Positions 1 to 64,000 of a stretch of DNA of 64,000 nt are shown here, in pieces; position 1 is the stretch's first letter; every line of letters begins with the position of its first letter. Location of the stretch: contig LVKA01000026.1 in assembly GCA_001709035.1 (NCBI GenBank), positions 1-64,000 of the forward strand, given 5' to 3'. Both the position numbers and the translations under genes were made by a program. The notes under the pieces are model-generated. The model was not told the DNA's origin and ran no database searches. It saw only the letters and a program-made list of their open reading frames with translations. The stretch is from Candidatus Thiodiazotropha endoloripes. Lineage in GTDB: Bacteria; Pseudomonadota; Gammaproteobacteria; Chromatiales; Chromatiaceae.

Positions 1-1
1 C

Positions 2-61
2 AAACCTGCAGCCAACATTATTGCTGCTGTGGGCCGAGCCAAGAATGCGTTACACAATTAA
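2..61 (+). CDS. possible 3' end of a gene cut by the window edge
   Basis: A 19-codon open stretch without an in-frame stop enters from the left edge and ends at a TAA. It reads as a small Ala/Lys-rich tail (begins KPAAN, ends ALHN). Another forward frame is also open to a TAG at about 87, so the real frame cannot be decided. No family can be named from so few residues. The following gene is on the opposite strand, so this would be convergent with it. Confidence 0.2.
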   Translation, partial: KPAANIIAAVGRAKNALHN

Positions 62-149
62 CCGCATGGCCCACTAGCGAGAACTGTGGTGATTGGCTTC
101 CAATTCTGACCTATCACTCTCACTTCATGGCAAATCACAAACTGGGATC

Positions 150-1112
150 CTAGATCAAATTACGCAGACCAAGTTTCTCAGGGTGGGGTTGCAGATAGAT
201 CTGTCTGGACATGTAGTTGTCCGGGTGTAATCGAAAATAGTGTTTCAGCAGTGTCATTGGCACCACCAATGGGGTTTCCATGCGTCGATAGGCCTCTATA
301 CAGGAGACAAGCTCACTCTTGTCATCCGTGTTGATGCGTTTTTTTAAGTAACCCATAATATGTTGCAGCACATTGACATGACGGCTGCGGGTGACCCGAC
401 GTTTTAGGGTCTGCATCAAGGCTTCAATGTAGGTGGCAGCGATCTGATCCAGCTCCTCATCGGCAAGATTTGAGAGCAGTCGTCCCAGTCTCTGGTAAGC
501 GGCTTGAGAGTGTGCCATCACCAGATATTTATGGTTGGTGTGAAAATCGATCAGTTTTGCGGCAGATAAGCCCTGCTGTCGAAGTAGTTGCCAGCGATGG
601 TAGACAAAGATGCGGTTGATGAAGTTCTCCCGCAGTACCGGATCGTTGAGTCGGCCCTCTTCTTCTACCGGCAAGTAGGGAAGTTTTTCCATTAAAAGCT
701 TGGCGAAGATCCCGCTGCCTTTACGCTCTGCGTGGGTGCCCTGTTCTGAAAACACCTTAACCCGAGACATGCCGCAGCTCGGGGAGTTCTTTTTCAGAAT
801 ATAGCCACTCAAATGGTCCAGCCTTTCGGTTTGCTGCAGGGTGTATCTCTGCATCTGCCGGGTAAAATCCTGACTTGGATCCGCGACTCCAACCAGGCGG
901 GGTTTGTCTGGATCACCGATCAGTCTGATCGTCGGGCGGGGTACTCCCAGGCCAATGCCGGTCTCCGGGCAGAGTGGATGATACTCGACATGTTCCTGAA
1001 GTATCTCGGCAATAAATCGATCTCGTTTGTGGCCACCGTCATAGCGCACCTGGTGTCCCAACAGACAGGCACTGAGACCGATGATCGGTTTTGTTGTATC
1101 AGATTGGTTCAT
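150..1112 (-). CDS. DUF523-DUF1722 fusion protein (YbgA-like)
   Basis: Two-domain protein of about 320 residues. The N-terminal half (about 10-150) is DUF523, with the early Cys in SACLLG, a VRYDGGHK stretch, CPE, and a late SCGMSRVK cysteine motif. Those cysteines resemble the cluster ligands of 2-thiouracil desulfurase-like proteins. The C-terminal half (about 190-305) is DUF1722, as in E. coli YbgA. The exact reaction is unknown. The ATG overlaps the photolyase stop as TGATG, which implies translational coupling; a GTG one codon upstream is the alternative start. It is the last gene of the MerR-photolyase-YbgA operon, a grouping common in light and DNA-damage responses. Family assignment is firm; function is inferred from context. 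Confidence 0.9.
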   Translation of the reverse strand: MNQSDTTKPIIGLSACLLGHQVRYDGGHKRDRFIAEILQEHVEYHPLCPETGIGLGVPRPTIRLIGDPDKPRLVGVADPSQDFTRQMQRYTLQQTERLDHLSGYILKKNSPSCGMSRVKVFSEQGTHAERKGSGIFAKLLMEKLPYLPVEEEGRLNDPVLRENFINRIFVYHRWQLLRQQGLSAAKLIDFHTNHKYLVMAHSQAAYQRLGRLLSNLADEELDQIAATYIEALMQTLKRRVTRSRHVNVLQHIMGYLKKRINTDDKSELVSCIEAYRRMETPLVVPMTLLKHYFRLHPDNYMSRQIYLQPHPEKLGLRNLI

Positions 1113-2587
1113 CACTTAGTACCAGCTTTGTTGGAGTGACGCTTGACAATCTCCCAGCGTTTCAGTGCCTCTTTTCTCGAACTCTGCAAGTCGACTATGG
1201 GAATTGGATAGGTATTGCCCAGCTTTATCCCCGCCTTGAACAGCTCGCTCGTTTTTGCCGTCCAGGGTGCATACAGACGCTTAGTGGGCAAAGCTGACAA
1301 TTCCGGCAACCAATGTTTGATGTAGTCACCACTGGGATCGAAGCGTTCTGCCTGTCTTACCGGGTTGAAAATGCGGAAGTAGGGTGCTGCGTCTGCACCA
1401 CAGCCAGCACTCCATTGCCATCCCAGGCTGTTATTGGCCAGGTCTGCATCAATCAGCGTATCCCAAAACCAACGTGCACCTTCTAACCAGTGTATGCCCA
1501 TATTTTTACTCAGTAGGGAAGCGACAATCATGCGCACCCGGTTGTGCATCCAGCCGGTTTGCCACAGTTCCCGCATACCCGCATCCACAATGGGTATACC
1601 GGTTTGTCCCCGCTGCCATTGTTGAAGCAGGTTTTTGGCTTGCTTGTCTGAGCGCCAAGGGTAGTCAGTAAACCGGGAATCGAAGGGTAATCGGTCTGTG
1701 TTGGGGTTGTTTTTCAATAGATCGATGGCAAATTCACGCCAAGCCAATTGGCGGAGATATTGACTGGCTCCGTCATTGTTGGCATGTACCGGTGTACCGC
1801 CAAATCGTGCCGTTATGCCGTTGGCTATCTGTACCGGGCTGATCTCGCCGAAATGAAGATGGGCAGATAGACGGGATGTCTCAGATAGGTCAGGCCTGTC
1901 CCTGCCGGTATGATAACCACTGACCCTCTTTTGCAGAAATCCATGCAGCTTCTTCAATGCCCCCACTTCACCGGGCTGCCAGTGATCGTCAAACCCTCGA
2001 TGCCAGGGGGTGCTTGGCAGGAGTTTCAGTCTGTCTATGTCCAGGGAGTCTACCTGATCAGGTTGCGGAGGCAGGGATTTTGGTGCTGGATGGGGAGACC
2101 GGTTTAACATGCCCTGTTTCTGCAGCGCCCGCCAGAAGGGTGTAAAGACCCGGTAACTGCCTCCATCGAGTCGTCGGATCGAGTTACCGTCCGACAGCTG
2201 TGAGGCGTGAAACTGATGACAGCTGACACCGGCTTTGGTTAGATCGCGGCAGACCCGGGCATCCCGTTCTATCGATGCAGGCTCGGGTATATGGGTGAAA
2301 AACAGATGTTGGCATCGATGTTTCATTGCCAACTTGCGTATCACCAGACGGCTCGATCCTTTGGCGATGATCAATCCGGATCCCAGCTTGCGTAGATCCC
2401 TATCCAGGGCTATCAGGCTGTTATGCAGCCACCAGTTGGATGCTGCACCAGGACGCCAGGGTTGATCCTCGTCTGGTGCATGGATATAGATCGGCAGTAG
2501 ATGTTTCGCATCACGGATAGCAGCCAGCAGAGCAGGGTGGTCGGTCAACCTCAGATCCCGTCTGAACCAGAGGATGGACCGGGTCAT
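1112..2587 (-). CDS. phrB: deoxyribodipyrimidine photolyase (cryptochrome/photolyase family)
   Basis: FAD-dependent enzyme that splits UV-induced cyclobutane pyrimidine dimers using blue light. At 491 residues it has the usual class I length. The antenna-binding alpha/beta domain opens with the SILWFRRDLRLTDHPAL signature (about 4-130). The helical FAD domain (about 210-480) shows GRDRPDL, TSRLSAHLHFGEIS, the WREF motif, GIPIVDAGMRELW, WMHNRVRM and the DADLANNSLGWQW segment that holds the electron-transfer tryptophan and FAD-binding residues. It starts 2 bp after the MerR gene stop and overlaps the next gene, so it is operonic. The upstream MerR regulator probably ties expression to light. 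Confidence 0.96.
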   Translation of the reverse strand: MTRSILWFRRDLRLTDHPALLAAIRDAKHLLPIYIHAPDEDQPWRPGAASNWWLHNSLIALDRDLRKLGSGLIIAKGSSRLVIRKLAMKHRCQHLFFTHIPEPASIERDARVCRDLTKAGVSCHQFHASQLSDGNSIRRLDGGSYRVFTPFWRALQKQGMLNRSPHPAPKSLPPQPDQVDSLDIDRLKLLPSTPWHRGFDDHWQPGEVGALKKLHGFLQKRVSGYHTGRDRPDLSETSRLSAHLHFGEISPVQIANGITARFGGTPVHANNDGASQYLRQLAWREFAIDLLKNNPNTDRLPFDSRFTDYPWRSDKQAKNLLQQWQRGQTGIPIVDAGMRELWQTGWMHNRVRMIVASLLSKNMGIHWLEGARWFWDTLIDADLANNSLGWQWSAGCGADAAPYFRIFNPVRQAERFDPSGDYIKHWLPELSALPTKRLYAPWTAKTSELFKAGIKLGNTYPIPIVDLQSSRKEALKRWEIVKRHSNKAGTK

Positions 2588-2589
2588 GA

Positions 2590-3516
2590 TCAGCGACCTA
2601 TTGTCAATCTGTCATCTATTTGAACCACTGCCGCAGCCAAGTCCACCGCCAGTGGTATTGCGCCCGCTTGTAAAATCTCCGCTTGATGGGTCTGTGTGAT
2701 GGCACCGCCGACAAATACCGGCTCGTTCACCTTCTGCACCAAAGCAGGCAGGTGACTCTGCAACAGAGCCATCGGTGGTTCCAAGCTGCCGAAAAGGAGC
2801 AAGGCTTCACTGTGGGAGCGGTTGATGGTCATTGGCAGAAGTTCCAGACTCAAATCCGGACCCAATAAAACAGGTCTGTATCCCTGGGTCATCGCTTTCA
2901 GGCTGAACAGCAGAAGTTCCACTTCACTGTATTCGTTCGGCAGACAGGCCCCCAGCAGTCGTCTGCCCCGGGTTTGAGTGGACTGGTGATGAAAGCGTGC
3001 GCCGAGTTTGTTGCGCAGGTAGGTATGAAAGAAGCGGCTTTCCACCTCTGCCAAAGGCTGACTGCTACGCCTTTGGTGCAGCTCGTGGAGCATGGGTTGT
3101 AACAGCAGACGGGTTACCAGCTCGATTGGATAGAGAGAGAGCGCCTCATTGTAGTTGCCATCAAGGGCGTTCTCATCGAATTCGGCAATCGCCTGCAGCA
3201 TCCTGCTGCGATAGGTTTCCCATACATCACTCTCTTCCACCTGGGTTGAATCCACACCTTGCAGGTGGGCGCCATTGCCTGAGAGCCGGTTCTTGACCTG
3301 ACCAATCGAGATACCCTGATCGATAAAGTCCATGATCCGCCGGATCAGCTGGATATGTTCATCGGTATAGAGACGATGTCCCTTGGGTGTTCTCTCCGGT
3401 TTAATCAGACCATAGCGTCTTTCCCAGGCACGCAGCGTTACTGGATTGATGCCGGTCAGCTCGGAGACCTTGCGAATCGGGTAAAAACCGTTTTTATTTG
3501 AGGGTTGTTCTTTCAT
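2590..3516 (-). CDS. MerR-family regulator with degenerate cobalamin-binding domain (BluR/CarH-like)
   Basis: 308-residue DNA-binding regulator. The N-terminal winged helix (about 10-80) has the MerR core INPVTLRAWERRYGL and KGHRLYTDEH. The rest resembles the four-helix and Rossmann B12-binding module of CarH/LitR light sensors. At the position of the cobalt-ligating ExxHxxG motif this protein reads PNEYSEVEL: the His is Ser and the Gly is Glu. It therefore probably does not hold B12 in the His-on mode, like the B12-independent regulators MlrA/BluR and PplR. Being first in the photolyase operon, it is probably a self-regulating light or stress repressor. TGTACA-type sites lie just upstream. 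Confidence 0.9.
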   Translation of the reverse strand: MKEQPSNKNGFYPIRKVSELTGINPVTLRAWERRYGLIKPERTPKGHRLYTDEHIQLIRRIMDFIDQGISIGQVKNRLSGNGAHLQGVDSTQVEESDVWETYRSRMLQAIAEFDENALDGNYNEALSLYPIELVTRLLLQPMLHELHQRRSSQPLAEVESRFFHTYLRNKLGARFHHQSTQTRGRRLLGACLPNEYSEVELLLFSLKAMTQGYRPVLLGPDLSLELLPMTINRSHSEALLLFGSLEPPMALLQSHLPALVQKVNEPVFVGGAITQTHQAEILQAGAIPLAVDLAAAVVQIDDRLTIGR

Positions 3517-3538
3517 GAACCTGATCGAAAAGTTAAAA

Positions 3539-3577
3539 CTTATACATAGTGTACAATAATATTCAGAAATTTGTACT
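3539..3577. promoter_or_regulatory. candidate MerR/CarH-type operator cluster
   Basis: Within the 318-base gap between the divergent MerR and globin genes lie TATACA (3541), TGTACA (3550) and TTGTAC (3571). TGTACA-type hexamers are the core of CarH/LitR/PplR operators. They sit 25-60 bp upstream of the MerR start, where a promoter is expected. The spacing (16 bases between TGTACA and TGTA) does not exactly match the published Pseudomonas arrangement as I recall it. The rest of the gap shows no clear feature. Confidence 0.45.
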
Positions 3578-3834
3578 TTAAGAATTACCCTGTGATTGAG
3601 TGGCTTTTATTGCCATTCAGCTCCAGTCAGAGCTCCAGGGCAAGTTCGGTAATAGTGCTGAAAATGGCTGAGTTTTTTTGTGAAATCAATGTGGTAAAGG
3701 TGTTAAAAGAGGAAATAATATTTTCATCGATTGATTATTCTGCTTGAGGCAGGGTACCAATTCTGTTTTATTTGCCGACTCAATCGATCAGATTGATATT
3801 CACTGTTCGGCTTTATTATCGGGTATCGAAGATC

Positions 3835-4224
3835 ATGCAACCTGCGGCAACACATTATGAAAGACTCGGGGGCGAAAAATCGGTACGTGAACTGGTCGAT
3901 CGCTTCTATGACCTGATGGATGATCAGGACGAACTGACTGAATTACGCCAGCTGCATGCCAAGAGTCTCAAGGTCTCTCGGGAGAAGTTGTTTATGTTTC
4001 TCTCAGGCTGGTTGGGTGGACCATCTCTGTATACTGATAAGTATGGTCATCCAAGGCTCAGAGCGCGTCATCTTCCCTTCAGCATCGGCATCGAAGAGCG
4101 GGACCAATGGATGCAGTGTATGCAAACGGCCATGCAGCAGATGTCTCTGGATGAGTCACTGCAGGAGGAGTTGCTTCAGGCTTTTTCTAAAACAGCGGAT
4201 TTTATGCGTAACCGGGAAGATTGA
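3835..4224 (+). CDS. group II truncated haemoglobin
   Basis: About 129-residue 2-on-2 globin that binds haem and O2 or NO, probably for NO detoxification or oxygen chemistry. Visible hallmarks are the opening YERLGGEKSVRELVDRFYDLM, the YGHPRLRARHLPF segment with the proximal histidine region, and the ERDQWMQCM tryptophan typical of group II. I chose ATG 3835 because the globin homology begins at its sixth residue; an upstream in-frame ATG at 3772 would add an unrelated 21-residue tail. It stands alone, divergent from the MerR operon. Confidence 0.9.
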   Translation: MQPAATHYERLGGEKSVRELVDRFYDLMDDQDELTELRQLHAKSLKVSREKLFMFLSGWLGGPSLYTDKYGHPRLRARHLPFSIGIEERDQWMQCMQTAMQQMSLDESLQEELLQAFSKTADFMRNRED

Positions 4225-4329
4225 GTGACAGATCAGGCCATGGATATCCCAATGCTCAGCCATCGCGTTGGTAACTGATGGTCTGTCTCAATTACAAACG
4301 CCATGCTGCGTCTCTTCGAATAACCATTC

Positions 4330-4752
4330 TCAATCGATCATAACCCCTTTTTGGGCATACCAGGCTTTGTCTATACGCCAGCTGACCCGCTCGATATCTT
4401 GTCTGCTGAGAACCAGTTCACGCACTTTCCCCTGGATTTTCCCCAGCTGCTGTTGTGCCGCTATTACTGCAGGGTCCTGTTCGCTTTTACGGCTTAGACG
4501 GGGAAAAATCATACTGAGAAATTTCACCGCCGGTACAGCACTGGTTCTGGGGGTGGAGAGTATCGCTGTCGTTCCTTTGATCTCCAATGCCTTGAAGGTA
4601 TAAGGATAGGCTGCAATTTGCTTATCCTGCTTGAGCATCTCATCGATCTCCCCAAGTCTGAAGTCTAGGGTTAACAGCCAGGCCAACAGGCTCACACCTA
4701 CCAGACTGCCCAATATGCCGGCATAGATCCGGGTGCCGCGATCAAGACTCAT
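4330..4752 (-). CDS. hypothetical single-pass inner-membrane protein
   Basis: About 140 residues with one N-terminal transmembrane helix (about 8-27) followed by a soluble, probably periplasmic domain. That domain has a QDPAVIAAQQQLGKIQGKV helix and a C-terminal RVSWRIDKAWYAQKG segment. I recognise no family. An in-frame ATG nine codons upstream is possible, but MSLDRGTRIYAG gives a more typical start. It lies downstream of the secreted rhodanese in the same direction, about 200 bp away, so co-transcription is possible but unproven. Confidence 0.65.
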   Translation of the reverse strand: MSLDRGTRIYAGILGSLVGVSLLAWLLTLDFRLGEIDEMLKQDKQIAAYPYTFKALEIKGTTAILSTPRTSAVPAVKFLSMIFPRLSRKSEQDPAVIAAQQQLGKIQGKVRELVLSRQDIERVSWRIDKAWYAQKGVMID

Positions 4753-4954
4753 GGTGTTGCTCCTGAAAATCGACAGCATATTGAATCCTGCTGGTCAGGC
4801 TCAATGACAATCCTCATGGGCCATGACTTATCTCTCCTGGCAATCATCATGGCCCTGGAATTTACAGGCAACAGGAACGGTGGTGAAAAAACTATCGAGA
4901 TGACCTGGATTGAGCTTTGCAGTTGATTGTCAGGCGCTCGGTAATCCCTACCTC

Positions 4955-5866
4955 CTACAGGGCAAAATCACCGCTGTATGGTTCTTCACCTTCAACAACA
5001 GGCAATGTCAAGCGGTTGCCCCAGTGAGACCATCCGCCATTATAGAGTCGCACATCGGTATATCCGAGGCGTTTGAGTTGCAAATAGGTGAGGCTCATAC
5101 GAAAGCCGTCGTGACAGTAGACATAAATTGTTTTGTCTTTGGCGATCTCTTTATAGAGTGAGGCAATGGCTTCATCGTCACGCCACTTTTGTGCACTTGT
5201 GCCATCCAGACTGACGATGTTGATTGCGCCAGGAATATGTCCGGCGGAGATCGAGTGTTTGACCACCTTCCCGCTATACATGTCCCGTGGTCTGGCATCG
5301 AGCAGGACAAAATTCGGATCACGACTCGATACGATATTGTCATAGACATCTGTCCATTCGACAAACAGCTTAGGATTGGCCGCTTTCAGGGTTACGCTAC
5401 CGGGCTTTGGTTGTGGCGTGGGGTCTGTTGTCATCTCCTCGAAGGCACTCCAATCCACAGTGCCACCATTGAGAATCTTGACCTGTTCAGTATTGAAACC
5501 GTAGAGATCGAGCAGGTAGAAGAGGCGTGATGTCAGAGCCGTGTTTGAGTCGTCGTAGAGGAGTAGGGTGGAGTCATCATTAACGCCCCACTGGCGTAAA
5601 GTGGACTGGAACTGATCTCTGGATGGAAAACGCATCAATGGATAGCCCTGATTGTCGCCGAGATCCTTGAATCGTTGTACCTGAATCGCACCAGGAATAT
5701 GCCCCACTGTATGGTAGCGGTGTGGATGATAGCGGACTTCGAGAATGACCAGATTGTCATCGTCGATATGCTCGGATAACCAATCCGAGTCCACCAGAAA
5801 TTCAGCTTCGGCCAAAACACTGGTTGTGAACAGAAATAACAGAGAGAACAGTAAAGATCGTTTCAT
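4955..5866 (-). CDS. secreted tandem-rhodanese sulfurtransferase
   Basis: Exported thiosulfate/3-mercaptopyruvate-type sulfurtransferase of about 303 residues. A cleavable signal peptide (MKRSLLFSLLFLF... ending AEA) is followed by two rhodanese domains. The first (about 25-140) has GHIPGAIQ but no cysteine at its loop. The second (about 165-295) carries the active site CHDGFR (YVYCHDGFRMS) and GHIPGAINI. The longer reading frame begins with TTG at 5878; ATG 5866 has a better-placed GAGTG upstream. Periplasmic rhodaneses move sulfane sulfur between thiosulfate, cyanide or protein thiols, which suits a sulfur-metabolising cell. The substrate is not visible from sequence. Confidence 0.9.
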   Translation of the reverse strand: MKRSLLFSLLFLFTTSVLAEAEFLVDSDWLSEHIDDDNLVILEVRYHPHRYHTVGHIPGAIQVQRFKDLGDNQGYPLMRFPSRDQFQSTLRQWGVNDDSTLLLYDDSNTALTSRLFYLLDLYGFNTEQVKILNGGTVDWSAFEEMTTDPTPQPKPGSVTLKAANPKLFVEWTDVYDNIVSSRDPNFVLLDARPRDMYSGKVVKHSISAGHIPGAINIVSLDGTSAQKWRDDEAIASLYKEIAKDKTIYVYCHDGFRMSLTYLQLKRLGYTDVRLYNGGWSHWGNRLTLPVVEGEEPYSGDFAL

Positions 5867-6098
5867 CGCATCACTCAAAGGTATTGATTTTATATCGGTT
5901 TGTTCAACCCAATTTATTATGATTGTTGATCACAATACTTTAGCTGAAATACCAGTTTATTCAATCACATTGGGTGATCTCGGGATCTATTACCAGACAT
6001 TAGCGAGATTTTTTAAGGCGAGCGTATCGGTGCAGCCTGGAAATAGATTTTCAGCCGCCGGATTGACCGTATGAGAAGTGGAAGTGGAAAGCGGGATG

Positions 6099-6121
6099 AT
6101 GGGCCCGCTATCCGGGCCCAT
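6099..6121 (-). terminator. hairpin downstream of the SPOR protein gene
   Basis: Perfect 9-bp arms ATGGGCCCG/CGGGCCCAT around a 5-base loop, 14 bp past the stop of the SPOR-domain gene. No T-run follows on the minus strand, so it may be an mRNA 3' stabiliser or a Rho-dependent end rather than a classic intrinsic terminator. Confidence 0.45.
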
Positions 6122-6134
6122 CTGTCGTTACTGA

Positions 6135-7676
6135 CTAGTTGTTTAGATAAGACTGAACCTGCTTCATGGTATGCAGAGAGGGGTTTTTCCGCTCAATGTA
6201 TCTCGGTAATCCGTTCAATCTGCTTTCAGCCTCCTGACGACTGGCGAAGTTACCGTAAACCAGGGCAAACTGCTTGGATTGGTTAACAGTAACAGGAATG
6301 TAGGCAAGCTCATCCTGAAGCTGTTTGCTGTAGCGTTCCGCCAGTTTGTAGAGTTGTTGTTTATCAGTCACAGTCGCGATGTGAATGGTGTAGTTTTCAG
6401 CGGGCTGTTGTGCAAGCCACTGGCCGCTGTGGATGACCCCGTCTTTACCGACGGATCTGTTCGGCCGGATGTTGTTGACTCGGCCATCGAGCGTATCAAC
6501 CTGATCACCAATGTGGGAGATCTGCTGGTTGAGTGTTTCAATCTCCTGCTGCATGATTTTATCATTCTGCAGAGATTTATCGCCAAGCTGGAGCAACAGG
6601 TCCTCATTCACCGCCAACTGCTGGCTATTCTCAGTAACACCACTCTGCAGTTGCAGGTTGTGCTGCTGTTCGGCTGACCAGTTTGACTGGTTGTAGAGAT
6701 AGAAGCCCAACAGAGTGACCAACAACAAGGCAATGGCACTGCCAAGGATACGGAAATGCTTTTTCTCAACCATGATCAGGCTGTAGAGTGCCCTGGCCGT
6801 CTGTCCCACACGGTCCTGCAGATCTGATATTTGCTCAGTGTGCTCTGTGGTCTGATCTCTGAGTTCTTCGATGGCAGTGGCAAGTTCGGAGGTTCTGTTG
6901 TTCAGAATCGTTGTGGAACGGGTGAGTTCTCGACTCTTGTTTGTCAGTTCTTGTGCTGTAGTATCGAGGTGAGAGATCCGTTTTTCCAAGGCCTGATCCA
7001 CTTCCTGCATCTTTAACAGGCGGGCCTGACTGGCTTTGATCTCCTCTTCAGCCTTAACCAGATCCTGGCTGATTACATCGGTTTTGTTATCGAGTGCATC
7101 ATCCCGTTGCTGAGTATCTGTTGCCAGGGTATTGATTTCGTTGAGCAGCTCTCCTTCAAGTTCATGCAACAATTTTGCATTGTCTTTAATACTCTTATTG
7201 AGCGCTTTGGTAGTTGATTTGGATTTTTCCGAGAGCTCATCTGTCCGCTCGATCAGCGTCAGGAGACCTTCATTCAATGTCCCCATTCCTGATTCAGTTT
7301 TCTCACTGACCTGTGCCAGTTGCTTGGTAACCGATCTGATCTCTCGACTGATTTGGGTCGACTTGCCGGAGAGTGACTTGTAGGCATCATCCAGTTCGCC
7401 GAGCTGTTGATAGGCTTCCGACACTTTGCTCGTCAGATCACTGCCTTTTTCACTCAGATCAAGAAGTTTCGATTTCACGCCTTTATTGGCACTGCTCAAT
7501 TCACTTCTTAGATCATCGAGATCGGCATCTATCCTGCCGATTTTTTGGTTGAGTTCATTGGGAAGTGATGCGGTATTGTTACCGGATTCCAGCGGTATGA
7601 GTTTTTTCTGGGAAGTCGTGTCCGGTGAATCGTCAGCCACGTTAGATGATTCAATAGCGTGTTTTGATTTGGACAT
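6135..7676 (-). CDS. membrane-anchored coiled-coil protein with C-terminal SPOR-like domain
   Basis: 513 residues. A long cytoplasmic alpha-helical region (about 40-300) is rich in heptad-like Leu/Ile with Glu, Lys, Ser and Asn, typical of coiled coil. One transmembrane helix follows (about 309-329, ILGSAIALLLVTLLGFYLY). A shorter periplasmic coiled coil (about 335-405) leads to a C-terminal 80-residue domain of SPOR type (YTIHIATVTDKQQLYKLAERY... FALVYGNFASRQEAESRLNGLP). SPOR domains bind glycan strands lacking stem peptides at division sites. The topology suggests a link from a cytoplasmic filament to the septal wall. It stands alone and its partner is unknown. Confidence 0.8.
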   Translation of the reverse strand: MSKSKHAIESSNVADDSPDTTSQKKLIPLESGNNTASLPNELNQKIGRIDADLDDLRSELSSANKGVKSKLLDLSEKGSDLTSKVSEAYQQLGELDDAYKSLSGKSTQISREIRSVTKQLAQVSEKTESGMGTLNEGLLTLIERTDELSEKSKSTTKALNKSIKDNAKLLHELEGELLNEINTLATDTQQRDDALDNKTDVISQDLVKAEEEIKASQARLLKMQEVDQALEKRISHLDTTAQELTNKSRELTRSTTILNNRTSELATAIEELRDQTTEHTEQISDLQDRVGQTARALYSLIMVEKKHFRILGSAIALLLVTLLGFYLYNQSNWSAEQQHNLQLQSGVTENSQQLAVNEDLLLQLGDKSLQNDKIMQQEIETLNQQISHIGDQVDTLDGRVNNIRPNRSVGKDGVIHSGQWLAQQPAENYTIHIATVTDKQQLYKLAERYSKQLQDELAYIPVTVNQSKQFALVYGNFASRQEAESRLNGLPRYIERKNPSLHTMKQVQSYLNN

Positions 7677-7892
7677 GGTTTAGCCCTCGAATTGCGATGC
7701 GCGTGGGGCGTACTAGCGCATTTTATAAGAATAAGAATCCCCTAAGGCGACAAAATTAGCAAATAGTAATATACAAATATAATTAGTTTTCTTTATAGCT
7801 TCCCATTAGACCATAAAAAAAATACTAACATATTGTTAATAAAGGAAATATTATTTTGTAATTTTGAGAGGTCGAAACAGATTGCGGGAGCG

Positions 7893-8093
7893 TTATCCCC
7901 GATTGATTCCTAACATTCGAGAATGAGGCCCAGGATTATGGGTTTGGCTTTTCTTGAAGCCAGGATACTGGTCGACACGCCAGCGCTGTTCCTGGTGATC
8001 TTCCGGGTCGACAAATCTGAGTTTTGACCAAGAGGCAATCCCAACAATGAATAACAGTATCAATAGGATCGAGACAGATTTTGGGGTAAACAT
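7893..8093 (-). CDS. small membrane-anchored hypothetical protein
   Basis: 66 residues from ATG 8093. The sequence MFTPKSVSILLILLFIVGIASW forms an N-terminal membrane helix or uncleaved signal, followed by a polar, His/Pro-rich tail ending MLGINRG. A longer frame from 8159 would overlap the divergent YdbH-like gene, so the shorter start is preferred. No family is recognised. It shares the divergent promoter gap with the YdbH-like gene. Confidence 0.45.
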   Translation of the reverse strand: MFTPKSVSILLILLFIVGIASWSKLRFVDPEDHQEQRWRVDQYPGFKKSQTHNPGPHSRMLGINRG

Positions 8094-8138
8094 ATCGCGT
8101 ATTATAAAGGAACCTCTGATAAATACAGGATACAACCT

Positions 8139-10259
8139 GTGGGTAAATTCCAGTTTCATAAAGTGAGGCTCAGTATCAGCCGTCGGTCATCTCGGCAGGC
8201 AGGTTTATATACCTTAAAAAATCTGGCCTATCTGGTGTTTTGGTTGAATCTGCTGTGCATCTCCCGGACAGCTGTTTCATTGAGTGATTTTTCTATACAG
8301 ACTGATAATTTAAGATCCGATGAATGGTCCGCAGAGGGGATACATCTTAATCTGTATCAGACTGCAGAGGGGCTTGGTTTACAGTTGACTCTCTCTGAGT
8401 TCAATCATCAGGCACTGGCTGGATCGATCAAGGGGATTGATTTGCGTTGTGCAGAAGTGCTTCAGGTTAATCACAGTTATTTCTGCCCACAAGGAAGTTT
8501 ATCGATTGCCGAATCCCCTTATGGTGGTCAACAGGCGAATGTGGAATTGAACTATATCGACTCAGAGCATGTTGAGATCAAACTGGATGGATTGACTGTT
8601 GCGCAAGGAGGGGTGAGTTTTGATCTGAAGATGACAAAACCCAACTGGCAGTTGAATCTGAATGGGTCGGAATTGAATGTTGATAAGCTCAGGGCGCTAC
8701 TCCCAAGGGAAATAGTCCCGCCGTCGTGGGATGTTTCAGCCAGTATATCGATCAAGGCTAAATTATCCGGTTCCACATCGGTACTAAAACAGGCTGATGT
8801 CAGTGCTGAAATCAAAAAACTCAATTATGCGGATGAGGAAGGCCTTCAAGTGGCGGAGGAAGGCTCAGGAAAACTGCATATTCAAGCCGAGAAGCGTGAT
8901 AGGGGATGGGCTGGATCCGCCCGATTGCTGCTCGATCAGGGTCAGTATTACTCTGATCCTTTCTATATTGACCTAACTGATGCTCCCCTTCATCTGAACC
9001 TCAAGGGGGATTGGACAACAGCGCTGAACCATCTGCAATTGAAGCAAGCCGATTTACAATGGCTGCCTACTGTCGATTTGAAGGGGAGTGCTCAGATTGA
9101 CCTGACAGATTTGGCTGTCCAGCACGCAAACATCCAGTTTGGAACCGACCATCTGGATCAGCTCTATCAAACCATCATCCAACCGATGGTGATCGGCAGT
9201 ATGGCCGATGAGCTGGAGATTACTGGTGGAATACAAGGAGAGATTGAACTTGTCGATGGTGAGGTGGCGCAATTCAGATCTCAGCTTAAGTCGATCGATG
9301 TGGACGATTTACGGGGTGTGTTTGCCCTGAATGATCTGCAAGGTTTCTTGGCCTGGTCAAATCGTGAAAACGCACAAATCAGCCAATTCCATGTAAAAAC
9401 GGGACATCTGTACCAGATTCCCCATGGCCCACTTAGTGTCAATCTGCAAGCTTTGCCGAATGGTATCAGTTTACAGAAACCTCTCGATATCCAACTGCTC
9501 GGTGGCCATATCATCATAGATCGACTGGAGGCGAAGAATTTGTTTCACGGTAGCCCCGAATGGGAGACTGGCGCTGAAGTTATCAATCTCTCGTTGCAGG
9601 ATCTCTCTACAGCTTTCGATTGGCCAAGCCTGAGTGGTGAGCTGAATGGTAAACTGCCCAGGATGCACTATCTTGATGAATCCCTTGATTTTGATGGTGC
9701 GTTACAAGTGGATGTGTTTGGCGGTCAGATCAAGGTTGAACAATTGAAAATCAAACAGCCTTTGGGTCGGGTTCCGGAACTTTTTGCGTCAGCTGAGATG
9801 ACTGGACTGGATCTGGAACAGATAACCCGTACCTTCTCGTTTGGTCATATCGAGGGAGGCCTGGAGGGGTGGATTAACGGGTTACATCTGTTGAGTTGGG
9901 AGCCTGTGGCGTTTCAGGCTCAGTTCAACTCGCCAGAGGATGACGATCTGCCACATCGGATCAGTCAACGAGCCGTGGATAATCTTACATCCATTGGGAA
10001 TGGAATGGGCGGCAGTTTACAGAATACCTTCTTGGGTATTTTCAAAGAGTTTCGCTACAATCGAATAGAGTTGCAAGCCAGTCTTGATGGGGACCTTGCC
10101 GAGTTGGGTGGTATCGACCATCCTAACGGGGGCTACTATCTGGTGAAAGGGGCCGGTTTACCAAGAATCGATGTGATAGCGCGCAATCGGCGTGTAGCCT
10201 GGAAGACCCTGGTGGAACGTCTGAAAAATATCCGTGTCGAAGGGATGAAGGTGCAGTAA
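8139..10259 (+). CDS. ydbH: YdbH-like AsmA-family intermembrane lipid-transport protein
   Basis: 706 residues with an N-terminal hydrophobic anchor (about 28-47), then a long beta-rich periplasmic body typical of AsmA-like/YdbH proteins. The C-terminal section (about 560-700) holds the DctA-YdbH-type conserved region, including ISQRAVDNLTSIGNG, the EFRYNRIELQASLDGDL segment and a terminal GLPRIDVIARNRRVAW. YdbH family members bridge the inner and outer membranes and move phospholipid together with the lipoprotein YnbE and chaperone YdbL. The next gene encodes both of those parts, which supports the call. GTG start at 8139 with AGGA about 9 bp upstream. E. coli YdbH is longer (about 880 residues), so this is a compact version. 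Confidence 0.85.
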   Translation: MGKFQFHKVRLSISRRSSRQAGLYTLKNLAYLVFWLNLLCISRTAVSLSDFSIQTDNLRSDEWSAEGIHLNLYQTAEGLGLQLTLSEFNHQALAGSIKGIDLRCAEVLQVNHSYFCPQGSLSIAESPYGGQQANVELNYIDSEHVEIKLDGLTVAQGGVSFDLKMTKPNWQLNLNGSELNVDKLRALLPREIVPPSWDVSASISIKAKLSGSTSVLKQADVSAEIKKLNYADEEGLQVAEEGSGKLHIQAEKRDRGWAGSARLLLDQGQYYSDPFYIDLTDAPLHLNLKGDWTTALNHLQLKQADLQWLPTVDLKGSAQIDLTDLAVQHANIQFGTDHLDQLYQTIIQPMVIGSMADELEITGGIQGEIELVDGEVAQFRSQLKSIDVDDLRGVFALNDLQGFLAWSNRENAQISQFHVKTGHLYQIPHGPLSVNLQALPNGISLQKPLDIQLLGGHIIIDRLEAKNLFHGSPEWETGAEVINLSLQDLSTAFDWPSLSGELNGKLPRMHYLDESLDFDGALQVDVFGGQIKVEQLKIKQPLGRVPELFASAEMTGLDLEQITRTFSFGHIEGGLEGWINGLHLLSWEPVAFQAQFNSPEDDDLPHRISQRAVDNLTSIGNGMGGSLQNTFLGIFKEFRYNRIELQASLDGDLAELGGIDHPNGGYYLVKGAGLPRIDVIARNRRVAWKTLVERLKNIRVEGMKVQ

Positions 10260-10409
10260 CCTGCTTTTTGCCTCAAGCAATCCCTGATTGAGTCACTTTT
10301 CGTCGCGCCATCAAATGTCAGAATACAGGAACGCCAGCAGACCAGTTTCGACAGGTACCGGAATGTCTGAATAATCAGAATAAACTATGTGATGAGGAAC
10401 TACAGACTT

Positions 10410-11060
10410 ATGATAAAGCGAACAATTATGTTGCGATCTTTTTTTGGCTATGTATTGATCGCATTGAGCCTGGCAGCCTGTGTAACCATCAATATCTATT
10501 TTCCAGCCGCAGCGGCTGAAGAGGCCGCCAGGGTAATTGTTCGGGATGTCTTGGGTGATGAAGCCAATCCTGATCAACCTCAGGAGAGCCAACCCGAAAC
10601 GAAACAGGATGATGACCAATCCTTCTATCAGTTCAACAGCACAAAACTGACATCTGCGGCAGAAGCGATTGTGAATTTTGTCATACCACCTGCTCATGCG
10701 GAACAACCCAACATCGATATCTCATCTCCCTCGATCCGCAAGTTGCGTGCTTCCATGTCAAAACGGCAGGCCAGACTGACCGGTTTTTATCGATCCGGTG
10801 CTTTGGGTTTTACCAATAAAGGTTTGATTAAAATACGAGATTTGAAAAAGATTCCCTTGAAGGATAGAAACCGGGTGAAGAAGCTGACGGCAGATGAAAA
10901 CGGGGATCGGAATTCACTCTATGCAGAGATTGCCCGTGCCAATGGTCATCCGGAGTGGGAGCAGAGCATTCGTGATATTTTTGCTCGTGTGTGGATTGAA
11001 GAGGCTCCAAAGGGGTATTGGTATCAGAACAGCACGGGGAAGTGGCAGCGAAGTGAGTGA
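10410..11060 (+). CDS. YnbE-YdbL-like fused lipoprotein (DUF1318)
   Basis: About 216-residue lipoprotein. A signal peptide with lipobox LSLAAC is followed at once by the YnbE-like strand VTINIYFPAAAAEEAARVI. An acidic linker (QPETKQDDDQS) follows, then a C-terminal DUF1318/YdbL domain (about 110-215) containing LTADENGDRNSLYAEIARANG. In E. coli YnbE is a tiny outer-membrane lipoprotein that stacks on YdbH, and YdbL is a separate periplasmic chaperone; here both sit in one chain. Start ATG 10410 has GAGGA upstream; an earlier GTG/ATG pair at 10389/10392 and a later ATG at 10428 are alternatives. It lies 150 bp after the YdbH-like gene, same strand. Confidence 0.85.
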   Translation: MIKRTIMLRSFFGYVLIALSLAACVTINIYFPAAAAEEAARVIVRDVLGDEANPDQPQESQPETKQDDDQSFYQFNSTKLTSAAEAIVNFVIPPAHAEQPNIDISSPSIRKLRASMSKRQARLTGFYRSGALGFTNKGLIKIRDLKKIPLKDRNRVKKLTADENGDRNSLYAEIARANGHPEWEQSIRDIFARVWIEEAPKGYWYQNSTGKWQRSE

Positions 11061-11155
11061 TACATTTTGCTTCGCGTTTACAATTAATCAGTGCTGGACC
11101 GACCTTTGATCGCTAACCCTATCACCCTAGTGCGATGATTGAGTGCTGGTGTTAA

Positions 11156-13327
11156 CTAGTTGGCTGCTGGATTTTCCATCTCCTGGATGTAGTCACTCGC
11201 TTCACGGTTGATTTCATTGGATGGTGGCGCCAGATACATCTCAACGTTTCTCAACAGTTCCAAGGTTTCGAAAGGTTTGGTCATAAACAGATCGGCACCG
11301 GCTTCAAGGCATTGCTGCCTTGCTTCATCTGTTGCGTTGGCCGTGAGAATCATGATGGGAATGGCTTGGTTCTGTCCATTTTCATTGCGAATATATTGTA
11401 TGATATCCACCCCGGTGACTGATGGCATTTGCATGTCGAGTATCGCCAGGTCAAAAGGATTTTGGCGTAACTGACGCAATGCATATTCGCCGGTTTCACA
11501 CATGGTTACCCTATATCCACTACGTACCAATATTTCTTCAAGCAGATATCTGTTAATGGACGTGTCTTCACCAATCAAAATGTGTTTGTTTTTACCCGCA
11601 TCCTGATAGGGAATGGTTAATGTACCACCAACATTGATGTAGTTTGACCTGGTCAACATGTAGTGAATTGTATTGCGTAGTGCGTCGGAATCAAAAGGGG
11701 TATCGATAACTGCGCCGACAGGATTCTGCCTGATGATTTCGTCTGCCTGATGTGCTTTTGTACGAATGACGATGGTATTACTGCAGATTCCCGGGTCAGA
11801 GAGTAACTGCTGATAGAAATCCTGACCACGGTGAAGAAGACAGCTCTCGTCCAGAATAACCAGCAGCGGTTGATACTTTACCGGTTTGTGGTAAAGCACA
11901 TGAATGATATCCGGTTTCTCGTCAATCAGGCGGTGGGAGATATTCCAATCAAACAAAATCTCTTCCACCAGCTTTGGTATTTCACTGCTTTGAGTGATGG
12001 AGATAACCTCACGCTCTTTGAACTGCTCTTGGTCTGAATAGGGCATCACCTCATGCTGAAGTTTGAAAAAGAACCGACTGCCCTTATCAGGCATGCTGTA
12101 AAACGCGAGCTCGCCTCCCATCAGCTTGACCAGGTCATAGGCAATGGTCGTTCCCAGGCCGGTTCCACTGACATTTCTGGCATCCGAGTTATCGAGTTGG
12201 GAGAAGCGGTTAAAGACCTGTTTCTGCTTGTCCGGAGTGATGCCGATTCCCGTATCCAAGACTTCAAACAGGATACTGACACTGTTCTGTTTTCGCTTCT
12301 CCAGACTAATCTGCAGCGCAATCTCACCCTGATCGGTGAATTTCACCGCATTACTCAAGAGATTCATCAGAACCTGACGTAGCCTGGTTTCATCACCGAG
12401 TAGATAGAAGGGAACGCTGGGAGAGAGGTCGATACGGAAATCCAGACCTTTTCCCATGGCAGAAGGCCGATAGTGGTTACTGACCTGATTGATCAGGGCA
12501 TGCAGGTCAAAGGCTTTTCTATCAATGTTCAAAAAACCAGCTTCAATTTTGGAGAAATCCAAAACATCGTTCACTATCGACAAAAGGTGGTTGGAAGCAC
12601 TGTGAATTGCATTGATATTCTTATGCGTGGTTGCACTATGTTCCTCTCTCAGCATCAGATCGCTCAAGCCAATAATGCCGGTTAATGGCGTTCGTATCTC
12701 GTGACTCATGTTGGCCAAAAATCTCGATTTGGCCTCATTGGCTGATTGAGCCTCCAGTTTGGCAGTTGTCAAGTGCTTCAGCAGATAGGATACAAAAACC
12801 GGTATTAAGATGTTGGTAATCAGCAAGCTGTAACTCAACAGGGGAGCGGCTGACCAGTAATCGGCAGTCTGGATAGCAAGCAGAAATCCGATATTGGAAA
12901 GAATCGTCGCGGCATAGAGGTATCTGAGGCCAAATCGTACACCATAGCCAATGGTTATCAAGAGCATGATGGCAAACAGTGGCGGGCTGTACTCTCCCAT
13001 AGTCAGCAGACCGTAAAAAACGATCCCATTATCTCCGAGCAGCGTTATGCCTCTGCGCATCGCGGAGGGTTTTGTTTTGATCCGCAAGCTCAGCAGATGG
13101 AGTAGGGAGAAGAGTGTATAACCCAGGCCCATGTAGAGGTGGAGTTGAATTACTTTGCCACTCTCCGGGTTGTAGAAATCTACCGCAAACATGTAGGAAG
13201 TGAAGAGACTGATAAACAACAGGCGAACAAGCCCCTGGTGAAACTCATGACGGATTATATCGTCTGATCCCGCTTCACGCTGTGGCTTAGGTTGATTCGG
13301 GCGATAGGCCTCAGGCTTTTCACTCAT
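11156..13327 (-). CDS. RpfC-like hybrid sensor histidine kinase/response regulator
   Basis: 723 residues. About five transmembrane helices (about 32-185) form a sensor region like that of the DSF receptor RpfC. HisKA follows (about 200-265, phospho-His in [15 protein letters not shown]), then the HATPase domain (about 310-425, with DTGIGI and GTGLGTTIA). A poorly conserved receiver-like stretch lies at about 440-560. The C-terminal receiver (about 575-695) has the phospho-Asp in LAILDMQMP and Lys in FMTKPF. Unlike RpfC there is no C-terminal HPt domain. The ligand is unknown; fatty-acid signal sensing is inferred from family resemblance only. It has no obvious neighbouring effector gene. Confidence 0.88.
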
Positions 13328-13681
13328 TTTCAGTTAGATGCTTTAGTCCGTTATTAGGCTTGGGGTATTCTGTAGATGACTGTATAAAAGTCATGGCAGA
13401 TCGTCATTATTTCAGTTTAAATTTTAAATTATGCCGCATTCAGAGTATTTTTGTGGAAATGCTCTGTTAACTTAGAAATTTCGTTCGTTATCGAGAGTTT
13501 ACCCTTATGTTAACTGACCGCGAAGGGAATTAACTTCTTATTGTGAAATCTGATGAACAGATATTGGCTTTTCTGTCATTAGGTTACTCTTTATCAGGGT
13601 CTGTAGCATGGTTTTACAGAAACATGGGTTGACTCGGATAAAATCGAGTTGTAGAGACAGAATTTCGGCTCTAAATCAGAA
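13328..13681. other. intergenic gap, nothing recognised
   Basis: About 350 AT-rich bases between the histidine kinase start and the PQQ dehydrogenase stop (both on the minus strand). It should contain the kinase promoter near its left edge. I see no repeat-family copy, strong hairpin or coding stretch. Confidence 0.5.
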
Positions 13682-14842
13682 CTATCGGGTAACAGGATTA
13701 GGTTCGCCCTTGGGCAAGATTCTCACCAGTTTTCCATTTCGTTCATCTGTCAGCAGATAGAGCATACCGTCCGGTCCCTGGCGTACATCTCTTATTCTGC
13801 CCAGCTTATTGGACAACAGACGCTCTTCATGAGTGATTTTGTTGTTGTCGATCTCTAATCTCACCAGCTGCTGGAATTTCAAAGAACCAACAAACAGATT
13901 ACCTTTCCACTGCGGAAACTGTTCACCGGTGTAGAAGGTCATGCCTGACGGGGCGATGGATGGGATCCAGGTGTGCAGCGGCTGTTCCATGCCGGCCTTA
14001 TGAGTGCCTTCACCAATTTTTGTGCCGATCACATAGTTGACACCATAAGTGATGATCGGCCATCCATAGTTGCGGCCAGCTGCAGGGATGTTGATCTCAT
14101 CCCCACCCTGGGGTCCATGCTCGTGTGTCCAAAGCGATCCGCTAACAGGGTGCAATGCAGCGCCTTGGATATTTCTATGTCCATAACTGTAGATCTCGGG
14201 TTTCGCCTTAGCGTTAACGAGAAATGGATTATCCTTGGGGATACGGCCATCATCATGCAGCCTGATCAGGGATCCTGCATGATCGGCCAGATCTTGTGCT
14301 CGTGAGCTGTCCCCCCGATCGCCTAGCGTGATGAACAGAAAACCCTGCTTGTCGAACACCAGCCGGGAGCCGAAGTGCTGGCGGGATTTGGTTTTCCTTG
14401 ACAATCTAAAAATCACTTCTGACTCTTCTAACGCGTGGTTTTTCAGCTTTCCCCGCATCACGGTGGTGCCGTACCGGTTGCCGGTACGCTCGGCGTAAGA
14501 TATGTAGATATAGCGATTGCTTTCGAATTCCGGGTGAAGGGTTACATCCAGCAATCCTCCCTGGCCATGGGAACGGATATCAGGGAGTCCCTGAATTGGC
14601 ATGGGGTCGAGGTTGCCTGCTGCATCCAGGTAACGCAGTTTGCCGTTTTTCTCTGTGATCAGCATGGCACCATCCGGCAGGAACACCATCGCCCAGGGGT
14701 GGGATAGTTGGTCTGTCACGATCTCATAGCCAATGGCCTGTTTTTCTGTCTCGATGGGCCTGTTTGCGAAAAGGGGCTGAGCCGTACAAGCGAATAACAG
14801 AATAGAGATTGAGCCTACCATTGCAACGTTCATATGATGCAC
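13682..14842 (-). CDS. periplasmic PQQ-dependent aldose sugar dehydrogenase (YliI/Asd-like)
   Basis: 386 residues with a signal peptide (cleavage near ALFANRP) and the six-bladed propeller fold of soluble glucose/aldose dehydrogenases. Family motifs visible are LSHPWAMVFLPDG, GQGGLLDVTLHPEF, HFGSRLVFDKQGFLFITLGDRGD, GHRNIQGAALHP, HEHGPQGGDEIN with the catalytic/PQQ region, and IAPSGMTFYTGEQFP. It would oxidise aldoses in the periplasm and pass electrons to the respiratory chain. Family assignment is firm; the sugar is unknown. Monocistronic. Confidence 0.92.
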   Translation of the reverse strand: MHHMNVAMVGSISILLFACTAQPLFANRPIETEKQAIGYEIVTDQLSHPWAMVFLPDGAMLITEKNGKLRYLDAAGNLDPMPIQGLPDIRSHGQGGLLDVTLHPEFESNRYIYISYAERTGNRYGTTVMRGKLKNHALEESEVIFRLSRKTKSRQHFGSRLVFDKQGFLFITLGDRGDSSRAQDLADHAGSLIRLHDDGRIPKDNPFLVNAKAKPEIYSYGHRNIQGAALHPVSGSLWTHEHGPQGGDEINIPAAGRNYGWPIITYGVNYVIGTKIGEGTHKAGMEQPLHTWIPSIAPSGMTFYTGEQFPQWKGNLFVGSLKFQQLVRLEIDNNKITHEERLLSNKLGRIRDVRQGPDGMLYLLTDERNGKLVRILPKGEPNPVTR

Positions 14843-15183
14843 CTTAAATACTTATGAATAATCCTATTTTCATCGGCCCGGGGTATACCAGGATTCAGCA
14901 AATCAATCCCGGGTTCTGGTGTAATGGCCTAATATCAGACCTTGCCTTGAGTACCATCGTTGTCGGGTATTAACTTCGAGTCTGCTTATTTGATTTAGTT
15001 TAGTGCCTGTTTTTTATTATGTGTGGAGCTGTGCGGATCGATCGTGTGTAAATAGCACCGATTCAATCCAAACATGGGTTTGCCAATCATCTGTTGAGTC
15101 GTCGATAGCGCAAAATTGTGGATCCCATGAAATAGATTTAAGATGGTTATACAGTAACCATCAACCATTAGCTTGATAATTCA
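14843..15183. other. divergent promoter gap, nothing specific recognised
   Basis: About 340 bases between the PQQ dehydrogenase start (minus strand) and the arfB start (plus strand). It must hold both promoters, but I could not pick a clear operator, hairpin or coding region in it. Confidence 0.5.
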
Positions 15184-15600
15184 ATGGCATTTTCAGTCAG
15201 CGACAAGATAGAAATTCCGCACACTGAGATTCAGTGGAGTGCGATCCATGCCCAGGGATCGGGTGGTCAGAATGTCAATAAAGTCGCCTCTGCAATCCAT
15301 CTGCGTTTCGATATCAAAGCCTCTTCCCTGCCTCTACGGATAAAGCAGCGTCTGCTGGCCCGCGCCGATAGCCGGATCAATCGCGATGGGGTAGTGGTGA
15401 TCAAGGCTCAACGTTACCGGGATCAGGAGAAGAACCGTCGGGATGCTCTGCAACGGCTGCACGCTATGATCAGCAGTGCGATGGTTTCGCCAAAAAAACG
15501 CTTCAAAACCCGGCCAACAAAGGCGTCAGTACGACGTCGCTTGGATGCTAAAAACAAGCGTGGCAAGCAGAAGGCGTTGCGACGAAAGGTGACGGATTAA
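15184..15600 (+). CDS. arfB: alternative ribosome-rescue factor / peptidyl-tRNA hydrolase ArfB
   Basis: 138 residues matching ArfB (YaeJ). It has the catalytic GGQ loop in QGSGGQNVNKVASAIHLRFD (about 27-45) and the release-factor domain-3 fold. A basic C-terminal tail (KKRFKTRPTKASVRRRLDAK...) inserts into the empty mRNA channel of stalled ribosomes. ArfB hydrolyses peptidyl-tRNA on ribosomes lacking a stop codon. Its stop codon lies at the edge of a copy of the dispersed repeat. Confidence 0.95.
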   Translation: MAFSVSDKIEIPHTEIQWSAIHAQGSGGQNVNKVASAIHLRFDIKASSLPLRIKQRLLARADSRINRDGVVVIKAQRYRDQEKNRRDALQRLHAMISSAMVSPKKRFKTRPTKASVRRRLDAKNKRGKQKALRRKVTD

Positions 15601-15675
15601 GAATCAATCCCTCTCTGCCTTGCTGAGCTCAAAACAGCCCCAGCAGGATGCATTGGATTCGTGTTGACAGGCCCT
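15596..15675. repeat. short copy of dispersed inverted-repeat family (copy 1)
   Basis: The right half, ending TTGGATTCGTGTTGACAGGCCCT, matches the right end of the copies near 53 kb and 63 kb. The left edge (TTAAGAATCAATCC) resembles the family's left terminus TTAAGACTAATCC and overlaps the arfB stop codon. At about 80 bp it looks like an internally deleted copy. Confidence 0.65.
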
Positions 15676-15797
15676 AGTCTGTCAAATCAGCAATATCACT
15701 GTTTCAATTCAAAAGTTTGTCTCCAGAGCTGGTAACATTGCAGATTGTTGCGGCTTTAACAGAAAACAACCTCTCCAGAGATAGCACGGCGGTCAAA

Positions 15798-16334
15798 GTG
15801 GCACTTAAATCAACAGTCTATAAAACGGAACTGCAAGTATCGAATATGGATGAACAGCACTATGAAACCTATAGCCTGACACTGGCGAGACACCCATCGG
15901 AAACCAATCAACGTATGATGTTGCGTCTGGCGGTTTTCGCTTTGAATGCGAATCAGCAACTCAGCTTTACCAAGGGGATTAGCACCGATGACGAACCGGA
16001 TCTTTGGCTGAAGAGTTTGAGTGATGAGATTGAGCTCTGGATTGAGTTGGGTCAGCCGGATGAAAAGCGTTTGAGGCGGGCCTGCGGCAGGTCCAAGCGT
16101 GTGCTGGTCTATCCATATGCTGAGCGTAGTGCTTCGATCTGGTGGGAACAGATGCAGCAGACAGTCAGTCGCTTCGCGAATTTGAGTGTGATCAATCTAA
16201 TTCTTGAGGATATGGATCAGCTGGATAATCTCGTTGCGCGAAATATGCAGCTGCACTCTACCATACAGGAGGGCCAGCTCTGGCTTGGTAACGATCAAAT
16301 GACTTTGCTGATCGAGCTGCAACAGTGGCAGTAG
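15798..16334 (+). CDS. yaeQ: YaeQ family protein
   Basis: 178 residues matching YaeQ, a PD-(D/E)XK-fold protein of unclear role, historically linked to RfaH suppression. The family start ALKSTVYKTELQVSNMD is reached with GTG 15798. The upstream frame would add 27 residues unlike the family, so GTG 15798 is preferred. Recognisable segments are LARHPSETNQRMMLRLAVFAL, ELWIELGQPDEKRLRRACGR, VLVYPYAERSASIWW and a terminal IELQQWQ. Downstream of arfB on the same strand, separated by the repeat copy. Convergent with tpm. Confidence 0.92.
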   Translation: MALKSTVYKTELQVSNMDEQHYETYSLTLARHPSETNQRMMLRLAVFALNANQQLSFTKGISTDDEPDLWLKSLSDEIELWIELGQPDEKRLRRACGRSKRVLVYPYAERSASIWWEQMQQTVSRFANLSVINLILEDMDQLDNLVARNMQLHSTIQEGQLWLGNDQMTLLIELQQWQ

Positions 16335-16362
16335 GAGATTGCGAGAAGAAGAGGGGTGTTGG

Positions 16363-17058
16363 TTAACCGGGGTTCCCTGCAGGCTTCAACAGATAGATCT
16401 TTTCCACCATCTGGCTGACCCCGTGGTGTTGGTAGCGGTCTGTGTTCTGCAGTAGATCAAGGCGATGCAGCAGGTTGATGGTGAAGTGTTGTTCGAACAG
16501 CTCCCGGATCTCCGCTTCGCCCACACTGTAGGGTGGACCGGCCATCTCGTCCTGGGGGTACTCCAGGGTGACCAGGAGGATTTTTGCATGACTGGGTAGC
16601 AGTTCAATGATCAGGCGAGCAAACTGTTGTCGTTGTTGAGGGTTGAGTGCAATTAATGAGGCCCTGTCGTAGACCGCATCAACATCCGAAGTATCATGCT
16701 GCGCCAGGTCGAAGATATCACCACATAAAAGCTCAAACGGTCCCTGGCGCCACTGCTCAAAATTGTCACTCTTCTCTACAGTAGGCTGAAGATTGTGTTC
16801 ATCGAAGAATTGGCTTATCGCCAATCGGCTTAGCTCAATCCCACGAATGCGGTAACCCTGTTCAGCCAGCCAGAACATATCTCTGCTCTTGCCGCAGAGC
16901 GGTGCCAGCACCAGGGAGCCTGCGGGGAGATAGAGCGTGTGCCAGTAATTCAGTAGATGTTGATTGAACTCCACATGGTGCCAACCGATATTGTTATCTT
17001 CCCAGCGTTGCAGCCAGTTCTCGTTGGGCGCTCTGAGTTCAGTGGTGGATTTGCTCAT
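16363..17058 (-). CDS. tpm: thiopurine S-methyltransferase
   Basis: 231-residue SAM-dependent methyltransferase of the TPMT family. It has the N-terminal ENWLQRWEDNNIGWHH signature, LVLAPLCGKSRDMFWLAEQGY as the SAM-binding loop, GIELSRLAI, and a DAVYDRASLIALNP segment. Bacterial Tpm methylates thiols and also selenium and tellurium oxyanion products. It is near the methanethiol oxidase block (about 4 kb away) but transcribed separately, so any functional tie is speculative. Confidence 0.94.
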   Translation of the reverse strand: MSKSTTELRAPNENWLQRWEDNNIGWHHVEFNQHLLNYWHTLYLPAGSLVLAPLCGKSRDMFWLAEQGYRIRGIELSRLAISQFFDEHNLQPTVEKSDNFEQWRQGPFELLCGDIFDLAQHDTSDVDAVYDRASLIALNPQQRQQFARLIIELLPSHAKILLVTLEYPQDEMAGPPYSVGEAEIRELFEQHFTINLLHRLDLLQNTDRYQHHGVSQMVEKIYLLKPAGNPG

Positions 17059-17328
17059 CTATCGTCCTGCTGATCGTCACCTTGCTTGCCTGGGAGTATG
17101 TTTTTGTTTGCACAAGTTGGCAAGCACAATCAATCTGACAGATTCCGCAAAACCGGGGTCAGAGTATGCTAACTTGTTATCTGATTTACCTTTTTTGATA
17201 AAAAAATAGCCAGGGAAATTGCATGAAATCGATCCAGCTTGGTATAATGCTGTGAGTTTTTAGGGTTTGGCTCACACGATGTGAAAGCCACAGGGTTGCG
17301 GAGAATAGAGATAGGGAGATCTTTGAAG

Positions 17329-18216
17329 ATGGGCATGACTGTTGATAAATCATTTGGTGACTTGGGCCCCGGGGGCAATCAGGATCCAGTAGTTCCGGAT
17401 TGGCGGAGCATGGAGATACCGGATGCCTGGCCTGATCTATCTAATTTCAGTAGTTTGGGGGGGTTCTGGTCCCTGCTCAAGCTGATCGCCGCTAAAAAGC
17501 GTCCCACGGTTGAACTTCCTGAAGGTATGCCCGGACGGGAAATGATACCCAAGTATGTGCTGCGGGAATTCCACAATTTTCCCAACGGCAACTACTCGAA
17601 GGCGATGACACGGCGGTATATCAATAATTTCGACCGTTTCATGTTGGGTGAAATCAAAAAACTCAGAAAACGTCTGGCTGCGGAATTCAACGGTGCCAGT
17701 CGGGTTCTCGATATCGGCTGTTCCGGTGGCGGTGTCGCGGCTGAGTTGGAAGCTCTGGGTGTTGAAGATGTCTGGGGCATAGACCCTTCACCCTATCTGC
17801 TCAAACATGGCGCTGATGAGTACCCCAACATCAAGTTTGTTCAGGGCATAATTGAAGAGACGGGATTTCCTGACCGACGCTTTGAGGGGGCTACCGCGGG
17901 GTTTCTGTTCCATGAAATGCCGATCAAGTACTTCGAGCTGAGTCTGAAGGAGATTAACCGGATACTCGAGCCGGGCAGTCTGCTGGCCATCGGAGAGCCA
18001 TCGCCGGTCCAGGCCTATAGCGGATATTGGGAGATGATCCGCCGCTTTGGTCTGAAAGGGCTCTATTTCAGCTGGTTTGCCAAATCGATTCACGAACCTT
18101 TTCTCAACACCTGGCACAATTGTGATTTACAGGGGCTGTTCGACAAACATGGTTTTGACTTGGAGCTGGATGAGGTTGGCATGCCGATTCGCTATATTCT
18201 GGCGCGTAAACGCTAA
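17329..18216 (+). CDS. class I SAM-dependent methyltransferase
   Basis: About 295 residues. The Rossmann methyltransferase core starts near residue 120 with motif I VLDIGCSGGGVAAELEALG, followed by WGIDPSPYLL (acidic motif II) and FPDRRFEGATAGFLFHEMP, a Methyltransf_11-type arrangement. The first 115 residues are an extra N-terminal domain without a recognised family. ATG 17329 is preferred since GGGAGA lies about 12 bp upstream; the frame is open back to 17281. The substrate is unknown. The next gene follows in the same direction after about 80 bp. Confidence 0.82.
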   Translation: MGMTVDKSFGDLGPGGNQDPVVPDWRSMEIPDAWPDLSNFSSLGGFWSLLKLIAAKKRPTVELPEGMPGREMIPKYVLREFHNFPNGNYSKAMTRRYINNFDRFMLGEIKKLRKRLAAEFNGASRVLDIGCSGGGVAAELEALGVEDVWGIDPSPYLLKHGADEYPNIKFVQGIIEETGFPDRRFEGATAGFLFHEMPIKYFELSLKEINRILEPGSLLAIGEPSPVQAYSGYWEMIRRFGLKGLYFSWFAKSIHEPFLNTWHNCDLQGLFDKHGFDLELDEVGMPIRYILARKR

Positions 18217-18295
18217 CAACAGGGTTGATTGGTCAGTGATAACTCACCCTGAGGGCATTTTGCGACCATGGTCTATCAGGCTGATCTCCAAGTAG

Positions 18296-19291
18296 ATGAG
18301 TGAGCCCGAATTTCAACACGCGTTTGCCTCCTTGACGCCGGATACCATGCTCGATGCCATCGAGTCGACCGGGGTTGTCTGTAGTGGACAATTTTTAGCA
18401 CTGAACAGTTATGAAAATCGGGTTTATCAGGTCGGTATGGAAGAGGGGCCAGCGCTGGTAGCGAAGTTCTATCGCCCCAATCGCTGGAGTGATGAGGCCA
18501 TCCTTGAAGAGCATGGATTCACCCTGGCGCTGGCTGATCAGGAGATTCCAGTCATCGCACCGGCAGTTGATGAAAGCGGGGAGTCGCTTCACCACCATCA
18601 AGGGCTCAGATTCACCCTCTATCCCTGTCGAGGGGGACGCCCACCGGAACTGGATGACCCGTCACACCTCGAACAACTGGGGCGTTTCATCGGCAGGATT
18701 CATAGTCTGGGCGCAACTGAGTCATTCAGCCATCGCCCCGAGCTCGACATCGAGCACTATCTGTTGCGACCCAGTCACTATCTGCTGGAGCACGATTTTC
18801 TGCCGCAACACCTGCTGAGTGCCTACCAGACGATTGTCGATGATCTGCAACAGCGAATCGAAACCTGCTATGGCCGGGCAGGCGCCTTCAACACGATACG
18901 ACTGCATGGGGATTGTCATCCCGGAAATATCCTCTGGCGGGATGATGGACCGCAGATCGTCGATTTTGATGACGCCAGGACTGGGCCCGCCATGCAGGAT
19001 TTGTGGATGTTTCTCTCTGGAGATCGGCGCTATATGACCGAGCGTCTGGCCGATTTACTGGACGGTTACACCCAGTTCTATGATTTCAATCCAGCCGAGC
19101 TCCATCTGTTGGAGGCGTTACGCAGCCTGAGGCTTGTCCACTATGCAGGCTGGCTTGGCAAACGCTGGGACGATCCGGCATTTCCGGCGGCCTTTCCCTG
19201 GTTTGATTCAGTGAGATTCTGGGAAGACCATATCCTCACGCTTCGAGAACAACTTGCGAAAATGGATGAACCGCCACTCGTCTACAGCTGA
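18296..19291 (+). CDS. srkA: SrkA-type stress-response serine/threonine kinase (YihE)
   Basis: 331 residues matching SrkA/RdoA, a kinase of APH-like fold that limits stress-induced death in E. coli. Visible motifs are NSYENRVYQVG, VAKFYRPNRWSDEAILEEH (ATP-binding lysine and glutamate), the catalytic loop HGDCHPGNILW and the metal-binding VDFDDARTGPAMQDLWM. Length is usual for the family. In many bacteria it sits with dsbA, but no dsbA is seen here. Convergent with the TetR gene. Confidence 0.94.
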   Translation: MSEPEFQHAFASLTPDTMLDAIESTGVVCSGQFLALNSYENRVYQVGMEEGPALVAKFYRPNRWSDEAILEEHGFTLALADQEIPVIAPAVDESGESLHHHQGLRFTLYPCRGGRPPELDDPSHLEQLGRFIGRIHSLGATESFSHRPELDIEHYLLRPSHYLLEHDFLPQHLLSAYQTIVDDLQQRIETCYGRAGAFNTIRLHGDCHPGNILWRDDGPQIVDFDDARTGPAMQDLWMFLSGDRRYMTERLADLLDGYTQFYDFNPAELHLLEALRSLRLVHYAGWLGKRWDDPAFPAAFPWFDSVRFWEDHILTLREQLAKMDEPPLVYS

Positions 19292-19358
19292 CAGGGCAAC
19301 AGAGCAGGTGCCGGTCGGCATTTTCCGGATTTGACCGTCGAGTCGATTGATCGCTGAC

Positions 19359-19976
19359 TCAAGCCACGCTTTCTTGTATGGATATGGGCTCCATGCCATG
19401 CCACATACAATCGATCAACTCATCGTAAAGATCAGGCAGAGGGATATTCAGCACCCCGTCCAGCCGAAGATGAATCAAGCGAATGGCACCGCCAAAGACA
19501 CCTGAGGCGACTACCCAGGGGTCACCCATGCGGATCTCGCCGGATTCCATTCCCCGTTGTACAAGTTTGCGCATGGTCTTAAACGGGGTGGAGCTACAAA
19601 TCGGCGGCTCATCCGGCAGAAACTCCTGGTGTTTGGCATGTAGTACATAGGCGACGATATTGCGCTTGCTCTCGGTATACTCAAACAGCAGTGAGATAAT
19701 CCGGTTACAGCTCTCACGAAAACTCAGATTTTCGTCAATCACATCCGCAACCAGCTCTTCCATCTCTCTGATTAAGTGGTAGTAGAGGGCTTTCGCGACC
19801 CCTTCCTTTCCCCCGAAATGGTTGTAGATCGAGCCGATACTGACATTCGCCAGCTTCTGGATGTCATGAATCGATACGTTGTGATATCCGCGTTCGACAA
19901 ACAGGTCGAGGGCTGTACTGAGGATGCGGTCGTAGACCGGTAGATCTTCCGTCGCGGTTTTTTTCAAATGGAGCAT
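19359..19976 (-). CDS. TetR-family repressor adjacent to the methanethiol oxidase locus
   Basis: 205 residues. The N-terminal helix-turn-helix (about 15-62) has the family signature ILSTALDLFVERGYHNVSIHDIQKLANVSIGSIYNHFGGKEG. The ligand-binding helical C-terminus is of uncertain ligand, with two cysteines (CSSTPF and DCMWHG) that could sense redox or thiols. Two near-identical palindromes (about 20591 and 24863) in front of mtoX and the TlpA-like gene are the best candidates for its operators. A dispersed-repeat copy begins only about 14 bp upstream of the start, so its own promoter lies in or beyond the repeat. Confidence 0.88.
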   Translation of the reverse strand: MLHLKKTATEDLPVYDRILSTALDLFVERGYHNVSIHDIQKLANVSIGSIYNHFGGKEGVAKALYYHLIREMEELVADVIDENLSFRESCNRIISLLFEYTESKRNIVAYVLHAKHQEFLPDEPPICSSTPFKTMRKLVQRGMESGEIRMGDPWVVASGVFGGAIRLIHLRLDGVLNIPLPDLYDELIDCMWHGMEPISIQESVA

Positions 19977-19989
19977 GTGAATACCTGGT

Positions 19990-20239
19990 ACGGCCGATTA
20001 ACGTGAATCCAATCAGCCCTGATGAAACGATGGTTTTCTTCAGCAAGGTGGAGTGAGCGAAGTGTCGTGACAAAAACTGAGCGAACGGTAGCGAGACTGC
20101 GGCATTGAACTTTCCCATCCCCTGAAGGTAGCGGAGAGCCACCTGAAAAAGTACCAGACCGGATCGCTCGTCGTTCATACAGTACAGCCAAACTTCTCTC
20201 CTCACACCTTGATTGGCGTTTTCTATTCTTAACAGGCCA
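19990..20239. repeat. diverged full-length copy of dispersed inverted-repeat family (copy 2)
   Basis: It begins CGGCCGATTAACGTGAATCC and ends TTCTTAACAGGCC, matching the family termini in opposite orientation. It shares the internal tracts GCTCGTCGTTCAT, CCAAACT and CCTTGATTGGC with the copies near 53 and 63 kb. At about 250 bp it also carries an inner section seen only in the 53-kb copy (GAGCGAAGTGTCGTGA...). It lies directly upstream of the TetR gene start. Confidence 0.75.
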
Positions 20240-20590
20240 AATTGGAGTCGTCTTCTCTGATCCTGTCAATTTCTATATTGTGATCAATTATATACAGTGT
20301 TGCCTAACGTATAAATCTACTCATCGTAGGGTCTCGAATAGATTGCTCCGAGGTGTCCGGTCATGCTGCGCCGGCCATTAACCAGCGATATCGCCCCGGA
20401 TTGGCTGGGTCTGAGCCTACCTCCGGTCACCACAATTGGGCCTCGACTGCAATGGTGCGATACCCGAAATAGGAATTCCGTTCCTTTCTGGCCAAGCCTT
20501 ATACCCCGTGTGTTTCCCCGGGTTAGCGGCCAAGCGGCAAGCGTCCATGTTCATCCGTACACCACCCTAGCATAGTAAAAAAATTTGACT
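20240..20590. other. non-coding gap between repeat copy and mtoX promoter
   Basis: About 350 bases without a convincing gene. A 70-codon forward frame at 20363-20575 has an unnatural composition and no family. An upstream stretch (TCTATATTGTGATCAATTATATACA) is AT-rich and could carry a promoter for the TetR gene on the minus strand. A remnant gene or small RNA cannot be excluded. Confidence 0.4.
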
Positions 20591-20619
20591 AGAATGAATA
20601 TTCGTTCTAATTTCATTAT
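20585..20619 (+). promoter_or_regulatory. mtoX promoter with TetR-type palindromic operator
   Basis: The palindrome AGAATGAATATTCGTTCTA (20591-20609; TAGAAYGAATATTCRTTCTA as a symmetric site) follows directly a -35-like TTGACT (20585-20590). It overlaps a weak -10 candidate TAATTT (20608, 17-base spacer), with CATTAT further on. A repressor bound here would block RNA polymerase. A closely matching site (16 of 19) lies before the TlpA-like gene. The mtoX start is about 210 bp downstream, leaving a long leader with a CCCGGA/TCCGGG stem near 20725-20752. Confidence 0.65.
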
Positions 20620-20826
20620 AGCCGCTTACCTCACTGCCAGCTGTATCGCAGCAGGACTATGGAGGGTCGAACGGCTCCTGTGCCTAGGGATCTTTGGCAA
20701 TCAAGCATGATGAGTTGTACCCACCCGGATTGGATTTTCAGTCATTCCGGGTTTGGCCATCTGCATTGGCAGGGCTGAGGTAAGGCTGAATAGCAGTAAA
20801 AAATTTACCACTAGGAGGTTTTAATC

Positions 20827-22215
20827 ATGAGGCTATTCAAAAAAAAGCCTGCCAAATCCATTGCCCTGGCATCCGCCCTGGCCATTGGCGCCACCCTGTT
20901 CGGTGCCACACTTTCCCTGCAGGCCGATGAGACCTGCCAGTCACCCTACATGGCCAAGATTGTCGGCCAGGAAGATTTTGTCTATGTCTGGACGCTGGGT
21001 ATTGAAGGCATGGGAGACGGCCAGGACAAACTAGTGACCGTCGATGTCAATCCCAAATCGGCAAACTACGGTAAAGTGGTCGATTCACTTTCCATTGGTG
21101 GGCGTAATGAAGCGCACCATTCAGGTTTTACCGACGATCGTCGCTACCTCTGGGCTGGCGGTCTCGATACCAACAAACTTTTCATCTTCGATGTACACAG
21201 CGATCCGGCGAAACCCACGCTGCATAAAGTCGTCACCGACTTTGTCGAGAAGAGTGGTGGTGTGGTCGGACCCCACACGACCTATGCATTGCCTGGTCGT
21301 ATCATGATCACAGGTCTTTCAAACAATAAGGATCATGGTGGTCGTACTGCGTTGGTTGAGTACACCAATGAAGGCGAGTATATCGCCACCCATTGGATGC
21401 CCACCGACCAGAATCTGCGCGGTGCGGAGAAAACCGGTAAGTATGCCGATGGCTACAGCTACGATGTTCGGGTTTTGCCTCGCCGTAACATCATGCTTAC
21501 TTCCTCCTTTACCGGCTGGTCCAACTACATGATGGATTTCGGCAAAATGTTACAGGATAAGCAGGCGATGAAGCGCTTCGGCAATACCGTGGTGCTTTGG
21601 GATCTGCACAGTAAAAAGCCTACAAAGGTTTTTGATGTGCCCGGCGCACCTCTGGAGATCCGCTGTGCCTGGCAGCCCGACCACAACTGGTGTGTTACCA
21701 CGACAGCTTTGACCTCCAAGATCTGGCTGATCTATGAAGATCAACAGGGGGAATGGCAGGCTGAAGCGGTTGCCGATGTCGGTGATGCCTCGAAAGTGCC
21801 TCTGCCGGTGGATATCTCCATCAGTTCTGATGACAGTCGCCTCTGGGTCAATACATTTATGGATGGTAAGACCCGGCTGTTCGATATGACCAATCCGCAT
21901 AAACCGAAACAGGTCTATGAGAAGGTGATCGGCCGACAGGTCAACATGGCCTCATCCAGCTGGGACAGCACCCGTATCTACTACACCTCTTCACTGCTGG
22001 CCAACTGGGACAAGAAGGGTGAGGACAATGAGCAGTACTTCAAGAGTTACGTCTGGAATGGAGAGCAACTGGTTGAGAAGTTTGCCATCGATTTCAAGGC
22101 GCTCAAACTTGGTCGGGCACATCAGATGCGGTTTGGTGCTTACTCCCTGTATGGTCAGGTCAGACCTGAGGATCGGCAGACCTCCATAGCCGGTCTGGAT
22201 ACCACAGGCAAGTAG
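20827..22215 (+). CDS. mtoX: periplasmic methanethiol oxidase (SBP56 / selenium-binding protein family)
   Basis: 462 residues with a Sec-type signal peptide (MRLFKKKPAKSIALASALAIG..., cleavage near SLQADE), then the SBP56 beta-propeller. Conserved stretches include ETCQSPYMAKIVGQEDFVYVW, NEAHHSGFTDDRRYLWAGGL, GGVVGPHTTYALP, GYSYDVRVLPRRNIMLTSSFTG, GAPLEIRCAWQPDHNWCVTTTAL and AHQMRFGAYSLYGQ. Bacterial SBP56 enzymes are copper-containing oxidases converting methanethiol to formaldehyde, H2S and H2O2. Such operons typically include SCO and MauG genes, as here. A strong AGGAGG site lies 8 bp before ATG. First gene of the operon; control by the upstream TetR operator is inferred. Confidence 0.93.
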   Translation: MRLFKKKPAKSIALASALAIGATLFGATLSLQADETCQSPYMAKIVGQEDFVYVWTLGIEGMGDGQDKLVTVDVNPKSANYGKVVDSLSIGGRNEAHHSGFTDDRRYLWAGGLDTNKLFIFDVHSDPAKPTLHKVVTDFVEKSGGVVGPHTTYALPGRIMITGLSNNKDHGGRTALVEYTNEGEYIATHWMPTDQNLRGAEKTGKYADGYSYDVRVLPRRNIMLTSSFTGWSNYMMDFGKMLQDKQAMKRFGNTVVLWDLHSKKPTKVFDVPGAPLEIRCAWQPDHNWCVTTTALTSKIWLIYEDQQGEWQAEAVADVGDASKVPLPVDISISSDDSRLWVNTFMDGKTRLFDMTNPHKPKQVYEKVIGRQVNMASSSWDSTRIYYTSSLLANWDKKGEDNEQYFKSYVWNGEQLVEKFAIDFKALKLGRAHQMRFGAYSLYGQVRPEDRQTSIAGLDTTGK

Positions 22216-22308
22216 TGTCTATCCGATGCGGATCTCTGACTGGGATCCGCAAATGACAATCCCGGCTGGGTCTCTGGGAGCCGGGTTTGTCAGCACCTGG
22301 GAGCATTT

Positions 22309-24267
22309 ATGGTTTTTCGATTTTTCCAACCATTTCTGATTGCGGCAATATTCGTAACAACGGTTGATGCCAATTCGATCAACCCTTCGGTCATCTCGGC
22401 GCCTGGTTATGGTGAATTGGCTTACAAGCTGCCTGAGATCGGCAGTTACCAGTTGCCACCCTTGGGTGAGGCATCGAATGGTGAGGTTCTGATTGCCGAG
22501 GGTGAACAGCGAACATTGTATGAGCTTTTCAATGGCAAGTATGTGTTGCTGGCATTTATCTACAGCACTTGCAGCGATGTTAACGGCTGTCCACTGACTT
22601 CTCATGTCTTTTACAAAATCAAATCGGCAATGCAACGGGATCAAGTGCTGGCCAGCAGGCTGAAATTGATCAGTCTCAGTTTCGATCCGGAAGTCGACAC
22701 CCCTTCGGTAATGGGGCTGTATGGCAATAACTTTCGCTACGCAGGGAGTGCTGGTGAGTGGCAGTTCGTCACCACCGCCTCGCAGCAGAGCCTGGATCCG
22801 ATTCTGAAGTCCTACAATCAGGTGATCTTACGTGAGACCGATAGCAGTGGCAGGACCCATGTGGGATACAGTCATGTGCTCAGAGTATTCCTCATCGATC
22901 CGGAAAAGAACATTCGTAATATATACAGTGTCGATTTCCTGCATCAAGATCTGATCATCAATGATCTGAAAACAATTCTTCAACAAGCGCAGAGAAGCGG
23001 TGAGACCATCAAGCTGGCAACGGCATCACAGCAAACATCCCGGCTTTCGAAACCGGGGGATAATAAACTGGGATATGAACTCAGCGATTACGTCACCGAT
23101 TCGCAGGATTTGGAGTTGAGAAAGGGTGAGAAGGCGGACCTGCTGTCAATTGCCAACAACCCCCCATTGGGATTGCCGGCGATCCCGGTGCCTGTTGACA
23201 ATCCGTTGTCCCGGGAGAAGATCGAGTTGGGCCGAAAGCTGTTTTACGATCGCAGACTTTCGCTCAACGATACTTTCTCCTGCGCCATGTGCCATGTGCC
23301 GGACCAGGGATTTACCAGTAATGAACTGGCTATGGCAGTGGGCATCGAAGGGCGTTCGGTACGACGCAACTCCCCCTCAGTCTACAACTCAGCCTACAGT
23401 AAGCTGCTGTTCCATGATGGCCGGGAGGAGAATCTGGAACAGCAGGCCTGGGGGCCTTTGCTGGCAAACAACGAAATGGCCAATCCATCGATCGGCTATG
23501 TGCTCAACAAAATCCGCCAGATCGATGACTACCGTGGTCTGTTTGAAGCGGCTTTCGATGGTAGAAGCGTATCGATGGAGACACTGGGCATGGCGCTGGC
23601 CAGTTACCAGCGTGCTCTGGTTTCAGCTGACTCCCCATTTGACCGTTGGCGGTATGCCGGTGATGAGACAGCACTCTCCGAATCGGCAAAGCGGGGGTTT
23701 GAGATCTTTACCGGTAAGGCAGGATGTGTTGCTTGTCACTCAATCGGAGAACGGAGTGCCCTGTTCATGGATGATCAACTGCACAACACAGGAATCGGTT
23801 ACCGGGAGTCGATGGGGTTTTCTCCGGACAAGCAGCCGGTGACAGTTGCCCCAGGGATTAGCATCGAAATCGATCGTGCAATTATCGATCAGGTGGGCGA
23901 GAAACCGCCCACAGATGTAGGTCGTTATGAGGTGACTCAGAATCCTCATGATCGCTGGAAATACAAGACCCCCAGTCTACGCAACGTGGATCTCACCGCA
24001 CCCTATATGCATAACGGTTCACTTAGCACTCTGCACGAGGTAGTCGATTTCTATGATCAGGGTGGGGTGCCTAATGAGCTACTCGATCCGCTGATCCGAC
24101 CGCTCGGTCTTTCGTCGCAGGAGAGATCGGATCTGGTTGATTTTATGCGATCCCTGACCGGCAGCAATGTGGACACCCTGGTTGCGGATGCCTTTAACGC
24201 TCCCATAGGGGATGTGGGGGAAGGGGATCCCAGCTGGGTGCATGGCAGCGAAGTGGAGGTACGCTGA
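22309..24267 (+). CDS. SCO-MauG fusion: copper chaperone domain joined to dihaem peroxidase
   Basis: 652 residues. A signal peptide is followed by a SCO/thioredoxin-like domain (about 50-235). Its cysteines C88 and C94 are in TCSDVNGCP, a CX5C spacing rather than the usual CX3C, and H189 in GYSHVLRVF is the expected copper-ligand histidine. The C-terminal MauG/cytochrome c peroxidase domain (about 285-635) carries two haem c motifs, CAMCH (325-329) and CVACH (473-477), plus KTPSLRNVDLTAPYMHNGSLSTL. Separate SCO and mauG genes accompany mtoX in known operons and are thought to mature the oxidase; here they form one polypeptide. It starts 93 bp after mtoX and abuts the next gene. Confidence 0.93.
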   Translation: MVFRFFQPFLIAAIFVTTVDANSINPSVISAPGYGELAYKLPEIGSYQLPPLGEASNGEVLIAEGEQRTLYELFNGKYVLLAFIYSTCSDVNGCPLTSHVFYKIKSAMQRDQVLASRLKLISLSFDPEVDTPSVMGLYGNNFRYAGSAGEWQFVTTASQQSLDPILKSYNQVILRETDSSGRTHVGYSHVLRVFLIDPEKNIRNIYSVDFLHQDLIINDLKTILQQAQRSGETIKLATASQQTSRLSKPGDNKLGYELSDYVTDSQDLELRKGEKADLLSIANNPPLGLPAIPVPVDNPLSREKIELGRKLFYDRRLSLNDTFSCAMCHVPDQGFTSNELAMAVGIEGRSVRRNSPSVYNSAYSKLLFHDGREENLEQQAWGPLLANNEMANPSIGYVLNKIRQIDDYRGLFEAAFDGRSVSMETLGMALASYQRALVSADSPFDRWRYAGDETALSESAKRGFEIFTGKAGCVACHSIGERSALFMDDQLHNTGIGYRESMGFSPDKQPVTVAPGISIEIDRAIIDQVGEKPPTDVGRYEVTQNPHDRWKYKTPSLRNVDLTAPYMHNGSLSTLHEVVDFYDQGGVPNELLDPLIRPLGLSSQERSDLVDFMRSLTGSNVDTLVADAFNAPIGDVGEGDPSWVHGSEVEVR

Positions 24268-24834
24268 ATGACACGGGCCGACAAAAAGCTCTGGCTGGTG
24301 CTGCTGTTCACCATTCTGTCTGTGACCATGGCATCTGCCGGTACGGAAGAGATCGGTGGGGATTTCACGCTCACCGATCACAACAACGACACCTTTCGAC
24401 TGAGTCAGCTGCAGGGCAAACTGGTACTGCTCTCTTTCGGCTATACCTATTGTCCTGATATCTGCCCCACAGAATTGGCCAAATTAGCCGTGGTATTCGA
24501 TACGCTGAAGGGCGAATCGGATGATCTTCAGGGACTTTTCGTCTCTCTGGATCCGGATCGCGATACCCCGGCTGTTCTGAGTGATTATGTGGGTTATTTC
24601 AACAGTGAAATTGTTGGTTTGACCGGCAGTGAAAAGGCGGTTGATCAGGTGGCGCGACAATACCGGGTAAAGTATCAGCGCAATGACAAGGCTGGGGGAG
24701 GGTACAGTATCGATCACTCAGCCAATCTCTATCTGATTGATCAGATGGGTGAATTGGTCGTGGTAATTCCCTACGGTATGCCGGTTGAACACATCGTGGA
24801 TGTGGTGCGGGGCATGTTGTCGGTGGATGGTTGA
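24268..24834 (+). CDS. SCO1/SenC family copper-delivery protein
   Basis: 188 residues with a signal peptide (about 1-27) and a thioredoxin-like SCO domain with the standard copper site: C62 and C66 in YCPDICPTE and H150 in SIDHSANLYLID. The SDYVGYF and LSFGYTYCPD segments are also typical. The ATG follows the preceding stop directly (TGAATG), so it is translationally coupled to the SCO-MauG gene. In this setting it most likely delivers copper to periplasmic MtoX, though a role in cytochrome oxidase assembly is possible. Confidence 0.93.
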   Translation: MTRADKKLWLVLLFTILSVTMASAGTEEIGGDFTLTDHNNDTFRLSQLQGKLVLLSFGYTYCPDICPTELAKLAVVFDTLKGESDDLQGLFVSLDPDRDTPAVLSDYVGYFNSEIVGLTGSEKAVDQVARQYRVKYQRNDKAGGGYSIDHSANLYLIDQMGELVVVIPYGMPVEHIVDVVRGMLSVDG

Positions 24835-24862
24835 TCAAGATGCTGTATCCCCGCGACTTAAA

Positions 24863-24881
24863 AAAATGAATATTTGTTCCA
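24863..24881 (+). promoter_or_regulatory. second copy of the TetR-type operator, before the TlpA-like gene
   Basis: AAAATGAATATTTGTTCCA matches the mtoX-promoter palindrome at 16 of 19 positions, including the whole ATGAATATT core. It lies 59 bp upstream of the TlpA-like ATG in a 105-bp gap after the second SCO gene. Its presence implies an internal, co-regulated promoter rather than simple read-through. Confidence 0.6.
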
Positions 24882-24939
24882 TTTTCTCTGAAAATTCGAC
24901 CAGTCAGGTTGAGCGTTTTTTAAACACTGGATCTACCCG

Positions 24940-25491
24940 ATGAATCCGGTACATCTCCACAGCAGCGCTCTATCCGCTTTAACCTGGTTGATCCTGTTTT
25001 TATTACTGCTGATCTCATCCTCCCAGACTCGCGTGGAGGCCGCTGAATATCGGCTTGCACCGGTAGCGCCAATACCGGCGCTACCGTTCAGGCTACCGAA
25101 CCTTGATGGTGAGTATAAACAGCTCCGGGACTACCGGGGCCAGGTGGTGCTGGTCAACTTCTGGGCCAGCTGGTGTACCCCATGCCGGGCCGAGCTGCCC
25201 TCCATGAACCGGGCCTGGGATCGTTTAAAATCCAGTGGCATGGCGATGCTGGCAATCAATCTGGGGGAGAACAGGGAGGCCGTCAGCGCATTCCTGCGCG
25301 ACTATCCCATCGATTTTGAAGTGCTGATGGACGAACGGGGGCGCATTAGTCAGCGATGGCGAGTCAAAGCTCTGCCCACCACATTGGTGCTGAACAAACG
25401 GGGACTGATCATCTACCAGGTGGTTGGTGAACGTGAATGGGACCAGCCGGCTTTGATTGAACTCATCGAATCATTACAGTCTGGATATTGA
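24940..25491 (+). CDS. TlpA/ResA-like membrane-anchored thioredoxin
   Basis: 183 residues. An N-terminal membrane anchor (about 12-34) leads to a periplasmic thioredoxin fold with the redox pair C79/C82 in NFWASWCTPCRAELPSM. The cis-Pro loop is VKALPTTLVLN, with an ending typical of TlpA/ResA. Such proteins reduce apo-cytochrome c or SCO cysteines. Next to two SCO domains and a dihaem protein, that would keep the copper and haem sites loadable. It is controlled by its own copy of the putative operator. Convergent with greB. Confidence 0.9.
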   Translation: MNPVHLHSSALSALTWLILFLLLLISSSQTRVEAAEYRLAPVAPIPALPFRLPNLDGEYKQLRDYRGQVVLVNFWASWCTPCRAELPSMNRAWDRLKSSGMAMLAINLGENREAVSAFLRDYPIDFEVLMDERGRISQRWRVKALPTTLVLNKRGLIIYQVVGEREWDQPALIELIESLQSGY

Positions 25492-25646
25492 GTGCCGCTC
25501 AAATTTTCTGCTTCAATGCGGCCGGTACAGCATGCTTGAATCGCATGAAGTTTCCTACCCGGCACGATCCTCAGCATTTGTGTAGGTTTATTAAGACCCT
25601 TCTCTATATCCCGGAGAACCCAGGCCCCAAGGCGTGCTATCAGGTC

Positions 25647-26150
25647 CTAGTCAGGCGTCTCATATCGTACATCGGTGATCCAGTATTTGGTTACCCCAGC
25701 TGGTGTCTCTACAATGACCTGATCGTCAAGATTGCGTTTCAAAAGCGCTTGTGCCAGCGGCGAGTCGAGACTGATGTAACTGGGGTGACTATCGATTTCA
25801 TCCGGTCCGACGATCCGGTACTCCTGCTCATCACCACCTTCTGATTCGAGCAGAACCCAGGCGGCAAAGAAGACCTGCTCTGAATTGGCCGGGGGCTGAT
25901 TGACAACTTTTAGACTGGGCAGGCGTTTTTGCAGGTAGCGGATTCTGCGGTCGATCTCACGAAGCTCCTTCTTACGGTAGATGTATTCTGCGTTTTCTGA
26001 CCGGTCACCTTCGGCTGCAGCCGCCGCCAAGGCTTTGGTTACATCCCGTCGTCGCAGCCACAATCCCTGCTGCTCAGTTTTCAGGCTTTCATATCCCTGT
26101 AGTGTGATATAGGGTGATTTCGGTGGCGCAGGCGGTCTGTATCTTCCCAT
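25647..26150 (-). CDS. greB: transcript cleavage factor GreB
   Basis: 167 residues. The N-terminal coiled coil inserts into the RNA polymerase secondary channel; its tip carries acidic residues in AAAEGDRSENAEYIYRKKELREID, the GreA/B signature. The C-terminal domain has YRIVGPDEID and SPLAQALL. It rescues backtracked polymerase by stimulating RNA cleavage. The higher basicity and start MGRYRPP favour GreB over GreA. Confidence 0.95.
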   Translation of the reverse strand: MGRYRPPAPPKSPYITLQGYESLKTEQQGLWLRRRDVTKALAAAAAEGDRSENAEYIYRKKELREIDRRIRYLQKRLPSLKVVNQPPANSEQVFFAAWVLLESEGGDEQEYRIVGPDEIDSHPSYISLDSPLAQALLKRNLDDQVIVETPAGVTKYWITDVRYETPD

Positions 26151-26233
26151 GGCGTGTTTAAATGAGCGGGTGACTGTTAAGAATTTGTTACTGGCTTAAG
26201 TATAAGAATCCAATTCTTTAAATTAACTCCATT

Positions 26234-26260
26234 CAGGGCCTGTTAATACGGAACCAATCA
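26234..26260. repeat. solo terminus of the dispersed repeat family
   Basis: AGGGCCTGTTAATACGGAACC matches the family's left terminus (AGGGCCTGTTAAGACTAATCC) at most positions, but no right partner follows within 300 bp. It may be a decayed copy. It lies in the 264-base gap between greB and the protease gene. Confidence 0.4.
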
Positions 26261-26414
26261 TCCTTACTTGGAATGCTGTTAACAAATACTAGTATTGCAC
26301 AATCACCATTACATGGGATCAAGGTGACATATTCACCATTGAAATGATGTTTGAATACTCTAAAATCAGGCAGATACTAATCATATCGGATTTATAAAAA
26401 AGGGGACATTTGGC

Positions 26415-29024
26415 GTGGCAAAGATAAAACTTTCAGAAAAACTGTCAAAAATACTTCTTACCCTTCTGGTTTCCGGGATCATCGCAGCGTGTGGTGGCGG
26501 TGGTGGCGGTGGTTCGGATGATGACGACGGAGGTGATAGTGGCGATGGTGGTAGTACCAGCGGCAGTATCAGCGGTCTGATATCAGTTCCTGGCTATGTG
26601 GTTACTGACAGTGACGTCAATGATGATCAAACCACACCGGTCGCCAATCAACCGGCGAACAATGCACAGTCCGTACCCAACCCTGTCAATATCGGTGGTT
26701 ATGTCAATGTGGCCGGGACAGGCGCTGCCGGTAATCTGAGGGCTTCCGGTGATCCGGATGATTACTACCTGGTCAATCTGACATCGGGGCAGACCCTGGT
26801 GCTGAATATCGGTGACATCGATGTGGGTGGTGTCGATCTGGATCTCTACCTGTTTGATGTGAACAATCTGAGCAATCCGGTCGCCAGTTCGATCGGTACA
26901 TCAAAATTCGAGACCATCGTGGTGCCATCCGATGGTCAATATTATGTCATCGTGCATGCCTACAGTGGTGCTTCAAACTACCTTCTTTCCATTGGTTTGA
27001 CTGCTTCCTCTCTGGTTCCACAAGGCGGTATGAGTGTCAATGATGACTTTGTGCCAGGTGAGGTGCTGGTCAAATTTGATACTGATTCAAGCCAAGCCAA
27101 ATCCCTGAATACCGGACTAAGCCACTATAGCTTCAGTGGTTCTCCAGAGAATGAAATCGGTGTTCAACGGCTGACTCTGAATGATCAGTTCGTCAGCAAT
27201 GCCGCCGCTCGCCCAGGGATCTATGCGCAAATGGACAGCGAGGCCCAGCTGAAGCTGGATACCATCATGGCGATCAAAGAGCTCAACCAGCGCAGTGACG
27301 TGGTCTATGCTCAACCCAACTATATTTATCAAGCCTCTGCAATTCCGAATGACGAGTATTACAATCTGCAATGGCACTACAATCAGATCAATCTGCCTCA
27401 GGCCTGGGATATCACCACCGGTGATACCAGTGTCATCGTATCGGTAATCGATACCGGTGTGCTGTTGAACCATCCTGACCTGAGCGGTCAGCTGGTGAAC
27501 GGTTATGACTTTATCTCCGATGCCGGCAATGCAAACGACGGGGACGGCATCGATGCCAATCCGGACGATGCCGGTGATGAGATTCAGAACGGAGTCTCCA
27601 GTTTTCACGGTACCCATGTAGCCGGAACCGTAGCCGCCAGCAGTAACAACTCCACAGGTGTTGCCGGTGTGGCCTGGAATGTACGGATCATGCCGATCCG
27701 TGTACTCGGCAAGCAGGGTGGTTTCAGTAGCGACATCATCGACGGCATTCTCTTCTCGGCTGGTTTGTCCAACGCATCCGGTACCACGCCTGCACAGAGA
27801 GCGGATGTCATCAACATGAGTCTGGGTGGTGCTTCTCCCGACCAGGCCAGTTTTGATGCGATCACCGCAGCGCGTAACGCCGGGGTTATCGTGATTGCCG
27901 CAGCGGGTAATGAAAACACCTCACAACTTGCCTATCCCGCATCCTATACCGGTGTGGTCTCGGTAAGTTCGGTCGATCAAAGCCGTACCAGGGCACCCTA
28001 TTCGAATTATGGTACCGAGATCGATGTGGCTGCACCTGGCGGTAACACTCAGGCCGACGTGGACGGTGACGGTCGAGCTGACGGTGTACTCAGTACCCTG
28101 GGTGATGACTCTCAGGGCGGTACCAGCTTTACCTATAACTTCTACCAGGGCACCTCGATGGCGGCGCCTCATGTGGCGGGTGTGGCTGCATTGATGAAAT
28201 CTGTCTACGCTGGTCTGACGCCGGCCGAGTTCGACAGCATGCTCTCCTCCGGGGAGCTGACCAACGACATCGGTAACAGTGGCCGGGACGACCTCTACGG
28301 GCACGGTCTGATCGATGCCTACAAAGCCGTGGTGGCCGCACAACAGCGGGGTGGTGGTAACACACCAACTGATCCCTCATTGAGTGTCAATCCGCAGAGC
28401 CTCAACTTCTCGAATTCACTGCAGTCCACCTCGCTGTTTGTGGAAGAGATCGGCGGATCTGTCGGTACCGTTCAGATCAGTGAAAACATCTCCTGGTTGT
28501 CGGTTGCGGCAAATCAGGTGAATGGCTCGGGTATCGGCAGTTACACCGTCAGTGTCGACCGTAGTGGACTTTCACCGGCAACCTATACAGGTACCATTCA
28601 GGTGAGTGCAGGAACCTCCAGTGTCGATGTGAATGTGATTATGCAGGTGCTGGATAGTTCGATTTCCGGTGATGCCGGTCGTCACTATGTACTGCTGGTC
28701 GACAATGCAACCAGTCAGCCTGTACAACAGGATGAGGTAAATACCAATTCCGGTAGCGGCAGTTACAGTTTCAGTAATGTCAGCTCAGGCGACTACTACG
28801 TTGTTGCCGGTTCAGACATGGACATGGATAACCTGATCTGCGATAACGGCGAGTCCTGTGGCGCCTATCCCACCCTCTCTCAGCCCAATGTCATAACGGT
28901 TGGGTCTGGCGCAGTCAATGGGCTGGATTTTTCAGCAACCTACGAGTATCAGACTCCGACTTCCAATGCACTCTCTGCGGAAGAGAGCGTTCAAGAGCTG
29001 ATGGTCTACCCACGTCAGGACTGA
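26415..29024 (+). CDS. lipoprotein subtilisin-family (S8) serine protease
   Basis: 869 residues. The signal peptide has lipobox SGIIAAC, then a Gly stretch and acidic GSDDDDGGDSGDGG linker. A pre-peptidase C-terminal (PPC) domain lies at about 75-195 and a fervidolysin-like propeptide at about 210-305 (PGEVLVKF, VVYAQPNYIYQ). The S8 catalytic domain covers about 315-640, with Asp346 (VIDTGV), His398 (FHGTHVAG) and Ser581 (GTSMAAPHVAG). A BACON/Ig-like domain (about 655-755) and a carboxypeptidase-regulatory-like beta domain (about 760-850) follow. It should act at the cell surface or in the periplasm. GTG start with AGGGGA about 8 bp upstream. The next gene, 11 bp on, encodes a PrcB-domain lipoprotein. 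Confidence 0.93.
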   Translation: MAKIKLSEKLSKILLTLLVSGIIAACGGGGGGGSDDDDGGDSGDGGSTSGSISGLISVPGYVVTDSDVNDDQTTPVANQPANNAQSVPNPVNIGGYVNVAGTGAAGNLRASGDPDDYYLVNLTSGQTLVLNIGDIDVGGVDLDLYLFDVNNLSNPVASSIGTSKFETIVVPSDGQYYVIVHAYSGASNYLLSIGLTASSLVPQGGMSVNDDFVPGEVLVKFDTDSSQAKSLNTGLSHYSFSGSPENEIGVQRLTLNDQFVSNAAARPGIYAQMDSEAQLKLDTIMAIKELNQRSDVVYAQPNYIYQASAIPNDEYYNLQWHYNQINLPQAWDITTGDTSVIVSVIDTGVLLNHPDLSGQLVNGYDFISDAGNANDGDGIDANPDDAGDEIQNGVSSFHGTHVAGTVAASSNNSTGVAGVAWNVRIMPIRVLGKQGGFSSDIIDGILFSAGLSNASGTTPAQRADVINMSLGGASPDQASFDAITAARNAGVIVIAAAGNENTSQLAYPASYTGVVSVSSVDQSRTRAPYSNYGTEIDVAAPGGNTQADVDGDGRADGVLSTLGDDSQGGTSFTYNFYQGTSMAAPHVAGVAALMKSVYAGLTPAEFDSMLSSGELTNDIGNSGRDDLYGHGLIDAYKAVVAAQQRGGGNTPTDPSLSVNPQSLNFSNSLQSTSLFVEEIGGSVGTVQISENISWLSVAANQVNGSGIGSYTVSVDRSGLSPATYTGTIQVSAGTSSVDVNVIMQVLDSSISGDAGRHYVLLVDNATSQPVQQDEVNTNSGSGSYSFSNVSSGDYYVVAGSDMDMDNLICDNGESCGAYPTLSQPNVITVGSGAVNGLDFSATYEYQTPTSNALSAEESVQELMVYPRQD

Positions 29025-29035
29025 GGGGATAACAG

Positions 29036-29530
29036 ATGAAAGTATTTAACACATTGAAATGGCTGGGGCTGTCAGCCCTGTGTATCACTATGACCGCTTG
29101 TAATGTCCAGGATAATTCAGTTTCTGTCGTCAAAGACGGTGTTGCCTGTTCCAATAACCAGGCAGCCGGCATGCATCTGGTCAAAAAGGGCGTCATCAAA
29201 AACGTTGGTGGCGGCGTGGTAATGAGTGACAAGTCCCTCAAAGCCGGCGAGGCAGGCAAATCTGACACGGATGATAGTTGGCTGGTCCGAGTCGACATGG
29301 GGCAGCAGCCGAGTGGGGGCTATGGATTGAAACTGCTCTCAGACAAGTTGGCCATTGAGGAGCAGACGGCGACTTTGGCACTGCAGTGGAGTAAGCCGGA
29401 GCCTGGTATGGCTCAGGTGCAGATGATCACCTTTCCATGTCTCTACCTGAAAATCGCCAAAGGTGATTACACTCGTCTGGCCGTGGTTGATGAAGAGGGT
29501 AATCTGAAACACAGCCTGGATCTGCCTTAG
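29036..29530 (+). CDS. PrcB-domain lipoprotein, probable partner of the S8 protease
   Basis: 164 residues with lipobox CITMTAC. The C-terminal half (about 75-160) shows the PrcB_C pattern: VRVDMGQQPSGGYGLKLLSD, an ATLALQW strand and MAQVQMITFPCLYLKIAKG. In Treponema denticola PrcB is a lipoprotein needed to stabilise the surface protease dentilisin, whose catalytic subunit PrtP is also a subtilisin. The 11-bp spacing from the S8 gene and the shared lipoprotein export strongly suggest a protease-accessory pair. A strong hairpin follows downstream. Confidence 0.82.
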   Translation: MKVFNTLKWLGLSALCITMTACNVQDNSVSVVKDGVACSNNQAAGMHLVKKGVIKNVGGGVVMSDKSLKAGEAGKSDTDDSWLVRVDMGQQPSGGYGLKLLSDKLAIEEQTATLALQWSKPEPGMAQVQMITFPCLYLKIAKGDYTRLAVVDEEGNLKHSLDLP

Positions 29531-29976
29531 CGCGATAAACTGAACTTATCAAACAGCCATTGATGCTGACATCAAGCTGACAGCTTATCGACCCGGTAAT
29601 CTCTCTTTTACCGGGTCGATAAATGCTTGATGGTTTTCACTCCCCGCTACCGATTACTTACACCGCTTCTGCTTTTCCCGCAGATTATCCATTTTTAACC
29701 GGAAATAAATGGATTCTTCTTCAAGAGTCAGGGCGATCCCAGCCTGGCTTGTAAGCTCGCATTGATGAATGCCCAATTGTGACTATTGGTCTACTGTCAA
29801 TAGGAGTACAGAAGCTCTGATGAATTCTCTTTATGATCTTCCAGTTCTGTTGACCAATCCAGCGATGAGAGATGAATGGATTGAGATTGTTCGGAGTGAC
29901 GGATTGATCAAGTCACGTTGTATCTGATATCAGGAATAGCTTTCAATACAAACAGCTGAGCAAAGGGGCGTGACAT
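29531..29976. other. intergenic gap with 3' hairpin and a doubtful 35-codon frame
   Basis: About 450 bases. The left part holds the hairpin listed separately. A small frame 29820-29927 (MNSLYDLPVLLTNPAMRDEW..., ending SRCI) has AGGAG upstream, but it is too short to support as a gene. No repeat-family copy was seen. Confidence 0.4.
29585..29622 (+). terminator. strong stem-loop after the protease/PrcB operon
   Basis: Perfect 15-bp arms TTATCGACCCGGTAA / TTACCGGGTCGATAA around an 8-base pyrimidine loop, 55 bp after the PrcB-like stop. Only a short AT-rich tail follows, so termination efficiency is uncertain, but the stem is the strongest near this operon's end. Confidence 0.65.
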
Positions 29977-30435
29977 ATGAGCAGTAACAGCCGTTTTACC
30001 ATCTCTTCCGTAGAGAGGAGTGACTTTGACAAAATGGTCGATCTACTGAGACAACTGTTTTCAATTGAAGCGGATTTCAATGTGGATCCGGATAAACAAA
30101 GACGGGGTTTGGAACTGCTTCAGGCGTCTGAAACAGCAGAGATCTTTGTTGTCAGGAGTGATGGCCAGGAGATTGTCGCGATGGCTACCCTGCAGTTGGT
30201 CGTATCCACTGCAGAGGGAGGGTTGGTTGCCTGGATGGAGGATGTTGTCGTCGACGCCGACCATCGTGGTCAGGGTGTTGGAGCGTTACTGTTATCCCAT
30301 ATCAAACGGTGGCTGGAGAACCGAGGGATAAAAAGAGTTCAACTGGTTGCTGACCGGGATAATCGATTAGCCCTCGATTTCTATAAAAAACAGGGATGGC
30401 AGGAGATCAATTTGAATGTACTTCGTCATAAGTAG
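29977..30435 (+). CDS. GNAT-family N-acetyltransferase
   Basis: 152 residues with the acetyl-CoA binding motif A VVVDADHRGQGVGALLLSHI (about 90-108) and the closing DNRLALDFYKKQGWQ typical of GNAT enzymes. The acceptor substrate cannot be told from sequence. Preceded by AAGGGGCG. It appears monocistronic. Confidence 0.88.
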   Translation: MSSNSRFTISSVERSDFDKMVDLLRQLFSIEADFNVDPDKQRRGLELLQASETAEIFVVRSDGQEIVAMATLQLVVSTAEGGLVAWMEDVVVDADHRGQGVGALLLSHIKRWLENRGIKRVQLVADRDNRLALDFYKKQGWQEINLNVLRHK

Positions 30436-30642
30436 CGGTTCGGTTATTAACCCGGCAATACAATAATTCACGTTTCATCACCGGGTTGGCAGTTGCGTAA
30501 AGCGTGTGAGTTTAGGATAATTGCAGGACAAGGAAGCACTGTGTTTGATGGGCTCATAAACCTCATATCGACCCCGAACAGTGATTGGGGCCTGAGCGTT
30601 TCGATGCAGATTACAAAGGATTTTAGGTAGACGGGTAAAACT

Positions 30643-31044
30643 ATGCTATCGAAGAACGCTATTGCGGGCCTGGATGCCCCCCATCCAGCTGCACTGTGGG
30701 TTGAGAATGTCTCACTGAACCCGCTGCAGATCGATTGTGTCACAGCGCAGATGCTGGCAATTCTTGATAATCACAGCAAGTTGGGTTTGGAAGAGCAGAT
30801 TACGCTGATTGCAATTTACGGCGTGGTCAAGGATCGCCCAGGTTTGATCTTCGATCAGGTCGTGCACAACACCATAGACAGAGCCAGAACCCAATGCGAT
30901 ACCAGAATCGTGCAGGAACTGCATGATCTGAGATTAACCGCAGAGCAACGTATACCGAAACAGATCATGAGACATTTCAAACTGTTTCTAGCTGAATCGC
31001 TGAACGGATTTGAAAACTCTCTCGACACCAGACATCTTGTTTAA
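30643..31044 (+). CDS. hypothetical protein, doubtful
   Basis: A 133-codon frame with ordinary amino-acid composition and no signal peptide, membrane segment or recognised domain. The opposite strand carries overlapping frames of similar length (30468-30743 and 30712-30924), so the coding strand is not certain. I keep this frame since it is the longest and starts with ATG shortly after a purine-rich stretch. No function can be offered. Confidence 0.35.
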   Translation: MLSKNAIAGLDAPHPAALWVENVSLNPLQIDCVTAQMLAILDNHSKLGLEEQITLIAIYGVVKDRPGLIFDQVVHNTIDRARTQCDTRIVQELHDLRLTAEQRIPKQIMRHFKLFLAESLNGFENSLDTRHLV

Positions 31045-31396
31045 GCTACCCCTGAATAACTGGCCCTAATGTCCTGAGCTTTCCCGGCTGTCGTGGAATT
31101 CCACCTTATCGTTTCTGCAGATCAGCGTGCTATTGGCCATAAAGGCGGCCAATCACAGCAAACGCCGCCAATGGCAAGTTGGGGTATGAGGAGTAGACTT
31201 GTAGTCACTCGTATCAGTCCGGTGCGGGGAACTTCCAACCGATGTATGTCATACAAGCCGGTGTTGAAATCACAATCTCCCTGGAGGTTTTTGAAAACTC
31301 TATTGTGAGTATCGGTTCTGGATGGTTAAGCGGTGGAAGACTCTCTGCACCCCCCTGCCGTAGCAGGGGGAAATTACGTCTACAGATTGCAAGAGA
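31045..31396. other. gap upstream of the DUF1521 gene stop, with hairpin
   Basis: About 350 bases without a supported gene. Contains the hairpin CCCCCTGC-CGTA-GCAGGGGG at 31351-31370, 27 bp past the stop of the DUF1521 gene on the minus strand. It has no T-run on either side, so it may be a Rho-independent-like 3' end or a processed stem. Confidence 0.5.
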
Positions 31397-32413
31397 TCAA
31401 CGATCCCAGTTCCAGTTTATAAGACCAGTGGTCAGAAACAGCCCCAGGGCACGGCCAAAATCCTGGCAAAACTCATAGGGTTTCTCAGCCCCCGGTTTGG
31501 TGACATTGAAATCCTCTTGAGTGGCCATCTCGCCGGTTTCCGGATTGATCCATCCTTCTCCGTCGGCATTCTCTTGAACCACAAAACCATCCGTGACTAA
31601 CAGGTCCATCAACTGCCCACCCCGGTCACTCTGGTGAATCTGCATATCACCCTTTTCATTCTGACTCAGGCCGGTAACCTGGATCACTTTGTCGCCTTTG
31701 GTGATGGTAATGTCATTGGCAACATACATCTCATTGTTTTTGAATTTCTCTGTGTCGATGGTGATCTTGGTGCCATCCTCCAGTTGAAAGGTGGTCTTTT
31801 CCCAGAAATTCACGTCGGTTTTGCCGTCACCATTCCAATCCACATGGGGATCACCCCAGATGTTGGTCTCTTCCCCGGTCTCCTTGTTGCGAACAATGAT
31901 CTGTGATTTGTTCTCATTCAGTACCAGCTCATATTGATCGCCAAGGTCGATGGTGGCCTTACCGTCACACTGTTGGGTCACTGTCCACTCCTGGTCGACG
32001 GGACATGGCTCAGGAGGACACGGCTCAGGACCAGGTTCTGGAGGAGCCGGCTCAGGTGGACAGGGAGGTTCCGGTGGGGCCGGCTCTATAGGACAAGGTG
32101 CTGGACCTGGCTCCGGCGGGGCCGGTTCGGGTGGACAGGGTGCCGGACCTGGCTCAGGTGGGCAGGGTATGAAAGAGGGTGGTATGGGTGGTCCAGGCAT
32201 CGGTGGAAAAGGCAGTTGTCCACCGGGAGGGCAGGGTAACTTTGGTCCTGGCATGCCACCCGGCAGTTGCGGCATATGGGGATTGGGCAAGGGGATTCTG
32301 CCGCAACGTATTTTAAATAACGAGGGCAGAGAGAAGTTCATAGAGCCCTGCTTGTTCGATAGTGCGCTTAGCCCGGCGCTGGCGAGTCCATTCATTGGTG
32401 GTAAAGACGACAT
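31397..32413 (-). CDS. proline/cysteine-repeat protein with DUF1521 (MIIA) autocleavage domain
   Basis: 338 residues. There is no Sec signal. A Pro/Gly-rich N-terminus (about 30-75) leads to imperfect PPEPGPAPCPPEPAP repeats with regularly spaced cysteines (about 77-140). A DUF1521 domain follows (about 145-338). At 187-192 is GDPHVD, directly followed by WNGDGKTD, an EF-hand-like acidic loop (D192, N194, D196, D200). In NopE1/NopE2 of Bradyrhizobium and a Vibrio coralliilyticus homologue this metal-ion-inducible autocleavage domain cuts itself at GD|PHVD on adding Ca2+. The export route here is unknown, and no type III secretion gene is in the window. Divergent from the frameshifted gene at 32590. 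Confidence 0.85.
   Translation of the reverse strand: MSSLPPMNGLASAGLSALSNKQGSMNFSLPSLFKIRCGRIPLPNPHMPQLPGGMPGPKLPCPPGGQLPFPPMPGPPIPPSFIPCPPEPGPAPCPPEPAPPEPGPAPCPIEPAPPEPPCPPEPAPPEPGPEPCPPEPCPVDQEWTVTQQCDGKATIDLGDQYELVLNENKSQIIVRNKETGEETNIWGDPHVDWNGDGKTDVNFWEKTTFQLEDGTKITIDTEKFKNNEMYVANDITITKGDKVIQVTGLSQNEKGDMQIHQSDRGGQLMDLLVTDGFVVQENADGEGWINPETGEMATQEDFNVTKPGAEKPYEFCQDFGRALGLFLTTGLINWNWDR
32000..32190 (-). repeat. in-frame repeats encoding Pro-Glu-Pro-Gly-Cys units
   Basis: Tandem imperfect repeats of about 33 bp (plus-strand units like GGCTCAGGTGGACAGGG) encode the PPEPGPAPC-type units of the DUF1521 protein. Such tracts change copy number by slippage, so length variation between strains is likely. 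Confidence 0.7.
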
Positions 32414-32589
32414 GCTTACACTCCTTTGTATTTGATGATCAAAACATGAAATGCATTATTCATCTAAAGCCATTCTCAACAAACTGGGAATTTCCCTAGT
32501 AGCGAAATCGTCTTGTAAGTGTTAGTTTTTTGATTGACAGGGATATTGAGTGCAGTAAGTATTCATAAATCAGGGAAAGGTAAACGATT

Positions 32590-33151
32590 ATGACGGAAGG
32601 TGTATCAGGTTCCAGCGGTGGAATCGGACAGTCAGGCGATGGAAACAGTCGTAGTTCAGAGTCGTCTCAATCTACCCAAGCACTCAATAGTATGACGACC
32701 GAAGATCATTTGAAATCCACCCCAACCGAATTGGATCGCGCACTCGGGCGACCTTCAGACACTATGGTGGTGGCGGAGGAAGTGTGTAGCTCTGTTAAAC
32801 AGACTCCGAAGCAGGACAATGTGCAGATCTGTTGTCGTCCTGCTCAGATTGCCATGGGCCTGGTGGAGCACTGTTGGGTGCGGACAGAAACCAAGGATGT
32901 GGGGCTTGGGGGAATCCCGATATGGTGCCCGGTGAAGCCTATGAGAGTCCCTACGCCACAGAAACCTATGTGATCGACCACTCACAGGATACTCCAGAGA
33001 ATTGTACGTCAATGAATCCTGTGTGAACGGAATTCTCGATGACGAGCTTAACAAATCACAAGGTGGTTTCGGCTTACACAATAATTGTCAGAGTTATGCT
33101 TACAGTGTGGTCAACCGTTGCCGGACCGATCCTCAAATGCCCATGAAGTAA
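32590..33151 (+). pseudogene. Ser/Gly-rich putative effector gene interrupted by two frameshifts
   Basis: Three consecutive open segments in different frames read as one protein. Frame A (from ATG 32590) is a Ser/Gly/Gln-rich N-terminus, then CCRPAQIAMGLVEHCWVRTETKDVGLGG. Near 32908-32912, a run of five G, reading must shift; one extra G restores frame B: NPDMVPGEAYESPYATETYVIDHSQ. It stops at TGA 33024. Around 33021-33025 a second shift gives frame C: VNGILDDELNKSQGG, GLHNNCQSYAYSVVNRCR, ending TAA 33149. The closing NNCQ/Cys-rich part looks like an enzyme-like or toxin-like tail, but I cannot name the family. Either a real pseudogene or two assembly errors. The next gene starts 8 bp later. 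Confidence 0.6.
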
Positions 33152-33158
33152 CAACCGT

Positions 33159-33422
33159 ATGTCAACTGGGCCCGCTCAACATCCCCGATTCTTTTTGAGG
33201 GTCATCATGGCCATGGGCTCACTGGCTCTGGGAATCTATTTTGCACAGTTATCCCTTTTCAATGCCTGGCAGACAGCTTTTGAACAACTCGAGCCTCACT
33301 ATCATCGGTTTGAGGTTCAGTTCTGGCTGTATGCCATGTTGAGTGTCGTCTGCGTCGGCTTTTTTATCTGGCTGACCAGAGATACCATCAAACGTCTGAA
33401 TAGGGGGGGTGGTAGGAATTGA
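33159..33422 (+). CDS. small two-helix membrane protein, possible immunity partner
   Basis: 87 residues with two transmembrane helices (about 13-33 and 51-71) and basic ends (LTRDTIKRLNRGGGRN). It begins 8 bp after the frameshifted Ser/Gly-rich gene, so the two were co-transcribed. Small membrane proteins tightly coupled to secreted toxin-like proteins often give immunity. That role is only inferred from arrangement; no family is recognised. Confidence 0.6.
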   Translation: MSTGPAQHPRFFLRVIMAMGSLALGIYFAQLSLFNAWQTAFEQLEPHYHRFEVQFWLYAMLSVVCVGFFIWLTRDTIKRLNRGGGRN

Positions 33423-33452
33423 GTGGATTCGAGGGGATGTGTCGATCTTACA

Positions 33453-33489
33453 GCAATCCCAACGGCAGTTATCCTGCCGATGGGATTGC
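33453..33489. terminator. hairpin between convergent genes
   Basis: Arms GCAATCCCAACGGCAG and CTGCCGATGGGATTGC pair at 15 of 16 positions with a 5-base loop. It sits exactly between the stops of the small membrane protein (plus strand) and the polytopic protein (minus strand), suggesting a bidirectional transcription end. Confidence 0.6.
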
Positions 33490-33495
33490 ATGGGA

Positions 33496-34830
33496 TTATG
33501 CTTTCAATCTCTGAATGAGTGTCATGATCTGATTCCCATAGTGCTCTACAACAGCCGCCATAACGATGATCGACATACCGAGCAGTGCCAGGGTGATCCA
33601 GATACTCATGTCAAAAGAGACAAAAAGTGTATTGACCAGCAGGATAACACTACCAATTAAAGTGAGTAGCGAGAAACGGAGTAAGTTATTCTCCTTTGTA
33701 CTGTAGCTGTACAATAAAATCAGACCTGACAACAGGGTTGCGAACAGGGCGGTTGAAAGTCCCGGCCAGAAAGCGATTTCGATAACTGCAATGATCAATC
33801 CACTGTAGAAGATTGAAGTGAAATAGTGGTTGCGGCCCGATATGGCCCGTTTGCTCAAATCAAACAGAAAACCACTCAAGGTCATGCCGAATGCAACCAC
33901 CAGCCAGTTACCAGTCTCTGGGGCAATGTCATAGAGCAGAAAGGTAAAACTGAATGCCGCCAACAGGGCAGGCAGTAGTGACAACACCTCAAGTGACTGT
34001 CTGAAACGGATCATGACCTTCAAAGAGAGAGCCAGTTGTCTCAATATCAGGTAGCCAAGCAGTGCCAGTGTCGTAAAGGTAAACGCATCCGCGGCGTAGA
34101 GGTAGGCGCCTCGTCCAATCATGATTATCAGCGGCAGCATTACCAATAGGCTGGCCATGACGCCTTCCGTGGTCCTCATCGCCGGCATCGATGCACGAAG
34201 CTTCGTCAGGTAGCGATGACCGAACATGAGTGCCGGCAAGAGCAGCAGGGTGGTAATCCACATCTCGCGGGTCGGCAGTATCAACAAGATAACATTCAGC
34301 ATCATCAGTAGGGTCAGACGCCGGGCAGCGGGTCTGGCCAGTACGCTGAAGCTGAACATTGATTGGGCAACAAGAATAACCAGACTGCCTGAGAGTAGCC
34401 AAAAGAGAGATTGGGAGGAGTCTGCTACCCAGCGTGCATAGTCAGGTAGATGGGCATCCACCGGAAGCCACTGTATCTGAGAATAGATCATGGCCCCCAG
34501 TATGGTGAATACCGCACTGGTTGAAACCAGGCTCAAGCCAAGAAACACACGAGCACTCTTCTGCTCCTTGAGCCAGATGCTGGTGGCAAGCCCCAGGATG
34601 GTCAGGAGTATGGTTTCACCCATGATCATGCTGTAACGAAGCAGGTCAGTTGCATCATCCCAGCGTTGAAAGAGGAACATGACAATCGCCACAAAGGTAA
34701 TTCCACCACCCAATAGACGCATCAGGGTGGAAATCTCGAACTTTTGCATGAGTTGTGAACGCCAACCACTGGCTTCAGTTGCATCTGAATCCATGTCACT
34801 GTTGGTTGGTGTGAGCTGTTCTGATCTCAT
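33496..34830 (-). CDS. polytopic inner-membrane protein coupled to a PspA-like gene
   Basis: 444 residues with about 11-13 hydrophobic helices spread from residue 38 to 435, a short polar N-terminus and a small C-terminal tail. No transporter signature or DUF can be named with confidence. Its ATG overlaps the stop of the PspA-like gene (ATGA), so it is translated with it. PspA-like proteins act at stressed inner membranes, so this may be a membrane partner or client. Confidence 0.75.
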   Translation of the reverse strand: MRSEQLTPTNSDMDSDATEASGWRSQLMQKFEISTLMRLLGGGITFVAIVMFLFQRWDDATDLLRYSMIMGETILLTILGLATSIWLKEQKSARVFLGLSLVSTSAVFTILGAMIYSQIQWLPVDAHLPDYARWVADSSQSLFWLLSGSLVILVAQSMFSFSVLARPAARRLTLLMMLNVILLILPTREMWITTLLLLPALMFGHRYLTKLRASMPAMRTTEGVMASLLVMLPLIIMIGRGAYLYAADAFTFTTLALLGYLILRQLALSLKVMIRFRQSLEVLSLLPALLAAFSFTFLLYDIAPETGNWLVVAFGMTLSGFLFDLSKRAISGRNHYFTSIFYSGLIIAVIEIAFWPGLSTALFATLLSGLILLYSYSTKENNLLRFSLLTLIGSVILLVNTLFVSFDMSIWITLALLGMSIIVMAAVVEHYGNQIMTLIQRLKA

Positions 34831-35486
34831 TGCGAGTCCCCCTCCATCAGTGCCTTCAGTTCAGCCTTGTGCGCCGCTAAACGCTCTTCCCGTTGAAATC
34901 GTTCCTCCAGGGCATCGGTTTCGCTGATAAGGGGATCTGCACCCTGCTGTTTCATCTCGTTGCGCGTAATGGAGAGCTCCCAACGATCAAAAGTCTGTTC
35001 AAGATTGGAGGCATCCGAACAGATCACATCCTGCACGGCGCTTTCTGCCTTAGTGGTAAGATCCCGACCGCGAAACTCCTGCAAACGCTGCTCATCATTG
35101 ATGAGTTTCTGTTCCAGCTTGAGCAGGTTTTTTGACAGACGAAAGGTCATCTCAGTGCACTGATCACGCTGTTGTTGCAACTGCTTTAGCTTGTCGCTGC
35201 AGCGGTCCCGCTGTTCAAGGCAGGTAATGGCCTGTGCTTCATCATGCTTGGTCAATGATTTGGCCCGCTCTACCCAGCGCTGTTCATCCTTGTGTAAGGT
35301 ATCTATTTGGCTATCAATGCCATCCAGTTTTCTGTTCATACGGGACTGTTGCAACTTCAGCCGAGCGATCGCATCACGGCTCTCCTGAAGCGCCGCATCG
35401 ATAATGGCGTCGTGATTCTCGATTCGACTAACCGCATCATCCAATTGTGAGCGAATCGTGAGCGAAAGACGTTTAAACAGACTCAT
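34827..35486 (-). CDS. PspA/IM30-family membrane-associated coiled-coil protein
   Basis: 219 residues, almost entirely helical coiled coil. It begins with the amphipathic MSLFKRLSLTIRSQLDDAVSRIENHDAIID helix typical of PspA/Vipp1/IM30 proteins, which bind and remodel inner membranes. The long middle is rich in Gln, Lys and Glu heptads. A good GGGAG site precedes the ATG. No PspF gene or sigma-54 promoter is visible nearby, so regulation differs from the E. coli psp operon. It overlaps the polytopic membrane gene by 4 bp. Confidence 0.82.
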   Translation of the reverse strand: MSLFKRLSLTIRSQLDDAVSRIENHDAIIDAALQESRDAIARLKLQQSRMNRKLDGIDSQIDTLHKDEQRWVERAKSLTKHDEAQAITCLEQRDRCSDKLKQLQQQRDQCTEMTFRLSKNLLKLEQKLINDEQRLQEFRGRDLTTKAESAVQDVICSDASNLEQTFDRWELSITRNEMKQQGADPLISETDALEERFQREERLAAHKAELKALMEGDSQ

Positions 35487-35931
35487 TGTTTTTCTCCCTG
35501 TAAAGTGTTTTTGGTGTTACAAGGATTAATTAAAATGATACTTTGATCTAATGAAACTTGAAAAGATAAGAAAAATATAACCAATAGTATAAATAATTAA
35601 TACCATCCGTGACTAACAGCCACTTTATCGATAAAAGGGTACGCGCTTCAACGCCTTCTATTCCATCCAGCGTCCACTACAGCTATAGGTGGTCATTGCC
35701 TGGTATCGGTGGGAGAGGGTAGGGAAGTAACAGCTTAAAACCGTGTCTTAAGCTGAGGTTCAGTTTTATGGCGCTAAGGTTTAAAGGGTATTCCTGTAGA
35801 TGAATAAAATCTGGCTATATTTAACCCTATGTTTTCTATCATCGATAAATAAATCGAGGTGTGTGGATTTGGATAGAGTGCTGTTTTCCCGGATTTACTG
35901 TTCCTTCAGCGGCTACATTGAGATCGGCTAC
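35487..35931. other. AT-rich divergent promoter gap
   Basis: About 440 bases between the PspA-like start and the NlpC/P60 gene. The left 110 bp are very AT-rich and should hold the PspA-like promoter. CAGCTTAA...TTAAGCTG (about 35730-35755) is an 8-bp inverted repeat. An 18-base string at 35602-35619 (ACCATCCGTGACTAACAG) also occurs at 31586-31603 within the DUF1521 gene. Confidence 0.5.
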
Positions 35932-36426
35932 TTGTCGGGTTCACGCTTATTCTCGATGGTGACAATTGCGCTATTGTTTACTGGTTGTGCAACGGTAGCG
36001 GCGACAGAATCAAGCCGCAGACAACAATCAATGGTAGATACAGAGCGGATAGTGTTTGTATCGAGGCACCCCGTTGTGGCTATCGCAGAGAAGCTCAAAG
36101 GTAAACCCTATCGTTATGGCGGTGTCTCACCTGAGGGGTTCGATTGCAGCGGTCTTATGCACTACGTCTTTCAACAAGTCGGACTATCGATTCCCAGAAC
36201 AACACAGGATCAATACCGAGCCTCAAAACGAATAGCCACTGAGGATCTACAACCAGGTGATCTGCTGTTTTTCAAAATTAGCTCCAGGAAACTGTCACAT
36301 GTCGGATTGTATGCGGGTAATGGACGATTTATCCACGCTTCCACCTCCAAAAGGCGGGTTGCAGCGGCTAAACTTGATGAAACCTATTGGAGCAAACGAT
36401 TGATTGGTGCAGGGCGAATTTTCTAG
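35932..36426 (+). CDS. NlpC/P60 (C40) cell-wall peptidase lipoprotein
   Basis: About 164 residues. The C-terminal NlpC/P60 domain has catalytic Cys in GVSPEGFDCSGLMHYVF, His in LSHVGLYAGNGRFIHAS, and PGDLLFF. Such enzymes cut the gamma-D-Glu-diaminopimelate bond of peptidoglycan stem peptides. I propose TTG 35932, which gives SGSRLFSMVTIALLFTGC, a proper lipoprotein signal. ATG 35956 would leave too short a signal, and the farther ATG 35800 adds an atypical N-terminus. Confidence 0.85.
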   Translation: MSGSRLFSMVTIALLFTGCATVAATESSRRQQSMVDTERIVFVSRHPVVAIAEKLKGKPYRYGGVSPEGFDCSGLMHYVFQQVGLSIPRTTQDQYRASKRIATEDLQPGDLLFFKISSRKLSHVGLYAGNGRFIHASTSKRRVAAAKLDETYWSKRLIGAGRIF

Positions 36427-36561
36427 AATTTGTTACTATTCAGCATCGACAACTGATTCATTTAAACTGATCAATCTGCTATTCATCGGGATGGCGAATA
36501 GAGAATCGTACAGGGAGTTCTTAAGTTTGAAAGCAGCTTGGAAAACAGTATGGTACTTACT

Positions 36562-36930
36562 ATGAAGAACAGCTTGTTCCTTTTAATGCTTTTTATGTTT
36601 GCATTTTCATCAGCCTATGCCGGAGAGGCGGATGTAGTCAATGCGGAGGTACGTAAGCGGGGCTCTAACCTCTATGATTTTTCAGTGACTGTACAACATC
36701 AGGATAGTGGTTGGGATCACTATGCAAACAGATGGGAAGTATTGGATGAGAAAGGCGGGGTTATTGGCACAAGGACACTGCACCATCCCCATGTTAAGGA
36801 ACAACCGTTTACCCGGGTTCTATCTGGGGTTGTTATTCCCGTTGATGTAAAAACTGTGACCATTCGTGCCCATGACTCAGTCCATAAATATGGTGGCAAG
36901 CGCATTGAATTAGTGTTAACAGGCCCTTAG
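36562..36930 (+). CDS. small secreted conserved hypothetical protein
   Basis: About 122 residues with a clear signal peptide (MKNSLFLLMLFMFAFSSAYAGEA), then a compact domain with the segments VTVQHQDSGWDHYANRWEVLD, TRTLHHPHVKEQPFTR and TIRAHDSVHKYGGKRIEL. The His-rich motifs suggest metal binding, though no activity is known. Two ATGs lie upstream (36538, 36550); MKNS starts a standard signal. The last codons and stop (VLTGP-stop) are formed by the end of a dispersed-repeat terminus. Confidence 0.75.
   Translation: MKNSLFLLMLFMFAFSSAYAGEADVVNAEVRKRGSNLYDFSVTVQHQDSGWDHYANRWEVLDEKGGVIGTRTLHHPHVKEQPFTRVLSGVVIPVDVKTVTIRAHDSVHKYGGKRIELVLTGP
36913..36928. repeat. solo terminus of the dispersed repeat family within a gene end
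   Basis: GTGTTAACAGGCCCT is identical to the right end of the 53-kb copy (GTGTTAACAGGCCCT). Here it encodes the last five codons of the secreted protein. No matching left terminus is visible nearby, so it is a remnant or an end captured by the gene. Confidence 0.45.
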
Positions 36931-36988
36931 GTTTGTTAACTGGCCTGACAAATGTTGATACGACGTGGGTTGTATCAGCCTGAAACTG

Positions 36989-37765
36989 TCAACTGCTGTT
37001 TCGCCTGTTTCTTGGATTTTTTGCCTCCGCCTTGCGTAAATCATCGAAGAGTCCATAAGACCAGGGACGCATTGCAATCACCAGTGTTGTGCCATCCCGA
37101 TCATCCAGCGGCAGCTTTGCATCGTCATCATTTAGCTCATCGAACTCTCTCGCCAAGTGCTCCATTTTACGCTGGAATACCTGATTTGAGCTTTCGGCCA
37201 GCATGCCATTCATTACGATCAGTCTTTCATTGGCATGATCAAATCGGGAGGCAAAAAACTCAGCTTCGATCTTCTCCTGGAAGAAGCGTTGAATCGGTCC
37301 GTTTTCCTGCCATTTAAAATTCCGTGCGATGAGCAGCTTCACCCGGTTTTTCGGTAGCATCTCGATCAACCTCAAGCGATCGAGTTTGGCCAGATGCTGA
37401 ATGCATCTGTGTTCTGTGATGTGAAATCGGGCAATGATTTCATCCAGTGTCCAACGATTCAACACACAAACCGTAACCAGCAACAACTCCAGATTACCCG
37501 CGATCTCCGCCTCCTGATCCAGGCTGAGTTCCGAGATCGCCATAGCGCCTGTCCGCTCATTCATCTCCTGCACCAGATCGGAGATTTCCAACTCCATCAG
37601 TTGGCAGACCTGATCCAGACGCTCCAGGGTGAAACGGCGTTTGGCAAATAGCCTTTTGACGTTCGCTTCGGATAGATCCAGATGTTGAGCCACATCCGCA
37701 TAGGTCAGTCCGTGAGCCTTGAGGATTCGCTTAAGGGTGTCAATGAGTTGTAGAGTCTGTGCCAT
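36989..37765 (-). CDS. XRE-family transcriptional regulator
   Basis: 258 residues. An N-terminal Cro/C1-type helix-turn-helix (about 8-62) has YADVAQHLDLSEANVKRLFAKRRFTLERLDQVC. A longer C-terminal effector domain follows, possibly with a second winged-helix-like segment (LDEIIARFHITEHRCIQHLAKLDRLRLI). ATG 37765 is chosen; an upstream ATG adds 27 residues without homology to the domain. It is divergent from the acyltransferase-ligase gene with 122 bp between, so that gene is a likely target. Confidence 0.88.
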   Translation of the reverse strand: MAQTLQLIDTLKRILKAHGLTYADVAQHLDLSEANVKRLFAKRRFTLERLDQVCQLMELEISDLVQEMNERTGAMAISELSLDQEAEIAGNLELLLVTVCVLNRWTLDEIIARFHITEHRCIQHLAKLDRLRLIEMLPKNRVKLLIARNFKWQENGPIQRFFQEKIEAEFFASRFDHANERLIVMNGMLAESSNQVFQRKMEHLAREFDELNDDDAKLPLDDRDGTTLVIAMRPWSYGLFDDLRKAEAKNPRNRRNSS

Positions 37766-37887
37766 GATTCGATGGGTATTAAAAAAGGATACTGCCAGGC
37801 CTAAAAAATGCTTCGATTGTTTAAAGAGTATCTTATTGAGAGACAAATGGCTAATTTATGGAAAAAATTAATACCAGGGAGTATGAC

Positions 37888-40800
37888 ATGGACAAACTCA
37901 GTCGAATCAACGGGTTCATCCCCTATCTGTTGGTCGCTTTCATCAATGCTTTTGTTGATCTGGGGCATAAGATCATCATTCAGAACAGTGTGTTCAAGAT
38001 CTATGATGGAGAGCTTCAGATCATTTTGACCGCAATCGTGAATGGACTCATTCTGTTACCGGCCCTGATGCTCTTTACACCGGCTGGATTTATATCCGAT
38101 CGCTATCGGAAACCCAAGGTGATGAGGGTGAGCGCAGTGGCCGCAGTATTACTAACCTTGGTGATCACGGCCAGTTACTATGCAGGTTGGTTCGAAGTCG
38201 CCTTTTTCATGACCTTCCTGCTGGCTGTGCAGAGTGCCTTCTATTCACCAGCCAAATATGGCTATATCAAAGAGTTGGCCGGTAAGTCTCAATTGGCCAC
38301 AGCCAATGGCGCGGTTCAGGCCGTAACCATAGCAGCCATTTTGATGGGTGTGTTTATCTTCTCCTGGTTGTTTGAGACCGGTTTGAAGGGGGTAGAGTAT
38401 CAGGGTGGCCGTGAGATTCTGCAGCAGATCGCTCCGCTGGGCTGGCTGCTGGTGGCCTGTTCGCTGGTTGAACTTTGGCTGACCTTTCGATTGCCGGCAA
38501 CAACAAAGCCTGTCGAGACAGAGTTCGACTGGAAGCGGTATGGCAAAGGGCGTTATTTAAGGGAAAACTTAAAGGCGCTGACAGAGAAACGGGGAATTCG
38601 CCTTTCGATCGTTGGTCTGGCTACCTTTTGGGGTATCTCACAGGTATTGCTGGCGGCGTTTCCTGCCTATGCCAAAGAGGCATTGGCTCAGGATAATACC
38701 GTTATTATCCAGGGAATCCTGGCCTGTTCCGGTATCGGTATCGCCTTGGGGTCGATACTTGCCGCCCGACTTTCACGCCGACATATCGAAACCGGCCTGA
38801 TACCTCTGGGTGCATTAGGTGTGGTCGTCGGTGTGGCCCTGATCCCGCTGTTGCAGACGAATCTGGCTCTTGCCCTGGATTTCATTTTTATAGGTACCGC
38901 AGGTGGACTGTTTATCGTACCGCTGAATGCCTTGATTCAGTTTCATGCTCCACAACAGCGTTTGGGAACCATTCTCGCCGGCAATAACTGGGTACACAAT
39001 CTGGTGATGCTGGCCTTTCTGATTCTGACCGTTATGTTCGCCCAGCAGGGAGGTGACAGTGTTGGGCTGTTTCATCTGCTTACCATTGTTGCCCTTGTCG
39101 GGACTCTCTACACTGTCTATCAATTGCCCCATTCACTGGTACGTTTTACCATCGCGCGCCTGTTCGCAGGACGTTACCGGATCGTGATCGAAGGTTTCGA
39201 ACATCTGCCGGCGGAGGGTGGTGTGTTGATGCTCGGCAATCACATCAGCTGGCTCGACTGGGCGATTATCCAGATTGCCTCTCCGCGCCCGGTTCGATTT
39301 GTAATGCATCGTGGCATCTATAAACGCTGGTACCTGAAACCACTCATGGACATGGCCGGTGTAATACCGATTGCAGGTGGAACCTCCAGCCACAAGGCTC
39401 TGCAGAAGATCAATCAACTGTTGTCAGCGGGCGAGGTGGTCTGTCTGTTTCCAGAGGGGGCCATCAGCAGCAGTGGTCAGTTGGGACGCTTTAAGAGGGG
39501 ATTTGAAAAAGCCGTCGAAGGTGTGGAAGCGACAATCCTGCCGTTTTATCTGCGTGGGCTCTGGGGCAGCCGTTTTTCCCGGGCCAATGAGGGACTGAAA
39601 CGGTTGCACAATCACTGGGCTCGTCGTGAGATCATTCTTGCCTTTGGCAAGCCAATGCCAATAGAGAGCAAGGCCCATGAAGTGAAGCAGCGGGTCTTCG
39701 ATCTCTCGATTACCACCTGGCAGCGCTATACAGAAAAGCTGCAACCCATCCATCATGCCTGGATCGATCGGGTGAAGAGGCAGGGTCGCCGGCTCTGCCT
39801 GGCAGATGCTGTAGGGGATACCGAATTGAGCGGCTACAAGGCGCTGACCGGAGCAATCGCTTTCTCCCGTCTAATCGGGCAACGCAGTCCTGAGCAGAAT
39901 ATTGGTTTGCTTTTGCCCACCAGCAGTGCAGGAATCATTACCAACATGGCTGTGCTGTTGCAGGGTAAGACTCTGGTCAACCTCAACTACACAGCCAATC
40001 TGGTCGCACTCAATGGTGCGGTTGATCAGGCGGGGCTCCGCAGCATCTATACCTCTCGCCGTTTTTTACGCAAACTCGAACAACGAGGCATTGATCTGCA
40101 GCCGATACTGGATCGGGTCAAGGTCTACTATCTGGAAGATCTGAAAGATGAGATCAGCAGCCTGAATAAGCTGATGACGCTGTTCGCGGTAAGGATTTTA
40201 CCCGCCTGGATGATTCGTCGACTCTTCAGTCGAGGCATCGATGCTGAAAGCACTGCGGCAATTCTGTTTTCAAGCGGCAGCGAAGGCCTGCCCAAAGGGG
40301 TCATGCTCAGCCATCGTAATATCATGGCGAACAGTCGCCAGGTCTCCGATCTGCTGGATACCCGTCTGGAGGATCGGGTGGTTGCCAGTCTGCCCCTGTT
40401 TCACGCTTTCGGTTTGACGGTCACCGCACTGATGCCACTGGTGGAAGGTCTGCCGGCAATCACCCATGCTGATCCAACCGATGTGCTCAACATCGCCAAA
40501 GCCGTGGCCAGGCATAAGGCGACAGTGATGTGCGCCACATCCACCTTTCTGCGCCTGTTCAATCGCAATCGAAAGATCGACAGTGTGATGCTGGCGTCGT
40601 TAAGAGTGGTGGTTGCCGGTGCTGAAAAACTCCAACCGGAGATTCGCGACGCCTTTAGTCTTAAGTTCAATAAACCGATCTATGAAGGTTATGGCGCGAC
40701 AGAGACAACACCGGTCGCGAGTGTCAATATTCCCAATCGTCTCCATCCCAATAGCATTCAGGCGGAGGTGGGGAATAAACCCGGTACCGTCGGTCAGCCG

Positions 40801-41343
40801 CTTCCAGGAGGAAGTTTTCGGGTGGTCGACCCGGACACGCTGAGCCCTTTGCCGGCAGGAGAGGATGGGCTGATTCTGTTCGGTGGCTCGCAAGTGATGC
40901 TTGGTTATTTGAATGATCCGACGAAGACCGATGAGGTCATTGTCCAGCTGGATGGGATTCGCTGGTATAAGACTGGCGACAAAGGTCACCTGGATAAAGA
41001 TGGCTTTCTGACCATTGTGGATCGCTATTCACGATTTGCCAAAATCGGTGGCGAAATGGTGAGTCTGGGTGCAGTGGAGAGTGCCATTTCACAACGCTTG
41101 TCAGACGATGTGGAGGTTTTGGCCACCACACTGCCCGATAGCATGAAGGGTGAGCAGGTGGTTTTACTGTTCAGCGGTGAGATGGATAACATCGAGCTGA
41201 AATCTCTTATTCACTCGGTGGGACTCAAACCGCTTATGCTGCCTGCAAAGCTGATCAAGGTCGTTCAGATACCTAAGCTGGGCAGTGGTAAGAGTGATTT
41301 CAGTGCCGCACGGCAAATCGCATTGGAGTTTGCGGGAGGCTGA
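37888..41343 (+). CDS. aas: MFS/PlsC/acyl-ACP synthetase fusion (LplT-Aas type)
   Basis: About 1150 residues joining three functions of lysophospholipid recycling. An LplT-like major-facilitator domain (about 1-410) would flip lysophospholipid inward. A PlsC acyltransferase domain follows (about 425-640, with NHISWLDW and FPEGAISSSG). A C-terminal AMP-forming acyl-ACP synthetase (about 660-1145) has AILFSSGSEGLPKGVMLSHRN, YGYGATETTP-type motif (EGYGATETTPV) and YKTGDKGHLDKDGFLTIVDR. In E. coli LplT and Aas are two proteins. ATG 37888 is 6 bp after CAGGGAG; the frame opens at 37858. Divergent from the XRE regulator. Confidence 0.93.
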   Translation: MDKLSRINGFIPYLLVAFINAFVDLGHKIIIQNSVFKIYDGELQIILTAIVNGLILLPALMLFTPAGFISDRYRKPKVMRVSAVAAVLLTLVITASYYAGWFEVAFFMTFLLAVQSAFYSPAKYGYIKELAGKSQLATANGAVQAVTIAAILMGVFIFSWLFETGLKGVEYQGGREILQQIAPLGWLLVACSLVELWLTFRLPATTKPVETEFDWKRYGKGRYLRENLKALTEKRGIRLSIVGLATFWGISQVLLAAFPAYAKEALAQDNTVIIQGILACSGIGIALGSILAARLSRRHIETGLIPLGALGVVVGVALIPLLQTNLALALDFIFIGTAGGLFIVPLNALIQFHAPQQRLGTILAGNNWVHNLVMLAFLILTVMFAQQGGDSVGLFHLLTIVALVGTLYTVYQLPHSLVRFTIARLFAGRYRIVIEGFEHLPAEGGVLMLGNHISWLDWAIIQIASPRPVRFVMHRGIYKRWYLKPLMDMAGVIPIAGGTSSHKALQKINQLLSAGEVVCLFPEGAISSSGQLGRFKRGFEKAVEGVEATILPFYLRGLWGSRFSRANEGLKRLHNHWARREIILAFGKPMPIESKAHEVKQRVFDLSITTWQRYTEKLQPIHHAWIDRVKRQGRRLCLADAVGDTELSGYKALTGAIAFSRLIGQRSPEQNIGLLLPTSSAGIITNMAVLLQGKTLVNLNYTANLVALNGAVDQAGLRSIYTSRRFLRKLEQRGIDLQPILDRVKVYYLEDLKDEISSLNKLMTLFAVRILPAWMIRRLFSRGIDAESTAAILFSSGSEGLPKGVMLSHRNIMANSRQVSDLLDTRLEDRVVASLPLFHAFGLTVTALMPLVEGLPAITHADPTDVLNIAKAVARHKATVMCATSTFLRLFNRNRKIDSVMLASLRVVVAGAEKLQPEIRDAFSLKFNKPIYEGYGATETTPVASVNIPNRLHPNSIQAEVGNKPGTVGQPLPGGSFRVVDPDTLSPLPAGEDGLILFGGSQVMLGYLNDPTKTDEVIVQLDGIRWYKTGDKGHLDKDGFLTIVDRYSRFAKIGGEMVSLGAVESAISQRLSDDVEVLATTLPDSMKGEQVVLLFSGEMDNIELKSLIHSVGLKPLMLPAKLIKVVQIPKLGSGKSDFSAARQIALEFAGG

Positions 41344-41367
41344 TGGCTCGATCAAGCCGTGTAAATG

Positions 41368-41539
41368 AATCAATCCACAAAGGAACGCGAATAAACGCTA
41401 ATGGTATGTTGTTATCCAGATCAACCTGGTGCGTTAAATTCCCTATTTTCATCCCAGCATGGGCTCACTACTCCCTGGGTGAATGAATCACGGGTCCCGC
41501 TAACAAATCAGCAGATTCACGTTCCTTTGTGGACTGATT
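41368..41539. repeat. 170-bp inverted-repeat element of a second type
   Basis: 25-bp arms pair at 23 of 25: left AATCAATCCACAAAGGAACG... (41368-41392) and the reverse complement of 41515-41539 (AATCAGTCCACAAAGGAACG...). The 122 bases between carry no gene. It is unrelated to the other repeat family and fits a small transposase-less element or a degenerate long hairpin at the 3' end of the aas gene. Confidence 0.6.
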
Positions 41540-41637
41540 TATTTTGCAGGATTTTGCGCGAATTGGCGTCCAGTCGGGGCCAATACAATGCTCACGTTTT
41601 GTAAACGGTGCGGGAGGAAGTCGAGCGATAAGAGCGC

Positions 41638-42210
41638 TCAAGAGCTGTTGGGTAGCATTGAGAAGGGTAGCCACATCAGCGATGGTTCCTCTTTCTCTGC
41701 CAACTCCTCTTTTAGGATCACATGACCCGTATTGGTCGACCAGTGCAGCACGCTGTCCGGCCCTCTTTTGACTTGTGGTTGATCCGAACCTTCCGCAATC
41801 GGGCTGCCCATCTGTTGCCAGAGCTGGGTCTTGAGCTGGGTGTGGTAGTTTTTGCGATAGCCGATTTTTACGCCATTGACCCATTTATCATGGAAGAAGA
41901 CAGTCACGTAGTGGGCCGGGATACCGTTGAAGACACCGATTTTTGAAGCACAGAGGCGATTGCCAAATGGGCTTATCTGATCCTGACACTGCCACTCGAT
42001 GTCGGGAAAGACTTTCATGAACTCCTCTTCAGTGACCTGGTTATCGAGGGCCTGAAGATTCAGTTTGATCTCATCCTCGCCCCACAGGGTCAACACCACC
42101 GTGTCGGTTCGGCGTTGACCGTCTTCGGTGAAAACCAACCAGAAAATCGGTCCGATCACTGCTACGAATGCCAGCAGGCGTTTATAAAGAGTCGGCACTT
42201 TAAAATTCAT
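41638..42210 (-). CDS. membrane-anchored hypothetical protein
   Basis: 190 residues. One N-terminal helix (about 8-27, LLAFVAVIGPIFWLVF) anchors a soluble domain, with two cysteines (WQCQDQ and RLCASK) that could form a disulfide in the periplasm. Segments EEEFMKVFPDIEW and HYVTVFFHDKWVNGVKIGYRK show a folded beta-rich domain, but no family is recognised. It lies after the acs terminator, on the same strand. Confidence 0.65.
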   Translation of the reverse strand: MNFKVPTLYKRLLAFVAVIGPIFWLVFTEDGQRRTDTVVLTLWGEDEIKLNLQALDNQVTEEEFMKVFPDIEWQCQDQISPFGNRLCASKIGVFNGIPAHYVTVFFHDKWVNGVKIGYRKNYHTQLKTQLWQQMGSPIAEGSDQPQVKRGPDSVLHWSTNTGHVILKEELAEKEEPSLMWLPFSMLPNSS

Positions 42211-42249
42211 CTGATTGCTGTTTCCGCGATCGTTGATATGTGATGAGTG

Positions 42250-42276
42250 AAAAGGGCGGTGATCAACACCGCCCTT
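42250..42276 (-). terminator. intrinsic terminator after acs
   Basis: On the minus strand, AAGGGCGGTG-TTGAT-CACCGCCCTT is followed by TTCACT; the 10-bp perfect arms and short T-run fit Rho-independent termination. It lies 17-43 bp past the acs stop. Confidence 0.8.
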
Positions 42277-42292
42277 AGTCAGGGTTGCTGGA

Positions 42293-44239
42293 CTATCGGT
42301 TCTCTCGGTTGTCGATCAGATTATCGACGACACTTGGATCGGCCAGGGTTGAAGTATCACCCAGGGTATCCAGTTCATTGGCGGCAATCTTGCGCAGAAT
42401 ACGACGCATGATTTTACCGGAGCGGGTTTTCGGCAGACCTGGTGACCACTGAATCAGGTTGACCTTGGCGATCGGGCCGATTTCAGAGCGGACCAGCTTC
42501 ACCAACTCGGTTTTCAGATCATCTGTACCCTCTATGCCAGCCATCAGGGTGACATAGGCATAGATGCCCTGGCCAGTCAGGTCATGGGGATAACCGACAA
42601 CCGCTGCTTCAGCGACTGAATCATGCAATACCAGTGCAGATTCAATTTCTGCAGTACCCAAACGGTGGCCGGATACGTTGAGAACATCATCCACACGCCC
42701 GGTGATCCAGTAGTAGCCGTCTTCATCACGGCGGGCGCCGTCACCAGTAAAGTAGTATCCCGGATACATGGCGAAGTAGGTTTCGAAGAAACGCTTGTGG
42801 TCACCATAAACGGTGCGCATCATGGAAGGCCATGGTTGCTTGATCGCCAGGTTGCCCTCGGCAGGATTGCCATCGATTTCATTGCCCTGGTCATCCAGCA
42901 ATACGGGATCGACACCAAAGAATGCACGTGTGGCTGATCCTGGTTTCAGCGGTGTTGCGCCGGGCAGGGGGGTCAGCATATGGGCACCGGTTTCAGTCTG
43001 CCACCAGGTGTCGACGATTGGACAGCGCTCATCTCCGACTACCCGGTAGTACCACTCCCAGGCTTCAGGATTGATCGGCTCACCAACGGTGCCGAGCAGA
43101 CGCAGGCTCGAGCGACTGGTCTTTTTTACCGGTTCTTCACCGGCACCCATCAGGGAGCGGATGGCGGTCGGTGCAGTATAGAAGGTGGATACGTTGTGTT
43201 TGTCACAAACCTGCCAGAAGCGTGAGATATCCGGATAGGTCGGGATACCTTCAAACATCAGGGTGATGGCGCCATTGGTCAGTGGACCATAGACGATGTA
43301 GGTATGTCCGGTAACCCAGCCCACATCGGCGGTACACCAGTAGACCTCGCCATCTTTATAGTCGAAAACCAGTTTGTGGGTCATCGCTGCCTGCAGCAGA
43401 TAGCCACCGGTGGTGTGCAGCACGCCTTTGGGCTTGCCGGTGGAGCCTGAAGTGTAGAGGATGAACAATGGGTCATCAGCATCCATCTCTTCAGCCGGGC
43501 AGTCATCCGAGGCATCCGCCATCGCCTCGTGATACCAGACATCACGCTCACTATCCCATTCAACCGGATCGCCACCACGCTGTACAACGATACTGGTGTG
43601 AACATTGGGGCATTGGGCAATCGATTTATCTGCATTCGCCTTCAATGGCACCTTTTTGCCGCCACGCATGGATTGATCGGAAGTGATCACCACCTTACAG
43701 TCGGAGTCGAGGATCCGGTCACGCAGCGCATCGGGAGAGAAACCACCGAAGACAATCGAGTGCACAGCACCGATACGGGTACAAGCCAGCATGGCTACCG
43801 CCGCTTCCGGAATCATCGGCAGATAGAGAGAGACCCGGTCTCCCCTATTGACGCCGCGCGACTTCAGGACGTTGGCGAACTTACAAACTTCCTGGTGCAA
43901 CTCACGGTAGGTGATGTTGCGGGACTCATCCGGGTTGTCGCCCTCCCAGATGATCGCAACCTGGTCCCCCCGGCTTTCCAGGTGGCGATCTAGACAGTTG
44001 TATGAGACGTTGAGTTTTGCACCTTTGAACCACTCAATATGCAAATCGTCTTTGCCAAAGCTCCAGTCCAGCGCTTTATCCCACTTCTTGAACCAGCTGA
44101 TGTATTGATCAGCCTGTTCAGACCAGAACCCTTCCGGATCGCTGATGGAGCGTTGGTACATCTCTTGATACTGGGCATCGTTAACGTTGGCCTGGGCTGC
44201 AAAATCAGCCGGGACGGGGTAGACCTTGTGTTCAGACAT
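42293..44239 (-). CDS. acs: acetyl-CoA synthetase
   Basis: 648 residues, the usual AMP-forming Acs length. Motifs are [20 protein letters not shown] (ATP loop), [24 protein letters not shown] (adenylate site), [31 protein letters not shown], and the acetylatable lysine in [15 protein letters not shown]. It activates acetate to acetyl-CoA in the cytoplasm. It belongs with the actP/DUF4212 pair 3 kb upstream on the same strand. Start ATG 44239 has GAGGAG about 8 bp upstream. Confidence 0.97.
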
Positions 44240-44416
44240 TGAATTCTCCTCAATGGTGGTTTTTCGTTATCAACTGCCGGGTTGGGCTTCAGCTTGCTAT
44301 TTAACCAATGCATGTGATTGCTCGGCATTGCTTTATATCAAGCCTGCTAGGATTCACAAAAGATCGTCAAAAACCCTATTAACTGCTTTTTGCTCAACCC
44401 CTCATTCTATTCCTTG

Positions 44417-45109
44417 TCATTGCGTTATAAAACGTCTCAATTGGCATTGACTGGGATTAGGAAACATATCTGTCGCCATCGCAAGAAACAGCTCTGCGGT
44501 GGCGACAGCATCACTTAAGGCATTGTGTGCCTTGTAGTTCGGTAAATTGTACTGAGGCCTCAGGTTGAACAGACGAAGGTTGCCTGGTTGAAAGGTGTGG
44601 TTTCGTCGTTCAAAAAGGCGTCGTGCCAGTACAAGTGTGTCAATGATCGGGATCACGAATGGGGCGCCATAGAGTTTACGGCAGGCCGCATCGAGAAAAT
44701 TCTGTTCAATCGAGGCGTAGTGGACCAGCATCACCTTACCCGCCAATTGACGGAGTAAGATTGGCATCGCCTCTTCCAGAGGGATGCCGGTGGCTGCCTG
44801 GTCATCGGTAATCTGGTGTATCACCGCCGACTCTTCAGGAATCTCCTCTTCGATGGAGATCAGCTGATGGCTTGAGTGGGCCAGCCTGACGGTCATGTGG
44901 CTGACTTCGACAAATCCATAGCTGAGGATCTTATCCTTTTTCGGATCGAGTCCTGTGGTTTCAAGATCGAGTGAAACGATAATCAGATCTTCACAAACCG
45001 TATCCTTGTTGACCATCGGTGTTGACAGATAGTCATGCAACACGCCCTGTTCGACCTTCTTCAAGGCCCGTTTGCGTTGAGACTCTTTGCTGAGGAATCG
45101 ACTTAACAT
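44417..45109 (-). CDS. DnaQ-like 3'-5' exonuclease
   Basis: 230 residues with the DEDD exonuclease motifs: VSLDLETTGLDPKKDKILSYG (Exo I), VHYASIEQNFLDAACR (Exo II) and AHNALSDAVATAELFL (Exo III, His and Asp). This is the epsilon-like family often found next to cNMP/CBS/DUF294 proteins in acetate-use clusters. It starts 2 bp after the DUF294 gene stop, so it is co-translated. Its target nucleic acid is unknown. Confidence 0.9.
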   Translation of the reverse strand: MLSRFLSKESQRKRALKKVEQGVLHDYLSTPMVNKDTVCEDLIIVSLDLETTGLDPKKDKILSYGFVEVSHMTVRLAHSSHQLISIEEEIPEESAVIHQITDDQAATGIPLEEAMPILLRQLAGKVMLVHYASIEQNFLDAACRKLYGAPFVIPIIDTLVLARRLFERRNHTFQPGNLRLFNLRPQYNLPNYKAHNALSDAVATAELFLAMATDMFPNPSQCQLRRFITQ

Positions 45110-45111
45110 GA

Positions 45112-46980
45112 CTATCGGAATCGACCCCCCTGGTAGCGGTTCTCCAGGGTCTCCTGCATATCCTGTATGACCCGGAAGGCGTCTTTGAGATGCCTGCGCT
45201 CCAGGTCTGAAAGCTCGTCCGGAGACATGTAGTTGTCAGCGGTTATTCCATTGCCGATCTGTTCCGCCTGATGATTGATTCGCATGCTGGCGATGAACTC
45301 CAGTGCATCAATCAGGTTCTCACCCATCTCCTGGCTGAGAATCGAGGTTTCGGCTGCGGCCCGCAGCCGATTGGTTGTGTTGACCTGAGGCAGCCCCCGG
45401 TCGAGGGCAAACACACGGGCGATATCGGTGATCGGGACAATCCCCCTGTGTTTGATATCGAAGGTGTCATCGTGATCGCCGCCATGGATCAATACGAAAG
45501 TACGAAAAAAACCAAGGGGTGGACGATGCTGCAAGGCATTCGCGGCCATATAGGCGGTAAATATGCCGTTACCCCGGGTTTTGCCCAATATCTCAGACTG
45601 CAGCTCTTCAAAAAGTTCGAATTCCCCATGTACCGGACGGAGATCGAAGAAGATACTTGAAAGCATCAGTGCCATCGGTTCAGGTTTGTTGATCCAGGTA
45701 TTGAAATACTTCTTCCAGATCTGCAGTGTCTGACGCCATTTCGGGTTCATTGCCATGGCATCACCCGGACAGTAGATATATCCGCAGGCGTTCAAGCCAT
45801 CGCATACCCGCTTGGCCAATTGTCCGAAATAGTCTGCATGCTCCGGTTTCATCTCATCGGAGATCAACAGGGCGTTGTCCTGATCTGAGTGTGACGTCTG
45901 CTCCCTGCGGGCCTGAGAGCCGCCACTTAGCCAGACGTAGGGTACGGGTGCAGGTCCGAGTTCCAGTTGCGCCAGTTCAATCAACCTGCTGGTTATCGAA
46001 TCGGTCAGGGAGGAGATGGCATCACCGATATGCAGGGCGGTAGCGCTGGAGGAGGCCAACTGGTACTGAAGTTCCGGCAGACGTTCACTGATGCTCGCCA
46101 GATTATCCAGGGATTCCGCCTTGCGTATATCGGCTGCGAAGAAGGCCGAGTTGGTCGACTGGTGTCTGGCCAGATCTGTTGCGGTCACCATGCCCACCAC
46201 CTTGTCTCCGCGCATTACGGGGAGATGGTGTACTCGCAATTTGGTCATGATCATCAGAGCCTGGATGATCAGGGTGTCTTCCTGAACCGTTTTAAGATCG
46301 GTAGTCATAATATCGCTGACTGGGACATCCGGGGAGACGCCGGCGGCGACACAGCGTTTACGCAGATCCCGGTCAGTGATCATGCCAACAAGCTGTTCAT
46401 CCTGCATCAGCATCATGGAGGAGATATTCTTTGCACTCATCACCAGAGCGATTTCACGAATGCTGCTCTCCACATCGGCAGTGACCGGCGCTTTTTTCAG
46501 CAGACCCTGAATCTCAGCGGTCAGTATCTCCAGAGGATTGTTGTTGTTACTGACCTTCAGGGTGTTGACCGCCTGTTTCAGGCGATCGCGCATCGATTCG
46601 CTGAAGTGTTCGTTAAAGGATGGCTCGGCATCCCGCAGTGCCTGCAAGGTCTTGCAGGTCATCACGTAGAGCAGGGTATCCTCTGTCGCAACACCCTGGG
46701 AGGCCCGGCTGATATCGATTAACTGGCACTGGGTTGTGTAGATACCGCCTTCACCCAGTTTCTCAACCAGGTTGTCATCTTCATCGTGCAGTTCCACCGC
46801 ACCGCTGCGCAGGATATAGAGATGGTTGCTGGTCGTGCCTTCGGGTGGAAAGCTGCTGTTGCGGCGAAGGTAGCGGATCTCGAGCTGTTTTGGCAGCAGG
46901 TCGAGCTGTTCCTCGGTGAGGGCATTGAAGGGTGGGCGTTCAGCCAGAAAGTCACGTATCTCGATCAGTTCGATTTCCAT
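45112..46980 (-). CDS. cNMP-binding/CBS/DUF294 nucleotidyltransferase-like signalling protein
   Basis: 622 residues with four modules. A cyclic-nucleotide-binding-like domain (about 15-130, with NHLYILRSGAVELHD) is followed by paired CBS domains (about 160-280, MTDRDLRKRCVAAG, VTATDLARH). A DUF294 nucleotidyltransferase-like domain (about 305-450) has LSGGSQARREQTSHSDQDNALL, and a DUF294 C-terminal domain follows (about 485-615). Such proteins are thought to sense nucleotides and modify a partner, and commonly neighbour acetate transporters and Acs. Coupled to the exonuclease gene. Confidence 0.92.
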   Translation of the reverse strand: MEIELIEIRDFLAERPPFNALTEEQLDLLPKQLEIRYLRRNSSFPPEGTTSNHLYILRSGAVELHDEDDNLVEKLGEGGIYTTQCQLIDISRASQGVATEDTLLYVMTCKTLQALRDAEPSFNEHFSESMRDRLKQAVNTLKVSNNNNPLEILTAEIQGLLKKAPVTADVESSIREIALVMSAKNISSMMLMQDEQLVGMITDRDLRKRCVAAGVSPDVPVSDIMTTDLKTVQEDTLIIQALMIMTKLRVHHLPVMRGDKVVGMVTATDLARHQSTNSAFFAADIRKAESLDNLASISERLPELQYQLASSSATALHIGDAISSLTDSITSRLIELAQLELGPAPVPYVWLSGGSQARREQTSHSDQDNALLISDEMKPEHADYFGQLAKRVCDGLNACGYIYCPGDAMAMNPKWRQTLQIWKKYFNTWINKPEPMALMLSSIFFDLRPVHGEFELFEELQSEILGKTRGNGIFTAYMAANALQHRPPLGFFRTFVLIHGGDHDDTFDIKHRGIVPITDIARVFALDRGLPQVNTTNRLRAAAETSILSQEMGENLIDALEFIASMRINHQAEQIGNGITADNYMSPDELSDLERRHLKDAFRVIQDMQETLENRYQGGRFR

Positions 46981-47036
46981 GGCTTTGACTCAAATAGTTT
47001 TGTTTACATTAAAAAAATATCAACGTATTGGGGCTA

Positions 47037-47049
47037 TATTAACAGGCCC
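47037..47049. repeat. possible solo terminus of dispersed repeat family
   Basis: TATTAACAGGCCC matches the inner part of the repeat family's right end (TTAACAGGCCC). No partner terminus is seen. Listed only since this string recurs at every copy. Confidence 0.3.
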
Positions 47050-47100
47050 GCAGAGAATCAGAAGCCAATACGTTGAGATTCTTTACCTTGATGATGAAAA

Positions 47101-47120
47101 GGCCCCGCCGAAGCGGGGCC
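47101..47120 (-). terminator. intrinsic terminator after actP
   Basis: On the minus strand, GGCCCCGC-TTCG-GCGGGGCC is followed by TTTTCATCATC: a perfect 8-bp GC stem with the stable UUCG loop and a T-run, 25 bp past the actP stop. It separates the actP pair from the DUF294-exonuclease-acs genes. Confidence 0.92.
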
Positions 47121-47144
47121 GATTTGCAGACTTGGCTTTAGATC

Positions 47145-48929
47145 TTAGTGATCAGAAGCGGCGCCTGCGCCTTTAGGTACACGAATGTCCTCAACCAGAT
47201 GCTGGATGTGATCCGGTGGGGGAGCAGTGACCTTGGATACCACGGTGGCAACCGCAAAGTTGACCAAAGCACCTACCGCACCAAAGGCGTTCGGGGAGAT
47301 GCCCAGGAACCAGTTGGGGCCCATGTCACCCAGGAAGGAAGTCCCTGGTACGAACATGATGCCTTTGTGCTGGAACACATAGAGCATGGTGACACCGATA
47401 CCGGAGATCATGCCCCAGATCGCACCTGCGCGGTTCATCTTCTTATAGAAGATACCCATCATCAGCACAGGGAAGATGGAGCTGGCCGCGAGACCGAAGG
47501 CGATGGCCACGGTGCCGGCTGCGAAATCCGGTGGATGAAGACCGAAGTAACCCGCCAGACCGATGGCACCTGCCATGGCGATACGTCCAGCCATCAGCTC
47601 GTTCTTTTCTGAGATATCGGGCATGAAAACACCCTTCAGAAGGTCATGAGAGATGGAGGAGGCGATCGCCAGCAGCAGACCGGCAGCGGTAGAGAGCGCA
47701 GCCGCCAGACCACCGGCAACAACCAGAGCGATAACCCAGTTAGGCAGTTTCGCGATTTCCGGGTTGGCCAGTACCATGATGTCACGGTCAACCTTGGTCA
47801 TCTCGTTGCCTTTCCAGCCCCAGGCTTCAGCCTTGGCCACAAACTCGGCATTCTTGTCGTTGTAGTACTGGATACGGCCGTCGCCGTTCTTGTCTTCCCA
47901 CTGCAACAGACCGGTCTTCTCCCAGTTCAGCATCCACTGAGGAACATTGGCGATTTCAATGTTGCCTTCGACGGTACCGACCTCACCAGTCTGGATGGTA
48001 TTCATCAGGTTCAGACGAGCCATGGAACCGACTGCAGGTGCAGTGGTGTAGAGAATGGCGATGAAGACCAGCGCCCAACCGGCTGAAGAACGAGCGTCCT
48101 TAACCTTGGGTACGGTGAAGAAACGGATGATAACGTGAGGCAGGCCAGCCGTACCGATCATCAGGGAGAGGGTGTAGACAAACATGTTGAGTTTGCTACC
48201 CATTACCTGGGTCGTGTACTCCTTAAAGCCTAGGTCGGTTACCACCTGATCCAGCTTATCCAGCATGAAGGTGCCGGAGCCGTCTGCCATGGTGCTACCA
48301 ATACCCATCTGAGGGATTGGGTTGCCGGTGATGTTCAGAGAGACGAACACGGCCGGTACAGTGTAGGCGAAGATCAGTACGCAGTACTGTGCGATCTGAG
48401 TGTAGGTGATACCTTTCATACCACCCATTACCGCATAGATGAATACGATACCCATGCCGATGAACAGACCGGTGTCGTAATCAGTCTCCAGAAAGCGGGA
48501 GAAGGCTACACCGATACCCTTCATCTGACCGATTACGTAGGTTACCGATGCCAGAATCAAGCAGATAACCGCCACGATTCGGGCAGTACGTGAGTAGTAA
48601 CGATCACCGATGAACTCAGGCACGGTGAACTTACCAAACTTACGCAGGTAGGGTGCCAGCAGCAGTGCCAGCAGTACGTAACCACCTGTCCAACCCATAA
48701 GGAAGACGGAGGCACCATAGCCGTTGAAAGCAATCAGGCCGGCCATGGAGATGAATGACGCAGCGGACATCCAGTCAGCCGCGGTGGCCATACCGTTGGC
48801 AACGGGATGTACACCACGACCAGCCGCATAGAATTCACCGGTTGTTCCGGCACGTGCCCAGAAGGCGATGCCGATGTAGAGGGCAAAGGTAAAGCCCACT
48901 ACGATATAAGTTAATGTTTGCAGATCCAT
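47145..48929 (-). CDS. actP: cation/acetate symporter ActP
   Basis: 594 residues of the sodium:solute symporter family with about 13 transmembrane helices. It shows AAGRGVHPVANGMATAADWMSAASFISMAG, the classic GGMKGITYTQIAQYC segment, and a soluble insert around 330-385 (NGDGRIQYYND) typical of the ActP-like branch that pairs with a small DUF4212 subunit. It brings acetate into the cell with a cation for Acs. It starts 16 bp after the small subunit gene. Confidence 0.93.
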   Translation of the reverse strand: MDLQTLTYIVVGFTFALYIGIAFWARAGTTGEFYAAGRGVHPVANGMATAADWMSAASFISMAGLIAFNGYGASVFLMGWTGGYVLLALLLAPYLRKFGKFTVPEFIGDRYYSRTARIVAVICLILASVTYVIGQMKGIGVAFSRFLETDYDTGLFIGMGIVFIYAVMGGMKGITYTQIAQYCVLIFAYTVPAVFVSLNITGNPIPQMGIGSTMADGSGTFMLDKLDQVVTDLGFKEYTTQVMGSKLNMFVYTLSLMIGTAGLPHVIIRFFTVPKVKDARSSAGWALVFIAILYTTAPAVGSMARLNLMNTIQTGEVGTVEGNIEIANVPQWMLNWEKTGLLQWEDKNGDGRIQYYNDKNAEFVAKAEAWGWKGNEMTKVDRDIMVLANPEIAKLPNWVIALVVAGGLAAALSTAAGLLLAIASSISHDLLKGVFMPDISEKNELMAGRIAMAGAIGLAGYFGLHPPDFAAGTVAIAFGLAASSIFPVLMMGIFYKKMNRAGAIWGMISGIGVTMLYVFQHKGIMFVPGTSFLGDMGPNWFLGISPNAFGAVGALVNFAVATVVSKVTAPPPDHIQHLVEDIRVPKGAGAASDH

Positions 48930-48945
48930 GAATTAGTTACCCCCG

Positions 48946-49200
48946 TTAATCCTCATGGACGTCGAATTCGACATCCAGAGCGTTCATACGCTTTGTATAG
49001 ACATAGATCAGCACCAGGAAGGTATAAATCGAGCCGTTCTGGGCAAACCAGAAACCCAACCCTACACCACCGATTTTGATGGTATTGAGAGGCTCAACCA
49101 AAATGATGCCGAAAAGAAACGAGCAGGCAAACCAAATCACCAATAATATGGATACCAGGCGAATATTGGCTTTCCAATACTGTTCAGCAGTTTTGTTCAT
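48946..49200 (-). CDS. DUF4212 small subunit of the acetate symporter
   Basis: 84 residues with two transmembrane helices (about 15-35 and 52-70) and the family pattern YWKANIRLVSILLVIWF...GFWFAQNGSIYTFLVLIYVY. DUF4212 proteins are encoded directly before sodium:solute symporters and presumably associate with them. First gene of the actP operon; its upstream gap carries the TGTTAC motifs. Confidence 0.9.
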   Translation of the reverse strand: MNKTAEQYWKANIRLVSILLVIWFACSFLFGIILVEPLNTIKIGGVGLGFWFAQNGSIYTFLVLIYVYTKRMNALDVEFDVHED

Positions 49201-49723
49201 GTCATGATCACTCCGCCGTAATTAATCAAGTATTTGTCATTTAATGAAGTGTCTGTGATCCCACTCGACGTCCTGTCGTACCGTTGTACGCTTAACCAAC
49301 TATCTGAAGCGAGACGGTGGGATTGACACCCACTTGTGTGTTACCGCAGAAAAAGGGTTACACATTGCACTATTTTGTGGCGCTGGTGCCTATTAAGTCA
49401 AACAAAACAATAGGTTAACTCTTGTTTAGCTGTGCTGCAGTGCAGCACAAGTGTTACCATAGGTAGCATTGTTGAGGGTGTGCGTTACCGATAGGATCGT
49501 GTTACGTTTCCATTGGTAAGAAAAAATATTTTTTTGCCTGGATAACCCGCTTTTTTTAGCGTTTTTTCGGCGCCATGTAGCAAGCTACACAGCCCAATTA
49601 AGTTCCGGTCTCGAAAAAGTCCTGGTAAACAATCAAGATGGATGAGATATCTAATTGTTCCTGCTGATAATAATCCCTACTGCCTGCATAACCGCGTCGA
49701 TAGGCAGTCCCAGGTGAAAGTCG
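49201..49723. promoter_or_regulatory. actP-operon control region with TGTTAC repeats and a palindrome
   Basis: In this 523-base divergent gap TGTTAC occurs at 49339, 49452 and 49500, with near-matches GGTTAC (49356) and CGTTAC (49483), all on the plus strand. The 49452 site extends to the palindrome TGTTACC-ATA-GGTAGCA. TGTTAC/GTAACA half-sites are what Pseudomonas CbrB binds, and a CbrB-like gene lies 2 kb away. TGTGCTGCA-G-TGCAGCACA (49431-49449) is a second perfect palindrome, and TGTAGC-AA-GCTACA (49576-49589) a third. Which protein binds is inferred only. Confidence 0.5.
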
Positions 49724-50179
49724 ATGCTGAAAAGTGTTTTAGAATATTTTAATTTACATCTGCTGCCGGAGGCGGAAGCCGCTGCCGAGGAGACTCAGGC
49801 ACAGCTCAGATTGGCGGTGGCGGTTCTGCTGATTGAGATTGCCGAGTCCGATTTTGAACGGGCTCCGGAAGAGAAGTCGGCCATTCTCAATAGCATCAAA
49901 ACTCAATTCGGGCTTGAGTCTGAAGCGGCTCAGATTCTGATGGATCTCGCTGAACAGGAGCATCGTCACTCAACTGACTATTTTCAATTCACTACCCTGA
50001 TCAATAAAAACTACAGCTATGAACAGAAGATCCAGGTCATTGAGAGCTTATGGCGGGTCGCTTTCGCCGACCTGCAGCTGCACCATTATGAGGAGCATGT
50101 GATCCGGCGTCTGGCCGATTTAATCCATGTCTCACACAGAGACTTTATTTCAGCAAAACATCGGGTGATATCTGGGTGA
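49724..50179 (+). CDS. TerB-like (tellurite-resistance-type) domain protein
   Basis: 151 residues, all helical, matching the TerB fold: RLAVAVLLIEIAESDFERAPEEKSAILNSI, then EQKIQVIESLWRVAFADLQLHHYEEHVIRRLADLIHV. The conserved acidic and His positions (HHYEEH) can bind metal. Stand-alone TerB proteins are widespread, and their role is mostly unknown; resistance to tellurite should not be assumed. Followed at 110 bp by the receiver-GGDEF gene. Confidence 0.88.
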   Translation: MLKSVLEYFNLHLLPEAEAAAEETQAQLRLAVAVLLIEIAESDFERAPEEKSAILNSIKTQFGLESEAAQILMDLAEQEHRHSTDYFQFTTLINKNYSYEQKIQVIESLWRVAFADLQLHHYEEHVIRRLADLIHVSHRDFISAKHRVISG

Positions 50180-50289
50180 TGGGCTTTTTATCTTCAGTTC
50201 CTGGCTGTTTGGTGACTCCCTTTCCCATCAATCGCGCCAGTTCATGGTATATTCCTTATGAAATTAGAACACACTGAAGATGCGAAGCT

Positions 50290-51684
50290 ATGTCTACTCT
50301 GAGTGAAAGCGGCGGTCAAAAGGGGACATCCACCAAAAAAGGGTGTGTGTTGATTGTCGATGATGAGGCACGGCATGCCGAAAGCCTAGCCACCTTGGTT
50401 GAAAGCTGGGGCTACGAGGTCGCAACGGCATCGGACGGCGCCAAAGCGGCCGGACTGCTGGTGACGCGTCGCTTCGATCTGGTTCTGCTCGATCTGCATA
50501 TGCCGGTTGCCGATGGTTTTCGGGTGATGGAGTTTGTCCGCAAGCGTAGCCTGCATACCCGTATCATCACCATTTCCGGTGACCCCTCCCTTGATGACGC
50601 CATCAATTCCCTGAAAAAGGGTGCCGATCACTTCATCCGCAAACCGGTAACTCCGGTTGATCTGCTGAAGGCGATTGATGAGAGTCTGCGCAAACAGGTT
50701 AAAGACGAAAAGCTCAATCGGGTGAAGAAGAAGGCTGAAATTCAGTCCACATTACATCGGATGATGTTCGATGTTGCCCCGAATATACAGTTTCTGCTCG
50801 ACACCAAGGGTAAGTTTCGTATGGTGAACAGCGTTTTCACCAAGGTTACCGGTTATCCAAAAGAGAAGATTCTAGGCCAACACTGGAGTTCGCTGGTGGA
50901 ATCGGATCAGGTGGACCGTATCCACCATGTGTTCGAGGAGCGGCGCAGCAGTCCCGATCGCTTTCCCGAGGTTGAATTGAGATTGCGTTGCTATGGCCAT
51001 CCGGACGGGCAGAGTGAGGCCAAGTCAAAGAGCATTCTGGTGGCACTGCAATCGAAAAGACTCTACTCGCGCAGCGGTGAGAAAAAGGTCTTTTTCGGTA
51101 CCTACGGGGTTGCCAGGGATATCACTCAGTACAACAAGCTGGAAGAGCTGAACAAGTATCAGGAATTCCATGACAACCTGACCGGATTACCCAATCGGGT
51201 ACTGTTCGATGATTATCTCAGTTTTGCACTGACACAGGCCAAGCAGGAGGCAGGTATGCTCTGTCTGCTGAATATTGTGGTTGTGGACTTGAAACAGGTA
51301 AATGAGGTCTATGGACACTCGGTAGGGGACAACTACCTGCAGAATATGGCAACCAGACTCAAAAAACTGATTCGCAAAGGGGATATTCTGGCGCGTGTCG
51401 ATGGCAGTGAATTTGTTGTGCTGCTCTCACATATCAAGCAGGAAAAATCTGCCATCCATATCTCTGAGAAGATTCGCGCAGGCCTTAGCAAATCCCTGGT
51501 GGTCAATGGTCACAACCTGTCACCTCAGCTCAGCATCGGATCCTCCGTATATCCCAAGGATGCGGAGGATAGTGATGAGCTGCTGAGATTTGCGCAGGCA
51601 AATCATGGCATCAATCTGCAGAGTAAACAGCGACACCTGATGCAGAGCTCGAACTGGATCAAGTTGATCAAGAACCAGTCCTGA
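50290..51684 (+). CDS. receiver-PAS-degenerate GGDEF protein
   Basis: 464 residues. The receiver domain (about 18-135) has phospho-Asp in LVLLDLHMPVADG and Lys in FIRKPVTP. The PAS domain (about 155-280) follows, then a GGDEF domain (about 290-450, DNLTGLPNRVLFDDYL). The signature reads RVDGSEFVVLL: DGSEF instead of GG(D/E)EF, so diguanylate cyclase activity is probably lost and it may act as a binding or regulatory domain. No EAL domain is present. A short gap separates it from the convergent CbrB-like gene. Confidence 0.9.
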   Translation: MSTLSESGGQKGTSTKKGCVLIVDDEARHAESLATLVESWGYEVATASDGAKAAGLLVTRRFDLVLLDLHMPVADGFRVMEFVRKRSLHTRIITISGDPSLDDAINSLKKGADHFIRKPVTPVDLLKAIDESLRKQVKDEKLNRVKKKAEIQSTLHRMMFDVAPNIQFLLDTKGKFRMVNSVFTKVTGYPKEKILGQHWSSLVESDQVDRIHHVFEERRSSPDRFPEVELRLRCYGHPDGQSEAKSKSILVALQSKRLYSRSGEKKVFFGTYGVARDITQYNKLEELNKYQEFHDNLTGLPNRVLFDDYLSFALTQAKQEAGMLCLLNIVVVDLKQVNEVYGHSVGDNYLQNMATRLKKLIRKGDILARVDGSEFVVLLSHIKQEKSAIHISEKIRAGLSKSLVVNGHNLSPQLSIGSSVYPKDAEDSDELLRFAQANHGINLQSKQRHLMQSSNWIKLIKNQS

Positions 51685-51718
51685 CCTCATAGAGCGTATG
51701 GGTCGGCTATCTGGCGAC

Positions 51719-53056
51719 TCAGTTTTTCTTGCCTTTCTTCTCTCTGGGTATACCGAAACGCTGACGCCTTTCCCACAGGGCTTTGCGGCTGATACCCAGT
51801 TTTTTCGCCAGTTCCGTCTCTGTCATATGATCCTGGTTATCCAGCACGAAGTGTCTGAAGTACTCTTCGAGAGAGAGATTATCGTTTACGTTCTCCAGTT
51901 TATGCTGACCACTGGTGATGTGATGATCGATTGCCAGCAGTTCCGGGGTGATACTCTCGCCTTCACAGAGAATGACGGCTCTTTCGATGGTATTGGCCAG
52001 TTCCCTGACATTGCCGGGCCAGTGATAGCGTCGAATCGCTTCCAGGGCACTGCGACTCATGCTCAAGGCAGGGCGATTGAGCTGCTTGGAGGATTTACTC
52101 AACAGGTATTTTGCCAGCGCCTTGATGTCATTACCCCGTTCACGAAGGGGGGGTAGGGCCATCTCCACTACCCGCAGGCGAAAATAGAGATCACTGCGAA
52201 AACTCTGTTGCTGCACAAGTTTCCTGACATCCTGATGGGTGGCGGCAATGATGCGTATATCCGAACTGTTTTGGTCGCTCTCCTGGCGGGGGGCGTATTC
52301 ATCTCCTTGAAGTACCCTTAACAGTCTGGCCTGAGCGGCCATCGACAATTCGCCAACCTGATCCATGAACAGGGTGCCGCCCTGGGCCTTTGCCAGCAGG
52401 CCACCGCGTCCGTTGTGTCGCTCGTCCTGCTGGCCGAACAGCTCCGCCTCCACCTGATTTTCCGGCAATGCGGCGCAGTTGAATACCACAAACGGAGATT
52501 GGCTGCGGTGGCTGCGCTCGTGCAGTGCCCGGGCAACCAGCTCCTTGCCGGTTCCCGATTCACCGAGAATCAATACCGTGGCGTCGGTTGGCGCCACTTT
52601 GTCTATGCGTCGGAATACATCGACCATCGCCGAGCACTCTCCGATCATCCCACGAACCGGATAGCTCTTCTCCACTTCCGATTTGAGTACTTCCTGTTGC
52701 CGAAGCTGGCGGTCTTGTTTGATCACTCGCTCAACCACCATCAACAGTTCATCGTGATCGAAAGGTTTGGCGATATAGTCGATGGCGCCCAGCTTCATGG
52801 CATCCACCGCTGAGCGGATACTGGCATAACTGGTCATGATCAATACCGGTGTCGGTGTGGCGATATCGATGATTTCCGTACCGGGGGCACCCGGTAAGCG
52901 GACATCGCTGATGATCAGGTCAAAGTTCTTCAGTGGCAGTTTACTGGCTTCCTCTACCGATCCGGCCTCGACCACCACATAGTCGTTGCGTTCCAGCAAG
53001 CGTTTCACGGCCCGGCGGATAACGGATTCATCTTCAACAATCAATATTTGGTTCAT
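51719..53056 (-). CDS. CbrB-like AAA+ response regulator lacking the sigma-54 loop
   Basis: 445 residues in NtrC order: receiver (about 3-115, phospho-Asp in LIISDVRLPG), AAA+ (about 140-370, Walker A GESGTGKE) and a C-terminal Fis-type helix-turn-helix (MTETELAKKLGISRKALWERRQRFG). After LFG (206-208), where sigma-54 activators have the GAFTGA loop, it reads QQDERHNGRGG and is about four residues shorter. The Walker B motif is FMDQVGE, with Gln233 in place of the catalytic Glu. It therefore probably acts as a DNA-binding regulator without driving sigma-54. It sits downstream of the CbrA-like kinase, separated by a repeat copy. Confidence 0.88.
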   Translation of the reverse strand: MNQILIVEDESVIRRAVKRLLERNDYVVVEAGSVEEASKLPLKNFDLIISDVRLPGAPGTEIIDIATPTPVLIMTSYASIRSAVDAMKLGAIDYIAKPFDHDELLMVVERVIKQDRQLRQQEVLKSEVEKSYPVRGMIGECSAMVDVFRRIDKVAPTDATVLILGESGTGKELVARALHERSHRSQSPFVVFNCAALPENQVEAELFGQQDERHNGRGGLLAKAQGGTLFMDQVGELSMAAQARLLRVLQGDEYAPRQESDQNSSDIRIIAATHQDVRKLVQQQSFRSDLYFRLRVVEMALPPLRERGNDIKALAKYLLSKSSKQLNRPALSMSRSALEAIRRYHWPGNVRELANTIERAVILCEGESITPELLAIDHHITSGQHKLENVNDNLSLEEYFRHFVLDNQDHMTETELAKKLGISRKALWERRQRFGIPREKKGKKN

Positions 53057-53084
53057 GGGATCATCCGAGCTCTGCTGCCTGTTG

Positions 53085-53341
53085 TGTTAGGGCTAAATAC
53101 GCCCTGCTGGGTCTGTTTTTGTGCCCAGCAAGGCAGAATGAGCGTCGTGTCGTCATTCTACATGAGCGAATGATAACGCCGCTGGGCGCAAAAACAGCCC
53201 CAGCCCTTCGGGTTGCGCCTGAAAAAGCGCCACTCAGCGTTGCTCGTCGTTCATTTGGAATAACCAAACTACACTCCTCGCGCCTTGATTGGCACTTTTT
53301 CAGCCGCAACAGGGCGCATTGGATTCGTGTTAACAGGCCCT
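53085..53341. repeat. full-length copy of dispersed inverted-repeat family inside the cbrAB-like operon (copy 3)
   Basis: About 255 bp filling the gap between the kinase and regulator genes. The right end TTGGATTCGTGTTAACAGGCCCT matches the 15.6-kb and 63-kb copies, and its last base forms part of the kinase TAG stop. Internal inverted tracts (GGGTTGCGCCTGAAAAAGCGCC against GGCACTTTTTCAGCCGCAAC; GGGCGCAAAAACAGCCCC against GGGTCTGTTTTTGTGCCC) would fold into a long cruciform or mRNA hairpin. No coding capacity. Confidence 0.8.
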
Positions 53342-56288
53342 AAACCACTTTGTCATGAAAGTTCCTGGGCAGGTCCATAATCACCCGGGTACCCTCTCCC
53401 TGTTCTGAATCGATGGTGATTGCACCTTTATGATCAGAGACGATTTTATAGGCGATCGCCAATCCGAGACCGGTTCCTTCACCTGGCGCCTTGGTGGTAA
53501 AAAAGGGCTCGAACAGATAGCCCAGATTCTGCTCCGATATGCCTTCACCTTGATCGACGACCTGCAGTCTGATCAGGTCTCCAATCTCATCGGCTTTGAT
53601 CTCCACCGGTGATCCTGGATTGGAGGCATGGCAGGCATTGGTCAGCAGGTTAACCAATACCTGGGAGATTGCCTGGCGGTCCCCCTCGATTGACCATGCT
53701 GAGTCGCAACTATTGATAAAGCGGATCTGACGGCCATCATGAGTGAGTTTGACCAGCCTGATCGCCTCCTCGACAACATCGTGCACAATGAAGTTTTGAG
53801 TGTCCGCACCAAGCCCACCGCTGCGGCTGAAGTTCATCAGGGTTTTAACGATGTCGGTAATTCGTTGGGTTTGGTTGAGAATCTCGTTGATACTCTCTTT
53901 GATTAACTTGGGATCATCTTCATGACGAAGATTTTGTGCCAATGAAGCGATACCGGTTACCGGATTGCCGATCTCATGCGCCACCCCGGCAGCCAGACGG
54001 CCGATGGAGGCGAGTCGTTCACTGTGTGCCAGTTCCGCTTCCAGGGTCTCAAGGTCGGTCAGATCCTCCATCAGCATGACCTGGCTGGTGCGAGCATCCT
54101 CTACCGGATGGTCCATCGGTAGCGGCGCCGGGATGGCGGCTTTATGCAGATTGAACCAGCGGCTCTTGTTGCTATGGGTCACTTCCAGGTGGTGAATATG
54201 CTCATCCGCTGCTGAGGCGAATCCACCCAGCAGATGTCCCCAGGGTTCAGGCAGACGGTGCAGTGAGACACCGATTGCATCCCGGGCATTCACTCCAGTC
54301 ATTACTTCCATCGCCAGATTCCAGATGGTGACCGTCCGCAGCCTGTCGATGGTGCAGACCCCAAGGGGCAGATCGAGCAGGATCTGTCTGTGGTAGCGGC
54401 GCAAGTTATCCAGATCCGCACTCAGACCGCGAAGCCGGGTGCGGGAGTGCTCAAGTTGATCCTCGATGAAACGCATTGAATCTGCCAATGCGGTTTGGGT
54501 ATGGATATCGAGTTGCAACCGGCGGTTGATGATCATGTGTGCCAGCTGAGGACCGAGTAGTCCGGAGAGGTTTCGTTCGATTCTCTCGCGTAGGCGCCGT
54601 AATTGGGAAGGGCGAGTCTCCGCGTGGGTAAGACTAAGATCGCGCAGGGCCTGCTCCACCTCCCGTTGGGCGGCTTCGTGTCCCAGCATCTGGGCAAGCT
54701 GCTTGGTGAATTGGGCGGTTGATCCGGCGCTTACCATACCACCCATGGGTACCAGGGATTCACTGCAGCAGGCGTTGGCAGCCTCTTTCTCGCCGAGTGT
54801 CTGATTACTGAGCAGAGAGCCGAAGACGAACAACAGGGTATTCAAGGCCAGAGACCAGAAGGTGGCAAACTCCCATTGATCCATACCCGATGCGAGTCTC
54901 AATCCGGGTATATCGAATTCGGTACGTATGAAACCGGAGTTTTCCAGCAGGGGGAGAAGCAGGGTGGCAGACCAGACAGCAATTCCGGCCAACAACCCAA
55001 GGATGAAACCCATCCGGGTAGCCCGGCGCCAGTAGAGTAGACCCACAACACCGGGCAGGAATTGGGCGACCGCAACAAAGGAGATCAGGCCGAGTTGCAC
55101 CAGGCCTTGATGTTTTTCCAGCAGGATATAAAAACCGTATCCGGCCATGATGATCAGTGCGATCAACAAGCGCCGGCCAAGCAGCAGCCAGCGGTATAGA
55201 TTGACCGCCGGGTCAGGGAAATTGGTCGGCAACAAAATGTGATTCAGGGTCATCGATGAGAGGGCCAGGGTGGTGATGATCATCATCGCACTGGCCGATG
55301 AGACCCCGCCGATGAAGGCCAGTACCGGTAACCAGCTTGGTCCCTGTTCCAGACTGATGCCAAGGGCGAAAAAGTCCGGATGGATCGGTAGCTCAATCGC
55401 CTTTCCAGCCCAGAGAATGATCGGAATCGGCAGGTTGATCAGCAGCAGAAACAGTGGGAATGCCCAGCTGGCTGTGCGCAATGCTTTGGGTTCAAGGTTC
55501 TCGGTGAACAGCATATGAAATTGGCGCGGCAACAGAAATGCTGCGGCGAATGCCAGCAGTATGAGGGTTGCCCAAGGACCCTCTCTCACCGGCGCATAGA
55601 GTTTCTCCAGAGCTTCCGGATGGTCGGCCAGCCACTGTTCCAATCCACCAAAACCGCCGAATACGCCAAACAGGGCGGTCGCTCCAATCACCAGCATGGC
55701 GACCAATTTGACCATCGATTCAAAGGCGATGGCCAGCACAAGTCCCCGATGTTTCTCCCGGCTGGTGCTGTGTCTTGCACCGAACAGTATGGCGAACAGT
55801 ACCAGTGTACTGCAGAAGATCAGAGCCAGAATTCGCGGCGCGACGGTCTGACTGGCAACCTGAAGTGAATCGGTGACCGCACGGATCTGCAGCGCGATGT
55901 AGGGCAGGGTGCCCAACAGCATGAACAGGGTGACCAGTATACCGGCGAGTTGGGAGCGATAGCGGAAAGCGAACAGATCCGCCAGCGAGGTCAGCTGATA
56001 CTCTCGAGTCAGACGAAGAATCGGCTGAAACAGAATCGGGGTGAGGGCGAATGCCAGCGTCACGCCGAGATAGATGGTTAAAAACAGATAGCCCTGAGTC
56101 TCTGCAAAACTGACGCTGCCATAGTAGGTCCAGGACGTCGCGTAGACACCGAGTGAAAGCACGTAGATGCTGGGGTGCCTGATAAACCTTTCAGGTATTC
56201 TGCCACTGTCCGCGGCAAACGCGATGAGAAACAGTATTGCCAGATAGACAACACTGATGCCGAACAGTAGCCAGAGTTCATGGTTCAT
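53340..56288 (-). CDS. CbrA-like symporter-domain sensor histidine kinase
   Basis: 982 residues. About 13 transmembrane helices of the sodium:solute symporter fold (about 5-490) are followed by a helical linker, a PAS domain (about 630-745), HisKA (about 765-830, phospho-His in AAGVAHEIGNPVTG) and HATPase (about 870-975, VDQGEGI, GEGTGLGLAIAYKI). This is the CbrA/CrbS architecture, in which a transporter-like domain senses or carries a nutrient. CrbS controls acetate use and CbrA controls histidine and carbon balance. With acs and actP nearby, acetate is a plausible cue. It overlaps the small upstream gene and is followed by the regulator. Confidence 0.92.
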   Translation of the reverse strand: MNHELWLLFGISVVYLAILFLIAFAADSGRIPERFIRHPSIYVLSLGVYATSWTYYGSVSFAETQGYLFLTIYLGVTLAFALTPILFQPILRLTREYQLTSLADLFAFRYRSQLAGILVTLFMLLGTLPYIALQIRAVTDSLQVASQTVAPRILALIFCSTLVLFAILFGARHSTSREKHRGLVLAIAFESMVKLVAMLVIGATALFGVFGGFGGLEQWLADHPEALEKLYAPVREGPWATLILLAFAAAFLLPRQFHMLFTENLEPKALRTASWAFPLFLLLINLPIPIILWAGKAIELPIHPDFFALGISLEQGPSWLPVLAFIGGVSSASAMMIITTLALSSMTLNHILLPTNFPDPAVNLYRWLLLGRRLLIALIIMAGYGFYILLEKHQGLVQLGLISFVAVAQFLPGVVGLLYWRRATRMGFILGLLAGIAVWSATLLLPLLENSGFIRTEFDIPGLRLASGMDQWEFATFWSLALNTLLFVFGSLLSNQTLGEKEAANACCSESLVPMGGMVSAGSTAQFTKQLAQMLGHEAAQREVEQALRDLSLTHAETRPSQLRRLRERIERNLSGLLGPQLAHMIINRRLQLDIHTQTALADSMRFIEDQLEHSRTRLRGLSADLDNLRRYHRQILLDLPLGVCTIDRLRTVTIWNLAMEVMTGVNARDAIGVSLHRLPEPWGHLLGGFASAADEHIHHLEVTHSNKSRWFNLHKAAIPAPLPMDHPVEDARTSQVMLMEDLTDLETLEAELAHSERLASIGRLAAGVAHEIGNPVTGIASLAQNLRHEDDPKLIKESINEILNQTQRITDIVKTLMNFSRSGGLGADTQNFIVHDVVEEAIRLVKLTHDGRQIRFINSCDSAWSIEGDRQAISQVLVNLLTNACHASNPGSPVEIKADEIGDLIRLQVVDQGEGISEQNLGYLFEPFFTTKAPGEGTGLGLAIAYKIVSDHKGAITIDSEQGEGTRVIMDLPRNFHDKVV

Positions 56289-56469
56289 GGCGTCGTCGAT
56301 TTACCCAGGCGATGAAAAAAATGACAGCCAGCCAGAGCAGGTAGGGCAGGTACCAGTGACGACCAGGTGAGGTCCACCACATCATTACTGGAGTGGAGAA
56401 AAGCAAAATGATCAGCAGAACAAGCGCCAGGGTTCTGTCAATCTGTCGGTCCGGGGGTGTCTCAGACAT
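56278..56469 (-). CDS. CbrX-like small membrane protein
   Basis: 63 residues with two transmembrane helices (about 12-31 and 37-56) and a basic end WVNRRRHEP. Its stop overlaps the CbrA-like kinase start by about 11 bp. In Pseudomonas a similarly small gene, cbrX, precedes and is coupled to cbrA. Homology is too short to prove, but size, topology and overlap agree. Role unknown. Confidence 0.75.
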   Translation of the reverse strand: MSETPPDRQIDRTLALVLLIILLFSTPVMMWWTSPGRHWYLPYLLWLAVIFFIAWVNRRRHEP

Positions 56470-56554
56470 TAAAGAAGCCTAGCAGTTGTTACTTAAGGTA
56501 ACAACTATCTTCTGCACAGGGGGACTCTTAAATGGTGATTCAGGCGGAAACAGA

Positions 56555-56578
56555 GGGACGCCACACACAAGGCGTCCC
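56555..56578 (-). terminator. hairpin after cheV
   Basis: GGGACGCC (56555-56562) and GGCGTCCC (56571-56578) pair perfectly around an 8-base loop, 11 bp past the cheV stop. On the minus strand it is followed by TCTGTTTCC, only partly T-rich. Confidence 0.6.
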
Positions 56579-56588
56579 CCGAGTAGGA

Positions 56589-57551
56589 CTATTTTTGACC
56601 GTTGATGTTAGTGACCATTTCGTGGAGTTTTGCAGACAGCTCCGTGGGTTCAAATTTAGGCACATAGGCATCGGCGCCAACCCCTTTGCCCAAGGCCATA
56701 TTGGCATCGGCTGAGAGTGAGGAGTGCATGATAATTGGAATGTCGCTGAAGCGGGCATCCTCCTTGATTTTTTTGGTCAGTACATAACCGTCCATTTCAG
56801 GCATTTCAACATCGGTGAGGATGATCTGTACAAAGTCACTCGGCCTGTGATCCGTTGCGCTGGCTCGTTCGGCAATCTCCTTGAGCTTATTCCAGGCTTC
56901 AGCACCATTTGAGGTGCTGATGTATTTCATACCCATATGATCGAGGGTACGGATGATCTGATCCCGGGCCACCGCTGAATCATCTGCAAACAGCAGGGTG
57001 ACATCGCTGTCCTCGACCTGTTTGATGCCGTCGAAGATATCCGAACCCTGACCAAACCCTGAGGTCTGGCTCAGCACCATCTCCACATCCATGATCATCA
57101 CCAGGCGACTATCTTTCAGTTCTGTCACTGCGGTAACCAGGCCACCATGCTGCTGGGCCATCATTGGTGGGGGAACTTTAACATCCTCCCAGGCCAGACG
57201 TTCGATGGTATCCACCGCATGCACCAGAAAGCCCTGAACATTTTTGTTGTATTCAGTGACGATCAGAATACCCGGCTTCTCTTCAGTCTGTATTCCGCAG
57301 AAGTCAGGCAGGTTGATGACTGGAATCATATTACCGCGCAAACTGACCATGCCTTCTACCGAAGCCGGCATGTCCGGCGCGTGGGTAATCTCCGGCACGA
57401 GCATCACTTCACGCACCTTGAAAACATTCACACCGTAGGTCTCTTCACGACCTGTTCTGACATCCTTTCCGAGGCTGAAAAGGAGAACCTCTAAACGATT
57501 GGTACCGGCAAGTCGTGTGCGGTCGTCTACAGATTTAATAAAATTGGACAT
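56589..57551 (-). CDS. cheV: chemotaxis coupling protein CheV
   Basis: 320 residues: an N-terminal CheW-like domain (about 15-170, LEVLLFSLG, MVSLRGNMIPVINL) and a C-terminal receiver (about 185-315) with acidic DDSAVARDQI, phospho-Asp in IILTDVEMPEMDG and Lys in YVPKFEP. It links chemoreceptors to CheA and adapts signalling when phosphorylated. With MotY and the Aer-like receptor at the right edge, it shows the cell is flagellated and chemotactic. Confidence 0.95.
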   Translation of the reverse strand: MSNFIKSVDDRTRLAGTNRLEVLLFSLGKDVRTGREETYGVNVFKVREVMLVPEITHAPDMPASVEGMVSLRGNMIPVINLPDFCGIQTEEKPGILIVTEYNKNVQGFLVHAVDTIERLAWEDVKVPPPMMAQQHGGLVTAVTELKDSRLVMIMDVEMVLSQTSGFGQGSDIFDGIKQVEDSDVTLLFADDSAVARDQIIRTLDHMGMKYISTSNGAEAWNKLKEIAERASATDHRPSDFVQIILTDVEMPEMDGYVLTKKIKEDARFSDIPIIMHSSLSADANMALGKGVGADAYVPKFEPTELSAKLHEMVTNINGQK

Positions 57552-57920
57552 TTTTAGTTACTCAGAATTTTGTCGCATTTCAGGATTGTGGGTAATTTGA
57601 GCACGACATAATGACTCTTCCCGACTGATGTTTGTAGCGGTCGATTTGGCCAAAGCTTTAGTCGCTGCTCCTTCCTCAGGCCAATCCTGGTGAGCTCAGG
57701 GTTGTGTCTGCATGAGAGAATCTCAATTTCCAATGTGACCGCTTGGAAAATTCTTATGATTTCGGTTAATAACTGAAGATAAATAACTGGAAAAAGGCTA
57801 TATTTTACCCCAAGATCAGCGAATGCAGCTGTTTTTCGGGTTTGGGATCAAGATGCATTGATGATTCCAGGGTCTGGCCCGATTGCAAACCGGCAATCAG
57901 CTATTTAGAGGAGAATGCGT
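57552..57920. other. divergent promoter gap, nothing specific recognised
   Basis: About 365 bases between the cheV start and the DUF6394 gene. It should hold both promoters. Apart from the GAGGAG ribosome site near 57908 I saw no repeat, operator or terminator. Confidence 0.5.
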
Positions 57921-58304
57921 GTGAATCCGGAAAAGGTACTGTTTGGTTTTTTTATTGTACTTGCCCTGACCCTCAATTTCGGTTTTTTTGTCGGTGATTT
58001 GGACAATCCGGACCATCACCATGTCTATGAGCTGTTTGCTGTGGTCGTGGTAAACCTGGTCGCCACTGTTCTCAAATTCGGCGACCGCACTCAGATGGGC
58101 GCCGTGCTGTTGGCCACCAGCCTGGTTGCGCTGTTACAGCTTTTCGCAGCGGCTTTGGTGTGGACTGTCGCCGTGCATATCACTGAAACCGGACTGACAA
58201 CCGTAACCATGGCCAGTATCGTTTCCCTCTCCGGTGGCGCCATGCTGGCTAACGTGGTTTCAGTGGTTCTGTTGATCATTGAAACGGTGATGTTACGACG
58301 CTGA
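57921..58304 (+). CDS. DUF6394-type small membrane protein
   Basis: About 127 residues with three to four transmembrane helices (about 7-24, 37-53, 60-84, 96-122) and a His-rich loop LDNPDHHHVYELF. It precedes, by 12 bp, a potassium channel gene, a pairing typical of DUF6394 as I recall it. The GAGGAG site lies 1 base from ATG 57915 but 7 from GTG 57921, so GTG is the better start. It may be an accessory to the channel. Confidence 0.75.
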   Translation: MNPEKVLFGFFIVLALTLNFGFFVGDLDNPDHHHVYELFAVVVVNLVATVLKFGDRTQMGAVLLATSLVALLQLFAAALVWTVAVHITETGLTTVTMASIVSLSGGAMLANVVSVVLLIIETVMLRR

Positions 58305-58316
58305 CGCCGGCAAACG

Positions 58317-60020
58317 ATGAACAACATCATCTTTCTGATCTTTCGGCGCATGCGGGCGCCACTGCTGACTCTGGTACTGGCTTATTCAGTGGCGGTGCTG
58401 GGCCTGGTACTGATTCCCGGCCGGGATGGTGATGGCAATGTCTACTACATGGATTTTCTGCACGCCTTCTATTTTGTCAGTTATATGTCCAGTACCATCG
58501 GATTTGGCGAATTGCCCTATCCATTTACGGCAGCTCAGCGCTTGTGGGTCACTCTGTCGATCTTTTTCACGGTGGTTGTCTGGCTCTATTCCATCGGTAC
58601 CGTGTTGGCTCTGCTCAAGGATGAAACCTTCCAGAAGGCATTAACAGAACGCAGATTTGCCAGAAAAATCAGCAAATTGAGAGAGCCTTTTTATCTGGTA
58701 TCTGGTTATGGGCAAACCGGGGAGGCGCTGGTTAAAGCCTTGACCGATCGTAGTCAGCATGCGGTCGTCATCGATATTCTGCAGGAAAGAGTGAATCTGC
58801 TGAAGCTGGAAAACCTGCGTGAGTATGTACCCGGTTTGTGTGCGGATGCGCGTCTGCCGGCGCATCTGCTGGAGGCTGGTCTGAAACACCCTCTGTGTGA
58901 GGGTGTGGTGGCATTGACCAACTCTAATGAGACCAATCTGAAGATCGCGATTACCGCCAAACTTCTGCATCCCGATATTGAGGTGATCTGCCGGGCCGAC
59001 TCCCACGATATCGAAAAGAATATGGCCTCATTCGGCACCGACTACATCATCGATCCCTACGATGCGTTCGCCCTCTATCTGGCGACAGCAATCCAGGCGC
59101 CCTGTCTCAGCCTGATGCAGGACTGGCTCTCGTTGGGATTTAATGACCTGCTCAGTGATCCGATTCATCCACCAAAAAAAGGCTTATGGGTGATTTGCGG
59201 ATATGGTCGTTTCGGTAAAGCGGTATACGATAAACTGGTGAAAGAGGATCTCGAGGTGGTGGTGATCGAGGCTGAACCCAGTCAGACCGGTACCCCGCAG
59301 ACGCAACTGGTGGTCGGCAGGGGAACAGAGGCCGATACCTTGATGGAAGCAAGTATCGAGCGTGCCGCAGGACTGGTGGCCGGCACCGACAACGATGCCA
59401 ACAATTTGTCGATTATCATGACAGCCCGGGAGATGAACCCGGACCTGTTTGTGATCCTGCGGCAGAATCGTAAATATAACGATCCGGTGATCCAGGCGGT
59501 TGGAGCTGATATGGTGATGTTGCCGAGTGAGATCATCGCCAACAGAATCCGAGTGTTGCTGGGTGTCCCGATGCAGCATCAGTTCGTCAAGTTGGCGATG
59601 CACCAGGATGACGAGTGGGCCTGTCAGCTGATCAGTCGTATCTCAGCACTGGTTACCGAGCATGCCCCGGATGTCTGGGAAGTTGCTTTCACTGAACAGG
59701 ATACCCATGCAGTATGTCAGTATGTCCGGGAGGGACGGAACCTGACCCTGGGAGAGCTGACCACCGACCCCCGGGATCGAACCAGTCCATTACCCTGTAT
59801 TCCTCTGATGTTATTGAGGCACAATGATTTTACCTTGCTGCCAGATGAGGATCTGGTTGTACAAAAAGATGACCATTTACTCTTCTGTGGTAGGGTGTCG
59901 GCTAAGCACAGGATGGAATGGACCCTGCAAAATGAAAACGCCTTGAACTATATTCTAACGGGTGAGACCAGACCACAGGGCTGGATCTGGCGTAGACTGC
60001 AAAAAAGAGAGGTGACATGA
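58317..60020 (+). CDS. potassium channel with two RCK (TrkA-N) domains
   Basis: 567 residues. Two transmembrane helices flank a pore loop with selectivity filter TIGFGE (60-65), a GFG-type variant of TVGYGD. Two NAD-binding RCK/TrkA-N domains follow (about 120-260, with VSGYGQTGEALV; about 285-420, with VICGYGRFGKAVYDKL), then a TrkA-C-like tail. The glycine-rich loops suggest gating by nucleotide or redox state. Its stop overlaps the hemerythrin ATG (ATGA), so the two are co-translated. Confidence 0.9.
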   Translation: MNNIIFLIFRRMRAPLLTLVLAYSVAVLGLVLIPGRDGDGNVYYMDFLHAFYFVSYMSSTIGFGELPYPFTAAQRLWVTLSIFFTVVVWLYSIGTVLALLKDETFQKALTERRFARKISKLREPFYLVSGYGQTGEALVKALTDRSQHAVVIDILQERVNLLKLENLREYVPGLCADARLPAHLLEAGLKHPLCEGVVALTNSNETNLKIAITAKLLHPDIEVICRADSHDIEKNMASFGTDYIIDPYDAFALYLATAIQAPCLSLMQDWLSLGFNDLLSDPIHPPKKGLWVICGYGRFGKAVYDKLVKEDLEVVVIEAEPSQTGTPQTQLVVGRGTEADTLMEASIERAAGLVAGTDNDANNLSIIMTAREMNPDLFVILRQNRKYNDPVIQAVGADMVMLPSEIIANRIRVLLGVPMQHQFVKLAMHQDDEWACQLISRISALVTEHAPDVWEVAFTEQDTHAVCQYVREGRNLTLGELTTDPRDRTSPLPCIPLMLLRHNDFTLLPDEDLVVQKDDHLLFCGRVSAKHRMEWTLQNENALNYILTGETRPQGWIWRRLQKREVT

Positions 60021-60574
60021 GTCAACTACTGGAAAAACTGCATCGGGACCACATCAATCTCGCTCGTCTACTCGACCTGCTCTCTGCAGAACTGGACGCA
60101 TTGGCCGCTGGTCACGAATCGAATTTCGATCTGAAGATAGAGATGTTGGATTACATCGAGCATTATGCCGAACAGTCGCATCATCCTACCGAAGATCAGA
60201 TCAATGCAGTCGCCTTCAAGAAAAAATCGATGCAGTCCCATGCGGCTCTCTATGATCGGGTCTGTCGTGAACATGTCAGCCTGCTGGGGCTGGCCAATCG
60301 TTTCCGAACCACACTGGAGGGGGCGATGCAAGGTGAAGTGTTGCTTCGTGATGAAGTGGAGACACAGGGACGGGAATTTGTAGCCTTGCAACGTCAGCAT
60401 ATCGACCTGGAAGAGGAGGAGGTATTTCCTCTGATTGATCAGGCCCTGAATGAGAAAGAGTGGCAAAAGCTGGAATCGGAGATCACCCATGGTGAAGATC
60501 CGGTATTCCATCGGCAGGATTTCAATCGCTTTCGCAGTCTGATCGACTATCTGAAGGCCCATGAGGATGAGTAG
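60017..60574 (+). CDS. hemerythrin-domain protein coupled to the potassium channel
   Basis: 185 residues forming a four-helix bundle with iron ligands typical of hemerythrins: LHRDHINLARLL at the start, EHYAEQSHHPTED, HAALYDRVCREHVSLL, and QHIDLEEEEVFPLID. Such proteins bind O2 or NO at a di-iron site. The 4-bp overlap with the channel gene implies both are made together, which raises the possibility of oxygen or NO sensing linked to potassium flux. Confidence 0.9.
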   Translation: MSQLLEKLHRDHINLARLLDLLSAELDALAAGHESNFDLKIEMLDYIEHYAEQSHHPTEDQINAVAFKKKSMQSHAALYDRVCREHVSLLGLANRFRTTLEGAMQGEVLLRDEVETQGREFVALQRQHIDLEEEEVFPLIDQALNEKEWQKLESEITHGEDPVFHRQDFNRFRSLIDYLKAHEDE

Positions 60575-60814
60575 CAATCCGAATCAGTAGCCAATGGAGG
60601 GTTTCAGCCGAATAGCTCCGGCATAGCTTCCGTTTCAATGCCATAGGGGAAACCCAAAGGGCTGATTGGATTAATTCTACCTGATTGATCAGGAAGAGTG
60701 CCGGGGTTGTGGCTTTCCACAGTAAAGGATCCAGACGGGTTGGCCGATAGGTAACTCAAATAGCGGATTATTTTTGATCGGCAAATTTCAATCCATATCT
60801 ACGTTGGTCGGACG

Positions 60815-61726
60815 ATGTTGGCTTCTCTACAATCAAAAGGACGGGGGTTTTTTCTACTAGGTATCTTGCTGATGCTTGGTAGGCCCGATTTGGCCCTGTC
60901 TGGCGCCATGTCATTGGAGTCGCAGATCTATATGGCAGGACTGCATGAATCAGAGTGGGTATTTGCCGGGTCTGATATCAGCTGTGAACTGCGCCACAAA
61001 GTACCTCAGTTCGGTCAGGCCATCTTCCGCCGTATTGCCGGTGATGACCTGTTTTTTCGAATCAACAGTTTCCAGCCGATTCCCGAAAAACTGGAAGCGA
61101 CCTTAAGGGAAGTCTCTCCCGCCTGGGAGCATCGCTTACCGGATGATCTGCAACAGCATCTGGTGATCCACACTGGCATGCGACCCATCCAATTGGGACG
61201 CAAACCGGCCGGTTGGTTGTTGACTTCACTCTCCAAGGGGCAGGTCGGCAGTTTTGACTTTCTCGATTGGGACGACAGTCGCAGGCAGGTGCATGTGCGG
61301 TTGTCACCAGTGAAGTTTCAGAAACCTTATCGTGAGTTTAAACAGTGCCTCAGCCAACTCTCAACCGATGGCTTCGAGACATTGAAGGAGTCAACTGTAC
61401 TGTTTGCCCTGGATGTCCACGATCTGGATAAAGAGGCAAAGCAGCGGCTGGATCGCTTGGTTAACTATATCCTGGCGGACGAAAAACTGGCGGGTATCAC
61501 CGTAGCTGGCCATGCGGATGATCAGGGGAGTCGTCGCTACAACAAGAAGCTCTCTGCCAGAAGAGCGGCAACAGTCTCCAACTATCTGGTCTCCAAAGGT
61601 GTCGATGCAGCTATTATCCGCAAGCGCCATTATGGTGAATCCAGGCCGGCGATCCCAAAACGGAGTGAGCGGGCGAGGGCAGCCAACAGGCGTGCAAAAA
61701 TCAGTCTCAGCCGTGGTGACAGGTGA
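60815..61726 (+). CDS. motY: MotY-like flagellar motor protein (OmpA domain)
   Basis: 303 residues with a signal peptide (cleavage near LALSGA). A MotY-type N-terminal beta domain (about 35-180) has SDISCELRHKVPQFGQAIFRR and LEATLREVSPAWEH. A C-terminal OmpA-like peptidoglycan-binding domain (about 200-300) has ITVAGHADDQGSRRYNKKLSARRAATVSNYL and AANRRAKISL. MotY forms the T-ring that fixes sodium-type stators. No motA/B genes are in the window. Confidence 0.88.
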   Translation: MLASLQSKGRGFFLLGILLMLGRPDLALSGAMSLESQIYMAGLHESEWVFAGSDISCELRHKVPQFGQAIFRRIAGDDLFFRINSFQPIPEKLEATLREVSPAWEHRLPDDLQQHLVIHTGMRPIQLGRKPAGWLLTSLSKGQVGSFDFLDWDDSRRQVHVRLSPVKFQKPYREFKQCLSQLSTDGFETLKESTVLFALDVHDLDKEAKQRLDRLVNYILADEKLAGITVAGHADDQGSRRYNKKLSARRAATVSNYLVSKGVDAAIIRKRHYGESRPAIPKRSERARAANRRAKISLSRGDR

Positions 61727-62114
61727 TCAGAGGAGTCTGATCCTTCAACCTTGATTCTTTCCAGGTTAATTCAAACCAAATCGGTACTGCGTAGCTTTGG
61801 TCATGCTTCTTGACTAGAATCATGGCTAGGGTCAGTTGATACGAATCCATTCAGCCCTCAGGGTTGTGCCCGAAATAGCACAGCTCAGCAATGCTTGCCG
61901 CCCACCTTACATACCCAAACTTTTATCCTCGCGCTTTGACTTGCGCATTTTCAGGGGCGGCAGGGTCAAATGGATTCGTTTTAGCAGGCCCAAACAGGCT
62001 TGTTCAAACAATTAATAACCTGATGAGGGGAGTATTGATGCTTCCGGCACACCATGTGCAGGGTGACCTATATATCTGAACAACGATAATCACAAAACTT
62101 GAGGAGACAGACTT
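61727..62114. other. gap containing repeat copy 4 and the acetoacetyl-CoA reductase promoter
   Basis: Nearly 390 bases. The central part is a dispersed repeat (listed separately). The remaining 120 bp before the reductase contain its leader with GAGGAG and presumably its promoter. No gene is supported. Confidence 0.5.
61828..61991. repeat. diverged copy of dispersed inverted-repeat family (copy 4)
   Basis: About 164 bp. The left end AGGGTCAGTTGATACGAATCC and right end GGATTCGTTTTAGCAGGCCC are inverted relatives of each other and match the family termini. The inner CCTCGCGCTTTGACTTGCGCATTTTCAGG resembles the core of copies 3 and 5. Confidence 0.7.
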
Positions 62115-62837
62115 ATGGCACGTGTTGCGCTCGTGACTGGTGGTACCCGGGGTATTGGCGAGGCGATCAGCCTGGCACTGAAAGAGGCTGGTTATACTGT
62201 GGCTGCAAATTATGGGGGTAATGATAAGGCGGCAGAGGCCTTCACCCAAGCTACCGGTATTCAGGCCTTTAAGTTTGATGTCAGTGACTTTGAGGCGGTA
62301 GAAAAGGGAATCCAACAGATCGAACAGGACCTCGGGCCGGTCGATGTGCTGATCAACAATGCGGGCATTACCCGTGATGCAACCATGCACAAAATGTCCT
62401 TTGAAAACTGGGACAAGGTGATTCAGACCAATCTTGCCTCCTGTTTCAACACCTGCCGTGCGGTGATCAATGGCATGCGTGAAAGAGGTTTCGGACGTAT
62501 TGTCAATGTGGGTTCGGTGAACGGTCAGGCCGGACAATACGGTCAGGTGAACTATGCTGCAGCCAAGTCCGGCATTCATGGTTTTACCAAGGCACTGGCT
62601 AAAGAGGGGGCCGCCAAAGGCATCACCGTCAATGCGGTGGCGCCAGGTTACGTCTCAACCGATATGGTCAGAGCGGTGCCGGAAGACGTTCTGGCTAAGA
62701 TCATCAAGACCATCCCGGTAGGCCGACTGGGTGAACCGGAAGATATTGCCCGCTCAGTACTGTTTTTGGTTGCCGATGAGGCGGGCTTCATAACCGGATC
62801 CACATTGTCGATAAACGGTGGGCAACACATGTACTGA
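62115..62837 (+). CDS. phbB: acetoacetyl-CoA reductase
   Basis: 240 residues, short-chain dehydrogenase fold. It has the NADPH-binding TGGTRGIGEAISLALKEAG, NNAGITRDATMHKM, catalytic Ser in NVGSVNGQAGQYGQ, and YAAAKSGIHGFTKALA (YxxxK). The TMHKM and GQYGQVNY segments are typical of PhaB/PhbB rather than FabG. It reduces acetoacetyl-CoA to 3-hydroxybutyryl-CoA for polyhydroxybutyrate. No phaA or phaC gene is adjacent here. GAGGAG lies 9 bp before the ATG. Confidence 0.92.
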   Translation: MARVALVTGGTRGIGEAISLALKEAGYTVAANYGGNDKAAEAFTQATGIQAFKFDVSDFEAVEKGIQQIEQDLGPVDVLINNAGITRDATMHKMSFENWDKVIQTNLASCFNTCRAVINGMRERGFGRIVNVGSVNGQAGQYGQVNYAAAKSGIHGFTKALAKEGAAKGITVNAVAPGYVSTDMVRAVPEDVLAKIIKTIPVGRLGEPEDIARSVLFLVADEAGFITGSTLSINGGQHMY

Positions 62838-63323
62838 CGCCGGGCTTGTCTGGTGGTTTCAGTGTGGTATTGAAAAACTGACCATTGATGCCGCCAGCGC
62901 CGCTCGCCCTGGATGAAGTTTCCCTTGATGCAGGGTGTAGGGTTGCAGAATCCTGCGGATATCGACCTTTGGCAAAGTTACCTTGCTGCAGCGCCTTGGG
63001 TCGGTAGGAGATTGCCGTATATCTGAACGCTATTTCACTAGGGCCTGTTAAGACTAATCCATCAGGCCCAGCCCTTCGGGTTGCGCCTGACAAAGCGCCG
63101 CTCGTCTTTCATTTGGAATAACCAAACTACACTCCTCGCGCCTTGATTGGCACTTTTTCAGGCACAACAGGGCGTATTGGATTCGTGTTAATAGACCCTG
63201 GTTTATCTAATGTTTTTAGGCTCTTTGGAGGTTAAGTTTCAATCAATTCCGCCGTTATGTTAATGAGTAGAGCTGAAATGATTTATTTGGGTTCTAATTC
63301 ATAACATCAAGAACTAGCGTGCC
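62838..63323. other. gap with repeat copy 5
   Basis: About 490 bases between phbB and the PAS-receptor gene. The middle third is a repeat copy (listed separately). I see no supported gene in the rest, and no strong terminator directly after phbB. Confidence 0.5.
63040..63199. repeat. compact copy of dispersed inverted-repeat family (copy 5)
   Basis: 160 bp. Left end AGGGCCTGTTAAGACTAATC; the right end read on the other strand is AGGGTCTATTAACACGAATC. These form the terminal inverted repeats. The core GCTCGTCTTTCATTTGGAATAACC...CTCCTCGCGCCTTGATTGGCACTTTTTCAGG is nearly identical to copy 3, which carries about 95 extra bases on its left side. Confidence 0.82.
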
Positions 63324-64000
63324 ATGAAAATCAATACTCCAGTCACCGATCGAAACGTTGATGTCCGTAATGATCAAATCATTTTATCGACCACGGATCT
63401 CAAGGGCAGTATCACCTATATCAATCAGGATTTTGTTGATATCAGTGGATTTCAGAATGATGAACTGATTGGTAAAAATCACAACATCATCCGGCATCCG
63501 GACATGCCGCCCGCCGCATTCGAGGAGCTGTGGACAAAGATCAAAGCGGGCAAGCCGTGGATGGGAATTGTCAAGAACCGTTGTAAGAACGGGGACCATT
63601 ATTGGATCGACGCCTTTGTCATGCCAATTCTCAAGGATGGTGCCGTGGTGGAGTATCAGTCGGTGCGTTACCGGGCAAAATCCGATTGGATCAATCGGGC
63701 CAAACCGATCTACAAAGCACTGCTCGATGGAAAAGCCTTTAAACAGGGTTTGTTCTCCCGCCTTTCTTTGACCAACAAACTGATTTCTGGAAATCTATTG
63801 GCATTGATTCCGGTGCTGTTGACCATGTTGGTGCCGGGCTTGAGCGCCTTCAGTCCACTGGGGCTGCTGGTTACTGCATTGCTCTCGATTGCAATCAACT
63901 GGTCTTTGCTTGGTGCCTTCAGGAAACTGGTGCAACGATCCCAGGAGATTGTTGATCAACCGGTGATGCGACATATCTACACCGGATCGGACGATCAGAC
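63324..64000 (+). CDS. Aer-like PAS-domain chemoreceptor, truncated by window edge
   Basis: About 225 codons open to the window end. The N-terminal PAS domain (about 12-115) has the Aer-type segments TDLKGSITYINQDFVDISGF, NIIRHPDMPPAAFEELW and KNRCKNGDHYWIDAFVMPI. A hydrophobic hairpin follows (about 155-198, GNLLALIPVLLTMLV and LGLLVTALLSIAINWSLL), as in Aer-like energy/redox taxis receptors. The methyl-accepting signalling domain should lie beyond the edge. ATG 63324 starts right at the domain. Confidence 0.85.
   Translation, partial: MKINTPVTDRNVDVRNDQIILSTTDLKGSITYINQDFVDISGFQNDELIGKNHNIIRHPDMPPAAFEELWTKIKAGKPWMGIVKNRCKNGDHYWIDAFVMPILKDGAVVEYQSVRYRAKSDWINRAKPIYKALLDGKAFKQGLFSRLSLTNKLISGNLLALIPVLLTMLVPGLSAFSPLGLLVTALLSIAINWSLLGAFRKLVQRSQEIVDQPVMRHIYTGSDDQ

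What the first reader, a model, noticed from the sequence alone, without database searches (positions are those of the whole stretch)
19359..25491. Self-contained, TetR-controlled methanethiol oxidase module
mtoX is followed by a SCO-MauG fusion, a second SCO and a TlpA-like thioredoxin, with a TetR regulator beside them. Known mtoX operons contain SCO and MauG genes. Here the set has two SCO domains, a thiol reductant and a local repressor, forming a complete copper/haem maturation kit for one periplasmic oxidase that makes H2S, H2O2 and formaldehyde from methanethiol.
Basis: partly seen in the sequence, partly recalled or inferred. Interest (0 to 1): 0.8.

Follow-up and report, generated by a model that had tools for sequence, protein, structure and literature searches.

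The report
Methanethiol oxidase cluster with formaldehyde-linked repressor
A clam-symbiont-like bacterium carries a known kind of gene set for breaking down the smelly gas methanethiol, and its repressor and DNA switch belong to a group that elsewhere sits beside formaldehyde genes, which suggests that the switch reads the formaldehyde made rather than the gas itself.

Summary
The genes are real and at the stated coordinates: divergent TetR, mtoX, an SCO·MauG-like fusion, a second SCO and a TlpA/ResA-like thioredoxin. mtoX, SCO·MauG fusion and second SCO in that order are already published for Methylophaga thiooxydans, so the 'maturation kit' is a known kind. New here: (1) a near-palindrome upstream of mtoX reaches 16/18 or better in 29 of 31 TetR-linked mtoX loci and 2 of 50 others, directly after a TTGAC in 28 of 32 aligned sites. 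(2) In a search blind to context the 12 closest TetR relatives all lie within 1.5 kb of mtoX (3), frmAB (6), a GFA-family gene (2) or a methanol/ethanol-type PQQ dehydrogenase (1); 1 of 24 more distant ones does. (3) frmAB follows in the same cluster in 10 of 20 operator-bearing mto loci, 0 of 37 without. So the repressor more likely answers to formaldehyde or its glutathione adduct than to methanethiol; binding and effector are untested. The window's genome gave no FrmA over cut-off and no Fae, Mch or FdhA match, so 'self-contained' is not supported.

The parts
19359..19976 (-). TetR-family repressor (205 aa), divergent from mtoX; nearest fold Bacillus subtilis FadR
   Evidence: PF00440/PF16295; AlphaFold model mean pLDDT 90.9; Foldseek 3whb_A E 2.8e-8, TM 0.78/0.84
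20585..20590 (+). TTGACT, -35-like hexamer; TTGAC stands at this place in 28 of 32 aligned sites
   Evidence: read; alignment. The generic promoter scan did not list this promoter
20590..20609 (.). near-perfect palindrome TAGAATGAATATTCGTTCTA, proposed TetR operator lying in the promoter spacer
   Evidence: only place in the genome within 3 mismatches of the 20-mer
20608..20613 (+). TAATTT, proposed weak -10 hexamer (inferred from spacing; 3 of 6 consensus bases)
20827..22215 (+). mtoX, methanethiol oxidase (462 aa) with signal-peptide-like N-terminus (by eye)
   Evidence: NF052453 783 bits; H97 H98 H150 H432 conserved in 80-81 of 81; N-terminus
22309..24267 (+). SCO (CX5CP...H) fused to MauG/MbnH-like dihaem domain (652 aa)
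24268..24834 (+). second SCO, canonical CX3CP...H (188 aa), start codon abuts the fusion's stop
24895..24913 (+). terminator-like hairpin with T tract between SCO and thioredoxin genes (number of such hits not above shuffles)
24940..25491 (+). TlpA/ResA-like thioredoxin (WCTPC; 183 aa)
   Evidence: one open frame with the SCO in L033, L048, L068

Best explanation
The cluster makes and matures one periplasmic, copper-dependent methanethiol oxidase, and a divergent TetR represses it by sitting on a palindrome that lies directly after the -35 hexamer of the mtoX promoter. The TetR belongs to a clade found beside genes that make or remove formaldehyde, so the most likely inducing signal is formaldehyde, or its adduct with glutathione, made from methanethiol by MtoX: methanethiol is sensed through its carbon product. 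Maturation (inferred): the thioredoxin reduces the second SCO, which loads copper; the fused CX5C SCO and dihaem domain act on the oxidase itself. Shown here by computation: gene identities, operator conservation and position, regulator clade, neighbours. Inferred: DNA binding, the effector, and each maturation step.
For: Operator: of 31 TetR-linked mtoX loci (window included) 26 match the 18-bp consensus at 18/18, 2 at 17, 1 at 16, 1 at 15 and L025 at 12; of 50 other loci 2 reach 17 (L027, and L036 at a contig edge) and 5 more reach 15. The consensus was drawn from these loci, so the independent test is: an exact search of 369 genomes finds 24 with a site, the reversed control pattern 1. 20 of those 24 genomes have a relative of the TetR, 16 of the other 345 do. 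Merged by hand to places there are 31 sites, 22 with a TetR relative within about 1.5 kb. Geometry: TTGAC directly 5' of the palindrome, facing mtoX, in 28 of 32 aligned sites; TTGAC before the site, facing the frmA, GFA or PQQ-dehydrogenase side, in L113, L115-L119, L123 and L164; in L114 the hexamer facing GFA is TTGAAT. Neighbours: 36 TetR places in 35 genomes (the window and a fragment in G241 left out); 12 of 12 at 255 bits or more lie within 1.5 kb of mtoX (3), frmA with frmB (6), GFA (2) or a TIGR03075 methanol/ethanol-type PQQ dehydrogenase (1), 1 of 24 below does (Fisher p 1e-8; without the mtoX rows 9 of 9 against 1 of 24, p 2.6e-7). Tree: those rows and the other mtoX-linked ones form one clade of 39 (95/93), mto and frm rows interleaved. 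G074 has one such TetR by its PQQ dehydrogenase and a second operator before frmAB on another contig. frmAB follows the mto genes in 10 of 20 operator loci against 0 of 37.
Against: No binding or induction was tested. The TetR profile was seeded with mtoX-linked sequences, the neighbour probes were taken from genes first seen beside operator sites, and the 255-bit line was drawn after seeing the table; the tree clade is less arbitrary. Some rows are close kin (L113/L114 and L117/L123 are same-genus pairs; L163 and L167 repeat L006 and L054), so the Fisher values are too small. In L117 and L123 frmA lies about 0.8 kb from the TetR, in L123 with an open frame between. Four genomes have a site but no such TetR. 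More distant TetRs share the operator without C1 neighbours, some with TTGAC too, so the operator alone does not tell the signal. Four Methylococcales loci reach 15/18 from what looks like another motif. C127 is not a clade marker: 22 of 23 outside rows have it, 3 of 7 frm rows and the pqq row lack it. The nearest fold is an acyl-CoA sensor. In Ruegeria, under an IclR regulator, methanethiol induces mtoX about 14-fold and the authors take it as inducer; formaldehyde is not named in that section. The window's own genome shows no FrmA over cut-off. L165 has no operator within 400 bp of its TetR.
Confidence: 0.6

Rival explanations
1. The TetR senses methanethiol (or another volatile thiol) directly; the frm-linked relatives sense something else.
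For: The TetR was found beside mtoX in 30 of 80 related loci; methanethiol induces mtoX in Ruegeria, though under an IclR regulator.
Against: Nine of the twelve nearest relatives found without regard to context have no mtoX within 6 kb but a formaldehyde-linked gene; mto- and frm-linked rows interleave in the tree and most share operator and -35 placement.
Confidence: 0.2
2. The TetR senses a fatty acyl-CoA or another unrelated ligand, as its FadR-like fold suggests, and the C1 genes are passengers or downstream of a general signal.
For: Nearest structures are FadR proteins, some with acyl-CoA; the operator resembles the GAATGA half-sites of FadR/BM3R1 (recalled, not from a call).
Against: No fatty-acid gene was seen among the clade's neighbours that were named, a part of all neighbours; fold and half-site reflect scaffold and DNA-binding part, not the ligand.
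Confidence: 0.1
3. The dihaem part is a peroxidase that clears the H2O2 made by the oxidase, not a maturase.
For: The domain is from the di-haem peroxidase family (PF03150) and classical peroxidases align well (E down to 4e-42).
Against: Y582 (61 of 63 fusions) aligns with the peroxidases' Met and, judged from the alignment ends, with MauG residue 294, the Tyr that marks MauG (role recalled); the nearest solved chain, 6e1c, a 'Di-heme enzyme', also has Tyr there.
Confidence: 0.25
4. The SCO, MauG and TlpA genes are not needed for oxidase activity under ordinary conditions; they tune copper supply or serve another copper enzyme.
For: MTOs of Ruegeria and relatives are reported active in or from E. 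coli, and human SELENBP1 made in E. coli is active with copper (passages).
Against: SCO and MauG genes stay with mtoX across classes, and the fusion is downstream in 49 of 57 loci with 5 kb held.
Confidence: 0.25

Closest known systems
mto clusters 1 and 2 of Methylophaga thiooxydans (PMC6548844, passages)
   Same: mtoX, SCO1-MauG fusion, then a second SCO/SenC protein, in that order; judged periplasmic by the authors, for some proteins with alternative start sites.
   Different: There with persulfide dioxygenase, sqrB and sulP; no TetR or separate thioredoxin in the passages seen. Here a divergent TetR/operator, a TlpA-like gene, and in ten relatives frmAB.
mtoX operons of Hyphomicrobium sp. 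VS and Ruegeria pomeroyi (PMC5739008, passages and section 27)
   Same: mtoX with SCO and MauG-like genes; in Ruegeria a class III formaldehyde dehydrogenase gene follows, and its SCO also has CX5C.
   Different: SCO and MauG separate; IclR regulator in Ruegeria.
TlpA-ScoI of Bradyrhizobium (PMC6696091, passages; PDB 4txo, 4wbj)
   Same: Thioredoxin beside a canonical SCO; the window SCO's best PDB chain is Blr1131 (ScoI).
   Different: There for CuA of cytochrome oxidase; here inside a methanethiol oxidase cluster, and one open frame with the SCO in three relatives.
FrmR/frmRAB of E. coli and other formaldehyde regulators (PMC8879981, passages)
   Same: A repressor next to frmA-frmB.
   Different: FrmR is CsoR/RcnR-type; the passages also name HxlR and TtmR (MarR family), AdhR, FlhRS, RamAB and GlxR. 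The terms 'TetR family', 'TetR-type' and 'TetR regulator' occur 0 times in that text.
MbnH/MauG dihaem enzymes
   Same: Two CXXCH and a tyrosine in place of the peroxidase Met.
   Different: Below both curated cut-offs; fused to an SCO.

Membership tests
Methanethiol oxidase (MtoX, bacterial SBP56) | Passes the curated MtoX model | tested here: met
   NF052453 783 bits, cut-off 650
Methanethiol oxidase (MtoX, bacterial SBP56) | Copper-ligand histidines (HH pair and two more) | tested here: met
   H97, H98, H150, H432 conserved in 80-81 of 81; the HH pair and H150 align with His in 2ece; H432 matched to the published set by spacing only
Methanethiol oxidase (MtoX, bacterial SBP56) | Oxidises methanethiol; contains Cu and proposed TTQ | not testable with these tools
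   needs protein
SCO/SenC copper chaperone (fused copy) | CX3CP and distal His | tested here: not met
   CX5CP with H189 in 63 of 63 fusions, CX5C also in the unfused gene of L076 and of R. pomeroyi; PF02630 passes
SCO/SenC copper chaperone (second copy) | CX3CP and distal His | tested here: met
   C62, C66, P67, H150 in 35-36 of 36; best PDB Blr1131
MauG / MbnH dihaem maturase | Two haem motifs and Tyr instead of Met as axial ligand | tested here: met
   C325/C328/H329, C473/C476/H477 63 of 63; Y582 61 of 63, by alignment
MauG / MbnH dihaem maturase | Passes a curated model | tested here: not met
   TIGR04039 254 of 362.85, TIGR03791 221.6 of 443.85 bits; filed as MauG/MbnH-like only
TlpA/ResA thioredoxin | Thioredoxin fold family with WCxPC | tested here: met
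   PF00578; W78, C79, P81, C82 19 of 19; no curated NCBIfam cut-off passed
TetR family repressor | TetR_N domain and two-domain helical fold | tested here: met
   PF00440; model and Foldseek
TetR family repressor | Palindromic operator overlapping the target promoter | tested here: met
   sequence level only; the promoter itself is inferred
Formaldehyde-responsive regulator | Released from DNA by formaldehyde | not testable with these tools
   context only

The most novel reading that the evidence does not exclude
A TetR-family clade in Gammaproteobacteria, with its own operator (TTGACA-RRAAYGAAYATTCRTTYT), is a formaldehyde-sensing repressor of one-carbon genes that joins formaldehyde producers (mtoX, methanol-type dehydrogenase) and consumers (frmAB) in one regulon: a new protein family for formaldehyde sensing, and product-sensed control of methanethiol oxidation.
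Probability: 0.45. Interest if true: 0.75.

Novelty: new variant of a known kind. Interest (0 to 1): 0.6.

Why it matters
Methanethiol oxidation links DMSP/DMS breakdown to sulfide and one-carbon metabolism. The induction data I saw are for Ruegeria and for growth of Methylophaga on DMS; what switches mtoX on here is open. A specific TetR and a 20-bp operator, shared with frmAB in other bacteria, turn that into a direct test, and would add a TetR type to the known formaldehyde regulators (none in the review passages; none noticed in the listings, of which only the best 10 to 25 papers were shown). For lucinid symbionts it points to methanethiol as an extra sulfur and energy source (inference); a search for Thiodiazotropha with methanethiol found 0 papers in the library.

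Tried and rejected
Structured RNA in the 218-nt leader between operator and mtoX: no Rfam match up to E 1 in 16000-30000. A formaldehyde-reactive cysteine as clade marker: C127 is not specific. Formaldehyde sinks in this genome: FrmA at best 28.7 bits against 543.95; Fae, Mch, FdhA no match. No Thiodiazotropha with a reported H4MPT cluster was run as a positive control, and papers report that pathway in other Thiodiazotropha (passages). The genome's one PQQ dehydrogenase over cut-off lies by SoxYZ-like and quinoprotein-relay genes; of the proteins sent none was an H4MPT enzyme. Neighbours of more distant TetRs: of 9 proteins sent from that group (the tenth was from L163), 6 gave no Pfam family at the limit used, so that group stays unexplained. 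Generic promoter scan: does not list the proposed mtoX promoter. Structure prediction of the fusion was not run (1 of 2 jobs used).

Rows dropped or partial: L001 and L002 (the window itself) were left out of counts; L014 and L026 left out of the tree; L163 and L167 left out of the tree as repeats of L006 and L054; the search for related loci kept the best 80 of 525 relatives, so mtoX counts hold for close relatives only; the fusion alignment used 63 ORFs that passed score limits. One search counted 57 of 81 loci, those with 5 kb downstream; L026, with frmAB on the other strand, counts as without.
Full report
Where it is. The window lies in a 4.87-Mb genome (G000, contig 24). Its mtoX is 96% identical to that of a Candidatus Thiodiazotropha taylori MAG and 85-96% to those of other loci titled as Thiodiazotropha or lucinid-clam symbionts near the top of the list, so the source is a Thiodiazotropha-like bacterium; the window itself is unnamed.

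What the genes are. mtoX passes the curated methanethiol oxidase model (783 bits, cut-off 650) and is the only match in the genome. The next gene joins an SCO domain to a MauG/MbnH-like dihaem domain, then come a second SCO whose ATG abuts the fusion's stop, and a TlpA/ResA-like thioredoxin. All four have signal-peptide-like N-termini by eye. Among 81 mtoX proteins the histidines H97, H98, H150 and H432 and cysteines C37, C280, C289 are conserved in 80-81.

The accessory proteins in detail. The fused SCO has C88-X5-C94-P and H189 in 63 of 63 fusions. The same CX5C stands in the unfused SCO of L076 and of Ruegeria pomeroyi, so it seems to mark the mto-type SCO rather than the fusion. The second SCO is canonical CX3CP...H, nearest in the PDB to ScoI/Blr1131. 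The dihaem part has two CXXCH motifs in 63 of 63, and Y582 (61 of 63) aligns with the Met of classical peroxidases; its best solved match is 6e1c (5e-50), with MauG at 5e-23 to 6e-21. In three relatives (L033, L048, L068) the second SCO and the thioredoxin are one open frame, which fits a reductant for that SCO as TlpA is for ScoI (PMC6696091, passages).

What was known. Eyice et al. (PMC5739008, passages and section 27) describe mtoX with SCO1 and MauG genes, fused in some, propose Cu plus TTQ, and show methanethiol induction in Ruegeria. PMC6548844 (passages) describes in Methylophaga the order mtoX, SCO1-MauG fusion, second SCO. So the cluster core is not new. The need for the accessory genes is unproven: PMC10936201 and PMC10362175 (passages) report active enzymes from E. 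coli, the first with sulfane sulfur as product.

The operator. Between TetR and mtoX lies TAGAATGAATATTCGTTCTA (20590-20609), the only place in the genome within 3 mismatches of that 20-mer. Against an 18-bp consensus, 31 TetR-linked mtoX loci (window included) score 18 (26 loci), 17 (2), 16 (1), 15 (L023) and 12 (L025). Of 50 loci without that TetR, L027 and L036 score 17, and L041, L042, L045, L047 and L081 score 15; the four Methylococcales ones among these look like another motif, GACGACCAGTC. At 16 or better: 29 of 31 against 2 of 50. Aligned, the palindrome follows TTGAC directly in 28 of 32 sites (not in L017, L032, L036, L054) and is followed by a T-rich -10-like stretch, as if filling a promoter spacer on the mtoX strand. 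The window's -10 is weak and the generic scan does not list it.

The regulator's kin. The exact operator occurs in 24 of 369 genomes of the class, the reversed pattern in 1. A TetR profile finds relatives in 36 of 369 genomes; 20 of the 24 site genomes are among them. Merged by hand there are 31 places; 22 have a TetR relative within about 1.5 kb. I examined 36 TetR places in 35 genomes. Of the 12 at 255 bits or more, 3 lie by mtoX, 6 by frmA-frmB, 2 by a GFA-family gene and 1 by a methanol/ethanol-type PQQ dehydrogenase; of the 24 below, one (L124) lies by frmAB. The probes for these genes came from neighbours first seen at operator sites, which favours the nearer group. frmA and frmB pass curated models in L116, L118 and L123, and frmA in L115; in L117, L164, L165 and L124 they were recognised by phmmer only (242 to 764 bits). 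GFA rests on Pfam (36.9 and 39.2 bits, cut-off 24.3), a broad family. In the tree the C1-linked rows, except frm_L124, form one clade of 39 (95/93), with frm rows scattered among mto rows. Genome G074 has a single such TetR, near its PQQ dehydrogenase, and a second operator before frmAB on another contig. Genome G009 has the TetR near frmAB on one contig and an operator, without TTGAC, before moaA and an FdhD-like gene (below its cut-offs) on another. So some genomes look like regulons of formaldehyde makers and removers.

frmAB in the mto cluster. In L007, L011, L012, L013, L016, L018, L029, L030, L032 and L036 frmA-frmB follows the mto genes on the same strand; three of these FrmA proteins and one FrmB, all that were sent, pass the curated models. 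That is 10 of 20 operator-bearing loci with 5 kb downstream held, 0 of 37 others. In Ruegeria a class III formaldehyde dehydrogenase gene follows the MauG-like gene. The window's cluster ends with the thioredoxin, followed by a convergent greB, and the genome gave no FrmA over cut-off and no Fae, Mch or FdhA match.

Reading. The simplest account is a methanethiol oxidase cluster whose TetR belongs to a one-carbon regulator clade and is relieved by formaldehyde or its glutathione adduct. The operator alone is not enough to say so, since more distant TetRs share it without such neighbours, and no binding was measured. I hold the TetR-operator link as very likely, the formaldehyde signal as more likely than not, and the maturation roles as plausible.

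Searches for prior description of a TetR formaldehyde regulator: (the first 10 to 25 papers of each listing seen) and the regulator passages of PMC8879981; none noticed. The library lacks most subscription papers.

Noticed in passing
L131:6914 (-), G000:C14:307912, before ORF L131:6361-6894(-): A second operator-like site in the window's own genome (TTGACT then GAAATGAACATTCATTTT) faces a DsrE/DsrF-family gene, a possible second target of the TetR and a link to sulfur handling. A DsrE-family gene also lies by the more distant TetR of L172.
   Followed up: partly
window 19985-20570: The stretch between TetR and operator holds a dispersed repeat: 33 places in the genome match parts of it, 32 besides itself, many over positions 158-270 of the query. 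The TetR-to-operator gap is about 614 bp here, about 265 in L005 and 77 in L008.
   Followed up: partly
L041, L042, L045, L047 and some other Methylococcales mtoX loci: A different, same-strand TetR (20-34 bits to this one) lies upstream of mtoX with a GACGACCAGTC-like site between them: perhaps an independent TetR control of mtoX.
   Followed up: no
L025, L031, L035, L037, L040, L059, L063, L065: Here an SCO gene lies on the minus strand, upstream of mtoX (in L025 the frame overlaps it); only L025 of these also has a TetR hit.
   Followed up: no
L169, L127, L120, L121, L125, L171 and other more distant TetR loci: A second group of TetRs, most with the same palindrome, sometimes two sites flanking the TetR gene, and no C1 neighbour found with the probes used; five have a thioredoxin-like gene within 2 kb. 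Function unknown.
   Followed up: partly
L113 and L114: A second operator in each locus precedes genes with a molybdopterin oxidoreductase carrying a 'Rieske 3Fe-4S' domain (arsenite-oxidase type, recalled), in the same region as the TetR and GFA gene; substrate unclear.
   Followed up: no
window 16363-17058 (-): A thiopurine S-methyltransferase gene (passes TIGR03840) lies about 4 kb from mtoX; no link shown.
   Followed up: no
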